Below, piece after piece: positions 1-52,808 of a stretch of 52,808 bases of DNA (position 1 is its first letter; each line of letters opens with the position of its first letter). The notes under the pieces were generated by a model. The model was not told the origin of the DNA. It made no database searches and saw only the letters and a list, made by a program, of their open reading frames with translations. The DNA lies in contig CAJOLW010000015.1 in the NCBI GenBank assembly GCA_905235525.1, positions 1 through 52,808 on the forward strand. The letters are read 5' to 3'. The translations under genes and the position numbers were made by a program. This stretch comes from an uncultured Bacteroidaceae bacterium. Its GTDB lineage: Bacteria > Bacteroidota > Bacteroidia > Bacteroidales > Bacteroidaceae.

Positions 1-186
1 GTCGCTGTTGGATGTGACAGTCAGGTTCCTGAGCGTATTGTGTGATAACGGCTCTCCACTGGCTGTTACGCACAATGAAGCAAAACGACGTTCGATATAA
101 CAGGCGCAATCATCGTTGCTGTAAACCTTGCCTTTACCAAGTCCCAATCTCGTGGCAATATTCCATACTAGATGACGGATATCAAA
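1..186 (-). pseudogene. Fragment of an unidentified protein, open at the window edge
   Basis: The minus strand is open from a stop near 200 down to base 1 and reads as natural protein (for example FDIRHLVWNIATRLGLG, then YIERRFASLCVTASGEP), but there is no start codon before the upstream stop. In another frame, just upstream (about 300-192), a second natural-looking stretch (TDEEKLKLFRTEKFMTWW) ends at the same place. One gene broken by a frameshift near 190-200 is the simplest reading. I do not recognise the family. The C-terminal side lies outside the window, so function cannot be assigned. Confidence 0.35.
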
Positions 187-383
187 GCTGCTCAGCTTGA
201 CCTAATCCACCATGTCATGAACTTCTCCGTCCTGAAGAGTTTCAACTTTTCCTCGTCCGTTTTCTTGGAATGGACGCTGGCGATTTTTATCAGGTCAGTC
301 CTGGCAAGCCTCCACGCCCCCAGAGGTTCTTCCATATCCGATATGAAGCCACACTTTTTGGCTCCGACAACCTCTCCTTGCCG

Positions 384-590
384 ATAAGTAGGCACAAGGA
401 GCGTGGGGACGGGCAATCCTAATGGATAAGTAGGCACGCGGAGCGGATAGTCCCTACTTATTGAAAGAAATCCACCCTCAGAGCGCACGGAGGACGGATT
501 CATCGGTTATGAGAGGTTCACGGAGCGCGCCGTGGTGCTACTTATCGGTTATGTGTAGTTCGCGGAGCGGAAAGTGCTGCTGCTTATCAA
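384..590. repeat. Cluster of degenerate hairpin repeats
   Basis: Four related units share a core ending in GGAGCG. Units at 385-403 and 426-445 share ATAAGTAGGCAC-NN-GGAGCG. Units at 502-527 and 545-569 share ATCGGTTATG, then GTTC, then CGGAGCG. The second unit forms a perfect 9-bp hairpin: ATAAGTAGG at 426-434 pairs with CCTACTTAT at 453-461. Reading frames across this stretch look like chance. It could be a repetitive extragenic element or remnants of one. Confidence 0.5.
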
Positions 591-916
591 TGACGAAACA
601 CCCACAGAGCACGACAACTTCACCAGATAACTTGTTGTTAACGTCTTCTTTGCCATATTCTTTGCTCCTTTCTGTTATTATTGTTAATACTCGTGATTGT
701 TGGTCTCAAAATCTGACCACAAAATTATTCAAAAGATTCCTACTTGCAACTATCAAAGCCCATTTTCTTTCAAAAACCATATCCTTTTAGTACTTTTTCA
801 TAGAAATCGGCTTCTAATCGGAGAAAAATAACTACTTTTACAATGTCTTTTAATAAGTATGTACACCCTCACCTCCTTTAGTTATTAGAAGAAATATAAC
901 AATACATTTGAATATA
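590..916. other. Gene-free stretch
   Basis: This AT-rich stretch shows no convincing coding sequence; the open frame at 461-790 crosses the hairpin repeats and has no family features. I see no strong promoter or terminator. Confidence 0.4.
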
Positions 917-1387
917 ATGGAATCTAACGTAAATAAATTAATACTATTGGGACTGCTTGTTAGTCCCTTTATATTAGCCGCATTATTAGGTCTGTTTGGT
1001 GGAACCTACTTCATATTAGTTTTCTATCTAATAGTACTGATTGTTGTGTGTGGTTATTACGTATATACTTTTATAAAAGGCGATGTAAGAAAGAAACGTA
1101 CTATACTGCAAACATTAGATCTCGATTTCTCCAAGATGAAGTATATAGAGTTAAGACGTAATGAAATAAGGGAGAATGTTATATCTTTTTTTATTAATTC
1201 AATCGAGGTTTCTTCGTGGAATAGCAGAATGTATGTAGAATGGGGACAACGGTGGCAAATAGATCATTGGCACCTCGTTGATGGAATGAGAATCTATTTG
1301 GAAGAATTGGACAGGAGAGAGCCATCCCATCAAGCTCTGATTTATACAAAAGAGCCTGAATGGGAAGAACTCTTGAATTCAAATTGA
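917..1387 (+). CDS. Small membrane protein of unknown function
   Basis: The gene encodes 156 residues if the ATG at 917 is used; an in-frame TTG at 908 is less likely. Two hydrophobic segments fill roughly the first 55 residues (LLGLLVSPFILAALLGL and a second one ending near VYTF), followed by a charged soluble part of about 100 residues, rich in W, E and R (for example WGQRWQIDHWHLVDG). This suggests two membrane spans with a cytoplasmic C-terminal domain. I do not recognise the family. It ends about 18 bases before the broken 3' end of a kinase remnant on the other strand, so it probably came in with the DNA that truncated that kinase. Confidence 0.55.
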   Translation: MESNVNKLILLGLLVSPFILAALLGLFGGTYFILVFYLIVLIVVCGYYVYTFIKGDVRKKRTILQTLDLDFSKMKYIELRRNEIRENVISFFINSIEVSSWNSRMYVEWGQRWQIDHWHLVDGMRIYLEELDRREPSHQALIYTKEPEWEELLNSN

Positions 1388-1404
1388 TAATGCAACAAAT
1401 GTGT

Positions 1405-1966
1405 CAAATCACCGTGAGCAAAAGGTTGAGGAATCAGCCATTGAGCCAACTGACTGAAACGATATGCCAACACTTCAAGAGCATACTGATCACCCAAATT
1501 CTTACGCAGATATTTGTCAAGTGTCTTTCCTTCCACCCAATCCATCAACAAAATAGGGAACTCGTTCTCGTCTGAGTTTTTTGTGTCAACAAACAATTCT
1601 TTTTCCAAATATTTTATCGGAGTAAGAAAGTTCGACGAAACAAACTCCAACTCATCTGCAATCAGTTTGTAACTCTCAGATCTTCCTTCTTGCTCTTTCA
1701 AAAAACACTTCACTGCATATAACTTTCCATCCCGTTCATCCTTCATCTTGAACACCACAGCAAAGTTACCGCTTGACATCACAGGTTGCCCATCCGCATC
1801 CAACACAGGACCGCAGATAACTTAACTCATCAAAGTTGTCCTCAGCCAACTTGATAGATTCAATATATTCAGATATTGGTGAGTATATACTAAAATACCC
1901 TAAACTATATTTACAAGGCACAAAATCAAGTTTCGTGGCAAAATAAAGCGGACAACCGAATAACAA
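1405..1966 (-). pseudogene. Truncated, frameshifted protein kinase
   Basis: This is the N-terminal part of a Hanks-type serine/threonine kinase. Visible kinase features are the ATP-site strand (SGNFAVVFKM), the conserved lysine (YAVKCF), the hinge-region stretch (LLMDWVEGKTLDKYL) and the start of the catalytic loop (FAHGDL). The family normally continues with KPDN, but here the sequence departs right after HGDL at 1405-1416, and the rest of the kinase is missing. Upstream, EYIESIKLAEDNFDELSYLR lies in a different frame; removing one base at about 1810 joins it to PVLDADGQPVMSSGNFAV. The gene therefore carries a one-base insertion and a 3' truncation and cannot make an active kinase. The original start is uncertain. 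Confidence 0.75.
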
Positions 1967-1985
1967 GGTTGTCCGTTTTTTGTTT
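1949..1985 (+). terminator. Strong intrinsic terminator
   Basis: A perfect 9-bp stem, CGGACAACC at 1949-1957 and GGTTGTCCG at 1967-1975, is followed by a T run at 1976-1981. No intact plus-strand gene lies directly upstream, so it is probably a leftover of a lost gene. Confidence 0.7.
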
Positions 1986-2041
1986 TATCCCAAAGTTTAT
2001 AAACATAGTATTATCTTATGTTGAACGTAAAACGAAAGAAC

Positions 2042-2443
2042 ATGGAAAGAATTCAAGTAACAATCACCCAAGAGAAAAACGAAACTGACGGAACTATCAG
2101 TGTCACAGCGAGCAGAAACGGACAGAACTGCTTTAATGAGACATTCCTCAGTAGTAATCTCAGCGAACATCCGCTTCATACTTTATCGGCTGAGGAGATA
2201 GAAGGCACGGAAGGTGCTGAAAACTGCGTTTCTGCCAACCTTCTATGGAATATGCTAACGGATATGATGAGGGGAGAAAAAACTGGCAGTAAGGCATTGT
2301 ACGGGCAGAACGAAAGCAAGTTTGAACTTACTGACCTTATAGACATAAAGCGGTTTGAGCGGTTGGCTAATGTTAAGTTCGATTATACCAAGTTCCATTC
2401 GTTAAGGGAGTTTCAAATGTACTTTAAGGGGTTGATGAAATGA
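2042..2443 (+). CDS. Hypothetical protein, phage-like neighbourhood
   Basis: The ATG at 2042 gives 133 residues; an earlier in-frame ATG at 2018 would add 8. The product is soluble and polar, beginning MERIQVTITQEKNETDG, with a C-terminal FHSLREFQMYFKGLMK. I do not recognise a family. Its stop overlaps the start of the next small gene (ATGA at 2440-2443), so both are probably translated together. It opens a plus-strand series that leads into tail-like genes, which suggests the end of an old prophage. Confidence 0.5.
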   Translation: MERIQVTITQEKNETDGTISVTASRNGQNCFNETFLSSNLSEHPLHTLSAEEIEGTEGAENCVSANLLWNMLTDMMRGEKTGSKALYGQNESKFELTDLIDIKRFERLANVKFDYTKFHSLREFQMYFKGLMK

Positions 2444-2589
2444 AGAAGAATATATATAACTCGTTGAAAGAGTTGCTTCTTGAAGCAGATAAAGACAAAA
2501 AACAAAGAGAAGCAAAATTGCCTGTTGGAACATTTGATGCGGCAGATAGTTTGATAATGTCAATATTGTTTATGCAAAATAAGAAATAG
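2440..2589 (+). CDS. Small phage-like protein
   Basis: This 49-residue frame starts inside the stop codon of the preceding gene (ATGA overlap), which argues for translational coupling. The sequence begins MKKNIYNSLKELLLEADKD and is charged, with a short hydrophobic tail (LIMSILFM). No family is recognised; too short for a functional call. Confidence 0.4.
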   Translation: MKKNIYNSLKELLLEADKDKKQREAKLPVGTFDAADSLIMSILFMQNKK

Positions 2590-2598
2590 TTTATTGAA

Positions 2599-2778
2599 AT
2601 GATGTGGCTAAGAGACTTGTTTGATTACACTCTCAGTATTCCGCTATGGGATTTCTGCTTGCTATCGGTATGTTTATGGGGTTCAAAGGAGATAAAGAAC
2701 ATACTGAGAAATAAGATGGGTGACAATCTGAAAAATCGGTTGTCGCTTTTATTTTGTGCGGAGTTTTTGATGCCGTAG
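2599..2778 (+). CDS. Small hydrophobic protein
   Basis: This 59-residue frame begins nine bases after the preceding stop and contains a hydrophobic stretch (IPLWDFCLLSVCLWG) followed by basic residues. A small phage membrane protein would fit this place, but there is no recognisable signature. A hairpin with a T-rich tail at 2722-2754 lies inside the frame, so the true gene may be shorter or the frame may be chance. Confidence 0.3.
   Translation: MMWLRDLFDYTLSIPLWDFCLLSVCLWGSKEIKNILRNKMGDNLKNRLSLLFCAEFLMP
2722..2754 (+). terminator. Possible weak terminator
   Basis: GACAATC at 2722-2728 pairs with GGTTGTC at 2738-2744 (one G-T pair), followed by GCTTTTATTTT. It resembles the stronger terminator at 1949. 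It lies inside a small open frame, so one of the two calls is probably wrong. Confidence 0.4.
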
Positions 2779-2832
2779 TTATTCAGTTATAAAGTTTTCA
2801 AAATGTTCAATAATTTGTAAACGTAGAATAAT

Positions 2833-3558
2833 ATGACAGAAACATTAGATGGAATAGTCATCGGTGGTACTGAATATGACATCGGTGGAGGTGGTGGCGT
2901 TGCTTTCACAAATATGGTAGTAAACTGCTTGGGAGATAGTATCACACATGGATATATCGGTGGTGGTCAACAATGGGCAAACCCAACATGGTGTCAGCAG
3001 GTTGCTACCAATCTTAGATGTTCTGTAAACAATTATGGGGTTTCTGCAACAAGTATTTGTAATGGTTCCAGTGAATCATTTGTTGCACGATTGAATAATA
3101 TGTCCCAATCGAAAATAGATTTGCTAATTATATTTGGAGGCACGAATGACTATGGAGATAAGAGGGCGACAACATTAGGTACTATTAGTGATACAGCAGC
3201 GCAAGGCACAAATTTCTATACAAGTTTCAAATATCTTATTGAAACCGCAATTAACAAATATCCTTCTGCTCAGATTGGTATAATAACACCAATGCGTAGA
3301 AGTACATATTCAGTAAATTCATACGGAATAAGTATTGAAGATATTGTTAATGCTGAGGTTGCTGTTGCCAAATACTATGGTGTGCCATGCTATGACTTTT
3401 TCCATGAAGGTGGAGTAAACCCACAAATCAATATTCATAGGACAACTTGGACATCAGATGGATTACATCCAAATCAGGCTGGTATTAACAAATGGCTTGC
3501 TCCTCAGTTTACAAAGTTCATAGCAGATTTATTGTCATACAAAAAATCAAATAATTAA
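2833..3558 (+). CDS. SGNH/GDSL-family hydrolase with a phage-structural N-terminus
   Basis: This 241-residue protein has the SGNH hydrolase blocks: GDSITHG at 34-40 with nucleophile Ser36, GGTND at 102-106, and the C-terminal SDGLHPN with Asp209 and His212 as the other catalytic residues. The family cleaves esters, often acetyl groups on carbohydrates. The first 25 residues (GIVIGGTEYDIGGGGG) look like the linker of phage tail or fibre proteins rather than a signal peptide. Next to the CHB_HEX-type repeat protein this suggests a tail-tip or receptor-modifying enzyme that deacetylates surface glycans. The phage role is inference; the hydrolase fold is well supported. Confidence 0.75.
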   Translation: MTETLDGIVIGGTEYDIGGGGGVAFTNMVVNCLGDSITHGYIGGGQQWANPTWCQQVATNLRCSVNNYGVSATSICNGSSESFVARLNNMSQSKIDLLIIFGGTNDYGDKRATTLGTISDTAAQGTNFYTSFKYLIETAINKYPSAQIGIITPMRRSTYSVNSYGISIEDIVNAEVAVAKYYGVPCYDFFHEGGVNPQINIHRTTWTSDGLHPNQAGINKWLAPQFTKFIADLLSYKKSNN

Positions 3559-3563
3559 GTATA

Positions 3564-4208
3564 ATGGGAAAAATTTTAGTTATCAAAGGCGCAGACTTTT
3601 CTGCGGTCGCAGTCGGAAGGGTTGAACCTATTGACCCAACAGGGTCACCAGTCATCACGATTTCAACGAGTGGTAGTGTGACTATCGCATGTGTGAATGC
3701 TACTGCTATCTATTACACCACGAATGGTTCTACCCCTACCACAAGTTCAACTAAGTACACTGGAGCATCCAACGTTTCAAGTGGTACTACTGTGAAGGCA
3801 ATCGCAGAGTTCGCAAGCGGTACTACATCGAGTGTTGTGTCTAAAACATACTCAGGCTCATGTCCAGCAGAAAAGACTTATACACGCTCTGAGTTGGACG
3901 CATTATCAGGTGAAAATGGAAAGTACACATCAGGAGGAAGTATCACTGTTCTAAGTAATTTTAATTACAGAGTAATTCCAGCGAGTGGCTATTCAAAGAT
4001 AACCATTTCGGGTAATTGGGCTATGTATGTTATGAGTTTCCTATATGGCAGTACACCTTCTTCTTCAACCTATATTAGTGAGGAAAAAATTGCAAAAGAT
4101 GCAGTTCTATCAAACCAAGAGTTTAGCATTCCATCTGGAACAACTTATATCGCGGTAAACTTATTTACAGTTTCAAGTAAGATGGACCAGGTTGTAAAGA
4201 TGTCATAA
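3564..4208 (+). CDS. Phage-type surface protein with CHB_HEX-like domain
   Basis: This 214-residue protein starts five bases after the hydrolase. Residues about 30-95 resemble the chitobiase/hexosaminidase C-terminal-like domain (CHB_HEX): YYTTNGSTPTTSSTKYTG is its typical hairpin, followed by GTTVKAIAEF. The N-terminus (MGKILVIKGADFSAVAVG) has no signal peptide and resembles Bacteroidota phage tail accessory proteins. The C-terminal half is Ser/Thr/Gly-rich beta structure. Together with the upstream hydrolase it probably forms a virion attachment module. The exact role is not shown by the sequence. Confidence 0.6.
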   Translation: MGKILVIKGADFSAVAVGRVEPIDPTGSPVITISTSGSVTIACVNATAIYYTTNGSTPTTSSTKYTGASNVSSGTTVKAIAEFASGTTSSVVSKTYSGSCPAEKTYTRSELDALSGENGKYTSGGSITVLSNFNYRVIPASGYSKITISGNWAMYVMSFLYGSTPSSSTYISEEKIAKDAVLSNQEFSIPSGTTYIAVNLFTVSSKMDQVVKMS

Positions 4209-4227
4209 ACTTGTTTCCTTCATGCTC

Positions 4228-4266
4228 AGAGAGCAGAACATTAATAATGTCCTGCTCTCTTTTTTG
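4228..4266 (+). terminator. Intrinsic terminator ending the phage-like run
   Basis: A perfect 9-bp stem (AGAGAGCAG at 4228-4236, CTGCTCTCT at 4252-4260) is followed by TTTTT. It contains the stop codon of the opposing acyltransferase gene; the T tail is only on the plus strand. Confidence 0.8.
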
Positions 4267-5209
4267 CAAGTTGTTGAATTGTGGTATGTAAATATGGCAG
4301 TCCTAAACTCAGTATAAAACTAATAATAGGATTGATAATTCCATGAAGTGTTATATCATTCGGTTCAAGGTAATAATGTTTTATATTGTGCATTATGAAA
4401 AAAGCAAGAGTGTGATAGCAAAGTATCAATAAAGTGTTTTGACCAATCCATATGAAAATTGGCTGTATAAAAGAAGGGACTTTCTTTGAAATTAAGTAGG
4501 TAAAATATGTACCAACGAAAGCAGCGAACATTGAAATTGGGTACAAATTACAATCAAAGGATGCTAATTCAAGATGTGCCTTCCGTATGCATCCCAACCA
4601 CACAATTAGTCCAAAAATAAGAAAGGGAGTCTTGAAAGGTTCGTTCATTTTGTTTTTCCAATAGTCACCCATGCAATAAAACACCATTCCGCAAAAACCT
4701 GTAAGAATACCAAGTGGTAAATTGACAATATACTTACCAATCACTAATGCTAATGTTGAGATAATGAATGAGAACCACAAACATTTATCTGTCTTTTGGT
4801 TCAAAAAAGTATAAAAAATTTTACACCAGTACAAAGCCAAGAAAAACCATATTGGTCCAATAAAAGGCAGATTTGCCCCAAACATTTCATATGACCATCC
4901 CCCATTGGACATTATCGTGCCTATGATTTTTGCCTTTGCTAAATTCCAATCACATGCTGTTATGCAAAGGAGTATGCAGAAGAATGATGTTATAAGATAA
5001 GGTTTAACTAAATGTTTATATCCACTTGTAACGACATCTTTAAGTTTTTTAGGCTTGTAAAAATAACCTGATAGAATAAAGAACAAGGGCATATGGAAAC
5101 TAAATATGAAATTACGAACAATATGAGGCAAACCATCACAATGCCCTAAAATCATCAGAAGAATGCCAATGGCTTTTGTGATATCTATTGCAGTATCACG
5201 CTTAATCAT
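4241..5209 (-). CDS. Acyltransferase-3 family membrane protein
   Basis: This 322-residue polytopic protein belongs to the acyltransferase-3 family, which O-acetylates or otherwise acylates sugars of surface polysaccharides at the inner membrane. Visible hallmarks are the N-terminal helix with RDTAIDITKAIGILLMILGH (conserved R and D, and H), the next helix FIFSFHMPLFFILSGYFY, and about nine to ten hydrophobic segments. Length is typical. A -7 box on its strand at 5235-5242 with a -33-like ATTG 20 bp away gives it its own promoter. Its position next to phage-like surface genes suggests a phage-borne gene that alters host glycans, but a chromosomal gene is equally possible. The low-GC stretch differs from the core region to the right. 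Confidence 0.8.
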   Translation of the reverse strand: MIKRDTAIDITKAIGILLMILGHCDGLPHIVRNFIFSFHMPLFFILSGYFYKPKKLKDVVTSGYKHLVKPYLITSFFCILLCITACDWNLAKAKIIGTIMSNGGWSYEMFGANLPFIGPIWFFLALYWCKIFYTFLNQKTDKCLWFSFIISTLALVIGKYIVNLPLGILTGFCGMVFYCMGDYWKNKMNEPFKTPFLIFGLIVWLGCIRKAHLELASFDCNLYPISMFAAFVGTYFTYLISKKVPSFIQPIFIWIGQNTLLILCYHTLAFFIMHNIKHYYLEPNDITLHGIINPIISFILSLGLPYLHTTIQQLAKKRAGHY

Positions 5210-5234
5210 TTTGCTTTTTTGAAAATTTTGCTTG

Positions 5235-5266
5235 CAAAATTACACTTTTTTACTGATATATGCAAT
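5235..5266 (-). promoter_or_regulatory. Promoter of the acyltransferase gene
   Basis: On the minus strand ATTG (5266-5263), a 20-bp spacer and TAATTTTG (5242-5235) fit the Bacteroidota sigma-factor pattern, about 26 bp upstream of the start codon. Confidence 0.55.
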
Positions 5267-5333
5267 TTTTCAGTAAGATTAAAGTGGACAATCTTAACAA
5301 ACGTGCCCTTTTTCTTAATTTCTGCCCACTAAG

Positions 5334-5387
5334 AATGCCGTTTAATCGGTTTAAGGTACGTTTACCCATCCCGAAATAAACGGCATT
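5334..5387. repeat. 11-bp perfect inverted repeat
   Basis: AATGCCGTTTA at 5334-5344 and TAAACGGCATT at 5377-5387 are perfect inverted copies 32 bp apart, in the junction between the acyltransferase gene and the transporter remnant. It may be an element end or recombination site; there is no T tail. Confidence 0.5.
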
Positions 5388-5479
5388 GCGTAGGGCATTT
5401 TTTAGTGGTTCTTAAATAAAGGTCTGTCTGCCTCATCGTAACATGAGTCATAGTAAGGACACGTGTTACATCGTTCCCT

Positions 5480-5716
5480 TTGTTCAACGCTGAACAGCCC
5501 GTCCACTCCTTCCTCGGCTATCAAATCACCAACCTCACAGACTTCTTCGCTCTCTTCGCTATCATGGCAGGAGTTGCGGCAATCCTCCTCTTCTGCCTCT
5601 GCCCATTGCTGAAGAAGATGATGAAAAAAAAAAGATTACCAAAAAAGACCAGTACGACTGACTTCGTAATCCAACCTTCACTAAAAGGGAAGCCTTTTCA
5701 GGCTTCCCTTTTTTAG
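5480..5716 (+). pseudogene. 3' remnant of a POT-family peptide transporter
   Basis: Only the last membrane helix and tail of a proton-dependent oligopeptide transporter remain: the phrase VHSFLGYQITNLTDFFALFA, then the helix IMAGVAAILLFCLCPLLKKMM, matches the C-terminal end of Bacteroidales peptide MFS transporters as I remember them. No start codon or upstream helices are present. After MMKKK comes a ten-base A run, and the frame then reads through into the terminator hairpin, so the original stop was probably lost by slippage there. The intact terminator directly downstream supports a truncated native gene. Confidence 0.6.
5683..5714 (+). terminator. Terminator of the transporter remnant
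   Basis: A perfect 12-bp stem (AAAAGGGAAGCC at 5683-5694, GGCTTCCCTTTT at 5701-5712) with a six-base loop and further T residues. Confidence 0.8.
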
Positions 5717-5842
5717 TCATTTATTTTCACTGTCATTGTCGAAAATGCTCACGCACGACATGGTTCAAACTGAAAAACAAAAAAATAACAATCAAACACC
5801 TGATTTCGCAAGTGTGTAAAGTGAAACAGTTGAATCAAACCA

Positions 5843-6046
5843 TCATTCCTGATTCTCTGCCCGTTGTTCGCACTGCTTCAGCACCACGTTCATGGCATCA
5901 CCCGTTTCTTCTAGTGTGTACTTGTACTTTTTCAGCAATCGTTTCACCAGTCGGCGCATATTCGCACGTTCAGCCTCTCTGCGATTCCAATCGATGGCGC
6001 GGTTCTTTCTGAGCATATCTGTCAGTTCCTTCGTCATCTCCGCCAA
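5843..6046 (-). pseudogene. C-terminal scrap of a type I restriction HsdR subunit
   Basis: The 67-residue frame reads LTDMLRKNRAIDWNRREA, then MRRLVKRLLKKYKYTLEE and VVLKQCEQ. This is the ending of HsdR proteins (the DUF3387-type tail: IDW, a basic patch, KRLLRKYGYPP, then a final helix). The roughly 900 residues before it, with the nuclease and helicase motors, are missing, and no HsdM or HsdS gene is nearby. It is a fossil of a type I restriction system. Identification rests on the tail pattern alone. Confidence 0.55.
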
Positions 6047-6119
6047 CTGGTCATTGGAATAGAAAGTCCTTCACAGCCTACAGAGGAGTCAAGGCATCAT
6101 TGGATGAGCGAGTCTGAGA

Positions 6120-6407
6120 TTGGACATGTTCGGAGTGTTCATTCCCAAACCGAGAAATACTATCAAAGCCCTCTACAAAGAGGAACTGGTAAGGCCATAC
6201 GAGGCAGAACGGAAAATCAAGAAGAGAGATAACCAATATATCATCGAATATAATATGGAGATGATCCTTCTACTTGCGTTTCGACTTAACTCCTATCAAA
6301 CAAGGGCAGTACGCAGGGAACTGATGAGCATATCGGACGTCACCATAAGCCGTTTGAATCATTTTAACCCCAATCAATTGTATATGACCTCAATCAATTG
6401 TATATGA
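6120..6407 (+). pseudogene. Fragment possibly related to RhuM/DinD-type proteins
   Basis: This 95-residue frame contains DNQYIIEYNMEMILLLAFRL, then NSYQTRAVRREL. The pattern YN-x-x-MI-x-x-x-FR-x-x-S followed by R residues resembles the conserved core of RhuM-family (virulence RhuM/KilA-related) proteins, but the rest of the family is absent and the frame ends within a 17-bp direct repeat. A chance open frame cannot be excluded. It lies among other gene scraps. Confidence 0.3.
6371..6407. repeat. 17-bp tandem direct repeat
   Basis: CAATCAATTGTATATGA occurs at 6371-6387 and again at 6391-6407, period 20. It sits at the end of the RhuM-like fragment. Confidence 0.8.
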
Positions 6408-6448
6408 AGTTAGTCATGCGGTTTATCCATCAATGAATCAGTTTGTCA

Positions 6449-6554
6449 ATAGATGGTATGATGGAACAATCTAACAATCCATCGTACCATCTATCGATTG
6501 CATGATAGACAAAATACTGATTAACTGATTTGTTGATTTGTTGATTTATTGATT
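6449..6554. repeat. 16-bp inverted repeat followed by a GATTTGTT run
   Basis: The arms at 6449-6464 and 6479-6494 are inverted copies of 16 bp with one mismatch and a 14-base loop (ATAGATGGTATGATGG in the left arm). From 6525 to 6554 follow short repeats of the form TTGATTTG. The remaining sequence to 6795 shows no gene. The region may be the scar of a mobile element. Confidence 0.6.
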
Positions 6555-6795
6555 AAGCAATATCTGCCTTACAACATGTATAACTAAGGGCTTCTTCTCT
6601 CTATGGCAAACTTATGTTCAAATGAACATAGCAAGATGTCTTTTTAGTTACTCGAAACGATCCAAGTAACTCAACATGCACTGCCTCCGAAGTTGGCAAG
6701 TGGAATATTAAAAGGGAAAAGAACTGATTCGAAGAAATGCGCTGACAGGAGGTGGCAACTTCAAGCGCATCATCAGCTTATCTTCAGTTTAATCA

Positions 6796-7973
6796 TTATG
6801 GCATTTTTATCTTCTTCTCTTCTATCTCATTAAGAATCATATTGAATCTCTCAATAATATAGTTAACAACCTCCATATTTACAATCTCCTTAGTTATTGA
6901 AGGACCCCAATTGCGAATATTTTCTCGCAGATATTCCCATCCATATGGACATCCAGCTGTCGTTTCTTCTATTAGACAATCTAATTTCTGATGTTCTTGC
7001 TTTGTTATCAAATTGCTCCGATTCGGTTTATTATAATAACTAATGCAGATATACATATCGTCCCAATAACGTTTACTATTAGTCCATACAAATATTCCAT
7101 AATATTTCCATTCCTCTTTATAAACCCATGCACCAGTCTCATCGCCCGACCCTGTGTCTATACCAATATGCATGTTCTTTGATGTTGCATATTCCTTGAG
7201 TGGTAGATGTCCATGATGCGTGAAAACCAGTCCTCTTCAACGGCCAACAATTCACCCATTGCAATAGCATTGTCTGGTTTTACCATTGTCTCCAGTAGTT
7301 GCTCTTTATAGTTTGTGTCCATATCAGTATTCGTTAATTGTTTAACAAGGTCTCTATATTGTATAATAACGGCTTGTGCTAAGGGCTTCTTTTGGGCAAT
7401 TTTAACACATTTCTTAAGCCATTCTACAATATCATCCTTATATGACATATAGTTGATGGGGAAATCTTTTTTCCCTAATGACTTCTCATTAGGGTCAACT
7501 CCATCAAGCGTTAAATACACAAGTTCAAAACCTTTGGGGAATTGCTTTTTTCCATAGTTATTATAACGCAGAAGTTGGTTTTCTTGATCCTCTGCATATA
7601 TCTTATTTTCTATAATAATAGCGTGGTTTCCGTCTTCTATAATAATGTCAATACGCCCTCCTTCAGTTTTTGTTTTTTGTCCGATATATCTTTCTTTTAT
7701 AATCCCTTTTGCATCCGTTACATAATCGTAAGGTAATTCCATTTGTTTGAGAAAAGATTGAAGAAATAGATTGGACAATCCATGAGAACCTTGAGGATTC
7801 AACAACTCTGCAATAAAAGCAGAATGCAATCTGACTTCTTCCGTACGTAATCCTATAGTGTTGAATACGTTGAAGAACTCGCCTTGTTTTGTTCTTTCTT
7901 GTTTGTCCTTTTCTGCCAACTTATAGAATTTTGTTATTTCAGACAGAAGACTTTCAATTCTCATTATATTCAT
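6796..7973 (-). pseudogene. PD-(D/E)XK nuclease family protein with one frameshift
   Basis: Two frames form one protein of about 390 residues. The first part (from 7973) holds the PD-(D/E)XK core: GGRIDIIIED with the metal-binding Asp, AIIIENKIYA with the E-x-K pair, and the following ENQLLRYNNY helix typical of the PDDEXK_4 group. It runs into a stop after WFSRIMDIYHSRN. The second part (MHIGIDTGSGDETGAWVYKE) continues in another frame. Restoring one base in the short G run at 7202-7203 gives IY-PLKEYATSKNMHIGID and joins the halves smoothly. The core is intact, so a truncated protein might still fold. Such proteins are common in defence islands; it is third in a row behind a KilA-N gene and an unknown gene. 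Confidence 0.75.
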
Positions 7974-8007
7974 AGTTTATTGTTCCAAATATTAGAGACG
8001 GTTTTGA

Positions 8008-8864
8008 TTATCTTTCTATCCTCTGTTCGTCAATGAATATCTGCATCTCACCCAAAGCGCCAATTTCTTTGGGGAGTACGAACATATTACGAGGATTAGC
8101 ATATTTTCTGAAATGCTCCTGAATGTCTATGATGTCAAGCTCTTCTATGGACTTGCTGCTATTGAACCCAACTGGATCAACATGACATAACTTCCATTCT
8201 GGCAGTGAGTAAGCGCCTAATGGTCTTGTGTATTTGGCACTTTTCGGGATATCTTTCGAATTCATGAAAACTATTGGTATTTCAATGCCAACTTCTCCTT
8301 GAGCTGACTTAGGGTATAGGTCTTGCCATTCATCACGCAATAATAGACCCAAATTGCGAATGTATTGTCACTCACGATTATTTCACGACCGCTTGGATGG
8401 CTGAATGCCTGTCCCCTCTTTTTAATGTCCTTTCTTATGATCAGTGGTATGTCCTTGTCTGCAATCCATTCTCCAATTACATGCTCCCAATTCATAAGAA
8501 CATCATTATCTATATGTGGATTATGCTCTGATTCTCTCCACAGACAACCAATTTCTCTAATCTTTTCCCGAATATCATTTCCTATTAAGTCCCTTATTGA
8601 CTTATAAACCTTTGACTTTATATTCATATTAGGAGGAACATCTGTTATGAACTGCATGGCTTTTCTCGTTGGATTCTTCATGCTATACATCCTTCCTTTC
8701 TGATAACTCTCCGTCTTTACGATGTTGGGAAAGCTTTTGTAGAACTCAACCTTAGACATCTGAAATACGCCAACAGGTGTATGTACGGCGAAAATGCTAT
8801 CATCGCTTAATGGTTCAATTATATCAGCTTTGAAGCACAATCCACTAGATGAATACTGGATCAT
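8008..8864 (-). pseudogene. Unknown protein, probably frameshifted, in nuclease operon
   Basis: Two overlapping frames look like one protein of about 285 residues. The first (from 8864) reads naturally to YTLSQLKEKLALK and then stops; the second reads naturally from IPIVFMNSKDIPKSAKYTR to its end at 8008. Adding one base to the T run at 8280-8282 fuses them as LALK-IPIVFM. I do not recognise the family. The C-terminal half has a pattern LCHVDPVGF followed by YANPRNMFVLPKE, which faintly recalls HNH nucleases (H-x-x-P, N-x-x-N), but this is speculative. It lies 17 bp behind the KilA-N gene and 34 bp before the nuclease. An alternative is two genuine overlapping genes. Confidence 0.5.
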
Positions 8865-8881
8865 TCAATTATGTATAATTA

Positions 8882-9694
8882 TTATTTCAATAGATTCCTA
8901 TTGTTATTCTCCTCCAATACCTGCATTTGCTGGATAGCAATCTGATTGAGCTTTACAAGCCTTTCACCCTGTGGTACTCCATCATTGATAAGCACAGCAT
9001 TGATATTCTCCATATTCGACAGGCATATCAGTTCGTTGATGGTGGCATAGTCGCGTATATTGCCTTTCATGTCGGGATTTGCTTCTCGCCATTGCTTGGC
9101 AGTCATTCCAAACATGGCCACGTTTAGCACATCTGCCTCTTCTGCATAGATAATGCTTGCCTGTGCAGAAGTAATCTCTTCTGGTATCAAATGGCTTTTG
9201 ATGGCATCCGTATGGATGCGATAGTTGATTTTGGATAGTTCTCTCTTGGCTGTCCACCCCAATTGCTTCAATTCCTCCTCTTTCAGTCTTTGGAACTCGT
9301 CAATCAGGTAGAGTTTGAAGGTAACACTAATGGCGGTTCCAAACTCGAAAGCAATGTCCTTGAATGCGTAAGTGCCACCATATCGTCCTTTCTTTACAAT
9401 GATACCAATAGCATTTGTTTTCTCAACCCATTCACTCACGCTCATCACGAAACTTGGCAAACCTGCCTGCATTCTAAAGTGGTCAAATTCGACCACTTTA
9501 AAACTGGGGTTATGAATTATCTCCCAAGTACCAAGAAACTCAATAGTGTATCTTGTGCGAATCCAATTCTTGATAATGTCGGCAGCACGGCTTTCGCTTT
9601 GTTTGCCGTTAGCCATATCTGTAAGTGATATATAATCCTTATCGTTATAAGACAAGACTGTTATTTCCGTGTTCTGAACCGTTATCTTTGCCAT
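8882..9694 (-). CDS. KilA-N domain protein
   Basis: This 270-residue protein has the KilA-N DNA-binding domain at about residues 15-110: DKDYISLTDMANGKQ (the family start YISLTDIA), IKNWIRTRYTIEFLGTWE, and GRYGGTYAFKDIAFEFG. The C-terminal half is helical. KilA-N proteins are typical of phages, plasmids and mobile islands, and often regulate or accompany restriction-type genes. It is intact and leads a three-gene minus-strand set whose other two genes are frameshifted. A -7 box lies just upstream. Its partner role is unknown. Confidence 0.85.
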   Translation of the reverse strand: MAKITVQNTEITVLSYNDKDYISLTDMANGKQSESRAADIIKNWIRTRYTIEFLGTWEIIHNPSFKVVEFDHFRMQAGLPSFVMSVSEWVEKTNAIGIIVKKGRYGGTYAFKDIAFEFGTAISVTFKLYLIDEFQRLKEEELKQLGWTAKRELSKINYRIHTDAIKSHLIPEEITSAQASIIYAEEADVLNVAMFGMTAKQWREANPDMKGNIRDYATINELICLSNMENINAVLINDGVPQGERLVKLNQIAIQQMQVLEENNNRNLLK

Positions 9695-9723
9695 AAGGTA
9701 GTGCTATTATATGTTTATGTGTA

Positions 9724-9731
9724 CAAAGGTA
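9724..9731 (-). promoter_or_regulatory. -7 box for the KilA-N operon
   Basis: TACCTTTG on the minus strand matches TAnnTTTG and lies about 30 bp upstream of the KilA-N start. The -33 match is poor. Confidence 0.5.
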
Positions 9732-9781
9732 GCACAAAAACATGAGACGAAAGAAGAAAGAGTGAAAAATCCTTCAAAAGT

Positions 9782-9960
9782 TCTGTAATCTCGGATATTC
9801 TGTATACCTTTGCCCCTGACAACAAGCCATTGATAAAGGCTGGTGGCTCAGCGTCAGGAGTTCTTTAATAGGAAAATCACAGCAGAATGAGCAAATGAGT
9901 AATCGGCTTGCCGCTTGCTATTGAAAGGAAGCAAGAACCGTTGCCAGTTTGTAACCCAGA
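9782..9960 (+). ncRNA. Possible structured transcript or leader
   Basis: TCTG at 9782-9785, a 19-bp spacer and TACCTTTG at 9805-9812 form a plausible promoter. Downstream are short helices: CCTGAC pairing with GTCAGG around 9816-9865 with an inner AGCC/GGCT pair, and CTTGC/GCAAG around 9915-9935. No gene follows for 600 bases on this strand. It may be a small RNA or a leader left without its gene. Confidence 0.3.
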
Positions 9961-10317
9961 TTTTTCTCAATCTTTGGAACTGCCTTTATTTACAAAAGTT
10001 TTGCGATTTTATCCAAAATTGCAAAATAAATTGAAAGACAACATGTATCATACTTTTTTTCAAAAGGCAGAAAAAAGTTTTCTCGTGAATATGTTTTTCA
10101 GGAAATTCTTCATCTCAATCTTGAGTGTACGGTCTTTTTTCGTTATGTTTCTCTTTTCATTTGCAAATATACATCCTCTCCAAATCATCCCCATACTTTT
10201 TTACTTATGCTTATATAATAATATTATGTATGAGCCGCCATTTCTTTCCTTTAATTATGCACTGTCGTAGCCTCGTTTGACTCTTCGACATTAAATCTGA
10301 TGACTCTACTACAAAGG

Positions 10318-10396
10318 CTCTAAATCGACATCGTCGATGTCGGTTGACCGATGTCGACGACATCGACTTGTCGACGTCGACGATGTCGATTCAGAG
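10318..10396. repeat. CGACATCG-rich hairpin element, copy 1
   Basis: The 20-bp outer arms at 10318-10337 and 10377-10396 are inverted copies with one mismatch. Inside are smaller perfect palindromes: CGACATC-GTC-GATGTCG and GATGTCG-A-CGACATC. The whole could fold as a branched cruciform. A related element lies at 43566-43664. The rest of the gap 9695-10588 holds no supported gene; the open frame at 9908-10270 has no family features. Confidence 0.75.
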
Positions 10397-10503
10397 GTTA
10401 TGAAATAACCTTTTCAGGGGTTGAACTACAGATGGGTTTACGACATCACTTGCGATCTATAAATGAGAGAATGAAAAAATGAGAGAATGGTTTAGCGTTA
10501 AAC

Positions 10504-10541
10504 AAAAAAGAACGGCATTCGATTGAACGCCGTCCTTTTTT
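10504..10541. terminator. Bidirectional terminator behind the nucleoside hydrolase
   Basis: An A run, a stem with AACGGC at 10511-10516 and GCCGTC at 10529-10534, and a T run make a terminator usable from both sides. It lies about 50 bp after the minus-strand hydrolase gene. Confidence 0.7.
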
Positions 10542-10588
10542 GTATGTAATTACCTTCTTGCCCTTTAAAAGAACACCCGAATATTGAT

Positions 10589-11647
10589 TTAGCGCATGCG
10601 ATTGTGACGACGGATGTCCATCAACTTCTCCAGGCTCTGGAATGTGTCACCTGGCAACTGATAACGTGCGTTGCCATAAGGATCGACTTTGAAAAGCATG
10701 AGGGATTCTTCGCCTTTGTCAACAAAAGTCACCTTACCCCGTGGAGACATATTATACTGACAATCACCCATCACTGCATTCACAAGGCAGTTGGTGTCCC
10801 ACATGCGCTGACCTGTGTCGCAAGTGTAATTGGTATAAACTGCCTTGATGGGATTCACCTCCACACCAGAGAGGTCTGCGATTACATCTTCTGGCAGATA
10901 GTTCATGCGGTCTCCGACATTGCTGGGCGACATGATAATGTCAACACTCTCAGGCAACTTGTCAAAGAAGACAGCGGACTGCTTGGATGCGGCACGCATG
11001 TTATAGCCAGACAAACTGTCTTCCTCCTCGAAACGACCAGCCTGAATATACACAGCCTTCACCTTCTGAGCAAAGAGGTCTGAACCAGCAAGTTTAGAAT
11101 ATTCGTCAGCCTTTGACTCCATCAACTGCGACAATGTGGTGGCAAAACCGATAGCCACAATGACAACAGACTTGTCTTCAGCCTTAGCAAGAATCTTGCG
11201 GTAGAGTTTGTAGCCGTCCATGCACTTGCTGGCATCGAAAGTACGTTTGAAGAGTGGTTTCCCCTGCGCATCCTTTATGTCACAAATGCCATTGTAGGGA
11301 ATAAAGCAACGAGGATTCTTCACGCCGTTACGCTCCAGACCTACTGGAATGTAAGGATGACCATAATAAGTGTTGAAGATGTCCACCACTCCAGCATTGT
11401 TCTCGCCTTCACGATCCACAACGATACCCTGAAGGTCCACAAGACCCTCGTCAATGTAATGATTCAGCATCATCAAAGCGAACAAGTCGTCTGTTGAACT
11501 ACCGAAGTCTGCGTCAAGAATCATCTTGACTGGTTCGCGCTTCATGCCTCCATTAGCACAGCATGAGCACTGAGCGCTTGTTTCCATTGAGAAAAGAAAC
11601 AAAGACGCCACAAGCATAAAGAAAATCTTTTTCATTTTTCTTATCAT
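10589..11647 (-). CDS. Secreted nucleoside hydrolase-like protein
   Basis: This 352-residue protein begins with a signal peptide (MKKIFFMLVASLFLFSMETSAQ; the ATG at residue 5 may be the true start). The motif MILDADFGSSTDDLFAL at 42-58 is the calcium-binding loop of inosine-uridine nucleoside hydrolases (usually D-x-D-x-G-x-D-D), here with two extra residues, as in the more distant members. VVIVAIGFATTLSQL and the C-terminal AVYTNYTCDTGQRMWDTNCLV (cut here as a description of 'metal-site Asp in a late conserved block') fit the family. It probably cleaves the N-glycosidic bond of nucleosides or a related glycoside in the periplasm. The substrate cannot be told. Confidence 0.7.
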   Translation of the reverse strand: MIRKMKKIFFMLVASLFLFSMETSAQCSCCANGGMKREPVKMILDADFGSSTDDLFALMMLNHYIDEGLVDLQGIVVDREGENNAGVVDIFNTYYGHPYIPVGLERNGVKNPRCFIPYNGICDIKDAQGKPLFKRTFDASKCMDGYKLYRKILAKAEDKSVVIVAIGFATTLSQLMESKADEYSKLAGSDLFAQKVKAVYIQAGRFEEEDSLSGYNMRAASKQSAVFFDKLPESVDIIMSPSNVGDRMNYLPEDVIADLSGVEVNPIKAVYTNYTCDTGQRMWDTNCLVNAVMGDCQYNMSPRGKVTFVDKGEESLMLFKVDPYGNARYQLPGDTFQSLEKLMDIRRHNRMR

Positions 11648-11678
11648 TAAGTTTTGTGAGATTAATTATTTTGCTCGG

Positions 11679-11809
11679 CAAAGGTAAACATTTTAAGTGA
11701 AAAGTGAAGAGTTAAAAGTGAAAAATCTGATTTACTTGCCTCCAGAATGGTTGGCAATTTAGATTTTTCACTTTTAACTCTTCACTTTTCACTTTATTTC
11801 TTACCTTTG
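11679..11809. promoter_or_regulatory. Divergent promoters flanking a 34-bp perfect inverted repeat
   Basis: The minus-strand -7 box TACCTTTG occupies 11686-11679 and serves the nucleoside hydrolase; the plus-strand box TACCTTTG occupies 11802-11809 and serves the secreted protein at 11842. Between them two perfect 34-bp inverted arms lie at 11695-11728 and 11761-11794, rich in AAGTGAAAAG and GAGTTAAAAG. The arms cover the places where both -33 elements should be. Confidence 0.7.
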
Positions 11810-11841
11810 CAAAAATAATATTTCCAAATATTGACGAGATT

Positions 11842-12699
11842 ATGAAGGCAAAACGAACTTTAACACTAATAACTTTAACCATGATGATGGTATCATGCTT
11901 TGCCCAAGAAACCTTGACCGAAGAGGAAATCAAGAGTACAGCACAGAAAATAGAAAATGATTGGCAATTTGGTTCCAATCATGTCATCTGGATGGAAAAT
12001 CAAAATACACTGTCACGCTATCTTGAGACCGCCCCACTCCGCTGTCTCGACGAACTTGAGGAAGTTGTAGGGTGGTCACAAGAACCACATGAAGCGAATC
12101 TGCGTATTTTGCAACTGAAACAGCAAATCTATCCGAATCCTGGTTCAAAAAAATCTGAACGTAGCCTTGCCCATTATTTCACAGACACCGAGAAGGCTAA
12201 GCAGAAGTTCATTGCTGCAGAAGAGTCTGAACGGATGTATCAGCAACTCACCAAAGAAGTGCTGCCACTCATCGAAGCGAAAAAGAGACAGACCTTCGTC
12301 GCTCCACAGGGTGAACTCACCTACTTCTACTATCATCTGGGTGGAGGCATGGTGAACCGTCCCGCCTATCAAGCCAACCTCGAACGTCGAAAAGACGGCA
12401 CATACATCGTGGCACTTGACACTGACGATTTTCACAAACTCGACACGATTCCCCTCACACAAGCACAGGTGGATACGATTCGCCAGATGCTCATAGAGGG
12501 TGAAGTCTATAAGATGCCTCGCTTCTACGACGAACCTATCCGTATCCTTGATGCCCCAAGTGGTTCTGTGTCAGTGAAATTTTCCGATGCCTCCTACAGT
12601 TGTAACAATCTTCCGCCATCTGACTGGGGCGGGAAAAACATCTATAGAGCATATCAATTCCTCAAGGCGCTCCAATCTAAACACGAGACGAAAGAGTAA
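11842..12699 (+). CDS. Secreted protein of unknown function
   Basis: This 285-residue protein has an N-terminal signal (KRTLTLITLTMMMVSCFAQ); the VSC could be a lipobox, so it may be a lipoprotein. The mature part is soluble and charged with an N-terminal helical half and a C-terminal half with YFYYHLGGGMVNRPAYQANL and VSVKFSDASYSCNNLPPSD. I do not recognise the family. It has its own promoter and is closed by a strong shared terminator that begins within its stop region. Confidence 0.65.
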   Translation: MKAKRTLTLITLTMMMVSCFAQETLTEEEIKSTAQKIENDWQFGSNHVIWMENQNTLSRYLETAPLRCLDELEEVVGWSQEPHEANLRILQLKQQIYPNPGSKKSERSLAHYFTDTEKAKQKFIAAEESERMYQQLTKEVLPLIEAKKRQTFVAPQGELTYFYYHLGGGMVNRPAYQANLERRKDGTYIVALDTDDFHKLDTIPLTQAQVDTIRQMLIEGEVYKMPRFYDEPIRILDAPSGSVSVKFSDASYSCNNLPPSDWGGKNIYRAYQFLKALQSKHETKE

Positions 12700-12757
12700 T
12701 AACAGACAAAAAGAGAAGCATGCCCACAAGGACATGCTTCTCTTTTTGTCTGTTATT
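12698..12757. terminator. Bidirectional terminator with 25-bp perfect stem
   Basis: Arms at 12698-12722 and 12733-12757 are perfect inverted copies with a 10-base loop; A5 and T5 runs lie within the stem on both sides. It separates the convergent secreted-protein gene and the ATPase operon. Confidence 0.85.
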
Positions 12758-12768
12758 TCAGTGTCAGT

Positions 12769-13311
<543 letters not shown>

Positions 13312-15195
13312 TTAAACTTTCACTTGAAAGGGGTTGTATTCTTTTCCATTTCCTTCGAAGTCAGCATTCTTGAAGTACTCCACGAAGGTGAGTCGCATCG
13401 GGTGCACGAAGGAAGAAATCATACAGAGACCGAAGTTGATGCCATGACCGAAGAGCAGGATGATGAGCATAACCAGTTCGTGCACAACAGGCACGTCTGG
13501 GCTCATCTCCATTGCCAACTGGTTGAACACCGAACCGAGCACACCACCTGTCAATCCGAGTGCAAAGAGGCGGATGTAACTGAGGAGATCACCAAGCAAA
13601 CCTGTGGACATGCCGTAGGTTGCCCAGATGCCACCGCCAAGGTTGCTTCCTACACCGAGTGCCTTGCCCACAACAGAATCCTTCTTGTAGGCATTTGGAT
13701 TGTTGAGGAAGAAGATACCCAATGCGGACAGGGCGATGAGTGCATAGAACACATATTGCACGGGCTGTGACCACTCAACTCCAAAGAGCGGGAAGCCGAA
13801 GAGGAGCGTGGCACTGAGCAGTGCGACCACCCATGAGAACTTGCCCACACCATAAACGAAGCCGTAGTTCTTCACCGCCTTGCAACCTGCCAACGTCATA
13901 CCGAGCAGCACCTGGATAAGACCGATGATGACGGAGATGACCATCATGGGCGAGTAGCCGAAGAAACTGTCCTTCATGGAGTCGTTGATGAAGTAAGGTT
14001 GCATAGGCTTGATGAACTCCCAATCAACCGTAGCAAGGTCGATGCCAAAGAAGGTGCCTGTGATGAAACCGCAGATGCAGGTCATTCCACCGAGCAATGC
14101 GCCGAGTTTGCCGTATTTTGCCAAATCGGGCTTGGCAAAGATGATGGCAATGCTGGCAGCAAGAATCAGTAAGCCGTAGCCCATGTCGCCCATGCAGAGT
14201 CCGAAGAAGAGCATGAAGAAGGGGGCAAAGAACGGCAACGGGTCAATGTCGTGGTAGTTAGGCAGCGAGTACATGCGCAGGATTGGTTCGAAGAGCGACG
14301 AAAACTTGTCGTTCTTGATTTGGATAGGCACGTTGTCGTCGAAGGCAGGATTTTCCAGTTCGTAGAAGATGTGTTCCCTTTCGAGGTAGTCCACCACCCC
14401 GTCTGCTTTTTCCTTCAAGGTCCAGCCAACCATCAATTTCACAGCACCGCCAGCAATGTCTTCATTACTGAGGTGTACCTTCGAAAGTTGTATGTCGTTT
14501 TCGTTTGCCACTTGTCCGGCTTCAATAGAAGCACGGTCAACAGCATTCACCTGAAGCATCTGTTCATGGATGCTGTTCAACTGTTCCTCAAGCACCTTTC
14601 GCTTCTCCTGATATACCGAAAGTGACTCGTTTGGCAAGAACAGGCGTTCAGCCGTGATGTCAGGCTCGTAATCTTCGTTGGAGAAGGCTATGAAGTAGGT
14701 CTTCTTGTTGATTTCGTTAACAGGAGTGGCAAAATACTTCTCCCCCCACTCTGCCTTATACATTTTATTATTAACAGCATAGAAGTAAGGCTTGTAGCCC
14801 GATTGCTCTAATTGGCGGATGCTTTCCCAACTGAACTCGCCAAAAGGTTCGAGTTGCAGGATGGCATCGTCTGTAGCGTCAATGCTGTGCTTCACGCTGT
14901 TTTCTTCTTTGAGCAGACGCTCCACAGTGTCAACCAATGAAATAGCCCTCGAAGCATCGGCAGGCTGAGGCGTATAGGTGGCTGATGGCTCGTAACTCTC
15001 AGCGGCATAGTCGAGTGCCTTGAGCGCCTCCTTGTAGCGAACAGCGAGGTCAAGACCTGCCTGCAACTCATCGCTGGTGGCACCTTGCTGAAGTTCCTCC
15101 ACATGGATGACACCCAACTCACGGATATCGGCGATGAACTTTTCATATTCCCCATTGGTGACGAGGAACGTGAGTTTCTTCATGTCTTGTATCAT
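13312..15195 (-). CDS. ntpI: V/A-type ATPase subunit I (membrane stator)
   Basis: This 627-residue protein is the subunit a/I homologue. The first about 320 residues are a soluble, coiled-coil-rich arm (starting MKKLTFLVTNGEYEKFI), the rest has about seven to eight membrane helices, including PFFAPFFMLFFGLCMGDMGYG, and LSYIRLFALGLTGGVLG with the essential arginine of the ion path. Its ATG overlaps the stop of subunit D (ATGA), so the two are coupled. It anchors the stator and, with the K ring, forms the ion half-channels. Confidence 0.92.
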   Translation of the reverse strand: MIQDMKKLTFLVTNGEYEKFIADIRELGVIHVEELQQGATSDELQAGLDLAVRYKEALKALDYAAESYEPSATYTPQPADASRAISLVDTVERLLKEENSVKHSIDATDDAILQLEPFGEFSWESIRQLEQSGYKPYFYAVNNKMYKAEWGEKYFATPVNEINKKTYFIAFSNEDYEPDITAERLFLPNESLSVYQEKRKVLEEQLNSIHEQMLQVNAVDRASIEAGQVANENDIQLSKVHLSNEDIAGGAVKLMVGWTLKEKADGVVDYLEREHIFYELENPAFDDNVPIQIKNDKFSSLFEPILRMYSLPNYHDIDPLPFFAPFFMLFFGLCMGDMGYGLLILAASIAIIFAKPDLAKYGKLGALLGGMTCICGFITGTFFGIDLATVDWEFIKPMQPYFINDSMKDSFFGYSPMMVISVIIGLIQVLLGMTLAGCKAVKNYGFVYGVGKFSWVVALLSATLLFGFPLFGVEWSQPVQYVFYALIALSALGIFFLNNPNAYKKDSVVGKALGVGSNLGGGIWATYGMSTGLLGDLLSYIRLFALGLTGGVLGSVFNQLAMEMSPDVPVVHELVMLIILLFGHGINFGLCMISSFVHPMRLTFVEYFKNADFEGNGKEYNPFQVKV

Positions 15196-15842
15196 ACCGC
15201 AACACCCTCCTTTCTTTCAGAAGAGGCGTCATTTTCCTCCTCTTCCTTTTTCTTCCGTGCCTCTTGCAGCGACTTCAGAATCTTTTGTGATGACTTGGAG
15301 AGGTTCTCCTCGTCTTCCATGAATCGCTTAATCTTACGGATTGCCTCTTGATAACCAGGTATCTGGACTTTCTCGAAGAGGTTGACCTTCTGCGTAGTCT
15401 TCCGCCTTGCATGATCGAGCAGTCCCAATTTGGCAAGCACAAACTCACGTTCCACAGCGGTTTTGGCAAGTCCCTGCAAGAGATTGATGCCATCGAAGTA
15501 CCACTTCGGTGCCGAGAACAGTCCAAAGGGTTTTACGTCCAACTCGATGTTGAGCAGCACAGGCACACGCACACCTGCCACCTTCTTCACATCCAGTTGT
15601 ACATCCTTCAGGCTGACCAGCGACGTGTCGAACTCACCCCACAGGGCATACATCGACTCGTAACCGCCAATCTGACTTTGCAGTTTCTTCTCCAAGTCCT
15701 CCGCTTCCTGCTTGCTCTTCTTCACCTCCAGACGCAACGCTGTCTCCTTATTCTTGATGATAGGGAGTGTGCGCTGTCGCATCTTGAGGTTCTTCTCAAT
15801 CTGCTGCAATGAAGTTTTATTATACTGAAAACGAATTGCCAT
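15192..15842 (-). CDS. ntpD: V/A-type ATPase subunit D (central shaft)
   Basis: This 216-residue protein is the rotor shaft subunit. It has the two long helical arms of the family: the N-terminal FQYNKTSLQQIEKNLKMRQR and the C-terminal RKTTQKVNLFEKVQIPGY, followed by a coiled coil that ends in a charged K/E tail. It turns inside the A3B3 head and couples ATP chemistry to the K ring. It starts three bases after subunit B. Confidence 0.92.
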   Translation of the reverse strand: MAIRFQYNKTSLQQIEKNLKMRQRTLPIIKNKETALRLEVKKSKQEAEDLEKKLQSQIGGYESMYALWGEFDTSLVSLKDVQLDVKKVAGVRVPVLLNIELDVKPFGLFSAPKWYFDGINLLQGLAKTAVEREFVLAKLGLLDHARRKTTQKVNLFEKVQIPGYQEAIRKIKRFMEDEENLSKSSQKILKSLQEARKKKEEEENDASSERKEGVAV

Positions 15843-15845
15843 TCT

Positions 15846-17168
15846 TTATTTCCAATAAATATCTGTGAATTCCTTCTTGATATTGACCTCTTCAAGTTTG
15901 AAGTACTTCTTGAAGAGAGACCACGTAACATCCAGCATTTCAGTCGTATCGAGATTGACGTCAATAGCCAGAAGTTTGCTGGCATATTCCTTGGCAAAAT
16001 CAAGGCAACGGTTGTCGTAGTCGGTCAGGTCGAAGCCGTTCTCCATCTTGGTCTTGGCATTGGCGGCATCGGAGTAAAGACGGATGGCAGCGTTCATCAC
16101 TTGTGAGTGATCCTTACGGGTCTTCTTACCAGATACTAACTGCTTCAGACGAGACAGCGAACGGAATGGGTCAACGATGACCTTACCGATGTCGGAGTCG
16201 CGACGCAAGTACAACTGACCCTCGGTGATGTAACCTGTGTTGTCAGGCACAGCATGTGTGATGTCACCACCCGACAGCGTGGTCACGGCAATAATGGTGA
16301 TGGAACCGCCACCAGCACTCTCGGGGAACTGCACCGCCTTCTCGTAAATCTTTGCCAAGTCAGAATAAAGTGAACCTGGCATGGAGTCTTTCGAAGGAAT
16401 TTGATCCATACGGTTGCTCACAATGGAGAGTGAGTCTGCGTATGAAGTCATGTCCGTCAGGAGCACCAGCACCGTCTCGTGCTTCTCCACGGCGAAGTAT
16501 TCGGCAGCCGTCAGTGCCATGTCGGGCACAAGCAGACGCTCTACGGCAGGGTCCTCGGTCGTGTTCATGAAAGCGATGATGCGGTCAAGCGCACCAGCGT
16601 TGGAGAAGGTGTTCTTGAAGAAATAGTAGTCATCGTTGGTCATACCCATACCGCCGAGGATAATCTTATCTACTTTCGCACGGAGGGCTACCAATGCCAT
16701 CACCTCGTTGAACGGTTGGTCGGGGTCAGCAAAGAATGGAATCTTCTGACCAGACACCAACGTATTGTTCAAGTCGATACCAGCAATACCTGTGGCTATT
16801 AACTCTGATGGCTGCTTACGGCGAACAGGGTTCACCGAAGGACCACCAATCTCCACATCTTTTCCTTCTATTTCCGGTCCTCCATCGATAGGATTACCAT
16901 AAGCATTGAAGAAACGACCCGCCAACTGTTCGCTCACCTTCAGCGAGGGAGCCTTGCCGAGGAACACAACCTCAGCATTCGTCGGGATGCCACCCGTACC
17001 TTCAAACACCTGCAAAGTCACATTGTCACCTGCAATTTTCACAACCTGAGCCAACTTGCCGTTGATGGTAGCAAGCTCATCATATCCCACTCCCTTCGCT
17101 TTGAGGGAGACTGTGGCCTTTGTTATCTGACCAACCTTTGTGTATATCTTCTGAAAAGCTGTAGCCAT
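15846..17168 (-). CDS. ntpB: V/A-type ATPase subunit B
   Basis: This 440-residue protein is the non-catalytic nucleotide-fold subunit of the A3B3 head. It has the beta-barrel start (MATAFQKIYTKVGQITKA), the central fold with SGQKIPFFADPDQPFNEV where a P-loop would sit in the catalytic subunit, and GYITEGQLYLRRDSDIGK, which carries residues that reach into the catalytic site. The P-loop is absent, as expected. Six bases separate it from subunit A. Confidence 0.95.
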   Translation of the reverse strand: MATAFQKIYTKVGQITKATVSLKAKGVGYDELATINGKLAQVVKIAGDNVTLQVFEGTGGIPTNAEVVFLGKAPSLKVSEQLAGRFFNAYGNPIDGGPEIEGKDVEIGGPSVNPVRRKQPSELIATGIAGIDLNNTLVSGQKIPFFADPDQPFNEVMALVALRAKVDKIILGGMGMTNDDYYFFKNTFSNAGALDRIIAFMNTTEDPAVERLLVPDMALTAAEYFAVEKHETVLVLLTDMTSYADSLSIVSNRMDQIPSKDSMPGSLYSDLAKIYEKAVQFPESAGGGSITIIAVTTLSGGDITHAVPDNTGYITEGQLYLRRDSDIGKVIVDPFRSLSRLKQLVSGKKTRKDHSQVMNAAIRLYSDAANAKTKMENGFDLTDYDNRCLDFAKEYASKLLAIDVNLDTTEMLDVTWSLFKKYFKLEEVNIKKEFTDIYWK

Positions 17169-17174
17169 AACATT

Positions 17175-18917
17175 TTATGCGGCAAGCATTGCCTTAATTT
17201 GTGATACAAAATTATTATACTGTTCGCTCTTGAACTCCGAGTAGTTCATCTGCTTGCAGAGGTTGATGAGTTTGCGGAAGAAATCCACACACTCCTCGAA
17301 ATGGTCGAAGTGGAAGTCTGTCTCACAGATTTCCGTCACCAGATTGAGGATAGCCTCCTGACGTTCTAACGACGTCACGGCATCCACTTCGTCGAAAGCA
17401 TCCTGCTGCAAGAGGACGAAGTCAATGATTTCCGACTTCCAGAACACCACGTGGTAATCCACTGGCACACCGTCATCACCCAGGATGTTGATCTGCTCGG
17501 CAATCTCCTTACCACGCTGCATGCGGGTCTTCAAATCCAACACTTTGGGAATCCATTTGTCGTTGATTTTCTTTGAGATGTAGTCAGCAAATTCTGGATA
17601 TTCAAGATACTTGGAATAAGAATCGATAGGATTGACGGCTGGATAACGCTTCTTGTCCGCACGGTCTTGTTCCAAGCCATAGAAGCAACGAGCCACCTTT
17701 TTCGTGTTCTCAGTCACTGGCTCCTTCAGGTTACCACCGGCAGGCGACACTGTACCGATGAACGTGATGGAACCAATCTCACCATTGTTCAGATACACAT
17801 AACCTGCACGACCGTAGAAGTTAGAAATGAGGGCACCCAAGTCCATCGGGAAAGCATCGGGACCAGGCAGTTCCTCCATTCGGTTCGACATCTCACGCAG
17901 TGCCTGTGCCCAGCGCGAAGTAGAGTCAGCCATCAACAGCACACGCAGTCCCATGGAACGATAGTACTCTGCCATCGTCATCGCTGTATAGACAGAAGCC
18001 TCACGCGCTGCCACAGGCATGTTTGACGTGTTGGCGATGATGATGGTACGCTCCATCAGTTTACGTCCTGTGTGAGGGTCAATCAGTTCTGGAAACTCCG
18101 TGAAGATTTCCACCACCTCATTGGCACGTTCACCACAGGCAGCGATAATCACGATATCTGCCTCTGCCTGCTTCGAGATGGCATGCTGAAGCACCGTCTT
18201 TCCTGTACCGAAAGGACCGGGGATGAAACCCGTTCCGCCTTCCACAATAGGATTGAAAGTATCGATGGTACGCACACCCGTCTCCAACAACTTGAAGGGG
18301 CGTGGTTTTTCCTTATAGTTTGTCATGGCAAACTTCACTGGCCAGTGTTGCACCATGTCCACCTTCACTTCGGTGCCGTCTGCCTTTTCAAGCACAGCCA
18401 CCACGTCGTGAATCTTGTACTTGCCAGCGGAAACAATGCTCTTCACTTTCGCTTTACCCTCCATCTGGAAAGGTGCCATGATCTTCAGTTTCTGTGAGTT
18501 CTCTTCCACCTCGCCAAGCCATGCAGAGCCTTCCACCTCGTCGCCGACCTTGGCGAGAGGCTCGAAGTCCCACTCGCGCTCGGCATCGAGCGGTTCGGTA
18601 TATTGACCGCGTTTCAGGAAGACACCTTCCATCTTGTCGAGGTCGTTCTGCAGACCGTCATAGTTCTTCGACAACATACCTGGACCCAATTGCACTTCCA
18701 GCATGTGTCCTGTAAATTCGGCAGGTGCACCGACCCTCAGTCCACGTGTCGATTCAAACACCTGCACATACACGTCGTTGCCCACCACCTTGATGACCTC
18801 GCTCATCAGTTTGTCGCCACCTGTCTCGATGTAACAGATTTCCCCCTGCTTCACAGGGCCATCGACAGCCAGTGTCACCATGTTGGCAATCACGCCACTA
18901 ACAGTTCCTTTTGTCAT
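17175..18917 (-). CDS. ntpA: V/A-type ATPase catalytic subunit A
   Basis: This 580-residue protein is the catalytic subunit. The P-loop GPFGTGKT is at 234-241; the non-homologous insertion typical of A subunits precedes it (about 110-210); ADSTSRWAQALREMSNRMEE and GYPAYLA-type positions follow in the expected order. ATP binding and hydrolysis take place here, at the A-B interfaces. It follows the DUF2764 gene by about 50 bases. Confidence 0.96.
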   Translation of the reverse strand: MTKGTVSGVIANMVTLAVDGPVKQGEICYIETGGDKLMSEVIKVVGNDVYVQVFESTRGLRVGAPAEFTGHMLEVQLGPGMLSKNYDGLQNDLDKMEGVFLKRGQYTEPLDAEREWDFEPLAKVGDEVEGSAWLGEVEENSQKLKIMAPFQMEGKAKVKSIVSAGKYKIHDVVAVLEKADGTEVKVDMVQHWPVKFAMTNYKEKPRPFKLLETGVRTIDTFNPIVEGGTGFIPGPFGTGKTVLQHAISKQAEADIVIIAACGERANEVVEIFTEFPELIDPHTGRKLMERTIIIANTSNMPVAAREASVYTAMTMAEYYRSMGLRVLLMADSTSRWAQALREMSNRMEELPGPDAFPMDLGALISNFYGRAGYVYLNNGEIGSITFIGTVSPAGGNLKEPVTENTKKVARCFYGLEQDRADKKRYPAVNPIDSYSKYLEYPEFADYISKKINDKWIPKVLDLKTRMQRGKEIAEQINILGDDGVPVDYHVVFWKSEIIDFVLLQQDAFDEVDAVTSLERQEAILNLVTEICETDFHFDHFEECVDFFRKLINLCKQMNYSEFKSEQYNNFVSQIKAMLAA

Positions 18918-18969
18918 ATCTTGTTGCTTTTTGTTTTAAATTCTTGCTATTGAAGGGATTGAGATGTCG

Positions 18970-19845
18970 TTATCCCGCCATCAAGTCCCTCACGCGCGGT
19001 GCTTTGGCTTGAAATTCCTCGGGCACACGAGCCTCACCTCTCAGATTCTCAATAATCTGGCGGAAAGTCTCCTTGCCTGTTTCCACATCCAGTTTGTCCC
19101 AACGTGCCAGCATGTCGAGTTTACAGAGATAGGCAAACACCGCTTCAATGGAGAACATATCGAAGAAAGTCCTATCTTCCAGCCAAATCCATTTGAACGC
19201 ATCCATCTTCCTCTCTTTCTCCACGGGGTCTTCACACTCCACAATCTTCATCAGGTCTGCCACATAGTCATATTCAGCAGTCAAATTGAAGTCCTTCGTG
19301 TTGTTTGAGAGAATCATCTCCGTCACCTCATCCTCACCTTGAATGTAGTCAGCCACGTTCCATCCGTTCTTGCGTGCCAGAAATGCAGTGAGAATATTGG
19401 TGATGTCAAGGTTGAGTTTATACCACTGGCGTACCATCTTGTTGGGGCACGTCTCAATGGCATACTGATAGAACTTGTAGAGCATGTCATCTTCCGGGAA
19501 ATAGCCCTCTTTGTCCTTGTTATACGCATACTCGCGAGCAAAGATGCTCATAAAGGCAGGATAGCGGTGGACATTGAAGTTCATTTCCCTTGCCGAAGTC
19601 ATCAAATCGACATACTGTTCCATGCCCAGATTGCCATTGTCATCAATTTCCGCTTTCGGATTCTTCAACAGCCTGACAAGGTTCATGCAGTCCTTCTGAA
19701 GAAAGAAATAATAGAGCACCTTCTTGTCCTTCTCAGACAAGACCGCCTCCAGTTCTTCCCTCAAGTCGGGCATGCTCACCTCCTGCTTCGTGTTCTCCAG
19801 CGTGATGTCAGGCAAGCCAGCCATTAAACAATAGTAATTTCCCAT
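18970..19845 (-). CDS. DUF2764 protein, putative ATPase subunit C equivalent
   Basis: This 291-residue protein starts GNYYCLMAGLPDITLE, the hallmark of the DUF2764 family of Bacteroidota and spirochaete V/A-ATPase operons. It occupies the place of subunit C (E-C-A-B), is helical, and probably links the rotor shaft to the membrane ring. It starts three bases after the stop of subunit E. No gene recognisable as subunit C, F or G occurs in the operon, so this protein may cover part of those roles. Confidence 0.85.
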   Translation of the reverse strand: MGNYYCLMAGLPDITLENTKQEVSMPDLREELEAVLSEKDKKVLYYFFLQKDCMNLVRLLKNPKAEIDDNGNLGMEQYVDLMTSAREMNFNVHRYPAFMSIFAREYAYNKDKEGYFPEDDMLYKFYQYAIETCPNKMVRQWYKLNLDITNILTAFLARKNGWNVADYIQGEDEVTEMILSNNTKDFNLTAEYDYVADLMKIVECEDPVEKERKMDAFKWIWLEDRTFFDMFSIEAVFAYLCKLDMLARWDKLDVETGKETFRQIIENLRGEARVPEEFQAKAPRVRDLMAG

Positions 19846-19848
19846 AAC

Positions 19849-20439
19849 TTAGAATATCATTTCCACCAATTGCGGACGCAAGAAATTCTTGAAGTATTCT
19901 TCAAACTCTGCTTCGCCAAAGTTCACTTTGTAGGCACCGTCAGCAGGCTGCACCGTGAACAACGTTTTCTTGCCGTTCACCTCCTCAATGGTCACTCCGT
20001 TGTCAAGCAGAGCCTTTGCCTTCTTTGCAAAAACAGCCTTCAAGCCTGCTGCATCCTCTGTGCTGATGATGATGTCCTCTTGCGCGCCCCACTTTTCAGC
20101 CAGTTTCAGGACGAACTCATTCATGAAATCCTTGTTGCCTGTGATGTCGGCAGTGGTTTCCTTCACCACCTTATCGCCCACCACGTTGGCAATCTCACTC
20201 TTCAAGGCATTCAAGGCTTGAGCGGCATACATCTTGATTTCACTCTTCATGTTCTCCTCCATGCTCTGCGTATTCTTCTGGGCAGCAGCAGCAATCTCTT
20301 CAGCCTGTGCCTTGGCATCAGCCACTATCTGAGCAGCCTTCTCATTGGCGGCTGCAATGATTTTCTCAGCCTCGGCATTGCCTTTCTCCACTCCGTCCTT
20401 CAGGAGTTTCTCAGTCAGTTCTTGAATTTTATTTTCCAT
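19849..20439 (-). CDS. ntpE: V/A-type ATPase subunit E (peripheral stalk)
   Basis: This 196-residue protein opens the operon. The first 80 residues are an Ala/Glu/Lys-rich coiled coil (EKIIAAANEKAAQIVADAKA) typical of peripheral stalk proteins; the globular C-terminal part (VNFGEAEFEEYFKNFLRPQL) joins the head. The usual partner, subunit G/H, is not visible in the operon. The minus-strand -7 box TAAATTTG at 20475-20468 is a likely operon promoter. Confidence 0.9.
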   Translation of the reverse strand: MENKIQELTEKLLKDGVEKGNAEAEKIIAAANEKAAQIVADAKAQAEEIAAAAQKNTQSMEENMKSEIKMYAAQALNALKSEIANVVGDKVVKETTADITGNKDFMNEFVLKLAEKWGAQEDIIISTEDAAGLKAVFAKKAKALLDNGVTIEEVNGKKTLFTVQPADGAYKVNFGEAEFEEYFKNFLRPQLVEMIF

Positions 20440-20505
20440 ACCATTATAATTTTAACATATTTCGGGACAAATTTAAGAAAAAAAATCCATATATTTCCAT
20501 AAGCA

Positions 20506-20538
20506 CTTGTGTAAAATCGTTCTTTTTCCGTAAATTTG
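20506..20538 (+). promoter_or_regulatory. Promoter of the M15 peptidase gene
   Basis: CTTG at 20506-20509, a 21-bp spacer and TAAATTTG at 20531-20538 match the Bacteroidota pattern; the start codon lies 28 bp downstream. It faces the ATPase operon promoter across 60 bp. Confidence 0.6.
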
Positions 20539-20565
20539 CCACATAAATACATAAAAAGAGTCAAA

Positions 20566-21288
20566 ATGAACATTATATACTTCATATACTTCACACTTAT
20601 CTTTACACTCCTCAGTTCCTTCGCCACTCCCGATGAACAAAAAACACTTCACGACTGGACACCTGCCGCGGTTGTGAGCGACGAGGCTGTGAAGGCATAC
20701 AGCCTTGATTCCTGCTTCAAAGCCTACCCCATCAATGATGCCATCTTCAAGCGTATGCAGGGCAAATCCTTCAAGCAGAACTGCACCATGCCACGTGCCT
20801 CGCTGCGTTATCTCCGTGTGCTTCACCGCAACACCGAGGGTAAAACGCAACTCGGCGAAATCGTCTGCAATCAATCCATTGCTAATGACCTCCTTGACAT
20901 CTTCCGAAAACTTTATGAGGCGAACTATAAGATTGAGCGCATGGTGCTGATTGACGAATATGGTGCCGACGATGAGACCTCCATGCGAGCCAACAACACC
21001 TCTTGCTTCAATTTCCGTGTCGTCTCCGGCACCACCAAACTCTCCAAACATTCGCAAGGACTTGCCATTGACATCAATCCTCTTTACAACCCTTACATTC
21101 ATCTCAACAATGGTAAAGTGGAACCCTCTACTGGTAAGCCATACGCCTATAACAGAGCCAACCTCCGCAATGTGAAAGTGCCCATCATCGACACGAAAGA
21201 CCTATGCTACCGCCTTTTCATCCAACATGGTTTCCATTGGGGAGGGGCTTGGAAGACTGTTAAAGACTACCAACACTTTGAGAAATAA
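20566..21288 (+). CDS. M15-family peptidase (D,D-/L,D-carboxypeptidase type)
   Basis: This 240-residue protein has an N-terminal signal segment (IIYFIYFTLIFTLLSSFA) and the zinc site of the M15 family: SKHSQGLAID at 160-169 (His162, Asp169) and HGFHWGG at 221-227 with the final His237 close by. Members trim stem peptides of peptidoglycan in the periplasm. The frame is open from a TTG at 20536, but the ATG at 20566 fits the signal peptide. The next gene begins three bases after its stop, so the Fur-type regulator is probably cotranscribed. Confidence 0.82.
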   Translation: MNIIYFIYFTLIFTLLSSFATPDEQKTLHDWTPAAVVSDEAVKAYSLDSCFKAYPINDAIFKRMQGKSFKQNCTMPRASLRYLRVLHRNTEGKTQLGEIVCNQSIANDLLDIFRKLYEANYKIERMVLIDEYGADDETSMRANNTSCFNFRVVSGTTKLSKHSQGLAIDINPLYNPYIHLNNGKVEPSTGKPYAYNRANLRNVKVPIIDTKDLCYRLFIQHGFHWGGAWKTVKDYQHFEK

Positions 21289-21291
21289 CGT

Positions 21292-21708
21292 ATGATGAAT
21301 CAGCAGATAGAGACTGAAGTTCTCTGCCAACACGGCATACGGCCAACAGCCGTTCGCATCCTTGTCTATCGAGCGGTGTGCCATCGCTCCGAAGCCTTCT
21401 CATTGGCAGACGTGGAAGAGTGGCTACCCGAGATGGACCGCTCCAGCATCTTCCGTGCTCTTCGGCTTTTTACCGAACATGACATTCTTCACCAGATAGA
21501 CGACGGTTCAGGCATCGAGAAATACTGCGTGTGCCGTTGTGAAGGCAGCCATCATCTCAACCACGTTCACTTTGCCTGCACCCGTTGCGGTCGCACCTAT
21601 TGCCTCGAAGACCACACGATTCCCCTCGTCACCCTCCCCGATGGTTTTGAAACGCACGAGGTGGAATACATCGTGAAAGGCCTCTGCCCCAAATGTCAGC
21701 GTAGATAG
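21292..21708 (+). CDS. Fur-family metal-responsive repressor
   Basis: This 138-residue protein shows the Fur winged helix (RPTAVRILVYRAVC, then FSLADVEEWL and DRSSIFRALRLF) and the metal-binding half: HHLNHVHFACTRCGRTYC with the CxxC pair at 96-99 and the C-terminal CPKC at 132-135, which together bind structural zinc. Fur, Zur and PerR cannot be told apart here. It is only 138 residues and lacks the His-rich C-terminal tail of many Fur proteins. It follows the M15 peptidase closely. Confidence 0.85.
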   Translation: MMNQQIETEVLCQHGIRPTAVRILVYRAVCHRSEAFSLADVEEWLPEMDRSSIFRALRLFTEHDILHQIDDGSGIEKYCVCRCEGSHHLNHVHFACTRCGRTYCLEDHTIPLVTLPDGFETHEVEYIVKGLCPKCQRR

Positions 21709-21780
21709 CCAAAGTAACGAAAACGAACATAAAAGAAAGACTATGATGGTTCTTTCCCATAAAGTGCCTGAAGATTAAAT

Positions 21781-21830
21781 CAAAAAGAAGAATCCCCTCT
21801 GTCCTCAACGAAGACAAAGGGGATTCTTTT
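21781..21830. terminator. Bidirectional terminator
   Basis: GAATCCCC at 21790-21797 pairs with GGGGATTC at 21819-21826, flanked by A and T runs; it serves the Fur gene and the convergent SLC13 gene. Confidence 0.75.
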
Positions 21831-21907
21831 ATCAGCCGCAAGCCGAAAAGGATTTCTTGTTGCATTCCATTTACTTGTTCCGAGCAGGCTGGTGCACGGC
21901 AAGAATA

Positions 21908-23698
21908 TCATACTTGTTGAATCGGCCAAAGCAAGTTCACGATGAAAAGATTGGCGATGAGAATGATGATGTTCATCCAGAAGCCGATACGCATGAAGTC
22001 GGTGAAACGGTATCCACCCGGACCATAAACCAACATGTGGGTGGGTGATCCAATGGGTGTAGCGAAACTGCTGGAAACGGATATCATCAGTGCTATGAGG
22101 AACGGAAAGGGATCGCATCCCATTGACACGGCTGCCTGATAGACAATGGGATAGAACATGGCACCAGTAGCAGCATTGGAGATGAACTCGGTGATGAACG
22201 TGCCCACCACGCAGACTGCACACATTACTAACAGCGGATGGGGACCACACACGCTCACGACTCCCTGTGCCAATATCTCAGCAAGCCCAGTCTTCTGAAT
22301 GGCTGTGCCAAGCACAACACTTCCAGCAAAAACCATCAGTATGTTCCAATTGATGCTCTTCATGGCTTGCAGAGGAGTGCAGCAACGGAAAAGCAACATG
22401 CAGATGGCAGCCAGGAAGGCACTCTGCAACAATGGCATCACATCAAGCGATGACAACAGAATCATGCCCAACATAATGAGTGAGGAAACAAGCGTAGGCA
22501 TGCCACTCTTGACAGGCATCTCATCAGAGTCGAGAAACTCCAGCGCTTTCTCCACCTCAACACCAATAGACTTTGCCTTGGGGGCGCACTCCAACAGCAA
22601 CGTGTCGCCTGCTTGCAGAACCACCTCATGGGGCACTTCATTGATACGTTGTCCATATCGGCTCACAGCCACCAGCGTCATCTCGTCATGTCCTTTCAAC
22701 AGGACATCGTCCCAACTTTTGTCTATTATCGGGCTACCAAAACGTACGTGGGCGGTTCGTAACTGACGTTTTTTATTGTCTTGGCTGAATGCGAATATCT
22801 TGTTGTCAGCAGCCATCAACCCATGACTGTGGCGCAGCCGCAGCAACTCTTCAATCCGTCCACAATAGACAAGACGGTCGCCACCAATAAGCAGCATATC
22901 CTTATCCACAGGCGATACAACCTCCTTGTCAAAACCTATCACCTCCAACAGTTGTCCGCCCTCTACCGTCATCAGCCCTGCCTCGCCGAGGGTTTGACCT
23001 ATATGCTTGTTATCCGAGGGCACGAGAAATTCCATGGTGTACTCCTTCGCATTGGCAAAGGCATCCTCTGGAGCCTGGCAATCAGGCAACAGGCGTCGCA
23101 TTGCCAAAATGCTCAATATACCGACAACGAGACAGAACAAACCTGGCAAGGTAGTGGTAAAAAAGTTCATCTGTACACCTGTATCCTCTGCATACATTCC
23201 ACTGATGATGAGGTTTGGCGGTGTACCGATAAGCGTACAAACACCACCCATACCTGAGGCATAACTAAGAGGAATGAGCAAGCGTGATGGAGAAATGCCC
23301 AACTTCTTGCCCCACATTTTCACAACATTCACAAACAGGGCTACCACCGTCGTGTTACTCAACACAGAACTTAACACCGCAACAGGCACCATTAACCTGA
23401 CGATGGCCTTTGCCCACGACGAAGGCGAGCCAAGCAAATGTCGCATAATCCATTGTAACACGCCTGTACGCTCCATGCCTGCGACAACGACGAACAAGAC
23501 AGCAATCAGTACGACCGATGTGTTACTGAAGCCTGCAAAAGCCTCCTTTGCATCAAGTACCCCCGACACAAACAACACACAAATGCCGCCTAAGAATACA
23601 AACTCTGTAGGCAGTTTTGTGAAAATCATAATACTGAACATTGTCAATACGACAATGATGGTCACCCATGCATAAATGCTTAATCCAAGAATTAACAT
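21908..23698 (-). CDS. SLC13/DASS-type anion permease with two TrkA-C domains
   Basis: This 596-residue inner-membrane carrier has two halves of helices. The first carries SNTT at 114-117 and GTPPNL at 158-163, the second SNAATGAMF and PIGSPTHMLVYGPGGY; these SNT-type motifs bind sodium and substrate in the SLC13 family. Between the halves lie two RCK-C (TrkA-C) domains (about 215-385; LGEAGLMTVEGGQLLEVIG and AVSRYGQRINEVPHEVVLQ). Members with TrkA-C domains often carry sulfate or dicarboxylates, with the domains as regulators. The substrate is not told by the sequence. Confidence 0.85.
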   Translation of the reverse strand: MLILGLSIYAWVTIIVVLTMFSIMIFTKLPTEFVFLGGICVLFVSGVLDAKEAFAGFSNTSVVLIAVLFVVVAGMERTGVLQWIMRHLLGSPSSWAKAIVRLMVPVAVLSSVLSNTTVVALFVNVVKMWGKKLGISPSRLLIPLSYASGMGGVCTLIGTPPNLIISGMYAEDTGVQMNFFTTTLPGLFCLVVGILSILAMRRLLPDCQAPEDAFANAKEYTMEFLVPSDNKHIGQTLGEAGLMTVEGGQLLEVIGFDKEVVSPVDKDMLLIGGDRLVYCGRIEELLRLRHSHGLMAADNKIFAFSQDNKKRQLRTAHVRFGSPIIDKSWDDVLLKGHDEMTLVAVSRYGQRINEVPHEVVLQAGDTLLLECAPKAKSIGVEVEKALEFLDSDEMPVKSGMPTLVSSLIMLGMILLSSLDVMPLLQSAFLAAICMLLFRCCTPLQAMKSINWNILMVFAGSVVLGTAIQKTGLAEILAQGVVSVCGPHPLLVMCAVCVVGTFITEFISNAATGAMFYPIVYQAAVSMGCDPFPFLIALMISVSSSFATPIGSPTHMLVYGPGGYRFTDFMRIGFWMNIIILIANLFIVNLLWPIQQV

Positions 23699-23729
23699 CG
23701 CTTTTTACTCAAGTTTCACAAGTGCTCAA

Positions 23730-23850
23730 CTTCTTTGAAGTTAAAGTAGTCAGAGGAGTTAAAGTAGTTAAAGCCAAATGTTATGCTGGTGTCAGACTAT
23801 CGGCTTTTAACTCATGAACGGAGCGATAACTCCTTATAACTCCTTTTACT
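23730..23850. repeat. Short AGTTAAAG spacer repeats
   Basis: The gap between the SLC13 permease and dapA holds two copies of AGTTAAAGTAGT and, after about 30 bp, the inverted form GGCTTTTAAC followed by ATAACTCC repeats. They can form an imperfect hairpin. Similar spacers recur in this window. I see no gene here. Confidence 0.5.
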
Positions 23851-23960
23851 CCAAAGAAATAAAACATACGGTATTTGATTTTTTTTATATTTTAATTCCC
23901 TACCCAATATACACAGAGGTGTCAATGTCCCCTTTTCGCCCCTTACGAAATTAGAGAATT

Positions 23961-24863
23961 TCAGCATTTGATGTTCAATTCCCTTACAATCGCCGATATC
24001 TTCTCCATCGTGGAGATGCGTGATGGAACAAGAGGAAGACGAAGTTCGTTCTCAATGAGTCCCATGGAATTGAGCATCGCCTTGACACCTGCAGGGTTGC
24101 CATCCACAAAGAGAAGTTTGAAAAGTTCGGTGAACTTATGATGGATGGTCAAGGCATTGTTGTAGTCGCCATTGAGAGCAAGACGAACCATACGGCTGAA
24201 CTCTTTGGGCAGTGCATTACCAATCACAGAGATGACCCCCACTGCTCCAAGGGTGATAAGCGGAAAGGTGATACCGTCATCGCCTGAAATCACATCGAAA
24301 TTAGCGGGTTTGTTCTTGATGATGTCGTCTATCTGCGTGAAGTTGCCCGATGCCTCCTTGATGGCAACAATATTTTCGCATTCATTGGCAAGACGAAGTG
24401 TCGTCTCAGCCGTCATGTTCACTCCCACACGCCCTGGCACATTGTAAAGAACAACCGAGAGATTGCGTGTTGCTGCAGCGGCAGAAATAGCCTTGAAGTG
24501 CTGATAAAGTCCCTCCTGTGATGGTTTGTTATAGTATGGGCAAACACTGAGAATTCCTTCGATTCCCTTGAAGTCTCCAGTTTGTATTTGCTCCACAATG
24601 GCTGCAGTGTTGTTACCTCCGCATCCCATAAGGATCGGCACTTGTCCATTCACTTTCTCAACCACAAGGTCTTTCACCTGTTGACGTTCTTCGGCTGAGA
24701 GTGTCGGAGTCTCGGCTGTAGTGCCTAACAGGCAGATAAAGTCAATGCCGTTTGAGAGTTGATAGTCAAGCAAACGGTGGAGAGCGGTGAAATCAACCAT
24801 GCCCTCTTTGGTAAAAGGAGTGACAAGCGCGATGCCTAATCCTTTGAATTTGTTGTGTATCAT
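23961..24863 (-). CDS. dapA: 4-hydroxy-tetrahydrodipicolinate synthase
   Basis: DapA condenses pyruvate with aspartate semialdehyde, the first step of the diaminopimelate/lysine path. The 300-residue length is typical. Active-site features are GTTAE at 47-51, the catalytic tyrosine in YNVPGR (Tyr140) and the Schiff-base Lys169 in AIKEASG; the GDDGITFPLI stretch is also in place. It follows the TPR gene by 22 bases and is probably cotranscribed with it and glnS. Confidence 0.96.
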   Translation of the reverse strand: MIHNKFKGLGIALVTPFTKEGMVDFTALHRLLDYQLSNGIDFICLLGTTAETPTLSAEERQQVKDLVVEKVNGQVPILMGCGGNNTAAIVEQIQTGDFKGIEGILSVCPYYNKPSQEGLYQHFKAISAAAATRNLSVVLYNVPGRVGVNMTAETTLRLANECENIVAIKEASGNFTQIDDIIKNKPANFDVISGDDGITFPLITLGAVGVISVIGNALPKEFSRMVRLALNGDYNNALTIHHKFTELFKLLFVDGNPAGVKAMLNSMGLIENELRLPLVPSRISTMEKISAIVRELNIKC

Positions 24864-24885
24864 ATATTATAATTGTTTGTTATCG

Positions 24886-26505
24886 TTATGAGAATCCATT
24901 TAACTGAATATTCTCACCCTTGAATTTTTTTATCAGTCTGTCAATGTTTTTTGCAGCATAATCGCTCCATTGAGTAATGGGGATATTGGTGGGGAAATAT
25001 CCATCATAGACCTTCCTCACCAGTTCTGGCGTCTCTTGGCATGCCACCTTGAAATACTTTAAGAACTGGTCTTTATGTCCTATCTTCAAATAAGTCAAAG
25101 ACTTTGCCGCAGATATGTTTTTGACGAATGGGCTGCTGCTGTGAGATGCTATTTTGCTGACGGCATCCAACACTTCGAGCGCGAAGTTGTCAAAATTGTT
25201 GAGTACAAAAGTAAGTGCTATGTCAACCCCCATCATCACCTGGTCTTCTGCCCATTGCAAAGCAAAGGCAAAATTTCTTGATGCTTCTTCGTAGCGGCAC
25301 AGTGCCAAATTGTTGATGCCCAACATGAAATATGCCTCAGAATCGTGCTTGTCCACCTCTGTCAAACGGTTGTTGACAAGAATACCCTCCTCATAATATT
25401 CGTTATGATGATAGAGGTCACTTATATCAGTCATGATCCTCTTGTAGAGATCGATGAAATCATCGTACAAAGCCTGTTCTTTCTTCATTATCTCTTTATC
25501 AGAAGGAAGAGCCGCTTTCGCCTTTTCTAATCTTGATAATGCTTCCTGCTTTTTTTGTTCAAAATGGTTGCACAACCATTCCAGTTGGGAAAGGGCCATC
25601 TCCTTTTCTCCATCCAGAAAAAGGGCATCTGCATAAGGAATAATCTGAACGGCTTCCCCACCTTTCTCAAGATATTCTTTAAAGATAGGCTTGGATGCGC
25701 TTTTTTCACCCATAGAGTGAAGCGAGTGCGCTTTCGTCAACAACGCCTCAAGGTCGTTGGGATTGATGGCTAAAGCAAAATCGCATGATTCTATTGCCTG
25801 TTCGTAACGTTGCAACAGATATTGTGCCAATGCAAGGTTAGACCATCCCTTAGGTAGATAAGGTTGCTCATCCAACACCTGAGTAAGAACGTCGCACATC
25901 AAATCCGCCAAATCATTATCTCTACAGATGTCTGCCAATTGAACATCCTCGTCATACTTGCCCAATGGTTGGAAAGTGTCAACATATTCTTGCACCCATC
26001 GACGTACCGCTTCCACATCATACCCTTTCTCACCTCTGTCATTGCCTCTTAATTCAATCAATGAAGAAATAATATGTATGTAACATTCGCGTCGCTGGTC
26101 TTCGGAAGGCTCTTGTCCATTTTCAAGTTTCATCCACTCGCGCCACATCTTTTCCGCCTTCTTCACATGCCCATATTTGGCATACTCCAACTGTGCCAAT
26201 TGATACTTCACGTCAGAATTTTCATCATCCAGTTTACCCAACACCTCTTCCGCTTTATCATATTGACGCTGATAGATATAGGCGGCACTCAACACAATCA
26301 GCAAAACCTCATCGTTGGGATGCAAAGAAAGCCCCGTGACAAGTGTTTTCATCGAGGAAGATGGTTGGTCTATGCTGAGATAATAATCAGCAATGTCGGC
26401 AAAGTCATCCGCATCCAGATAGATGCTTCCCCCTGCCGTTTGCTGATTTTCATATGACTTCAGCAAATCCTTAAACTCCTTTGATTGAAAGTAATCTTTT
26501 GCCAT
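24886..26505 (-). CDS. TPR-repeat protein of unknown role
   Basis: This 539-residue protein has several tetratricopeptide repeats, clear at LPKGWSNLALAQYLLQRYEQ, then AIESCDFALAINPNDLEALLTK and EAYFMLGINNLALCRYEEASRN. No signal peptide or membrane segment is visible, so it is probably cytoplasmic and serves as a protein-binding scaffold. I chose the ATG at 26505, just after the glnS stop; the frame could start at 26532 inside glnS. It sits between glnS and dapA in one operon. A partner cannot be named. Confidence 0.7.
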   Translation of the reverse strand: MAKDYFQSKEFKDLLKSYENQQTAGGSIYLDADDFADIADYYLSIDQPSSSMKTLVTGLSLHPNDEVLLIVLSAAYIYQRQYDKAEEVLGKLDDENSDVKYQLAQLEYAKYGHVKKAEKMWREWMKLENGQEPSEDQRRECYIHIISSLIELRGNDRGEKGYDVEAVRRWVQEYVDTFQPLGKYDEDVQLADICRDNDLADLMCDVLTQVLDEQPYLPKGWSNLALAQYLLQRYEQAIESCDFALAINPNDLEALLTKAHSLHSMGEKSASKPIFKEYLEKGGEAVQIIPYADALFLDGEKEMALSQLEWLCNHFEQKKQEALSRLEKAKAALPSDKEIMKKEQALYDDFIDLYKRIMTDISDLYHHNEYYEEGILVNNRLTEVDKHDSEAYFMLGINNLALCRYEEASRNFAFALQWAEDQVMMGVDIALTFVLNNFDNFALEVLDAVSKIASHSSSPFVKNISAAKSLTYLKIGHKDQFLKYFKVACQETPELVRKVYDGYFPTNIPITQWSDYAAKNIDRLIKKFKGENIQLNGFS

Positions 26506-26510
26506 GAAAT

Positions 26511-28292
26511 CTATTTGTTGATTTTTTTCCACGCATCTGTCAAACCGACTGTGCGATTGAACACAAGGTGCTCTGGTGTAGAGTCAGGATCGACATTGTA
26601 GTAGCCAATACGCTGGAACTGAAGATAATCCATCGGCTTACGAGTAGCGAGCCACTCCTCCACGTATGCCTTCTTGATTTCAAGGCTATTGGGATTGAGG
26701 AAAGGACGCATTGCTTCAATACCACGCACATCACCATGCTCTTTTGAATAGGCAGCCACTTCATCACGAGGATTCTCCACCATCCACAGACGGTCATAAT
26801 TGCGCACCTCTGCCTCAAGGCAATGGTTGCAACTCACCCAGTGAATGGTCTTTCCCTTTATCTTCATGTCGCTATGCGCCTGCCCAGTCTTGGTCTCAGG
26901 TATCAACTCTGCATGAATCTCCACAATGTTACCATTGGCGTCCTTCACCACACAGTCTTCAAGGCTTTCAGGACATTGGATGATGTATGAGTTTTTCAGA
27001 CGCACTTGCTTGCCAGGACCAAGACGGAAGAACTTTTTCGGAGCATCTTCCATAAAGTCCTCACGTTCTATCCACAATTCACGGCTGAACACGATTTCGT
27101 GTGTACCGTCCACTTCATTCTCAGGGTTGTTGATGGCAGTATAAGTCTCTGTCTCACCTTCGGGGAAGTTGGTGATGACCAACTTGACTGGATTGATGAC
27201 AGCACTGACACGTTGTGCACGTTTGTTGAGGTCATCACGTACCGCCGACTCAAACAACGACATCTGATTGAGCGCGTCAAATTTCGTGTATCCAATTTTG
27301 TTGATGAATGACAGAATGCCTTCAGGGCTGTAACCACGACGACGGAAACCGCAGATAGTGGGCATACGTGGGTCATCCCACCCATTCACCACTTTCTCTT
27401 GTACCAATACCAAAAGATTACGTTTGGATAACAAGATATGGGTGAGATTCAGTTTGTTGAATTCTGTCTGACGAGGACGATTGTCATCAATCGGATTGTC
27501 CGTTCCATCCACTTCTTTCGCCCAATCGACAAAGAGGTCGTACAAAGGACGGTGGCTCACAAACTCCAGTGTACACCAAGAATGGGTCACGCCTTCCCAA
27601 TAGTCACACTGTCCATGCGTGAAGTCATACATGGGGTATGCGTTCCATTTGTTGCCAGTACGCCAATGCGGCATATTCAGCACACGGTAGAGGATGGGAT
27701 CACGGAAGTGCATGTTGGGGCTTGCCATGTCAATCTTGGCACGCAGCACCATCTTGCCCGGTTCCATCTTGCCCGAATTCATTTCCTCGAAAAGACGAAG
27801 ACTTTCTTCTACGGGTCGGTCACGATACGGCGAATTGGTTCCCGCCTGTGTCGGAGTTCCTTTCTGTTCAGCAATCTGCTCTGCCGTTTGTTCGTCGATG
27901 TAGGCTCGACCCTGTTTGATCAGTGCAACGGCAAAGTCCCACAACTTCTGGAAATAGTCACTGGCATAATAGATGTTACCCCATTTGAAGCCCAGCCACT
28001 CAATGTCTCGCTTAATCGCCTCCACATATTCCGTGTCTTCCTTCTGTGGATTCGTGTCATCCATACGAAGGTTACATACACCACCATATTTCTGAGCCAT
28101 TCCAAAATCAAGCGCAATCGCCTTGGCATGTCCTATATGCAGATAGCCATTAGGTTCGGGAGGAAAACGTGTCTGCATCCTTCCGCCATTCTTACCTTCG
28201 GCCAAATCCTTCACCAACTGTTCTTCAATAAAGTTGAGAGATTCTTTTTTACTCTCTTCTGCCTTGAGTTCTTCTGCGTTTTCTACACTCAT
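26511..28292 (-). CDS. glnS: Glutaminyl-tRNA synthetase
   Basis: This class I synthetase of 593 residues attaches glutamine to tRNA-Gln. The HIGH motif is at 52-55 within PPEPNGYLHIGHAKAI, and the KMSKS-type motif appears as LLSKRN at 287-292. The PYRDR and HGQCDYWEGVTHSWC (Gln versus Glu discrimination) stretches fit GlnRS rather than GluRS. The two-barrel anticodon-binding C-terminus is complete. The promoter lies about 110 bp upstream, leaving an untranslated leader of roughly 100 bases. Confidence 0.96.
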   Translation of the reverse strand: MSVENAEELKAEESKKESLNFIEEQLVKDLAEGKNGGRMQTRFPPEPNGYLHIGHAKAIALDFGMAQKYGGVCNLRMDDTNPQKEDTEYVEAIKRDIEWLGFKWGNIYYASDYFQKLWDFAVALIKQGRAYIDEQTAEQIAEQKGTPTQAGTNSPYRDRPVEESLRLFEEMNSGKMEPGKMVLRAKIDMASPNMHFRDPILYRVLNMPHWRTGNKWNAYPMYDFTHGQCDYWEGVTHSWCTLEFVSHRPLYDLFVDWAKEVDGTDNPIDDNRPRQTEFNKLNLTHILLSKRNLLVLVQEKVVNGWDDPRMPTICGFRRRGYSPEGILSFINKIGYTKFDALNQMSLFESAVRDDLNKRAQRVSAVINPVKLVITNFPEGETETYTAINNPENEVDGTHEIVFSRELWIEREDFMEDAPKKFFRLGPGKQVRLKNSYIIQCPESLEDCVVKDANGNIVEIHAELIPETKTGQAHSDMKIKGKTIHWVSCNHCLEAEVRNYDRLWMVENPRDEVAAYSKEHGDVRGIEAMRPFLNPNSLEIKKAYVEEWLATRKPMDYLQFQRIGYYNVDPDSTPEHLVFNRTVGLTDAWKKINK

Positions 28293-28403
28293 GTCAACTT
28301 GTTTCTATTTATCGTGTTCTTGTATAAATCGGGTGAATTTCATTCCTCCCATATACTAATTTGTCCCATATAAAAGATGTGTCATTCACTTCAATATTGG
28401 CTG

Positions 28404-28434
28404 CAAAATTACAAAAGATTTTCCTTGTTTCAAG
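28404..28434 (-). promoter_or_regulatory. Promoter of glnS
   Basis: On the minus strand CTTG (28434-28431), 19 bp and TAATTTTG (28411-28404) match the Bacteroidota pattern. Confidence 0.65.
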
Positions 28435-28496
28435 CATGTTCATCCATAAAAATGAAGAAAAAACGCAATTTATGTTAAAAAACACATTTACTAAAA

Positions 28497-28527
28497 CTTG
28501 TTTATTCAAAAATAACCCCTACCTTTG
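28497..28527 (+). promoter_or_regulatory. Plus-strand promoter of a short transcript
   Basis: CTTG at 28497-28500, 19 bp and TACCTTTG at 28520-28527. A terminator follows only about 90 bp later. Confidence 0.6.
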
Positions 28528-28533
28528 CCATCG

Positions 28534-28629
28534 TTATCCTGAAAACAATCTTTTTACCTTAGAAACTAGTACCTAAAAAAGGAAAATGGAGGTGCCTCAT
28601 TGTGAAATGAGACACCTCCAACATTTTTT
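28534..28629 (+). ncRNA. Candidate small RNA
   Basis: A good promoter just upstream and a strong terminator at 28588-28629 define a transcript of about 95 bases. The gap between glnS and uxaC has no plus-strand gene there. No Rfam family is recognised. It could also be a short leader that ends early before uxaC. Confidence 0.45.
28588..28629 (+). terminator. Intrinsic terminator
   Basis: GGAGGTGCCTCATT at 28588-28601 pairs with AATGAGACACCTCC at 28606-28619 (one mismatch), then AACATTTTTT. Confidence 0.8.
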
Positions 28630-28662
28630 CACCCCTGTTGTATCAAGCATCATCCCCCAATC

Positions 28663-28746
28663 GTACCCGAGGGGTACACCCTGCCGTACCCGAGGGGTAC
28701 GCTATGTTGTACCCGAGGGGTACGCTATGTTGTAGTCGAGGGGTAC
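28663..28746. repeat. Four palindromic repeats of exactly 23-bp period
   Basis: The 15-bp palindrome GTACCCGAGGGGTAC begins at 28663, 28686 and 28709; the fourth copy at 28732 differs at two bases (GTAGTCGAGGGGTAC). The 8-bp linkers after copies 2 and 3 are identical (GCTATGTT). They lie about 75 bp before the -33 element of uxaC. Regular, two-turn spacing of palindromes suggests cooperative binding of a dimeric protein. Confidence 0.85.
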
Positions 28747-28819
28747 GATTTCTAAAAAGGGAGGTTCACAGAAAAAATCAGGTAGATTAAGTCCGTTTCT
28801 GAAGGTTTTCTCAAGATTT

Positions 28820-28851
28820 TTTGTATGAAGAAAAAATAATCACTACATTTG
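28820..28851 (+). promoter_or_regulatory. Promoter of uxaC
   Basis: TTTG at 28820-28823, 20 bp and TACATTTG at 28844-28851; start codon 37 bp downstream. Confidence 0.65.
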
Positions 28852-28887
28852 CAAAAACAAAATCATTTAATCAAAATCTATCATCTC

Positions 28888-30306
28888 ATGAAACCTTTTA
28901 TGGACGAGAACTTCTTGTTGCAAAGTGAAACAGCACAGAAGTTATATCACGAACATGCGGCAAAGATGCCGATTATTGACTATCACTGTCATCTTGTTCC
29001 TCGGCAAGTGGCTGAAAACAAGCGTTTTGAATCTATTACACAGATTTGGTTGGGTGGTGACCACTATAAGTGGAGAGCCATGCGCAGCAATGGCGTGGCA
29101 GAGCGTTTCATCACAGGCAAAGACACTTCTGACTGGGAAAAATTCGAAAAGTGGGCAGAAACCGTCCCATACACTTTCCGCAACCCGCTCTACCACTGGA
29201 CACACTTGGAACTCAAGACTGCATTCGGCATCAACAAGACGCTGAATCCCGAGAATGCCCGCGAAATTTTCGAAGAATGCAACGATCAAATCAAGAAGGA
29301 TCCCAAGTTTACGCCACGCGGTTTGATGAAGCACTACAACGTGAAAGTGGTCTGCACCACCGACGACCCTGTGGATTCATTGGAATACCACAAGCAAGTG
29401 GCTGACGACCCCACCATGGAGACCAAGATGCTTCCTACCTGGCGTCCCGACAAGGCAATGGCAGTGGAAGTTCCAGCCAACTTCAAGGCATACGTGGATA
29501 AACTCTCCGAAGTGAGCGGAAAAGCCATCAACGGCTTCAACGACTATATTGATGCCATTCAGGCACGTCACGATTTCTTTGCTTCAATGGGATGTAAACT
29601 CTCCGACCACGGCATCGAGGAGTTCTACGCAGAAGACTACACAGACGAAGAGATTAAAGCCATTTTCAACAAAGTGTACAATGGCAAAGAACTCTGCAAA
29701 GAAGAGATTTTGAAGTTCAAGTCCGCCATGATGCACATCTTCGGAGTGCAGGACGCTGAAGCCGGTTGGGCACAGCAATTTCACTATGGTGCTATCCGCG
29801 ACAATAACTCAAAGATGTTCAAACTGATTGGTCCCGACACGGGTTTTGACTCCATCGGTGAATTCAATACCGCCAAGAAGTGCTCAAAATTCCTTGACCG
29901 CTTGAACTCAGAAGGCAAACTGGCAAAGACCATCCTCTACAACCTGAACCCATGTGCCAACGAAGTGCTTGCCACCATGTTGGGCAACTTCCAAGACGGT
30001 TCCATCCCTGGCAAGATTCAGTGGGGTTCTGGCTGGTGGTTCCTTGATCAGAAGGACGGCATGACCAAACAGATGAACGCACTTTCATTGCTCGGTCTGC
30101 TAAGCCGATTTGTAGGTATGCTCACCGACTCACGTTCCTTCCTCTCCTACCCTCGCCACGAATACTTCCGCCGCATTCTCTGCAACCTCGTTGCCACCGA
30201 CATCGAAAATGGCGAAGTGCCCTACGTGGGTTATGAGGAGAAGCGTGTCAATCAGATGATTGAGGACATTGCCTACAACAATGCCAAGAACTATTTCCAG
30301 TTCTAA
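28888..30306 (+). CDS. uxaC: Glucuronate (uronate) isomerase
   Basis: UxaC interconverts glucuronate and fructuronate, or galacturonate and tagaturonate, the first step of hexuronate use. The 472-residue length is normal when the ATG at 28888 is used; the frame is open from a TTG at 28849 that lies in the -7 box. The motif IIDYHCHL (31-36 for DYHCHL) supplies metal ligands of this amidohydrolase-like fold; TDDP, WRPDKAMA and GSGWWFLD are conserved blocks. Other uronate genes are not in the window, so it is a single gene here. The 23-bp palindromes upstream may be its operators. Confidence 0.95.
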   Translation: MKPFMDENFLLQSETAQKLYHEHAAKMPIIDYHCHLVPRQVAENKRFESITQIWLGGDHYKWRAMRSNGVAERFITGKDTSDWEKFEKWAETVPYTFRNPLYHWTHLELKTAFGINKTLNPENAREIFEECNDQIKKDPKFTPRGLMKHYNVKVVCTTDDPVDSLEYHKQVADDPTMETKMLPTWRPDKAMAVEVPANFKAYVDKLSEVSGKAINGFNDYIDAIQARHDFFASMGCKLSDHGIEEFYAEDYTDEEIKAIFNKVYNGKELCKEEILKFKSAMMHIFGVQDAEAGWAQQFHYGAIRDNNSKMFKLIGPDTGFDSIGEFNTAKKCSKFLDRLNSEGKLAKTILYNLNPCANEVLATMLGNFQDGSIPGKIQWGSGWWFLDQKDGMTKQMNALSLLGLLSRFVGMLTDSRSFLSYPRHEYFRRILCNLVATDIENGEVPYVGYEEKRVNQMIEDIAYNNAKNYFQF

Positions 30307-30353
30307 CCATCTGCCTATCTAAACTCAAAACCCTCAACTCCAAACTCTACACA

Positions 30354-31076
30354 TTGCCCACACCAGATTTTCGTTTCAAACAATTCACCATCCGCCACGA
30401 CCGTTCAGCCATGAAAGTCGGGACGGATGGTGTGTTGCTTGGAGCATGGGCAAGACTTCCGGAGAACAAGGGGGGGGCTTCTCCTCAAAGGGTGTTGGAT
30501 GTCGGTACAGGAACAGGGTTGATTGCCCTCATGCTGGCACAGCGATTACCCGATGCCATGATAGATGGAATAGACATTGACGCACCTTCCATTGAACAAG
30601 CAAAAGAGAATGTTGACAATTCCATTTTCAGCACTCGAATCAATATGAAAGAATTGGATTTTTCACTCCTTAGTTGTTTCTCGAGTAAATTCGATTTAAT
30701 CGTTTCAAATCCACCATTTTACAAAGAGGAAACTTTAGGAGGGAAAAAAGCACGAGATGCCGCTCGCCACACATCTTCTCTCCCCTTTGAAAAATTGATT
30801 TCCAACGCTGCGAAATTGATGACAGACGATGGTTTCTTCTGTGTCATTATTCCCTTTCAAAGTGCCAACGATTTCATTAGCATTTGTGTGGCAAACAGAC
30901 TCTACCTGACACGTCGAATGAATATTCGTTCCACAGAACGTAAACCCTTCAATCGTGTCATGCTGGAATTTTGCACATCCATCCAACCAACAGAAAATCT
31001 CACGCTGACACTCTATGATACAGACAGACAGCGAACAACTGAATACAAAGAACTCACCAAAGATTTTTATCTATGA
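30354..31076 (+). CDS. tRNA1(Val) (adenine-N6)-methyltransferase TrmN6/YfiC
   Basis: This 240-residue protein carries the SAM-binding DVGTGTG at 49-55 and the N6-adenine catalytic NPPF at 119-122. The start FKQFTIRHDRSAMKVGTDGV is typical of YfiC-like tRNA adenine-37 methyltransferases. No ATG is available before this conserved start, so the TTG at 30354 is probably used. It is preceded by a spacer with TAAACTC-type repeats, follows uxaC by 47 bp, and overlaps the HD gene by four bases. Confidence 0.82.
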   Translation: MPTPDFRFKQFTIRHDRSAMKVGTDGVLLGAWARLPENKGGASPQRVLDVGTGTGLIALMLAQRLPDAMIDGIDIDAPSIEQAKENVDNSIFSTRINMKELDFSLLSCFSSKFDLIVSNPPFYKEETLGGKKARDAARHTSSLPFEKLISNAAKLMTDDGFFCVIIPFQSANDFISICVANRLYLTRRMNIRSTERKPFNRVMLEFCTSIQPTENLTLTLYDTDRQRTTEYKELTKDFYL

Positions 31077-31609
31077 ACTACCAAGCCATCATTGATAAAT
31101 ACTACCCTGAGGAGAATGAACTGAAACACATTCTCATGGTGCATAGTCGCAGTGTGGCAGACAAGGCACTCGCCATTGTTGACCAGCACCCCGAATTGAA
31201 TGCAGACCGTCAATTTGTGGAAGAATCTGCCATGCTCCACGACATAGGCATTTTCCGTTGCGATGCAGCAGGTGTTCAATGCTTTGGAACCGAACCGTAC
31301 ATCTGTCATGGCACCATTGGCGCAGAACTGCTTCGCGCAGAGGGATTCCCACGCCATGCCAGAGTGTGCGAACGACATACTGGTGCAGGGCTTTCTCTCC
31401 AAGAAATAGAGCAGCAAAATCTGCCCGTTCCTCACCAAGATTTACTGCCCGAAACCATCGAGGAACAAATCATCTGCTATGCTGACAAATTCTTTTCAAA
31501 AACCAAACTCACCACAGAAAAGACATTAGAGCAAGCCACCCGTTCACTGTCCAAATTTGGCAACGAAGGAGTGGAACGATTCGTTAAATGGTCTAAAAGG
31601 TTCGGGTAA
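31073..31609 (+). CDS. HD-domain protein, putative phosphohydrolase
   Basis: This 178-residue protein has the HD metal site: His24 (LMVHSRSVADKAL), His56-Asp57 (AMLHDIGIF), then HGTIGAELL and the later Asp in CYADKFFSK. The family hydrolyses phosphate esters, often of nucleotides. Its ATG overlaps the stop of the methyltransferase (ATGA), so both are coupled. The substrate is unknown. Confidence 0.8.
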   Translation: MNYQAIIDKYYPEENELKHILMVHSRSVADKALAIVDQHPELNADRQFVEESAMLHDIGIFRCDAAGVQCFGTEPYICHGTIGAELLRAEGFPRHARVCERHTGAGLSLQEIEQQNLPVPHQDLLPETIEEQIICYADKFFSKTKLTTEKTLEQATRSLSKFGNEGVERFVKWSKRFG

Positions 31610-31634
31610 ATTAGTATTTATTAAAATAAATATA

Positions 31635-31665
31635 TCTGTTATTTCCCGAAAAAGTCGTACCTTTG
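31635..31665 (+). promoter_or_regulatory. Promoter very close to the lptD-like start
   Basis: TCTG at 31635-31638, 19 bp and TACCTTTG at 31658-31665; only nine bases separate the box from the ATG at 31675. Confidence 0.55.
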
Positions 31666-31674
31666 CCCCGTTTT

Positions 31675-34581
31675 ATGAGAAGGCAGAGGTTTATTGCGTC
31701 ATTGCTCGTACTGGTCATGGTGTTATCCATGACGGCTTTCAACAATCCATTGGTCGGCAAATATCCGTTTTTTGTCGGCCATCATGCTGTTGACACTACA
31801 CATACAGATTCCTCACTGTCAGTTTCCGACACTCTATCACCCAACACAACAGACCGTCAAGACACTGTACAAATGTCTGAATCTGATTCTCTGCTCCTGA
31901 ACCTTGACTCTCTCAAAGCACGTTTCGACCGTGAACACGGTATTGACGCTAACAAATCAAGAGCCATCCAGTGGAACGATTCTGTGGCTGCGGCTGAAGA
32001 CTCCATTCAAAAATCGCAGAAAAAAAGTGCGCTTGATGCTCCTGTCGTCTATACTGCCACCGACTCCATGACCTTTTTCATGGACACCAAAACCGCTCAC
32101 CTTTATGGAAATGCCGATGTGAAATATCAGAACATCGACCTCACGTCTGAAAACATTCGCATGAACATGGACAGTTCCATCGTGCATGCCACCTACGGTC
32201 TTGACTCTCTTGGCAACATGTTTGGCAAACCCGTCTTCAAGGAAGGTAGCGACGAATACAAAACCCAGACCATGTCCTACAACTTCAAGACAAAGAAGGG
32301 TTTTATCACCAACCTTTACACAACTCAAGAAGAAGGGTTCATCACATCAGAAGAGGCAAAGAAAAGCAAAGATGGAATCTATTATGCAGGAAAAGGTACC
32401 TACACTACCTGTGACGAAGAACATCCGCATTTCTACATCCGAATGTCGCGCATGAAAGTTCGTCCGGGCAAGAACGTCTTTTCCGGTCCTGCATGGTTAG
32501 TGGTGGAAGATGTACCACTTCCCCTTGCCATTCCTTTCGCCTACTTCCCCATCACCGGCACCTATTCCAGCGGTTTCATCATGCCAACCTATGGTGACGA
32601 GTTCACCCGAGGATTCTATCTGCGCGATGGTGGTTACTACTTCGCCATCAGCGACTACATGGACTTGAAAGTGACAGGCGAGATCTTCACAAAAGGTTCA
32701 TGGGGCGTTGGTGCACAGACCACCTACAAGAAGCGTTATAAATATAGCGGTAATTTTTATTTCAATTACCAAGTGACCAAAGATGGCGAGAAAAACATGC
32801 CCGACTATAGTGTACAGAAGAACTTCAAGATACAATGGAGCCACCGCACCGATCCCAAGTCTTCTCCCAACAGCACCTTCTCTGCCAGCGTGAACTTCGC
32901 CACACAATCCTACGAGAAGAACAACCTCACCTCGCTCTACAATCCAACATCCTACTCACAGAGCACCCGCACATCTTCTGTGTCCTATTCGCACAACTTC
33001 CGCAAAATCGGACTTTCCCTATCCAGTTCTTTCAATATATCGCAAAATATGCGCGATTCCACCATTGCGCTCACACTGCCTTCTATGTCGTGGTCCTTAT
33101 CGACCGTCTATCCTTTCAAACGTAAGGTGGCAGTGGGTAAAGAACGCTGGTATGAAAAAATTAGCCTGAAATATACAGGAACACTATCCAATTCCATCAG
33201 CACCAAAGAAGACAAGTTATTACATTCCTCCCTTGTCAAAGATTGGAAAAACGGCATGCGACACAACATTCCGATTTCAGCCTCCTTCAATATTTTGAAA
33301 TATATCAACATTACCCCGATGCTCAATTACACAGAGCGGTGGTACACCAACAAAGTCATCCAGAGTTGGGACGAAGGTAGTAACAAAGTGGTACGTGACA
33401 CCATTTATGGCTTCAACCGTGTGTTCGACTATAACCTCTCTTTGAGTGCCAACACTAAACTTTATGGTTTTTACAAGCCTAATCCCAAAGTGTTCGGGAA
33501 TAAACTACAAATGGTACGTCATGTCATCACGCCATCCATCAGTTTCAGTTATGCGCCCGACTTTGGCGACAGCAAATGGGGATATTGGAAAACCTACACA
33601 CGTACAGACGAAGACGGCAATGTAACACAAGTGCCTTATTCTCCATATGCAGGTTCTCTCTATGGAGCCCCTTCTGTCGGGAAAACTGGTGCCGTCAGTT
33701 TCAGTCTCTCCAACAATGTGGAGGCAAAAATCAAAGACCGTAACGACTCCATCAAAAAGGTAAGCATCATTGACGAACTCGGAGCGTCCCTGTCCTACAA
33801 TATGGCAGCCGAGCGCCAGCCGTGGTCCAACCTATCCACTCGTCTGCGTCTGAAATGGGGAAAGACCACTTTCAACATGAGTGCCGTCTTTATGACATAC
33901 GCTTATGAATTTGACAAGAACGGTAATGTTGTGGTAGGTGACCGTACCGAATGGTCATACGGACGTTGGGGACGTTTCCAAGGCATGTCGAAGAACCTGT
34001 CTTACACCTTCAACAACCAGTCCTTCCGACAAATCAAGGAGAAAATCAGAAAACTGTTTGGACGAGGCAAAGACAGTGAAGAAGAAATAGATGACATTGC
34101 CTCAGAGGAGGGAAGCGAGGATGTTGACGATTTGGAAACGAACATTGACAATCCCAACAAAACAAAAAGCGAATCCTCTGACGGGTTGGACGCCGATGGT
34201 TACATGAAGTTCCAAATCCCCTGGTCCTTCTCCATCTCCTACGGACTCACCATGTACGAAGACCGTAGCAAGGACATCAATGTCAAGACCATGCGCTATC
34301 CCTACTCCTTCACCCAGAACCTCAACTTCTCGGGCAACCTGAAACTGGCAAGCAACTGGAACTGCAACTTCGCCTCGGGATGGGACTTCACCACCAAGAA
34401 GATTTCCATGACCACAGTCAACATCTCTCGCGACATGCACTGCTTCAACATCTCCTGCGGACTCGTGTTCGGCGTTTACACCAGTTACCACATCTCCCTG
34501 CGTGCCAATGCCAGCACCCTTACCGACGCCCTCAAGTACGACAAGAAGTCAAGTTATTCAAGTTCTATCCAATGGTACTAA
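31675..34581 (+). CDS. LptD-like outer-membrane LPS assembly protein
   Basis: This protein has 968 residues from the ATG at 31675. A signal segment (ASLLVLVMVLSMTAF) leads into an OstA-like periplasmic part: DTKTAHLYGNADVKYQNIDL and YFPITGTYSSGFIMPTYGDE are typical of the Bacteroidota LptD group. The rest is a long outer-membrane barrel rich in aromatic, alternating strands. It should insert LPS into the outer leaflet. An acidic insert near 800-840 (SEEEIDDIASEEGSEDVDD) is a low-complexity loop. It sits upstream of ruvX and def. Confidence 0.82.
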   Translation: MRRQRFIASLLVLVMVLSMTAFNNPLVGKYPFFVGHHAVDTTHTDSSLSVSDTLSPNTTDRQDTVQMSESDSLLLNLDSLKARFDREHGIDANKSRAIQWNDSVAAAEDSIQKSQKKSALDAPVVYTATDSMTFFMDTKTAHLYGNADVKYQNIDLTSENIRMNMDSSIVHATYGLDSLGNMFGKPVFKEGSDEYKTQTMSYNFKTKKGFITNLYTTQEEGFITSEEAKKSKDGIYYAGKGTYTTCDEEHPHFYIRMSRMKVRPGKNVFSGPAWLVVEDVPLPLAIPFAYFPITGTYSSGFIMPTYGDEFTRGFYLRDGGYYFAISDYMDLKVTGEIFTKGSWGVGAQTTYKKRYKYSGNFYFNYQVTKDGEKNMPDYSVQKNFKIQWSHRTDPKSSPNSTFSASVNFATQSYEKNNLTSLYNPTSYSQSTRTSSVSYSHNFRKIGLSLSSSFNISQNMRDSTIALTLPSMSWSLSTVYPFKRKVAVGKERWYEKISLKYTGTLSNSISTKEDKLLHSSLVKDWKNGMRHNIPISASFNILKYINITPMLNYTERWYTNKVIQSWDEGSNKVVRDTIYGFNRVFDYNLSLSANTKLYGFYKPNPKVFGNKLQMVRHVITPSISFSYAPDFGDSKWGYWKTYTRTDEDGNVTQVPYSPYAGSLYGAPSVGKTGAVSFSLSNNVEAKIKDRNDSIKKVSIIDELGASLSYNMAAERQPWSNLSTRLRLKWGKTTFNMSAVFMTYAYEFDKNGNVVVGDRTEWSYGRWGRFQGMSKNLSYTFNNQSFRQIKEKIRKLFGRGKDSEEEIDDIASEEGSEDVDDLETNIDNPNKTKSESSDGLDADGYMKFQIPWSFSISYGLTMYEDRSKDINVKTMRYPYSFTQNLNFSGNLKLASNWNCNFASGWDFTTKKISMTTVNISRDMHCFNISCGLVFGVYTSYHISLRANASTLTDALKYDKKSSYSSSIQWY

Positions 34582-34585
34582 GATA

Positions 34586-34625
34586 AATTGTACATTGTAC
34601 ATTGCAAAATTGTAAATAAAATAAG
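34586..34625. repeat. AT-rich spacer repeat before ruvX
   Basis: AAATTGTACAT followed by AAAATTGTAAATAAA directly before the start codon; nearly the same sequence precedes def at 35045-35086. Confidence 0.65.
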
Positions 34626-35039
34626 ATGTCAAGAATACTCGCTATTGATTATGGACAGAAACGCACAGGCATCGCTGTGACAGACACCCTGCAGATGATC
34701 GCCAACGGACTTGCCACCGTCGAGACGAAGGAACTCGAAAAGTTCATCGTTGACTATGTGGCAAGTGAGGATGTATCTACCATTGTTGTGGGCAAGCCCA
34801 CTCAAATGAATGGTGAGAACAGCGAGAACATGAAGCGCATCGAACCATTCTTCAATCGGTTGAAGCGACTCTTTCCCGACAAGGAAATCACCTACTACGA
34901 TGAGCGTTTCACCTCTGTACTGGCCCACCAAGCCATGCTACAAAGCGGCATCGGAAAGAAAGCCCGACAGAACAAGGCTCTCGTTGATAAAATCAGCGCC
35001 ACCATCATCCTCGAGGACTACCTGCAAAGCATCAGATAG
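34626..35039 (+). CDS. ruvX: Putative pre-16S rRNA nuclease (RuvX/YqgF)
   Basis: This 137-residue RNase H-like protein starts MSRILAIDYGQKRTGIAVTD, the family signature with the catalytic Asp8. The later DERFTS and the C-terminal DKISATIILEDYL complete the metal site. YqgF takes part in maturation of 16S rRNA; older annotations call it Holliday junction resolvase-like. It is followed by def. Confidence 0.93.
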   Translation: MSRILAIDYGQKRTGIAVTDTLQMIANGLATVETKELEKFIVDYVASEDVSTIVVGKPTQMNGENSENMKRIEPFFNRLKRLFPDKEITYYDERFTSVLAHQAMLQSGIGKKARQNKALVDKISATIILEDYLQSIR

Positions 35040-35044
35040 ATAAA

Positions 35045-35086
35045 TAAATTGTACATAGTAAATTATAAAATTGTAAATAAATAAAA
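35045..35086. repeat. AT-rich spacer repeat before def
   Basis: Near-copy of the spacer at 34586-34625 (AAATTGTACAT, AAAATTGTAAATAAA) directly before the def start codon. Confidence 0.65.
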
Positions 35087-35647
35087 ATGGTTCTTCCCAT
35101 GTACATATTCGGTCAGCCAGTGCTCCGCAAGACTGCCGAAGAGATAGACTTCAACGCCTATCCCAACCTACAAGAACTCATCGTCAACATGTTTGAGACC
35201 CTCGAACGCTCTGAAGGCGTCGGACTCGCTGCTCCACAAGTGGGACTGCCTATCCGCCTCTTCATCATCGACCTTGATGTCATCTCTGACGATGAGCCAC
35301 AGTACAAAGGCTACCGCCACACGTTCATCAACCCCGAAATCATTGAAGAGAGCGAAGAAACCGTTTCCATGTCGGAAGGCTGCCTATCCATCCCTGGCAT
35401 CAACGAGAGTGTGAAGCGTCCCGCTAAAGTGTTGGTGAACTACTTCGATGAGAACGGCGACGAGCAGGAACGTTGGCTCGAAGGCTTCGAAGCACGTGTG
35501 TTCCAACATGAATACGACCACCTCGACGGCAAAATGTTCGTTGACCATCTGTCCCCCTTCCGTAAGCAGATGATTAAGTCTAAACTCATCGCCATGACCA
35601 AAGGTAAGTTCTCTGCCCACTACAAGTGCAAACCCAATAGAGGTTGA
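35087..35647 (+). CDS. def: Peptide deformylase
   Basis: This enzyme of 186 residues removes the formyl group from new proteins. All three motifs are present: GVGLAAPQVG at 44-53, EGCLS at 97-101 (metal Cys99) and HEYDH at 141-145 (two metal His and the catalytic Glu). A second in-frame ATG at codon 5 would also serve. Next to ruvX, a common Bacteroidales order. Confidence 0.96.
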   Translation: MVLPMYIFGQPVLRKTAEEIDFNAYPNLQELIVNMFETLERSEGVGLAAPQVGLPIRLFIIDLDVISDDEPQYKGYRHTFINPEIIEESEETVSMSEGCLSIPGINESVKRPAKVLVNYFDENGDEQERWLEGFEARVFQHEYDHLDGKMFVDHLSPFRKQMIKSKLIAMTKGKFSAHYKCKPNRG

Positions 35648-35670
35648 GGGTTTAGGGGGTAGAGCTGAGG

Positions 35671-35704
35671 GTTTAGAGTTTAGAGTTTAGAGTTTAGAGT
35701 TAGA
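35671..35704. repeat. Tandem heptamer GTTTAGA, about 4.5 copies
   Basis: Four full copies and a partial one stand eight bases before the TPR gene start. Such runs can change length by slippage. Confidence 0.75.
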
Positions 35705-35711
35705 ATCGGGA

Positions 35712-37334
35712 ATGAGGAGATCACGTTTCATAGTGTTCATCACCACGTCTATCCGTGTGGTTGTATTGGTTCTCTCCTTTTTATGGGGAGGAGAACTGAT
35801 TTGTCATGCCCAAATCAACACCGACCGCATGATGAACATTGGTCGCAATGCCCTTGCGTACGATGATTATGTGCTCTCCATCAGTTACTTCAACCTGGTC
35901 ATCAACTACAAACCTCACCTCTATGAGCCTTATTTCTATCGGGGGGTGGCAAAGTTCTACCTCGATGATTACTCCGGTGCCGCACTCGATTGTACCCAAG
36001 CCATCCAGCGCAACCCTTATTTCCCAAACACCTACGAATTGCGAGGGCTTGCCTACATCAACATGAACCGTTTTCCTGATGCTATCCGAGACTACAGGAC
36101 CGTTACTGACATGTTGCCCGAAAACCGTTCCCTTTGGCACAACCTCGCTCTCTGCTACATCGAGACCGACAGCCTCGACCAAGCAGACAGCATTACCGAC
36201 ATTATCATCCGCCGATGGGCAAAACAAGCCGACGGATACACTCTCAAAGCGCAAGTCTTTCTCCAAAAAAATGACACCGCTGCTGCCGAGACTTACATTG
36301 ACAAAGCCATCGAGGCGGACAAATACAACATAGGTGCCCATACAGCTAAAGCCAACATTCTGATGAGCCATGAGCAATACAACGAAGCCATCCAGCACTT
36401 TGACGAATCTCTCCGTCTCAACCCCAAACAGGCTAACACACTCATCAACCGTGCCCTCTGCCACTACCACCTCAACCACTATCGCGATGCGATGGCTGAC
36501 TATGACCGTGCCCTTGACCTTGAGCCCAAGAATTTCATCGGGCACTACAACCGAGGGCTTCTGCGTGCCAATGTGGGAGAAGACAACCTTGCCATCGAAG
36601 ACTTCAACTTCATCCTTTCCATTGACCCTGACGACATGATGGCGACCTTCAACCGTGCCACCCTGCTGGAGAATATCGGTGACTACCGTGGAGCCATCCG
36701 CGACTACACCACCGTCATCAACGAATATCCTAAATTCCTCTATGGCTACGAACGCCGTGCCGCTGCCCGCCGCATGATTGGTGACAATGCAGGAGCCAAC
36801 CGCGACGAAGAACATGTGCTCAAAGAACAGATTGCTCACCGCTACGGCTACTCTACTCCGACTTCCCGACAGAAGAACAAGACTCGAAAGAAGTCACAGA
36901 TCAATCTTGACGACTACCAGAAACTCGTCGAAGAAGACACCCAAGAACAAGTGCCCGAATATGAAAGCGAATATAGAGGAAAAGTGCAAAACCGCGAACA
37001 GGAAGCCAAACTCATGCTCCCCAGCGAAAACACCTACAAACTTTACAGAGAAGCGGGCAAGGAAGAAATGCTCCACACCTTCGAACAAGCCTTCCAACAG
37101 GCACAGGCAGGCAATGTCAACGAAGCCATCGAAGGCTTCACTCGTGTTATCGAACAAAACGACCACTTCGCCGAAGCCTACTTCAACCGAGGCATCCTTC
37201 ACCTCTTGCTCGACGACACCCCTCACGCCATCCCCGACCTCTCCCAAGCAGGCGAACTTGGCATCTACCAAGCCTACAACATCATCAAGAAAAACCAAAA
37301 TATCAAAAAAGACCAAAGCGTCAAAAAAAAATAA
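35712..37334 (+). CDS. Secreted TPR-repeat protein
   Basis: This 540-residue protein has an N-terminal signal segment (VVVLVLSFLWGGELICHAQ) and about nine tetratricopeptide repeats, such as PYFYRGVAKFYLDDYSGAAL and TLINRALCHYHLNHYRDAMA, with a last pair after a charged linker (about 390-450, rich in Q, K, E). It is probably periplasmic or on the outer membrane inner face and serves as a scaffold. Genes of this kind are often seen next to def in this order, from memory. It ends in a long K/N tail that runs into the terminator. Confidence 0.75.
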   Translation: MRRSRFIVFITTSIRVVVLVLSFLWGGELICHAQINTDRMMNIGRNALAYDDYVLSISYFNLVINYKPHLYEPYFYRGVAKFYLDDYSGAALDCTQAIQRNPYFPNTYELRGLAYINMNRFPDAIRDYRTVTDMLPENRSLWHNLALCYIETDSLDQADSITDIIIRRWAKQADGYTLKAQVFLQKNDTAAAETYIDKAIEADKYNIGAHTAKANILMSHEQYNEAIQHFDESLRLNPKQANTLINRALCHYHLNHYRDAMADYDRALDLEPKNFIGHYNRGLLRANVGEDNLAIEDFNFILSIDPDDMMATFNRATLLENIGDYRGAIRDYTTVINEYPKFLYGYERRAAARRMIGDNAGANRDEEHVLKEQIAHRYGYSTPTSRQKNKTRKKSQINLDDYQKLVEEDTQEQVPEYESEYRGKVQNREQEAKLMLPSENTYKLYREAGKEEMLHTFEQAFQQAQAGNVNEAIEGFTRVIEQNDHFAEAYFNRGILHLLLDDTPHAIPDLSQAGELGIYQAYNIIKKNQNIKKDQSVKKK

Positions 37335-37368
37335 GACGTGTGAAACTACAAGGTTTCACACGTCTTAT
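37331..37368. terminator. Bidirectional terminator with 16-bp perfect stem
   Basis: Perfect arms at 37331-37346 and 37353-37368 followed by T residues; it separates the TPR gene and the convergent lipoprotein operon. Confidence 0.85.
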
Positions 37369-37370
37369 TT

Positions 37371-38855
37371 TTAAAGTGATTGCACGCTTTTCTTTTTGTC
37401 CATCTTCTGAGGCTTCTCCAATTCTGTCCACGGCTTATATCCATGCGATATCGAAGTCCATCCAAAACCACCTAAATTCCGTGAATCTTCAGCATTCCTT
37501 TTCTCACGGTAAACCACTTTGCCGTTCTTCCAACTTTTCATAATCGGCCACTCCTTCGGCAGCCAAAGGTCTCCCTTCGTATCGAGTACTAAAAGATTGT
37601 AGCCCGTATCTGAACTATTCAGGAAAATGGCTATATCCTCGTATAAAGTGGTTTCTTGCCTGATGGTAAAATAATGTTTCAATGTTCCTAAGCGGGCAGG
37701 GGCAAAGTTATCATCCAGAACTGAAATATCCGGGTGAAAAGTATAATAGACATGTGGATGAAGGTCAAGATACCGCCAAACAATTTCATTCAGTTGATGT
37801 AGCAGTTCTTCCATCGCCACCGCAGAATCGATTGTGTAAATACGTCCCTTTGTTTCTGAAAAAGATTGGTCGAACACGTTACCATCCATTACACCCTGAT
37901 TTTGATAGCAAAAACTCATATTGGAAAACGAAGGTTTCACAGAACAGTTTGCATCATGACTGATATAGATGTCACGGTGATGTGGCATTTGTTTAAGAAC
38001 GGGCTTTATCGACCTCAAAAATTCTTTCTTGTTGAGGAGTTCATGTGTCTTATTCTCCACGCTGTCTGGGGTAAACTCGTAGGAGAAACTACCAAACCTT
38101 TCGTTTCCTCCTCCTATTTCTCCTCCCAATTTAGAAGAAGAGGTGCTGTAAAATTTGACAATCTCTGGTGCATGACTATAATCGACCACTTTCCTGCCAT
38201 TCCACCTCTTCAATGTATCTCCCTGCGGATATTCCCTTAAAGCGATATTACAATAAATACTGTCCTGTGACTCCCAAACACTGCTGTTGGATGCATCCAC
38301 CATGCCAGCCAACGACTTGCTGATATTGGCAAGGGCATCAGCCAGTTGCTGGTCCTGTGCATTCTTCTTCAACTGATTCTTCAATTTTGCCTCATAAATC
38401 GAATCCGCTATCGCACTATTCACGATTCCTGCCAGCCTCTGTTTATTATAGAAAACCTCCTTACCATCCACCAATATTCTCTTCACCTTCTTTCCGTTGA
38501 TGGTCATATTGCCATCCTCATCCATCTCAACATCTGGCAATTCATTAGAAACGAAGGCTGGGGCATCAAACACATCACAACGGATATTAACCCGCTTATG
38601 ATGTTTCCCATTATAACTATATTCCACATCTGCAATGTCTCCCCCACGGTAATAGAGACCGTCATACTTTGTGTCATAAGACTTCACATACGCAACCAAA
38701 CTGTCAATATTCAGCACATTCCCTGCTCCGCTATAGATGTCAGCAGAAGAGAGAACGCCTGTATTCTCGGGTGCCAGATTATAGCACGAAACGGCTGTCG
38801 CAGTGATGAACAAGACCGTTGCAACATTACATAATAAATTTTTCATGTCTTTCAT
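37371..38855 (-). CDS. Putative lipoprotein of BlaI/M56 operon, unknown function
   Basis: This 494-residue protein has a lipoprotein-like start (FITATAVSCYNL; the Cys is a likely lipid anchor). It contains MTINGKKVKRILVDGKEVFY, a phrase found in the plug or regulatory beta-domains of Bacteroidota proteins, and a large unknown C-terminal part (DISVLDDNFAPARLG, YNLLVLDTKGDLWLPKEW). It overlaps the M56 peptidase gene by four bases and so belongs to its operon. I would guess a substrate or effector of the M56 signalling pathway, but this is inference from gene order. Confidence 0.6.
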   Translation of the reverse strand: MKDMKNLLCNVATVLFITATAVSCYNLAPENTGVLSSADIYSGAGNVLNIDSLVAYVKSYDTKYDGLYYRGGDIADVEYSYNGKHHKRVNIRCDVFDAPAFVSNELPDVEMDEDGNMTINGKKVKRILVDGKEVFYNKQRLAGIVNSAIADSIYEAKLKNQLKKNAQDQQLADALANISKSLAGMVDASNSSVWESQDSIYCNIALREYPQGDTLKRWNGRKVVDYSHAPEIVKFYSTSSSKLGGEIGGGNERFGSFSYEFTPDSVENKTHELLNKKEFLRSIKPVLKQMPHHRDIYISHDANCSVKPSFSNMSFCYQNQGVMDGNVFDQSFSETKGRIYTIDSAVAMEELLHQLNEIVWRYLDLHPHVYYTFHPDISVLDDNFAPARLGTLKHYFTIRQETTLYEDIAIFLNSSDTGYNLLVLDTKGDLWLPKEWPIMKSWKNGKVVYREKRNAEDSRNLGGFGWTSISHGYKPWTELEKPQKMDKKKSVQSL

Positions 38856-39868
38856 TTATTTTGATGTGATGATTCTATTGCTTTCATATTGATAAATCGA
38901 TGTTCAAAAGTGGAAATACCATCTTCCACAGGTTCCGCCACTTTAGGTGTGGCAAACACACTCAACGCAACTATCGCCATAGGAATGACATACAAGACCT
39001 TACCACACATCCAAAGATTAGGCCTCCCCTTGTGCATCATCATGACCCGCTGTTTCACAAGACTATGATTGAAATAATTAGCGAAGACATAGGAACCGGT
39101 GCCAATAGCTTTGCGAATGAGAAGATTCTGATATTGGGAGAGGCTCACACCCTGCTGCAACACGTAGTGGTCGGCTTCGTATTCATGCACATCACGCATG
39201 CTATTGCCCAGCATATACACCAACGGGTTCCACCATTGTACCAGTTGCACCAACGTGAGCAACAGAATATCTGCAGAATGGTGATGAAGAATGTGTCCTT
39301 GTTCATGCAACAGAATCTCATTGCGATGCTCAATATAGTCCTTATGACTGATGATGATATTGCCCATCCAACTGCACGGGGCAACATCATCGGCATGACA
39401 ATAGATGGTAAAGCCATCCTCCTTCCCTTTCCACACACAACCGTGACGCATCAGCATGCCCATGCGGACGAACTGCCACAGACGGAACAACAAGGTTGCC
39501 AACATTCCAACACAACAAAAGACGCTCAAAATGTGATGCCACGACCAAGAGTCACTGTAAACAGCAGTAGGAGTCGCTTTCTCGCGCACCTCTGGCGGTA
39601 CGGGAGTGGTTCCTTTCATCTTATGGGCTATCGGGGTGCAGACTGCTTCAACCTTCTGATGCACTATCTGAGTGACAGGCTGTCCATCATCGACCAATGC
39701 CGAGACATTGCATAATGGCAACACCAACGACAGAACCAGGATGGTAAGTAGTGTAAAGCGGTTGAAGCGGAAGAAACTCTCCCGGTGGAGCATCAGCGTG
39801 TAGGGCACATAGAGCACTGCCAGCACGAATACAGATTTGATGGAATAGATAAATAATGCAGACATCAT
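38852..39868 (-). CDS. M56 (BlaR1-type) metallopeptidase sensor
   Basis: This 338-residue membrane protein has helices near 5-25, 37-53 and 109-130, then the zinc site HEQGH at 188-192 and a last helix near 280-300. It belongs to the BlaR1/MecR1 group, but has no penicillin-binding sensor domain, like most Bacteroidota members. It sits directly behind a BlaI-type repressor. In such pairs the peptidase, after a signal, causes cleavage of the repressor. Confidence 0.88.
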   Translation of the reverse strand: MMSALFIYSIKSVFVLAVLYVPYTLMLHRESFFRFNRFTLLTILVLSLVLPLCNVSALVDDGQPVTQIVHQKVEAVCTPIAHKMKGTTPVPPEVREKATPTAVYSDSWSWHHILSVFCCVGMLATLLFRLWQFVRMGMLMRHGCVWKGKEDGFTIYCHADDVAPCSWMGNIIISHKDYIEHRNEILLHEQGHILHHHSADILLLTLVQLVQWWNPLVYMLGNSMRDVHEYEADHYVLQQGVSLSQYQNLLIRKAIGTGSYVFANYFNHSLVKQRVMMMHKGRPNLWMCGKVLYVIPMAIVALSVFATPKVAEPVEDGISTFEHRFINMKAIESSHQNK

Positions 39869-39895
39869 CTTTCTTTAAAATACTAACCTTAAATT

Positions 39896-40291
39896 CTAAA
39901 CACTAAACTTTTCTCCCTCTTCCATAAGGCTCAACAACTCGCGAATGTCATCAGCCGAAAGATTTTCCTCTTTCACAAAGAAACTGAACATCGACTTGAC
40001 GCTACCATTGAAGAAACTCTTTTTCACCTCTTGCATGGTCATACGTGTGTATTCGGCACGAGTCACCTTTGCCACATACCTGTGAGTCTTTCCCTCCCCT
40101 TTGTGCTTGAAGTAATCCACATAACCCCTTTCGTAGAGCATCTTCAAGTAGGTGGCAATGGTGGTGTAAGCAGGTTTGGGGTCTTCCCATCGCTCAATGA
40201 TGTCCCAAGCGCAGGCTGAATGGTTGATGTCCCAAAGGATACTCATCACCTGAAACTCCACCTTTGTAAGCGTGTTGTCTTTCTTTTTCAT
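39896..40291 (-). CDS. BlaI/MecI-family transcriptional repressor
   Basis: This 131-residue protein shows the BlaI winged helix (LTKVEFQVMSILWDINHSAC, then AYTTIATYLKMLYERGYVDY) and the dimerising C-terminal half (EENLSADDIRELLSLMEEGE). It should repress its own operon until cleaved. It starts the operon; between it and the M56 gene is a short spacer with TTTAGTGTTTAGAATTTAAG. Confidence 0.9.
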   Translation of the reverse strand: MKKKDNTLTKVEFQVMSILWDINHSACAWDIIERWEDPKPAYTTIATYLKMLYERGYVDYFKHKGEGKTHRYVAKVTRAEYTRMTMQEVKKSFFNGSVKSMFSFFVKEENLSADDIRELLSLMEEGEKFSV

Positions 40292-40323
40292 AGAATCTTT
40301 GCTTTTTTAGTGATTTGCTGGTG

Positions 40324-40380
40324 CAAAGTAACACTAAACACTCCAATCTCGCAAAACTTAGAAATCGAAAAGTTACGAGA
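40324..40380 (-). promoter_or_regulatory. Promoter and putative operator of the BlaI operon
   Basis: On the minus strand TTTG (40355-40352) and the -7-like TACTTTG (40330-40324) are 21 bp apart. An imperfect dyad, TCTCG at 40347-40351 with AACTT at 40355-40359 against AAGTT at 40370-40374 with CGAGA at 40376-40380, covers the -33 element. It is the likely site of autorepression. Confidence 0.5.
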
Positions 40381-40530
40381 TAGAGCGTTTTTTAACATCT
40401 ATTCGTAGAAATAGAAGAAAGAGACACTCTAATTCAAGCGTTCCGCAAGTGTGTTGCTTGGTCTTCTTTGTCGTTCGGAAGCCCCAGATTCTCCAGAAAA
40501 TCCAGAGCACCCCCCAAAAAATAACACTAC

Positions 40531-40572
40531 CCAAAAAACTTATAGGCAGAACTTCACAGCCCTGCCTATAAG
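40531..40572 (-). terminator. Minus-strand terminator of the sigma-factor operon
   Basis: CTTATAGGCAG at 40539-40549 and CTGCCTATAAG at 40562-40572 are a perfect 11-bp stem with a T run (AAAAAA on the plus strand at about 40533-40538) on the minus side. Confidence 0.75.
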
Positions 40573-40644
40573 AATGAAACTTCTTTGTTTCACCATTTTC
40601 AACTAGTTTTACCAATCAAACTACATAAAGATATATTTATTTTC

Positions 40645-41823
40645 TTATTCTACCACCACCCTTTCTTGATACTCAAATAGTTTTTGGTTCTCGCGAAGTT
40701 GTTTGATGTCGAGAGTTTTTACACTGCCAGACCAGTCGGCTCCCCAGGCTTTAAATGGTTCGCCGGCTGGAGCGATATAGGTTATTTTGGTCAGTTCCAG
40801 AGGCAATGGGTCGAACACCATCACGTAGGCTATATAGTCGCCTGCCATGCCCTCCATGAAGAAGAGTTCACCCAGGGGGATGCCCTGCACCTCACGAAGT
40901 TTATACTGATGCCCAGCCTCGTCCATGAGTTTGGTGTCAGGGGAGAATCCAAAATACTCGCGTGTCCAGTTCTGTTCGCAGCCAAGGGCAAGGTAGGTGG
41001 CTTCGGGGGTACGCCACAGTGCCTTCGTTGAGTTTGGCAGCGGTTTGATCAAGTGGGCATCTGTCATCACCTTCCATGTGTCCCAATCCTGACGGTCGTA
41101 GGGTTTATCCACGTTGAGGTGCTCTCTCAGCAGACATGGTTTGTGGAACTGCGGAGTGGCATCATAAGATGTGGCTGAGCCCCGAAAATGATTCATGATT
41201 TTCACAGGCATTCCCATCATTTCCCAACAGGAGACGCCATAGATTCTTATATCTCTCGTTGTTTCGGGCAGCGGTGCAAAGAAAATCTTCAAGTCGAGCA
41301 CATCGCCTTTCTTTGCTCGCACCGTGAAGTGTTTATTATAGGTATCAGGTTCCGTACGGCGAATGCGATATTGTACTCCCGTCTCTTGATCCACGAGACT
41401 CGTCTCCTCCGAAGCAAGAAACAGGTTGCTCACTTCATCGGCTGGCATGGGGAAATAACAATGAAGTACCGTCTCATTATTTTCTTCTGTCAGTCGCCAA
41501 CTCATCGGGACATAAGGCTCATCATCCTCGAACATCTCAGACATTTCCGGGAACAATTCCAGATAATCATTCTCAATAGCGACATTCTTTGCCTCGCAAT
41601 AGTCCTCAACCCAATCCATATTCGACCCATGCCACACAGCAGTAGTTTTCTTCTTATCCTTGTTGATTTCTGGACGAGATTTGAAAACACCAACACTCCG
41701 AGCATATTCTTTCACTTCTAACCTATCTGACGAAGAATTGTCTTTTACTTTTAATTTGTTCTGTTGTGCCTGCGAGACAAGAGTTACCAGTGCCAACAGG
41801 CTCATCATAAAGAATTTTTTCAT
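40645..41823 (-). CDS. Secreted protein behind sigma/anti-sigma genes, unknown function
   Basis: This 392-residue protein has a signal peptide (MKKFFMMSLLALVTLVSQAQ). The mature part is beta-rich, with SWRLTEENNETVLHCYFPMP and YIAYVMVFDPLPLELTKITY; it has no recognised catalytic motif. It begins 13 bases after the anti-sigma gene and ends with its own terminator, so it is the last gene of that operon and could be a target or co-sensor of it. Confidence 0.65.
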   Translation of the reverse strand: MKKFFMMSLLALVTLVSQAQQNKLKVKDNSSSDRLEVKEYARSVGVFKSRPEINKDKKKTTAVWHGSNMDWVEDYCEAKNVAIENDYLELFPEMSEMFEDDEPYVPMSWRLTEENNETVLHCYFPMPADEVSNLFLASEETSLVDQETGVQYRIRRTEPDTYNKHFTVRAKKGDVLDLKIFFAPLPETTRDIRIYGVSCWEMMGMPVKIMNHFRGSATSYDATPQFHKPCLLREHLNVDKPYDRQDWDTWKVMTDAHLIKPLPNSTKALWRTPEATYLALGCEQNWTREYFGFSPDTKLMDEAGHQYKLREVQGIPLGELFFMEGMAGDYIAYVMVFDPLPLELTKITYIAPAGEPFKAWGADWSGSVKTLDIKQLRENQKLFEYQERVVVE

Positions 41824-41836
41824 GGGGTTTTGCTTT

Positions 41837-42838
41837 TTAATTATTATGTGATGTACTAAAATTGAAATTTATCAGTTTTTCTCGATATTCTTGATAACAG
41901 ACCGATGAAACAGTGGCATCTATCGGCATATGGGTACTGAAAAGCAGGATGCGTCCTCCTGGGATTCGGTCTGCTATCCAGAAATATTTTTCGCCTTTGT
42001 GCAAATCTTTCAAAGTAAAGAAAAATTGCTGATGGGAAAAATTAAGCAGATAGCCTGGTGCCTTGCTGTCATACCAACATGCTGCCTGCAACAGTCGAGT
42101 GAAGACATCAAATTGTTCCTTGTCTTCAAATACATAAGCCGTGCTGACTATCGTACTGTCGCCAGGTTCCGAAGTACAGTCAATAGCAACTGCCTTCACT
42201 TGATTGTAATCAGCCATCTTTACAATGAACTCATCCATTCGGCAAGGGGCTTGATAGATGAAATCCGTTTTCTGGTTATAGGCATAGATAGCAGTTGGAG
42301 CCACATATTGCTCTCCTTCAGCCACCACGCTCTCTTCCACGCCTCTTTCCACGGTGACAATCTCCTGCTCTTCCACATTCATCTCCACATTCTTTTCAAC
42401 CATTTTCTTCACCTCTTTCTTTTCCTCTTTCTCAACCACCTTCGGTGTCACCATCTCTTTCACCTCCTTCTTCACCTTCGCTATCATCTTAGGCTCTTCC
42501 TTAGGCTTGGAAGTCTGCACTTGAACCGTCAACTCATCCTCCCGAGGTCCAGACATATCATATTTATATAATGTGTAACCAATCAGCGAAACAACCAAGA
42601 GGCATGCAGCAGCAATGCTTGTCACTCGCACCCAGAGGGGCATCTTCTTTGTTTCTTGCCTCTTGTCAGATTGCTTTGAGGCAATGGCTGCAAATCCCCT
42701 GAACATCTCCTGATATTCTCTCAAATCCGCAGGCACATCTTCCTGCTGGAAGAAAGTGTAGAGCCTCGCCTCTTCCTCTAAGGTCGTCATTCCATCCAGA
42801 AAACGCGCCACCAACGTATGTATATCTTCTTGCATCAT
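41837..42838 (-). CDS. Putative anti-sigma factor, single-pass membrane protein
   Basis: This 333-residue protein starts with a helical cytoplasmic part (about 1-65; VARFLDGMTTLEEEARLYTF resembles anti-sigma zinc-free domains), then one membrane helix (about 70-90: VRVTSIAAACLLVVSLIGYT), then a K/E/V-rich linker (110-175) and a periplasmic domain (about 180-333). It begins two bases after the sigma gene, the usual partner order. The C-terminal domain resembles neither FecR nor another sensor I know. Confidence 0.75.
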   Translation of the reverse strand: MMQEDIHTLVARFLDGMTTLEEEARLYTFFQQEDVPADLREYQEMFRGFAAIASKQSDKRQETKKMPLWVRVTSIAAACLLVVSLIGYTLYKYDMSGPREDELTVQVQTSKPKEEPKMIAKVKKEVKEMVTPKVVEKEEKKEVKKMVEKNVEMNVEEQEIVTVERGVEESVVAEGEQYVAPTAIYAYNQKTDFIYQAPCRMDEFIVKMADYNQVKAVAIDCTSEPGDSTIVSTAYVFEDKEQFDVFTRLLQAACWYDSKAPGYLLNFSHQQFFFTLKDLHKGEKYFWIADRIPGGRILLFSTHMPIDATVSSVCYQEYREKLINFNFSTSHNN

Positions 42839-42840
42839 TG

Positions 42841-43323
42841 CTAAATCTCAGTTCTTATTTGTCGATATTGTTCCAAAATCTTTCTTCGTGCCCGACTCAG
42901 CGACTGCCTCACCATCATCTCCGTCGAGCCAACAAGTTCGGCTATGTCCTTCATCTCCATATCTTCTTCATGACGAAGCCTCAAAACCGCTTGTTGCAGA
43001 GTGGACAACTGTCTGACAAACACCATCATCTGCTCTCCCTCATCATCCAGTCCTTCAGACGGAGATTCATCCATCAGGTCAACTTCTTCGATGGCAATCT
43101 GCTCATGTCGTCGCCTCACAGCATCATACGCAAGATGCCGAACAACAACCCTCCCCATTGCTTCCACATTCAGAATAGGCTCATCACGCAACTGCCACAA
43201 TCGCAGCAGCGCATCCTGCACCAAATCCTCCGCTTCCGTCCTGTCACCCACAATCCGCAGTGCGGTGGACATGAGCATTGGTCGCATCGTATGAACTTTT
43301 TCCTTAAATATCTCTATCGTCAT
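42841..43323 (-). CDS. ECF-type RNA polymerase sigma factor
   Basis: This 160-residue protein has sigma region 2 (ALRIVGDRTEAEDLVQDALLRLW, cited by its centre DRTEAEDLVQDA) and region 4 (LRHEEDMEMKDIAELVGSTE, then VRQSLSRARRKI). It lacks regions 1 and 3, as in the extracytoplasmic-function group. With the anti-sigma gene behind it, it should switch on a regulon in answer to an envelope signal. Confidence 0.92.
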   Translation of the reverse strand: MTIEIFKEKVHTMRPMLMSTALRIVGDRTEAEDLVQDALLRLWQLRDEPILNVEAMGRVVVRHLAYDAVRRRHEQIAIEEVDLMDESPSEGLDDEGEQMMVFVRQLSTLQQAVLRLRHEEDMEMKDIAELVGSTEMMVRQSLSRARRKILEQYRQIRTEI

Positions 43324-43565
43324 GGCCTTGGCCTCGCCATCTTTCCCAGAAGGGCTTTCTGATTACATGACGCAGAGGTGCCCCTTTTTGTGACACCTCA
43401 TCATCATTTTTTTACTTTTTTTTGTTTTTTCTTCTGCGAAGTTAAACAAACTCCCACAAACAACAAAGAAACTACAGATACTTTTCAATGCTCTGTAGCA
43501 CGAGCCATTCCATTCTTTATTCGAGTAATGGGAAAGCGCCCCATTCCCAACTCTATCCTCCCCCT

Positions 43566-43664
43566 CTTCCACACCCCCTAAATCGACGTCGTCGACATCG
43601 CCTTGCCGACATCGACGACATCGGTCGACCGACCTCGTCGACGTCGGTAAAGGGGATGTGGAAG
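43566..43664. repeat. CGACGTCG-rich hairpin element, copy 2
   Basis: Outer arms begin with CTTCCACA at 43566 and end with its complement at 43664, extending about 26 bp with four mismatches and including CGACGTCG on both sides; shorter palindromes (CGACATCGACGACATCG type) fill the middle. It is related to the element at 10318-10396. Confidence 0.7.
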
Positions 43665-43865
43665 CCCCAAAAAGAGGTCGTGGAAGAAAACGACTTGAAG
43701 ATATGGATAAAAGGGGGTTGAACGAAGTATGGAAATTCAAGGAAGTCTTGGGCAAGATGGAGTTCGTGGACATGGATGTTATCAATGAAAATCCAGAAGA
43801 GGACGAGGCAAATTGATGGTGTTCGGCTTGAAAAAGTGGGAATAAAGGATGATTTTTGAAGAAAG
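43665..43865. other. Gene-free stretch
   Basis: No frame here or in 43324-43565 has family features; overlapping open frames on both strands cross the hairpin element. I see no strong promoter except that for thrS further on. Confidence 0.4.
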
Positions 43866-43899
43866 TTTGCTGACAAACGGATTTTTAGTGCTAAATTTG
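43866..43899 (+). promoter_or_regulatory. Possible thrS promoter
   Basis: TTTG at 43866-43869 and TAAATTTG at 43892-43899 with a 22-bp spacer, about 205 bp upstream of the start codon. Confidence 0.4.
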
Positions 43900-43905
43900 T
43901 GGCGA

Positions 43906-44074
43906 TTTTCTCGCACAGAAAACACAGAAAACGCAGAAAATATAAAATTCATGATAATTCATGATGAATTTATGGTAATTCGTGTAATCAACAAAAACAT
44001 CAATTATCACCAATTGATCACGAATGAGCATCAATTATTTTTTCCGTGTTTTCTGTGATTTCTGTGTGAGAAAA
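43906..44074. repeat. 35-bp imperfect inverted repeat in the thrS leader
   Basis: Arms at 43906-43940 and 44040-44074 are inverted copies of 35 bp with about five mismatches (TTTTCTCGCACAGAAAA-type). The 99 bases inside hold AATTCATGAT and AATTCGTG repeats. If the promoter at 43866 is right, all of it is in the thrS leader RNA. Confidence 0.75.
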
Positions 44075-44105
44075 GAAACGAGAATACAATAAAAAAAACA
44101 TAAAG

Positions 44106-46049
44106 ATGATAAAGATTACTTTTCCTGACAATTCCGTGCGCGAGTATGAGGCTGGCGTGACGGGCTTAGAGATTGCCGAGAGCATCAGCCAGCGACTGGC
44201 ACAGGACGTGATTGCCTGTGGTGTGAACGGCGAGACGACAGAGTTGAACCGCCCCATCAATGAGGACGCAACGATTGCACTGTACAAGTTTGAGGATGCT
44301 GAAGGCAAGCATGCTTTCTGGCACACCTCGGCTCACCTCATGGCTGAGGCGATTGAGGAGTTGTGGCCCGGCACACAGTTCGGCATCGGTCCTGCCATCG
44401 AGAACGGCTTCTACTACGACGTGATGCCACCTGAGGGCGTGAAGTTGAGCGACAGCGACTTCCCCAAGATTGAGAAGAAGATGCAGGAATTGCAGCAGAA
44501 GAAGGAGGCGCTGGTGCGCAAGGACATCTCGAAGAAGGACGTGATGGAACTCTTCGCTTCGAAGGGTCAAAGTTATAAGAATGAGTTGATTGCCGAGTTG
44601 GAGGATGGTAAGATCACCACTTACACACAGGGCAACTACATCGACCTCTGTAAAGGTCCTCACTTGATGACGACCGCCCCCATCAAGGCTTTCAAACTGC
44701 TCTCGTTGGCTGCAGCCTACTGGCGTGGCGATGAAAAGCGACCTATGATGACCCGTATCTACGGTATCTCCTTCCCCAAGAAGAAGATGCTCGACGAGTA
44801 TCTGGTGGCTCTGGAAGAAGCCAAAAAGCGCGACCACCGCAAGATTGGCAAGGAGATGGAATTGTTCATGTTCTCCGAGCGTGTGGGTAAGGGTCTGCCT
44901 ATGTGGCTGCCCAAGGGAACTGCCGTGCGCATCCGCTTGCAGGACTTCTTGCGCAAAATTCAGAAGCGTTATGGCTACCAAGAGGTTATCACTCCACACA
45001 TCGGTGGCAAGAACCTCTATGTGACTTCTGGTCACTATGCCCACTACGGCAAGGATTCTTTCCAACCCATTCAGACGCCAGAGGAAGGCGAAGAGTATCT
45101 GTTGAAGCCAATGAACTGCCCTCACCACTGTGAGATTTTTGCATGGCAGCCACGTTCTTACAAAGACCTCCCCTTCCGCTGTGCAGAGTTCGGCACAGTG
45201 TACCGTTATGAGCAGTCGGGCGAATTGCACGGACTGACCCGTGTGCGCTCGTTCACTCAGGACGATGCCCACATCTTCTGCCGCCCCGACCAAGTGAAGG
45301 ATGAGTTCCTGCGTGTGATGGACATCATCAACATCATCTTCAAGGCACTCGACTTCAAGGAGTATGAGGCACAGATTTCACTCCGTGACCCTGACGACAA
45401 AGAGAAATACATTGGCTCTGACGAGGTGTGGGAACAGGCACAGAACGCCATCATAGAGGCTTGTGCAGAGAAGGGGCTGAACACTCGCACCGAATTGGGC
45501 GAGGCTGCCTTCTATGGTCCTAAACTCGACTTCATGATCAAGGATGCACTGGGTCGCCGTTGGCAGTTGGGTACCATTCAGGTCGATTACAACCTGCCAG
45601 AGCGTTTCCAACTCGAATATACAGGTGCCGACAACCAGAAGCACCGCCCTGTGATGATTCACCGTGCCCCATTCGGCTCGATGGAACGCTTCATCGCAGT
45701 GCTCATTGAGCATACCGCCGGACACTTCCCTCTTTGGCTCACACCCGACCAAGTGGTGGTGCTGCCTATCTCAGAGAAGTTCAACGACTATGCCCAGCAG
45801 GTGGCTGCCACGCTGAACGCACAAGACGTACGCACCATCGTGGACGACCGCAACGAGAAGATCGGCAGAAAGATTCGCGACAACGAAATCAAGCACATCC
45901 CCTACATGCTTGTGGTGGGTGAAAAAGAGTCTGCCGACGGCACCGTAAATGTCAGAAAACAAGGCACTCAGCAGCAAGAAACGATGAAAATCGAGGAATT
46001 TGCCAAAAAAATCCAAGAAGAAGTCCGTCAAATGACAGAAAATTTCTAA
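44106..46049 (+). CDS. thrS: Threonyl-tRNA synthetase
   Basis: This class II synthetase of 647 residues has the N-terminal TGS domain (about 1-60), the editing domain with HTSAH at 73-77 and the later C-x-x-x-H (CKGPH), and the catalytic core with the zinc-binding [10 protein letters not shown] and the motif 2 arginine loop [40 protein letters not shown] is motif 3; the anticodon-binding domain is complete. It charges tRNA-Thr and removes misattached Ser. Confidence 0.97.
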
Positions 46050-46054
46050 ATAAT

Positions 46055-46085
46055 TTTGTCAATTCCCCGATTTGCACTACCTTTG
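46055..46085 (+). promoter_or_regulatory. Promoter of infC-rpmI-rplT
   Basis: TTTG at 46055-46058, exactly 19 bp and TACCTTTG at 46078-46085: a textbook Bacteroidota promoter starting six bases after the thrS stop; start codon about 65 bp downstream. Confidence 0.75.
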
Positions 46086-46150
46086 CAGCCGGAATTCAAA
46101 AAAACAATAAAAACTTAACTTAACACATACCGAAGGAACAAGCCAACCGA

Positions 46151-46828
46151 ATGAAAGGTGACAACAAAAAACAACAGTACAGGGTCAACGAACAGATCCG
46201 TGTACCCGAAGTGAGAATTGTAGGCGACGGAATTGAATCTACCGTGATGCCAACCCGTGAAGCACTACGTCTCGCAGAAGACAAGGAAGTAGATCTCGTG
46301 GAAATCTCTCCTAATGCGCAACCTCCGGTATGCCGACTCATCGACTACTCCAAGTTCCTCTACCAACAGAAGAAGAAAGCAAAGGAACTGAAGGCAAAGC
46401 AGGTGAAGGTCGAAGTGAAGGAAATCCGTTTTGGCCCCCAGACAGGTGATGCCGATTACGCCTTCAAACTCAAGCACGCACAGGAATTCCTGACTGATGG
46501 CAACAAAGTGAAGGCATACGTGTTCTTCAAAGGACGCTCCATCGTGTTCAAGGAACAGGGCGAGGTACTCCTCCTCCGTTTCGCGAACGATCTTGAGGAA
46601 CTGGCAAAGGTAGAGAGCATGCCATCATTGGAAGGCAAGAAGATGTTCCTCACCCTCGCTCCCAAGAAGGCAGGTGCTCCGAAGAAGAGCCAGCAACGCC
46701 GCGACAATGAGGCAGCCGAGGCTGCAGCAAAGGCAGAGGCGAAAGCCAAGAAAGAGGCTGAAGGTCCCAACCCCAATAGCCCATTCGCAGGGCTGGCTGA
46801 GAAACTGGCAGCAAAAGAAGAAGAATAG
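46151..46828 (+). CDS. infC: Translation initiation factor IF-3
   Basis: This 225-residue protein has both IF-3 domains: the N-terminal [18 protein letters not shown] and [20 protein letters not shown], and the C-terminal [20 protein letters not shown] charged, low-complexity tail of about 45 residues follows the usual end. The start is a normal ATG rather than the AUU of enterics. IF-3 guards start-codon choice and ribosome splitting. Confidence 0.96.
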
Positions 46829-46889
46829 AAGTGCGTAACGCCTGGTATATGCGTTGCCACACATTATTAATTATTAAACAAACAAAAAA
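46829..46889. other. Spacer between infC and rpmI
   Basis: Sixty-one bases without a terminator; infC and rpmI are probably cotranscribed. Confidence 0.4.
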
Positions 46890-47087
46890 ATGCCAAAAAT
46901 TAAAACTAAGTCCGCTGCAAAGAAGCGTTTCACGCTTACTGGAACAGGCAAGATCAAGCGTCAGCACGCTTATCACAGTCACATTTTGACGAAGAAGACG
47001 AAGAAGCAGAAGAGAAATCTCGATCACAGCACGATTGTCGTAAAGGCTAACCGTAAGCAGGTGCTTGACTGCCTCGCACTCCGTTAA
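46890..47087 (+). CDS. rpmI: 50S ribosomal protein L35
   Basis: This 65-residue basic protein has the L35 pattern: [20 protein letters not shown], then [16 protein letters not shown]. Usual middle gene of the infC operon. Confidence 0.97.
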
Positions 47088-47196
47088 TTTCAGTAAGTAA
47101 TCAACAAAAAGTTTAATCGAATCGTTAGCCACAAAGAAAAAAGAGAGAAAGGAAAAATTTCACTTTCTACGCTAACATTCAAAAAGCAAAAAAATT

Positions 47197-47541
47197 ATGC
47201 CAAGATCAGTAAATCATGTTGCATCACGCGCTCGCCGCAAGAAGATATTGAAGCGCGTAAAGGGTCAGTTCGGCGCTCGCAAGAACGTTTGGACCGTTGC
47301 CAAAAACGCCTATGAGAAGGGTCTCACCTACGCATTTGCAGACCGTCGTCGCAAGAAGCGCGAGTTCCGTTCTCTCTGGATTCAGCGTATCAACGCTGCC
47401 GCTCGTGCCGAGGGTCTTTCTTACTCACAGTTCATCGGCGCTCTCCACAAGGCAGGCATCGACCTCAACCGCAAGACACTTGCATACCTCGCTGTACACA
47501 ACGCAGAGGCATTCAAGGCCATCGTAGAGAAGGTAAAGTAA
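47197..47541 (+). CDS. rplT: 50S ribosomal protein L20
   Basis: This 114-residue protein has the L20 pattern: [26 protein letters not shown]-like [10 protein letters not shown], and [20 protein letters not shown]. In other bacteria L20 represses its own operon; whether it does here cannot be seen. A strong terminator follows within 30 bp. Confidence 0.97.
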
Positions 47542-47570
47542 ACAACATTTCGTTTCAGAAGAAACCATAA

Positions 47571-47616
47571 AGGGCGTGCAATCCCATGTGACGGATTGCA
47601 CGCCCTACTTGTTTTT
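47571..47616 (+). terminator. Terminator of the infC operon
   Basis: A perfect 14-bp stem (47571-47584 with 47593-47606), then ACTTGTTTTT. Confidence 0.85.
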
Positions 47617-47642
47617 AAAAAGCAAAAAAAATCCTGTTTTTC

Positions 47643-47673
47643 TTTGTATTGTCCTCACTTAATCGTACCTTTG
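47643..47673 (+). promoter_or_regulatory. Promoter of the structured RNA
   Basis: TTTG at 47643-47646, exactly 19 bp and TACCTTTG at 47666-47673; the same strength of match as the infC promoter. No Shine-Dalgarno or gene follows for about 340 bp. Confidence 0.75.
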
Positions 47674-47679
47674 CAATCA

Positions 47680-47990
47680 AGTACTGCCAAACCGTCGTAA
47701 ACGACGCTTGCCACAAGACAAGAATCCCTGAGTGCAGGGTGGCGGCACGAACATTCGGAACAAAAAATTACAGCATTAATGTTGTTGGTAATATCTGGGA
47801 ACCTAGGAAATTCTGAAGATATTATACTGTTATACGACGAGTTAATGCCTATGCGATAGCGTAGGCACAACTTATCAGACAGTATAGGCTATTCCTAGGG
47901 CCTCCAGATATGGGTAAGTTAGCGTGTCCTACGCTATTCCCATCTCTGGAGGTCTTGCATAGGGGCAGCCTATAAACATGCCGATGACGA
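47680..47990 (+). ncRNA. Bacteroidales-1 type RNA (6S RNA homologue)
   Basis: A good promoter, a place directly after rplT and about 300 bases without a gene match the Bacteroidales-1 RNA motif, described as a promoter-started RNA often downstream of L20 and later proposed as the 6S RNA of this group. Helices visible: GTCGT/ACGAC (47694-47705), CCCT/AGGG (47726-47739), ATATCT/AGATAT (47791-47822), TATACTGT/ACAGTATA (47823-47886) around the hairpin GCCTATGC/GCGTAGGC, and TATAGGCT/AGCCTATA (47883-47974) around the long arm CCTCCAGA/TCTGGAGG. The last two helices share TATA, so they compete. The 3' end is unsure because no U run follows. 6S RNA binds RNA polymerase and tunes it to growth phase. 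Confidence 0.65.
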
Positions 47991-48017
47991 GTGTGCTGCC
48001 TAAATCTATCGTATTCT

Positions 48018-51000
48018 ATGCTTATAGACAACAAGGTGGATCGCTATCCCGAAGACGGGCTTGGCATTAAGACCGTATGGGACTTTATCAATCTGTATTC
48101 AGGTCTGCAATCAGGACAGAAAGGTTCGCTCGATATTGTAACGGGCTACTTCACCATTCGTGCCCTCAGCAAACTCTATCGGGAACTGCCAGAAGAGGAT
48201 GAGTTTCGTATTGTTTCTTCAGAGATGGTGCGTGAAGAGAAACAAATGGAGGACATCAAGGATTTGCTGAACGGTGACTTCACCATCGATACGACCCTCC
48301 AACTGGACGAGTATGCTAAGGAAGCCAAAGCCTTCTTGGAGCGTAACTCTGTACAGATACGTGCCATTGCCAATGCCTTCTGCCATGCCAAGGTCTATAC
48401 TTTCAGAAACAACATCGCCCAAAACAATGGCTACTATCTCACAGGAAGTAGTAATCTGACCGATGCAGGTTTGGGATTGAAGCCAACATCGAATGTGGAA
48501 TTGACCATCGGTGATTCTGTCAACAAAGCGAACTCGGACTACAAGGAAGTGTGTCGTTGGTTTGAAGATATCTGGAAGACAGCAAAGGAAAACATACAAG
48601 ACCCAGACAATCCAAAGGCAGAAACAATCAGCGTGAAGAACTACTTCATCCGTATGATAGAAGAGTATTTCCGCAAATATACGCCAGAAGAAATCTACTA
48701 CAAGATACTCTATGAGATATTCAGGGCAGACTTCGACTTTGAGGACTTGTCCATAGAACATCGGCAGGATATGTCGCTGTTGCAGACAAGCGAGATATGG
48801 CGCACATTGTTTAACTATCAGCAAAAAGGTGTTATTTCTCTCATCAAGATGCTCCGAAAGTATAATGGTGCCATCCTTGCTGATGCCGTAGGCTTGGGAA
48901 AGACGTTTTCCGCTTTAGCCGTTATCAAGTTCTTCCAGATACAAGGCTACACCACCCTCCTGCTTTGTCCCAAAAAGTTGCAACAAAACTGGACGCAATA
49001 TCTGAAAGGAGCAGGCTCTCGATTTGACAATGACCGTTTTGATTATCAAGTGCGCTTTCATACAGACTTGCAGAACGAACGCCTTCAGAACAATTATGAC
49101 ACCTACAAACTCGACTATCTGCAACGGCGTGAGAAATTGCTGATTGTAATAGACGAGAGCCACAACCTACGCAACGAAAAGTCAAGCCGTTATCATGATC
49201 TGTTAGATAACCTTATCAAGGCACAAAGCCGTACAGAAGGACACCAACTGAAAGTCTTGATGCTTTCTGCCACACCTATCAATACGGGACTGAAAGATGT
49301 GAAAGGACAGTTCAACCTGATAGCACGTGGAGAAGATGAAGCCTTTGACTCTGATGATTTTGGGGTAGAGTCGCTTAAAAGTTTGTTTGCCGACTCACAA
49401 CGCAAATATACAGAATGGTGTACAGACCCCAACCGAACGATTGGCAGTTTTATAGCCAAACTCTCACCCAAGTTCTTCAATCTAACAGACAAGTTGATTG
49501 TGGCACGCACACGCAAACTCATCGAAAAGACACTGGGTGAGGACATGGGATTCCCAGACAAGCAGAAGCCTCTTAATATCTATAAAGGTGTGGATCACTT
49601 TGGCAAGTACCAAACGACAGATGAAATCTACAAGGCTTTTGAGGAACTGACACTGACTGCCTATCAGCCGAGTCTTTACATTCCAGAGTCGCAACAGAAA
49701 GCCAAGAAAGGAGCACGGAAAGATTGGAACGACAATGTGAACCGTGAACGTTTCCTTGTCAAGATGATGAGTATCCTCTTCATGAAACGCCTTGAGAGTT
49801 CATGGCACTCTTGTATGTTGACCGTGAAGAAAGTGCTCGACGTGCATGAAGAGACCTTGCAGAAAGTGCAGGACTTCGAGCAATTCAAAAAGAACGGGGA
49901 AATAGACATTGATGTGCCAGATGAAGATGAGAACTTCGACACCGACGACCTCTTTACCTTGCGCAAGGGCACCATCAGCCTCAGCGAGATGAAGAATCTG
50001 GGTGGATTCAAGCGTGGATTGCAGCACAATGTGAAATGTCTGAATGAGATATACCTGAGTTTGAAGACCTTTGAAGAGAACTATCGAAAGGGTTTGGAGC
50101 AAGATGAGAAACTGAACGAACTCGAAATGCTGCTCAGAGAGAAGTTGAAGAGTTCCAACAAGAAAATTGTCATCTTCACGGCATACAGCGACACGGCAAA
50201 ATTTCTGTATGACGAACTACAGCAGCGAGGCTTTTCTCATATTGCTGCCGTTTCAGGTTCTGCCATCTACACTTCTGGGCAACAACGCACGAACGACTTT
50301 CAAGAAATCTTGCAGAGTTTCGCCCCGTATAGCAAACTCTACAAGGAAAAGGATTGGAATACACTTTATGATGAGGCTCACCTTGACACAGAGAAATACT
50401 ATGATGCGGAAAAACGCCAATGGCGAGTGCCCTATTCCATCTGGGAGCAGTTGATCAAAGCGAAAGAACCTGCTGTCGCCAGATTGCTGGATGACCACAT
50501 TGACATCTTGATTGCCTCCGATTGTCTATCTGAAGGTCAGAACCTGCAAGATGCCGACATGCAGGTGAACTACGACATCCATTGGAACCCCGTTCGCTTG
50601 ATACAACGATTCGGACGTATTGACCGTATTGGCTCTCCCAACCAACTGATTCAATGTGTCAACTTCTGGCCAGCCAAGTCGTTTGAAGAGTATCTGAATT
50701 TAGAGTCACGCATCATGAACCGCATGGTCATCATGAACTTGACTGGTGCTGAAACACAGCAACTGAACGACGAATACATGCAGATGGAGAAAGATAATCC
50801 ACTCATTGACAAGAATGCAGACCGCTTGCTGGCAGAATTGCAGACCAACAGCATTAGCGACATCGAATCTCCTCAGACGCTTTCACTGAAAGATTTTTCA
50901 CTCGAAGTATATCGTCAAGACTTGCTCGACTACTTTGAGCAATACAAACAACAACTGGAACGTATGCCTAATGGCATCTTCACAGGTTTCCGCAACGAAG

Positions 51001-51431
51001 ACCCCATTTTCGGGAAAATACCTGAAAGCCTGGTGGCTGTTGTCGGCTATCCTAAACGAGAACATGGAAGTACTGAGCGTTATCGTGAAATCTACCTGAT
51101 GTGCCAACCTGCCGACAAGTCACAAGTTCCCGCCTTCACAGAAATGAACCGTGCGGAAATACTCGACTTCCTCCGCAAGAACAAGCGTGGGGAACGATAT
51201 GTGCCAGATTGGATAGAGAAGCCACAAAGCGAACGGTTGGCAAAACTTTCGGCCATCGTGCAGCAATGGATGGAAGATAAGGTACCTCAACAAGCCACTA
51301 ATGCCATCCTGCAGATTGCCCAGTCACGCAAGGGAATAAACCTCGGCGACAAAAAGAAAGGTGTCAGATTGGAAGATAAGTTCAAGAAAGAAAACTTTGA
51401 CCTTATAGCATGGATGTATGCAAGCAAGTAA
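48018..51431 (+). CDS. PLD-like nuclease/SNF2-type helicase of a defence locus
   Basis: This 1,137-residue protein starts with a phospholipase D-like part (HAK at 123-125, GSSN at 143-146), then a superfamily 2 helicase: Walker A DAVGLGKT at 289-296, DESH at 379-382, SATP from 418, and the second lobe with IFTAYSDTAKFLYDEL (about 716) and QRFGRIDRIG (863-872). Such proteins occur in restriction-like and phage-defence loci beside DNA methyltransferases, as here. The ATG at 48018 is preferred to a GTG at 47991. The gene begins right after the structured RNA with no terminator or clear promoter in between. Confidence 0.85.
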   Translation: MLIDNKVDRYPEDGLGIKTVWDFINLYSGLQSGQKGSLDIVTGYFTIRALSKLYRELPEEDEFRIVSSEMVREEKQMEDIKDLLNGDFTIDTTLQLDEYAKEAKAFLERNSVQIRAIANAFCHAKVYTFRNNIAQNNGYYLTGSSNLTDAGLGLKPTSNVELTIGDSVNKANSDYKEVCRWFEDIWKTAKENIQDPDNPKAETISVKNYFIRMIEEYFRKYTPEEIYYKILYEIFRADFDFEDLSIEHRQDMSLLQTSEIWRTLFNYQQKGVISLIKMLRKYNGAILADAVGLGKTFSALAVIKFFQIQGYTTLLLCPKKLQQNWTQYLKGAGSRFDNDRFDYQVRFHTDLQNERLQNNYDTYKLDYLQRREKLLIVIDESHNLRNEKSSRYHDLLDNLIKAQSRTEGHQLKVLMLSATPINTGLKDVKGQFNLIARGEDEAFDSDDFGVESLKSLFADSQRKYTEWCTDPNRTIGSFIAKLSPKFFNLTDKLIVARTRKLIEKTLGEDMGFPDKQKPLNIYKGVDHFGKYQTTDEIYKAFEELTLTAYQPSLYIPESQQKAKKGARKDWNDNVNRERFLVKMMSILFMKRLESSWHSCMLTVKKVLDVHEETLQKVQDFEQFKKNGEIDIDVPDEDENFDTDDLFTLRKGTISLSEMKNLGGFKRGLQHNVKCLNEIYLSLKTFEENYRKGLEQDEKLNELEMLLREKLKSSNKKIVIFTAYSDTAKFLYDELQQRGFSHIAAVSGSAIYTSGQQRTNDFQEILQSFAPYSKLYKEKDWNTLYDEAHLDTEKYYDAEKRQWRVPYSIWEQLIKAKEPAVARLLDDHIDILIASDCLSEGQNLQDADMQVNYDIHWNPVRLIQRFGRIDRIGSPNQLIQCVNFWPAKSFEEYLNLESRIMNRMVIMNLTGAETQQLNDEYMQMEKDNPLIDKNADRLLAELQTNSISDIESPQTLSLKDFSLEVYRQDLLDYFEQYKQQLERMPNGIFTGFRNEDPIFGKIPESLVAVVGYPKREHGSTERYREIYLMCQPADKSQVPAFTEMNRAEILDFLRKNKRGERYVPDWIEKPQSERLAKLSAIVQQWMEDKVPQQATNAILQIAQSRKGINLGDKKKGVRLEDKFKKENFDLIAWMYASK

Positions 51432-51458
51432 GTAACTAACCACAAAATCGATAAAAAC

Positions 51459-52808
51459 ATGAAAGAAATACTGAGACAATTCATTGACAAACCGCTGTTT
51501 GATGCGTGTGCATCACTGCTTCATCATCTACATATCACCTTCAATGAAGTGACACGCACCCCTATTCCCTTTGAGGGGCTGTATCGCTATCCTTTAACCA
51601 AAACCCTAAAGGAAATTCTGCCCAAAGTGGAGAGCACCTATTTCATTGGAACGATTGATGAATCCTCTTTGTCTGGTCATGCCACCCACAAAAATGAACG
51701 TGAAGTGACCGCTAAAGCCTTGGAGGGCAAGTATGTGGGCATGATGGTCTTTGCTGTGGAATTTCGCGAGCATGAGACGCTGACAAGGACAGAGATGGCG
51801 ACACTGACTCGTGGGTTCAATCGCATTGCTTCCGCTCAACCAGTGGTGTTGCTGATGAAGCAAGGTGTACAACTGGCATTGGCAACCTGTGAACGTGGAG
51901 ACTATCAACAATTGTGGCGAGATGGTGAGAAACTGGGCAAAGTGAGCATGCTCCGTGGCATCAACTGCCAACTACCTCACAGAGGGCATATTGACATATT
52001 GGAATCAATAGGAGACAAAGCCTATCCTACCTTCGAAGAACTCTACAAGCATTGGATACAGGTGTTTAACTCTGAGTTACTTACCAAAAAGTTTTATGGC
52101 GAACTCAGTGACTGGTATGCGTGGGCGGTACAAGTTGTGCGTTTTCCGAACGACCTTACGACCGATACGGATGACGACAAATTTAACCACGAGAGTTGCA
52201 TCCGTCTTATCACCCGTCTCATCTTCGTGTGGTTCCTCAAACAGAAGCACCTTATTCCTGAAGAGTTCTTCGACGAGCGGTACATTAAAGACCACTTCAT
52301 CGATGAGTTTAATCCCCACGACCGCAGGAACTTACTTTATAACTCGGAGGAAAGCAAGTACTATCGGCTTATCTTGCAGAACCTCTTCTTTGCGATGCTC
52401 AACTGCCCCATCGTTGCAGAGGGTAAGGAAACGCCGAACAATCGCCGTTTCCGTGGCGTTTTCCAAAAAGGCTATTTACGCGATGGTTATAACGTGAACA
52501 ACCAGATGCGCTATAAGGCAGACTTCAAGGAAGGTGGCGCAGACGAGTTCGTGCAGATGGCAAACAGTCATGTACCGTTCCTCAATGGCGGCTTGTTCGA
52601 CTGTTTGGACAAGAAGCCTGAGAAACTCTATTACGACGGATTCTCTGAAAGAAAGGAGTCGCTTGAACAACTCTATCTTCCTGACTGGCTTTTCTTTGGT
52701 GATGAGGTGGGACGTAGCATAGACCTTTCACAGTGGTATGGTGACAACAACAAGAAAAGCGTATCGGCACGAGGCATTATCGACATCTTGAAACGGTATA
52801 ACTTCACC
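51459..52808 (+). CDS. Large Eco57I-type DNA methyltransferase, N-terminal 450 residues
   Basis: The frame runs from the ATG at 51459 and is open at the window end. No methylase catalytic motif is reached yet, but FLNGGLFDCLD (about 369-379) and ILKRYNFT at the edge are the phrases that precede the SAM-binding core in Eco57I/type IIG and PglX-like methyltransferases; the family usually runs beyond 1,000 residues. The N-terminal part (EGKYVGMMVFAVEFREHE, KVSMLRGINCQLPHRGHID) is probably a DNA-recognition or nuclease module that I cannot name. It follows the helicase by 27 bases. The partners suggest BREX-like, type IIG-like or another modification-based defence. Confidence 0.75.
   Translation, partial: MKEILRQFIDKPLFDACASLLHHLHITFNEVTRTPIPFEGLYRYPLTKTLKEILPKVESTYFIGTIDESSLSGHATHKNEREVTAKALEGKYVGMMVFAVEFREHETLTRTEMATLTRGFNRIASAQPVVLLMKQGVQLALATCERGDYQQLWRDGEKLGKVSMLRGINCQLPHRGHIDILESIGDKAYPTFEELYKHWIQVFNSELLTKKFYGELSDWYAWAVQVVRFPNDLTTDTDDDKFNHESCIRLITRLIFVWFLKQKHLIPEEFFDERYIKDHFIDEFNPHDRRNLLYNSEESKYYRLILQNLFFAMLNCPIVAEGKETPNNRRFRGVFQKGYLRDGYNVNNQMRYKADFKEGGADEFVQMANSHVPFLNGGLFDCLDKKPEKLYYDGFSERKESLEQLYLPDWLFFGDEVGRSIDLSQWYGDNNKKSVSARGIIDILKRYNFT

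Follow-up and report, generated by a model that had tools for sequence, protein, structure and literature searches.

The locus raised the question whether a gene pair at the very end of a Bacteroidaceae contig, coding for a PLD-helicase and a large methyltransferase, was the start of a defence system with further partners beyond, as the original prediction proposed, or a system in its own right. The window (the whole stretch of DNA analysed, 52,808 nt) ended with its contig at position 52808 (G000:C15), and the methyltransferase gene was thereby cut. The operon lay on the forward strand and displayed three parts: (i) a structured 5′ leader RNA at 47768–48017 (model core at 47798–47911), recognised by its fold, shared leaders, and covariation; (ii) an HKD (PLD) nuclease domain fused to a SNF2-type SF2 motor, 1,137 aa, at 48018–51431; and (iii), 27 bases further on, the first 450 residues of a DUF4391-like module plus Eco57I-type N6-adenine methyltransferase at 51459–52808, whose catalytic part and target recognition domain (TRD) were seen in relatives only. 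The genes upstream of the helicase gene were presumably thrS, infC, and those for L35 and L20. The comparisons below make it probable that the two genes together form an ATP-dependent restriction-modification (R-M) system, which would act in the manner of a Type I/ISP enzyme split over two chains.

The helicase had the position and domains originally predicted: Pfam detected PLDc_2 (residues 37–186), SNF2 (267–437), and Helicase_C (816–872), and the start codon ATG at 48018 agreed with relatives, MLIDNK being placed there in nine of 15 aligned rows (window included). The nuclease active-site motif was intact, with H123-x-K125 and G143-S-S-N146 invariant across the 15 rows, and so were the motor motifs (Walker A K295, D379-E380, motif VI Q863-R864, R867, and R870). 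Searched by sequence against solved structures, the helicase matched helicases and SNF2 ATPases; its best PADLOC model was that of an existing broad category, C3a139 'HKD+Snf2' (E 3.3e-77).

The window held 450 of about 1,160 methyltransferase codons, and the closest relative was 83% identical over these 450 residues. Pfam found nothing in the residues present, and the predicted Eco57I type therefore rested on relatives, where it stood: Eco57I was detected in all seven translated relative methyltransferases (1127–1305 aa) and TaqI_C in six of the seven (P0007 and P0008 being methyltransferases with another N-terminal module, and P0008 holding some undetermined residues). The half missing from the window contained, in relatives, DPACGSGAF, NPPY, and a TaqI-like recognition domain. 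The full-length AlphaFold model was poor (pLDDT 53), residues 1–200 giving ten-residue blocks of 60–91 and one of 39; the 50 matches listed in its fold search were all methyltransferases, e.g., CamA, BrxX/PglX, M.BseCI, and M.TaqI, while the sequence search of solved structures gave none. On the other contigs of the genome, nothing of the rest of the gene was found except a 36-residue C-terminal piece at C5:263–373, flanked by fragments of other genes; this tail was dropped as a continuation because the sequence before it was not methyltransferase. The stretch G000:C5:1–400 thus carried the short tail of a related methyltransferase amid gene fragments (L045), perhaps the scar of a past rearrangement.

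Matches to P0002 were found in 13 of 101 genomes (its own counted), and the 14 loci in named contigs were all titled Bacteroidia or below (Prevotella, Alloprevotella, Bacteroidales, and similar), two of them with rumen in the title. In loci with the module fused to the methyltransferase (hereafter fused loci), the helicase gene came first and the methyltransferase gene second, with a gene of 275–369 aa between them in L023, L024, and L053; the distant locus L128 had the reverse gene order. The two genes were the constant core of these loci, and the genes after them differed, including 189–190 aa proteins (membrane-like by eye), an S-AdoMet lyase match, and others, with YhcG/DUF1016 nucleases making up three of 76 flank proteins. 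The pair thus recurred in other genomes, and the idea of a mere start with partners beyond was not supported. Two side observations concerned the flanks: a gene after the pair in L037 (13574–14617) and L039 (13406–14464) matched Pfam S-AdoMet lyase (best E 3.9e-12) and adjoined a methyltransferase system, and a tyrosine integrase gene (Pfam, L030 copy) lay upstream of the pair at L030:4893–6089, a sign of mobility, with homologues at L031:4943–6205 (87% identical) and L038:2675–3589 (85%). L030 and L038 shared 95% identity in the helicase, 92% in the module, and 93% in the methyltransferase core, but only 22% in the recognition domain; L030/L031 and L031/L038 displayed a like pattern. A recognition domain exchanged in this way is the pattern expected of sequence-specific restriction systems that switch target, and the defence role first suggested was well supported in the form of restriction-modification. 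The methyltransferase profile gave no confirmed relative in viral contigs, a weak search, since five fused methyltransferases surfaced there via helicase loci instead.

The N-terminal module of the methyltransferase (residues 1–200, 51459–52058), left without a name in the original prediction, is homologous to DUF4391 by profile comparison: HHalign of nine window-clade modules (the window's own not among them) with 42 free DUF4391 proteins gave 92.4% (E 5.1e-7, score 50.5), the second clade gave 89.8%, and both clades together gave 89.4%, while the controls (four sets of 13, each one reversed plus 12 shuffled) scored at most 17.1 and stayed below 1%; only 45.9% had been obtained before from a different DUF4391 alignment. 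Pfam DUF4391 (PF14335) did not match the window module; it reached 26.7 bits, against a cut-off of 29.9, in P0005, a homologue belonging to a different family in the same order, and passed with 32.0 bits in one fused methyltransferase of 1288 codons in the phylum sample, the helicase of which lay upstream with one 358-aa gene between. A profile of 56 free DUF4391 proteins, searched against the locus ORFs, gave seven outside hits (E 1.1e-5 to 0.032), all large methyltransferases matched within residues 98–230 and none from the window's clade. The free DUF4391 of L063 was modelled by AlphaFold2 at pLDDT 94.5 (model m0a5e1f21f1a5), and Foldseek against PDB returned nothing below E 0.07; by eye, it shared with the methyltransferase module the order helix, strand, helix, strand, helix, three strands, and helix, the latter having one extra helix (80–88). 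A second kind of N-terminal module (L021 type) was likewise paired with a PLD helicase, with HHalign values of 1.2% against DUF4391 and 51% against the window-type set. Phage records gave no match to the N-terminal module. The spacer that followed (residues 206–450, 52074–52808) had the ancestry of the methyltransferase body.

The same module was also found as a separate gene. Among 71 helicase loci with room downstream (from 78 viral-collection loci plus L179, eight of which stopped at the helicase), DUF4391 was adjacent in 61, a fused methyltransferase was present in five, DUF4391 lay 2.3–3.8 kb off in two, and neither was found in three (L062, L115, and L116). L126, L127, L129, and most of L046–L123 were type III-like operons, in which a PLD-fold helicase lacking the HKD motif was accompanied by DUF4391, Mod, and often Res.

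Pairwise identities were compared across 21 loci, a set that excluded the window (its methyltransferase being cut) and also L018–L020, L028, L033, L035, L036, L042, L043, and L046, among others. Helicase identity correlated with module identity at r = 0.967 and with methyltransferase-core identity at r = 0.590; the partial correlations were 0.950 and 0.101 (0 of 2000 permutations), with jackknife ranges of 0.94–0.96 and –0.03–0.20, and the values within 17 fused loci were 0.913 and 0.195. Ancestry broke near residue 200 of the methyltransferase in L041 and L021: L041 had a window-type module (75% identical to that of L030) followed by a spacer closer to L025 (59%) than to L030 (46%) and a core about equally close to both (55 and 53%), while L021 and L030 were 65% identical in spacer plus core, 16% in the module, and 24% in the helicase. 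Since module identity tracked helicase identity and not methyltransferase identity, the module is probably the docking part. Linkage could mimic docking, the module being the part of the methyltransferase gene nearest the helicase gene: simple crossing-over near residue 200 would likewise transfer all that lies upstream as one block, and the module, co-inherited with the helicase as a DNA neighbour only, might then be, e.g., DNA- or modification-sensing and not an adaptor. This explanation deserves real weight but is rather unlikely, as the helicase–module correlation showed no decay along the helicase (0.936–0.965) and, where the methyltransferase was of a different class, a homologous DUF4391 encoded by its own gene still adjoined the helicase.

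The docking reading was joined by a second regularity, in the nuclease domain. The HKD motif (scored as HxK and then GSxN within 45 residues; near copies counted) occurred in all 23 helicases with a fused module, in all seven of a further group, and in none of 70 type III-linked helicases, one of which (L091_2497) was probably a Res subunit. Within the further group, an Eco57I-type methyltransferase adjoined the helicase in L021, L025, L125, and L130, an annotated TaqI-C-type methyltransferase lay near the L128 helicase, and L115 and L116 made up the remainder. A helicase tree of 63 rows, which took in a random 34 of the 67 type III-linked helicases and omitted four near copies and all rows shorter than 1000 aa, needed three partner changes, and its type III-linked rows except L091_2497 made up one clade beside one of two fused clades; the loss of the motif thus counts as one event, not 70. 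A prediction set in advance was applied to 28 loci, a subset of the phylum-sample DUF4391 hits (eight already obtained but unexamined when it was set and 20 obtained later; L179 gave no row). The motif was present in nine of nine scorable fused loci, the tenth (L186) having no helicase N-terminus on its contig; at the free-DUF4391 loci, the helicase lay upstream in 17 of 17 and the motif was found in none, L200 being cut and L192 perhaps lacking its N-terminus. The helicase was split into two frames in L188 and L189. The predicted immediate adjacency was wrong in two of ten fused loci (L176 and L178, with an intervening gene of 356–358 aa) and in three of 17 free loci (L194, L195, and L198, with one of 125–129 aa), and Mod came next after DUF4391 in 15 of the 17, the other two loci ending there.

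The cut methyltransferase gene also means that the window copy may be broken, i.e., a truncated gene left beside a useless helicase. Broken relatives are known: L020 and L042 (one contig) had split methyltransferase frames and a shortened helicase, L035 and L043 had split methyltransferase frames, and L036 had a fragmentary helicase with a long methyltransferase frame. Decay is nonetheless improbable for the window, where the helicase frame was complete with its motifs and the methyltransferase frame was open up to the contig end.

The preferred reading, a working two-gene system, was then set against known systems. Type ISP enzymes (LlaGI and LlaBIII) have corresponding parts, namely nuclease, SF2 translocase, coupler, gamma-methyltransferase, and C-terminal TRD, but, as far as the available text of the sources goes, in one chain with an Mrr nuclease (PMC3874165 and PMC4666363). 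The window system was encoded by two genes, had an HKD nuclease, and began its pre-methyltransferase stretch with the DUF4391-like module; the SF2 motor and nuclease motifs were present in the window itself, and the N6-methyltransferase plus TRD in relatives, while the single polypeptide with an Mrr-like nuclease that defines Type ISP was absent. CglI likewise restricts DNA in an ATP-dependent way by means of a PLD nuclease that cooperates with an SF2 helicase, but, in the text available, the two are on separate chains, the PLD chain bearing a B3 DNA-binding domain (PMC5737866). In the window, PLD and motor were fused, and the site would presumably be read by the methyltransferase. NgoAVII is reportedly grouped with CglI, going by the title of a reference. 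The type III operons (from plasmids, viral contigs, and Bacteroidota genomes) shared the DUF4391 module, and their helicase clade lay beside one fused clade, but they had DUF4391 as a separate gene, a type III Mod as methyltransferase, and in many cases Res, and had lost the HKD motif; the window system had no Mod plus Res, its relatives carrying an Eco57I-type methyltransferase instead.

The original statement that the pair followed no standard type I, DISARM, or BREX order was right over the range covered, and no complete known R-M or BREX operon including the pair was found downstream. The sole PglZ match in the genome lay on contig C28, not C15; the 520-aa form of PglZ is, we assume, PorX of Bacteroidota. 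DrmA, DrmB, and DrmC were not among the 25 commonest PADLOC families (83 further families being matched besides these) for the 76 proteins flanking the pair in 12 relatives, the DISARM check being confined to those 25. DISARM and BREX names arose from NCBIfam models far below their cut-offs and PADLOC models covering parts only. CxC-ABC/Pbe systems have an HKD fused to an SF2 helicase, with a DNA methylase in some (PMC10853773); no CxC ABC ATPase–DndE pair like theirs was noticed at the window locus. A BREX-related Type-2 system centred on DUF499 comprises a DUF499 ATPase, an N6-methyltransferase, an HKD-Snf2 helicase, and DUF3780 in the accessible part of PMC12839542. That the window held a remnant or minor form of it, its remaining genes having been lost or lying past the contig end, is very improbable: the two enzyme classes are the same, down to the N-terminal HKD on a Swi2/Snf2 helicase, but DUF499 was absent from the window locus and from 11 of 12 genomes searched (the window's included), the single hit lay on another contig than that genome's pair, and DUF4391 goes unmentioned in PMC12839542.

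As a split Type I/ISP-like enzyme, the system would work as follows: the methyltransferase would locate its site via the C-terminal recognition domain and methylate adenine there, the N-terminal DUF4391-like module holding the helicase; at an unmethylated site, the SNF2 motor would be released and move along DNA, and the HKD domain would cut. Docking, translocation, cutting, site-dependence, and the anti-phage role are all read here from sequence. The literature searched, mostly without subscription papers, described neither this pair together with DUF4391 nor a leader of this kind, and DUF4391 appeared in one table only, on an unrelated topic.

The leader in front of the pair was characterised by fold, model, and covariation. 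Window positions 47770–48017 folded at –99 kcal/mol (z –6.78, 0 of 200 shuffles), and the same leader preceded the helicase gene in L032, L033, L034, L036, and L041, with z of –5.73 in L032 and –7.55 in L034; the L030 leader had z –5.43 yet no match to the RNA model, and that of L039 (z +1.31) was not structured. A MAFFT alignment of the six leaders had both sides changed in 14 of 58 predicted pairs. Among 37 locus sources, the RNA model fell below E 0.01 in the six training loci only, so most pairs of the window's kind had no such leader. In a model-fitted alignment of 26 copies, (i) 96.0% of cells were paired against 84.5% when shuffled and 31–48% in slid controls; (ii) 60 cells were changed on both sides against 14.4, helix 1 having seven of eight pairs so changed; and (iii) further pair types numbered 29 against 27.0, with 68 of 500 shuffles as high. 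Rfam 15 returned nothing relevant (the hits were miRNA models under their cut-offs, one tRNA, and a plastid model overlapping it), and the leader is, on this covariation, an RNA absent from Rfam.

Model R1, built from the six leaders, matched 31 of 61 genomes and had four copies in the window's own, and the idea of an RNA specific to this system was dropped. Besides the window's, 82 copies were listed, and 60 (L219–L278) were examined by E-value down to 1e-4; those left out were seven of G076, one of G072, and the 14 weakest, and omitting the rest of G076 favours the R-M count, since its two examined copies (L253 and L254) did not precede R-M genes. The downstream gene, taken as the nearest ORF of 100 aa or more within 600 nt, was found for 55 copies and missing for five. 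R-M genes lay downstream of 47 of the 60 copies (47 of the 55 with an ORF), near relatives and same-genome copies being counted separately; the ORFs were not R-M for eight (L230, L231, L253, L269, L270, L273, L274, and L276). These calls relied on Pfam totals, clusters (19, 10, 6, 6, 4, 1, and 1), and motifs, some cluster members being called by homology alone, and Pfam detected MmeI_Mtase in 20, Eco57I in 14, N6_Mtase in 13, HsdM_N in ten, EcoRI_methylase in six, and SNF2 in six of the 55 genes. By copy E-value, R-M genes followed 16 of 19 copies below 1e-9, 23 of 26 up to 1e-6, and eight of 15 above, and no upstream gene (0 of 46) matched these R-M proteins. The R-M kinds so preceded were type I hsdM, PLD-helicase systems, a type III-linked helicase, and EcoRI-like, MmeI-like, and N6_N4-type methylases.

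Model R2 matched 19 of 395 genomes in the phylum sample (the window's own included). Of 21 copies outside the window's genome, 20 (L279–L298) were examined, with an ORF ahead in 19; blastp against the R-M set linked none of the 20 to R-M, a search that could miss other R-M kinds, and a phylum-wide R-M link was dropped. Three of these copies lay inside an ORF frame, and seven were followed after 68–87 nt by a gene, judged by eye to encode in most cases a secreted or lipoprotein-like product. The RNA element may therefore be older than its restriction link, or the weak hits may be another RNA. That the leader is an undescribed cis-acting structured RNA class, placed by this genus before unrelated R-M operons and giving them common control, is put forward tentatively, at slightly under even chances; it would act on expression, for instance by setting its timing or level once the operon has reached a new host or when a ligand is present. 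We know of no precedent for plug-in RNA control of restriction as such.

DUF4391 thus receives a testable job, that of joining a PLD-SNF2 motor to methyltransferases of two classes. The helicases form a natural series, with the HKD motif kept beside a fused module and lost in a sister clade with Res, in which the passing of the cutting job between subunits can be followed. If the shared leader RNA is regulatory, control of restriction level on entry into new hosts, a long-standing question, would become directly testable.
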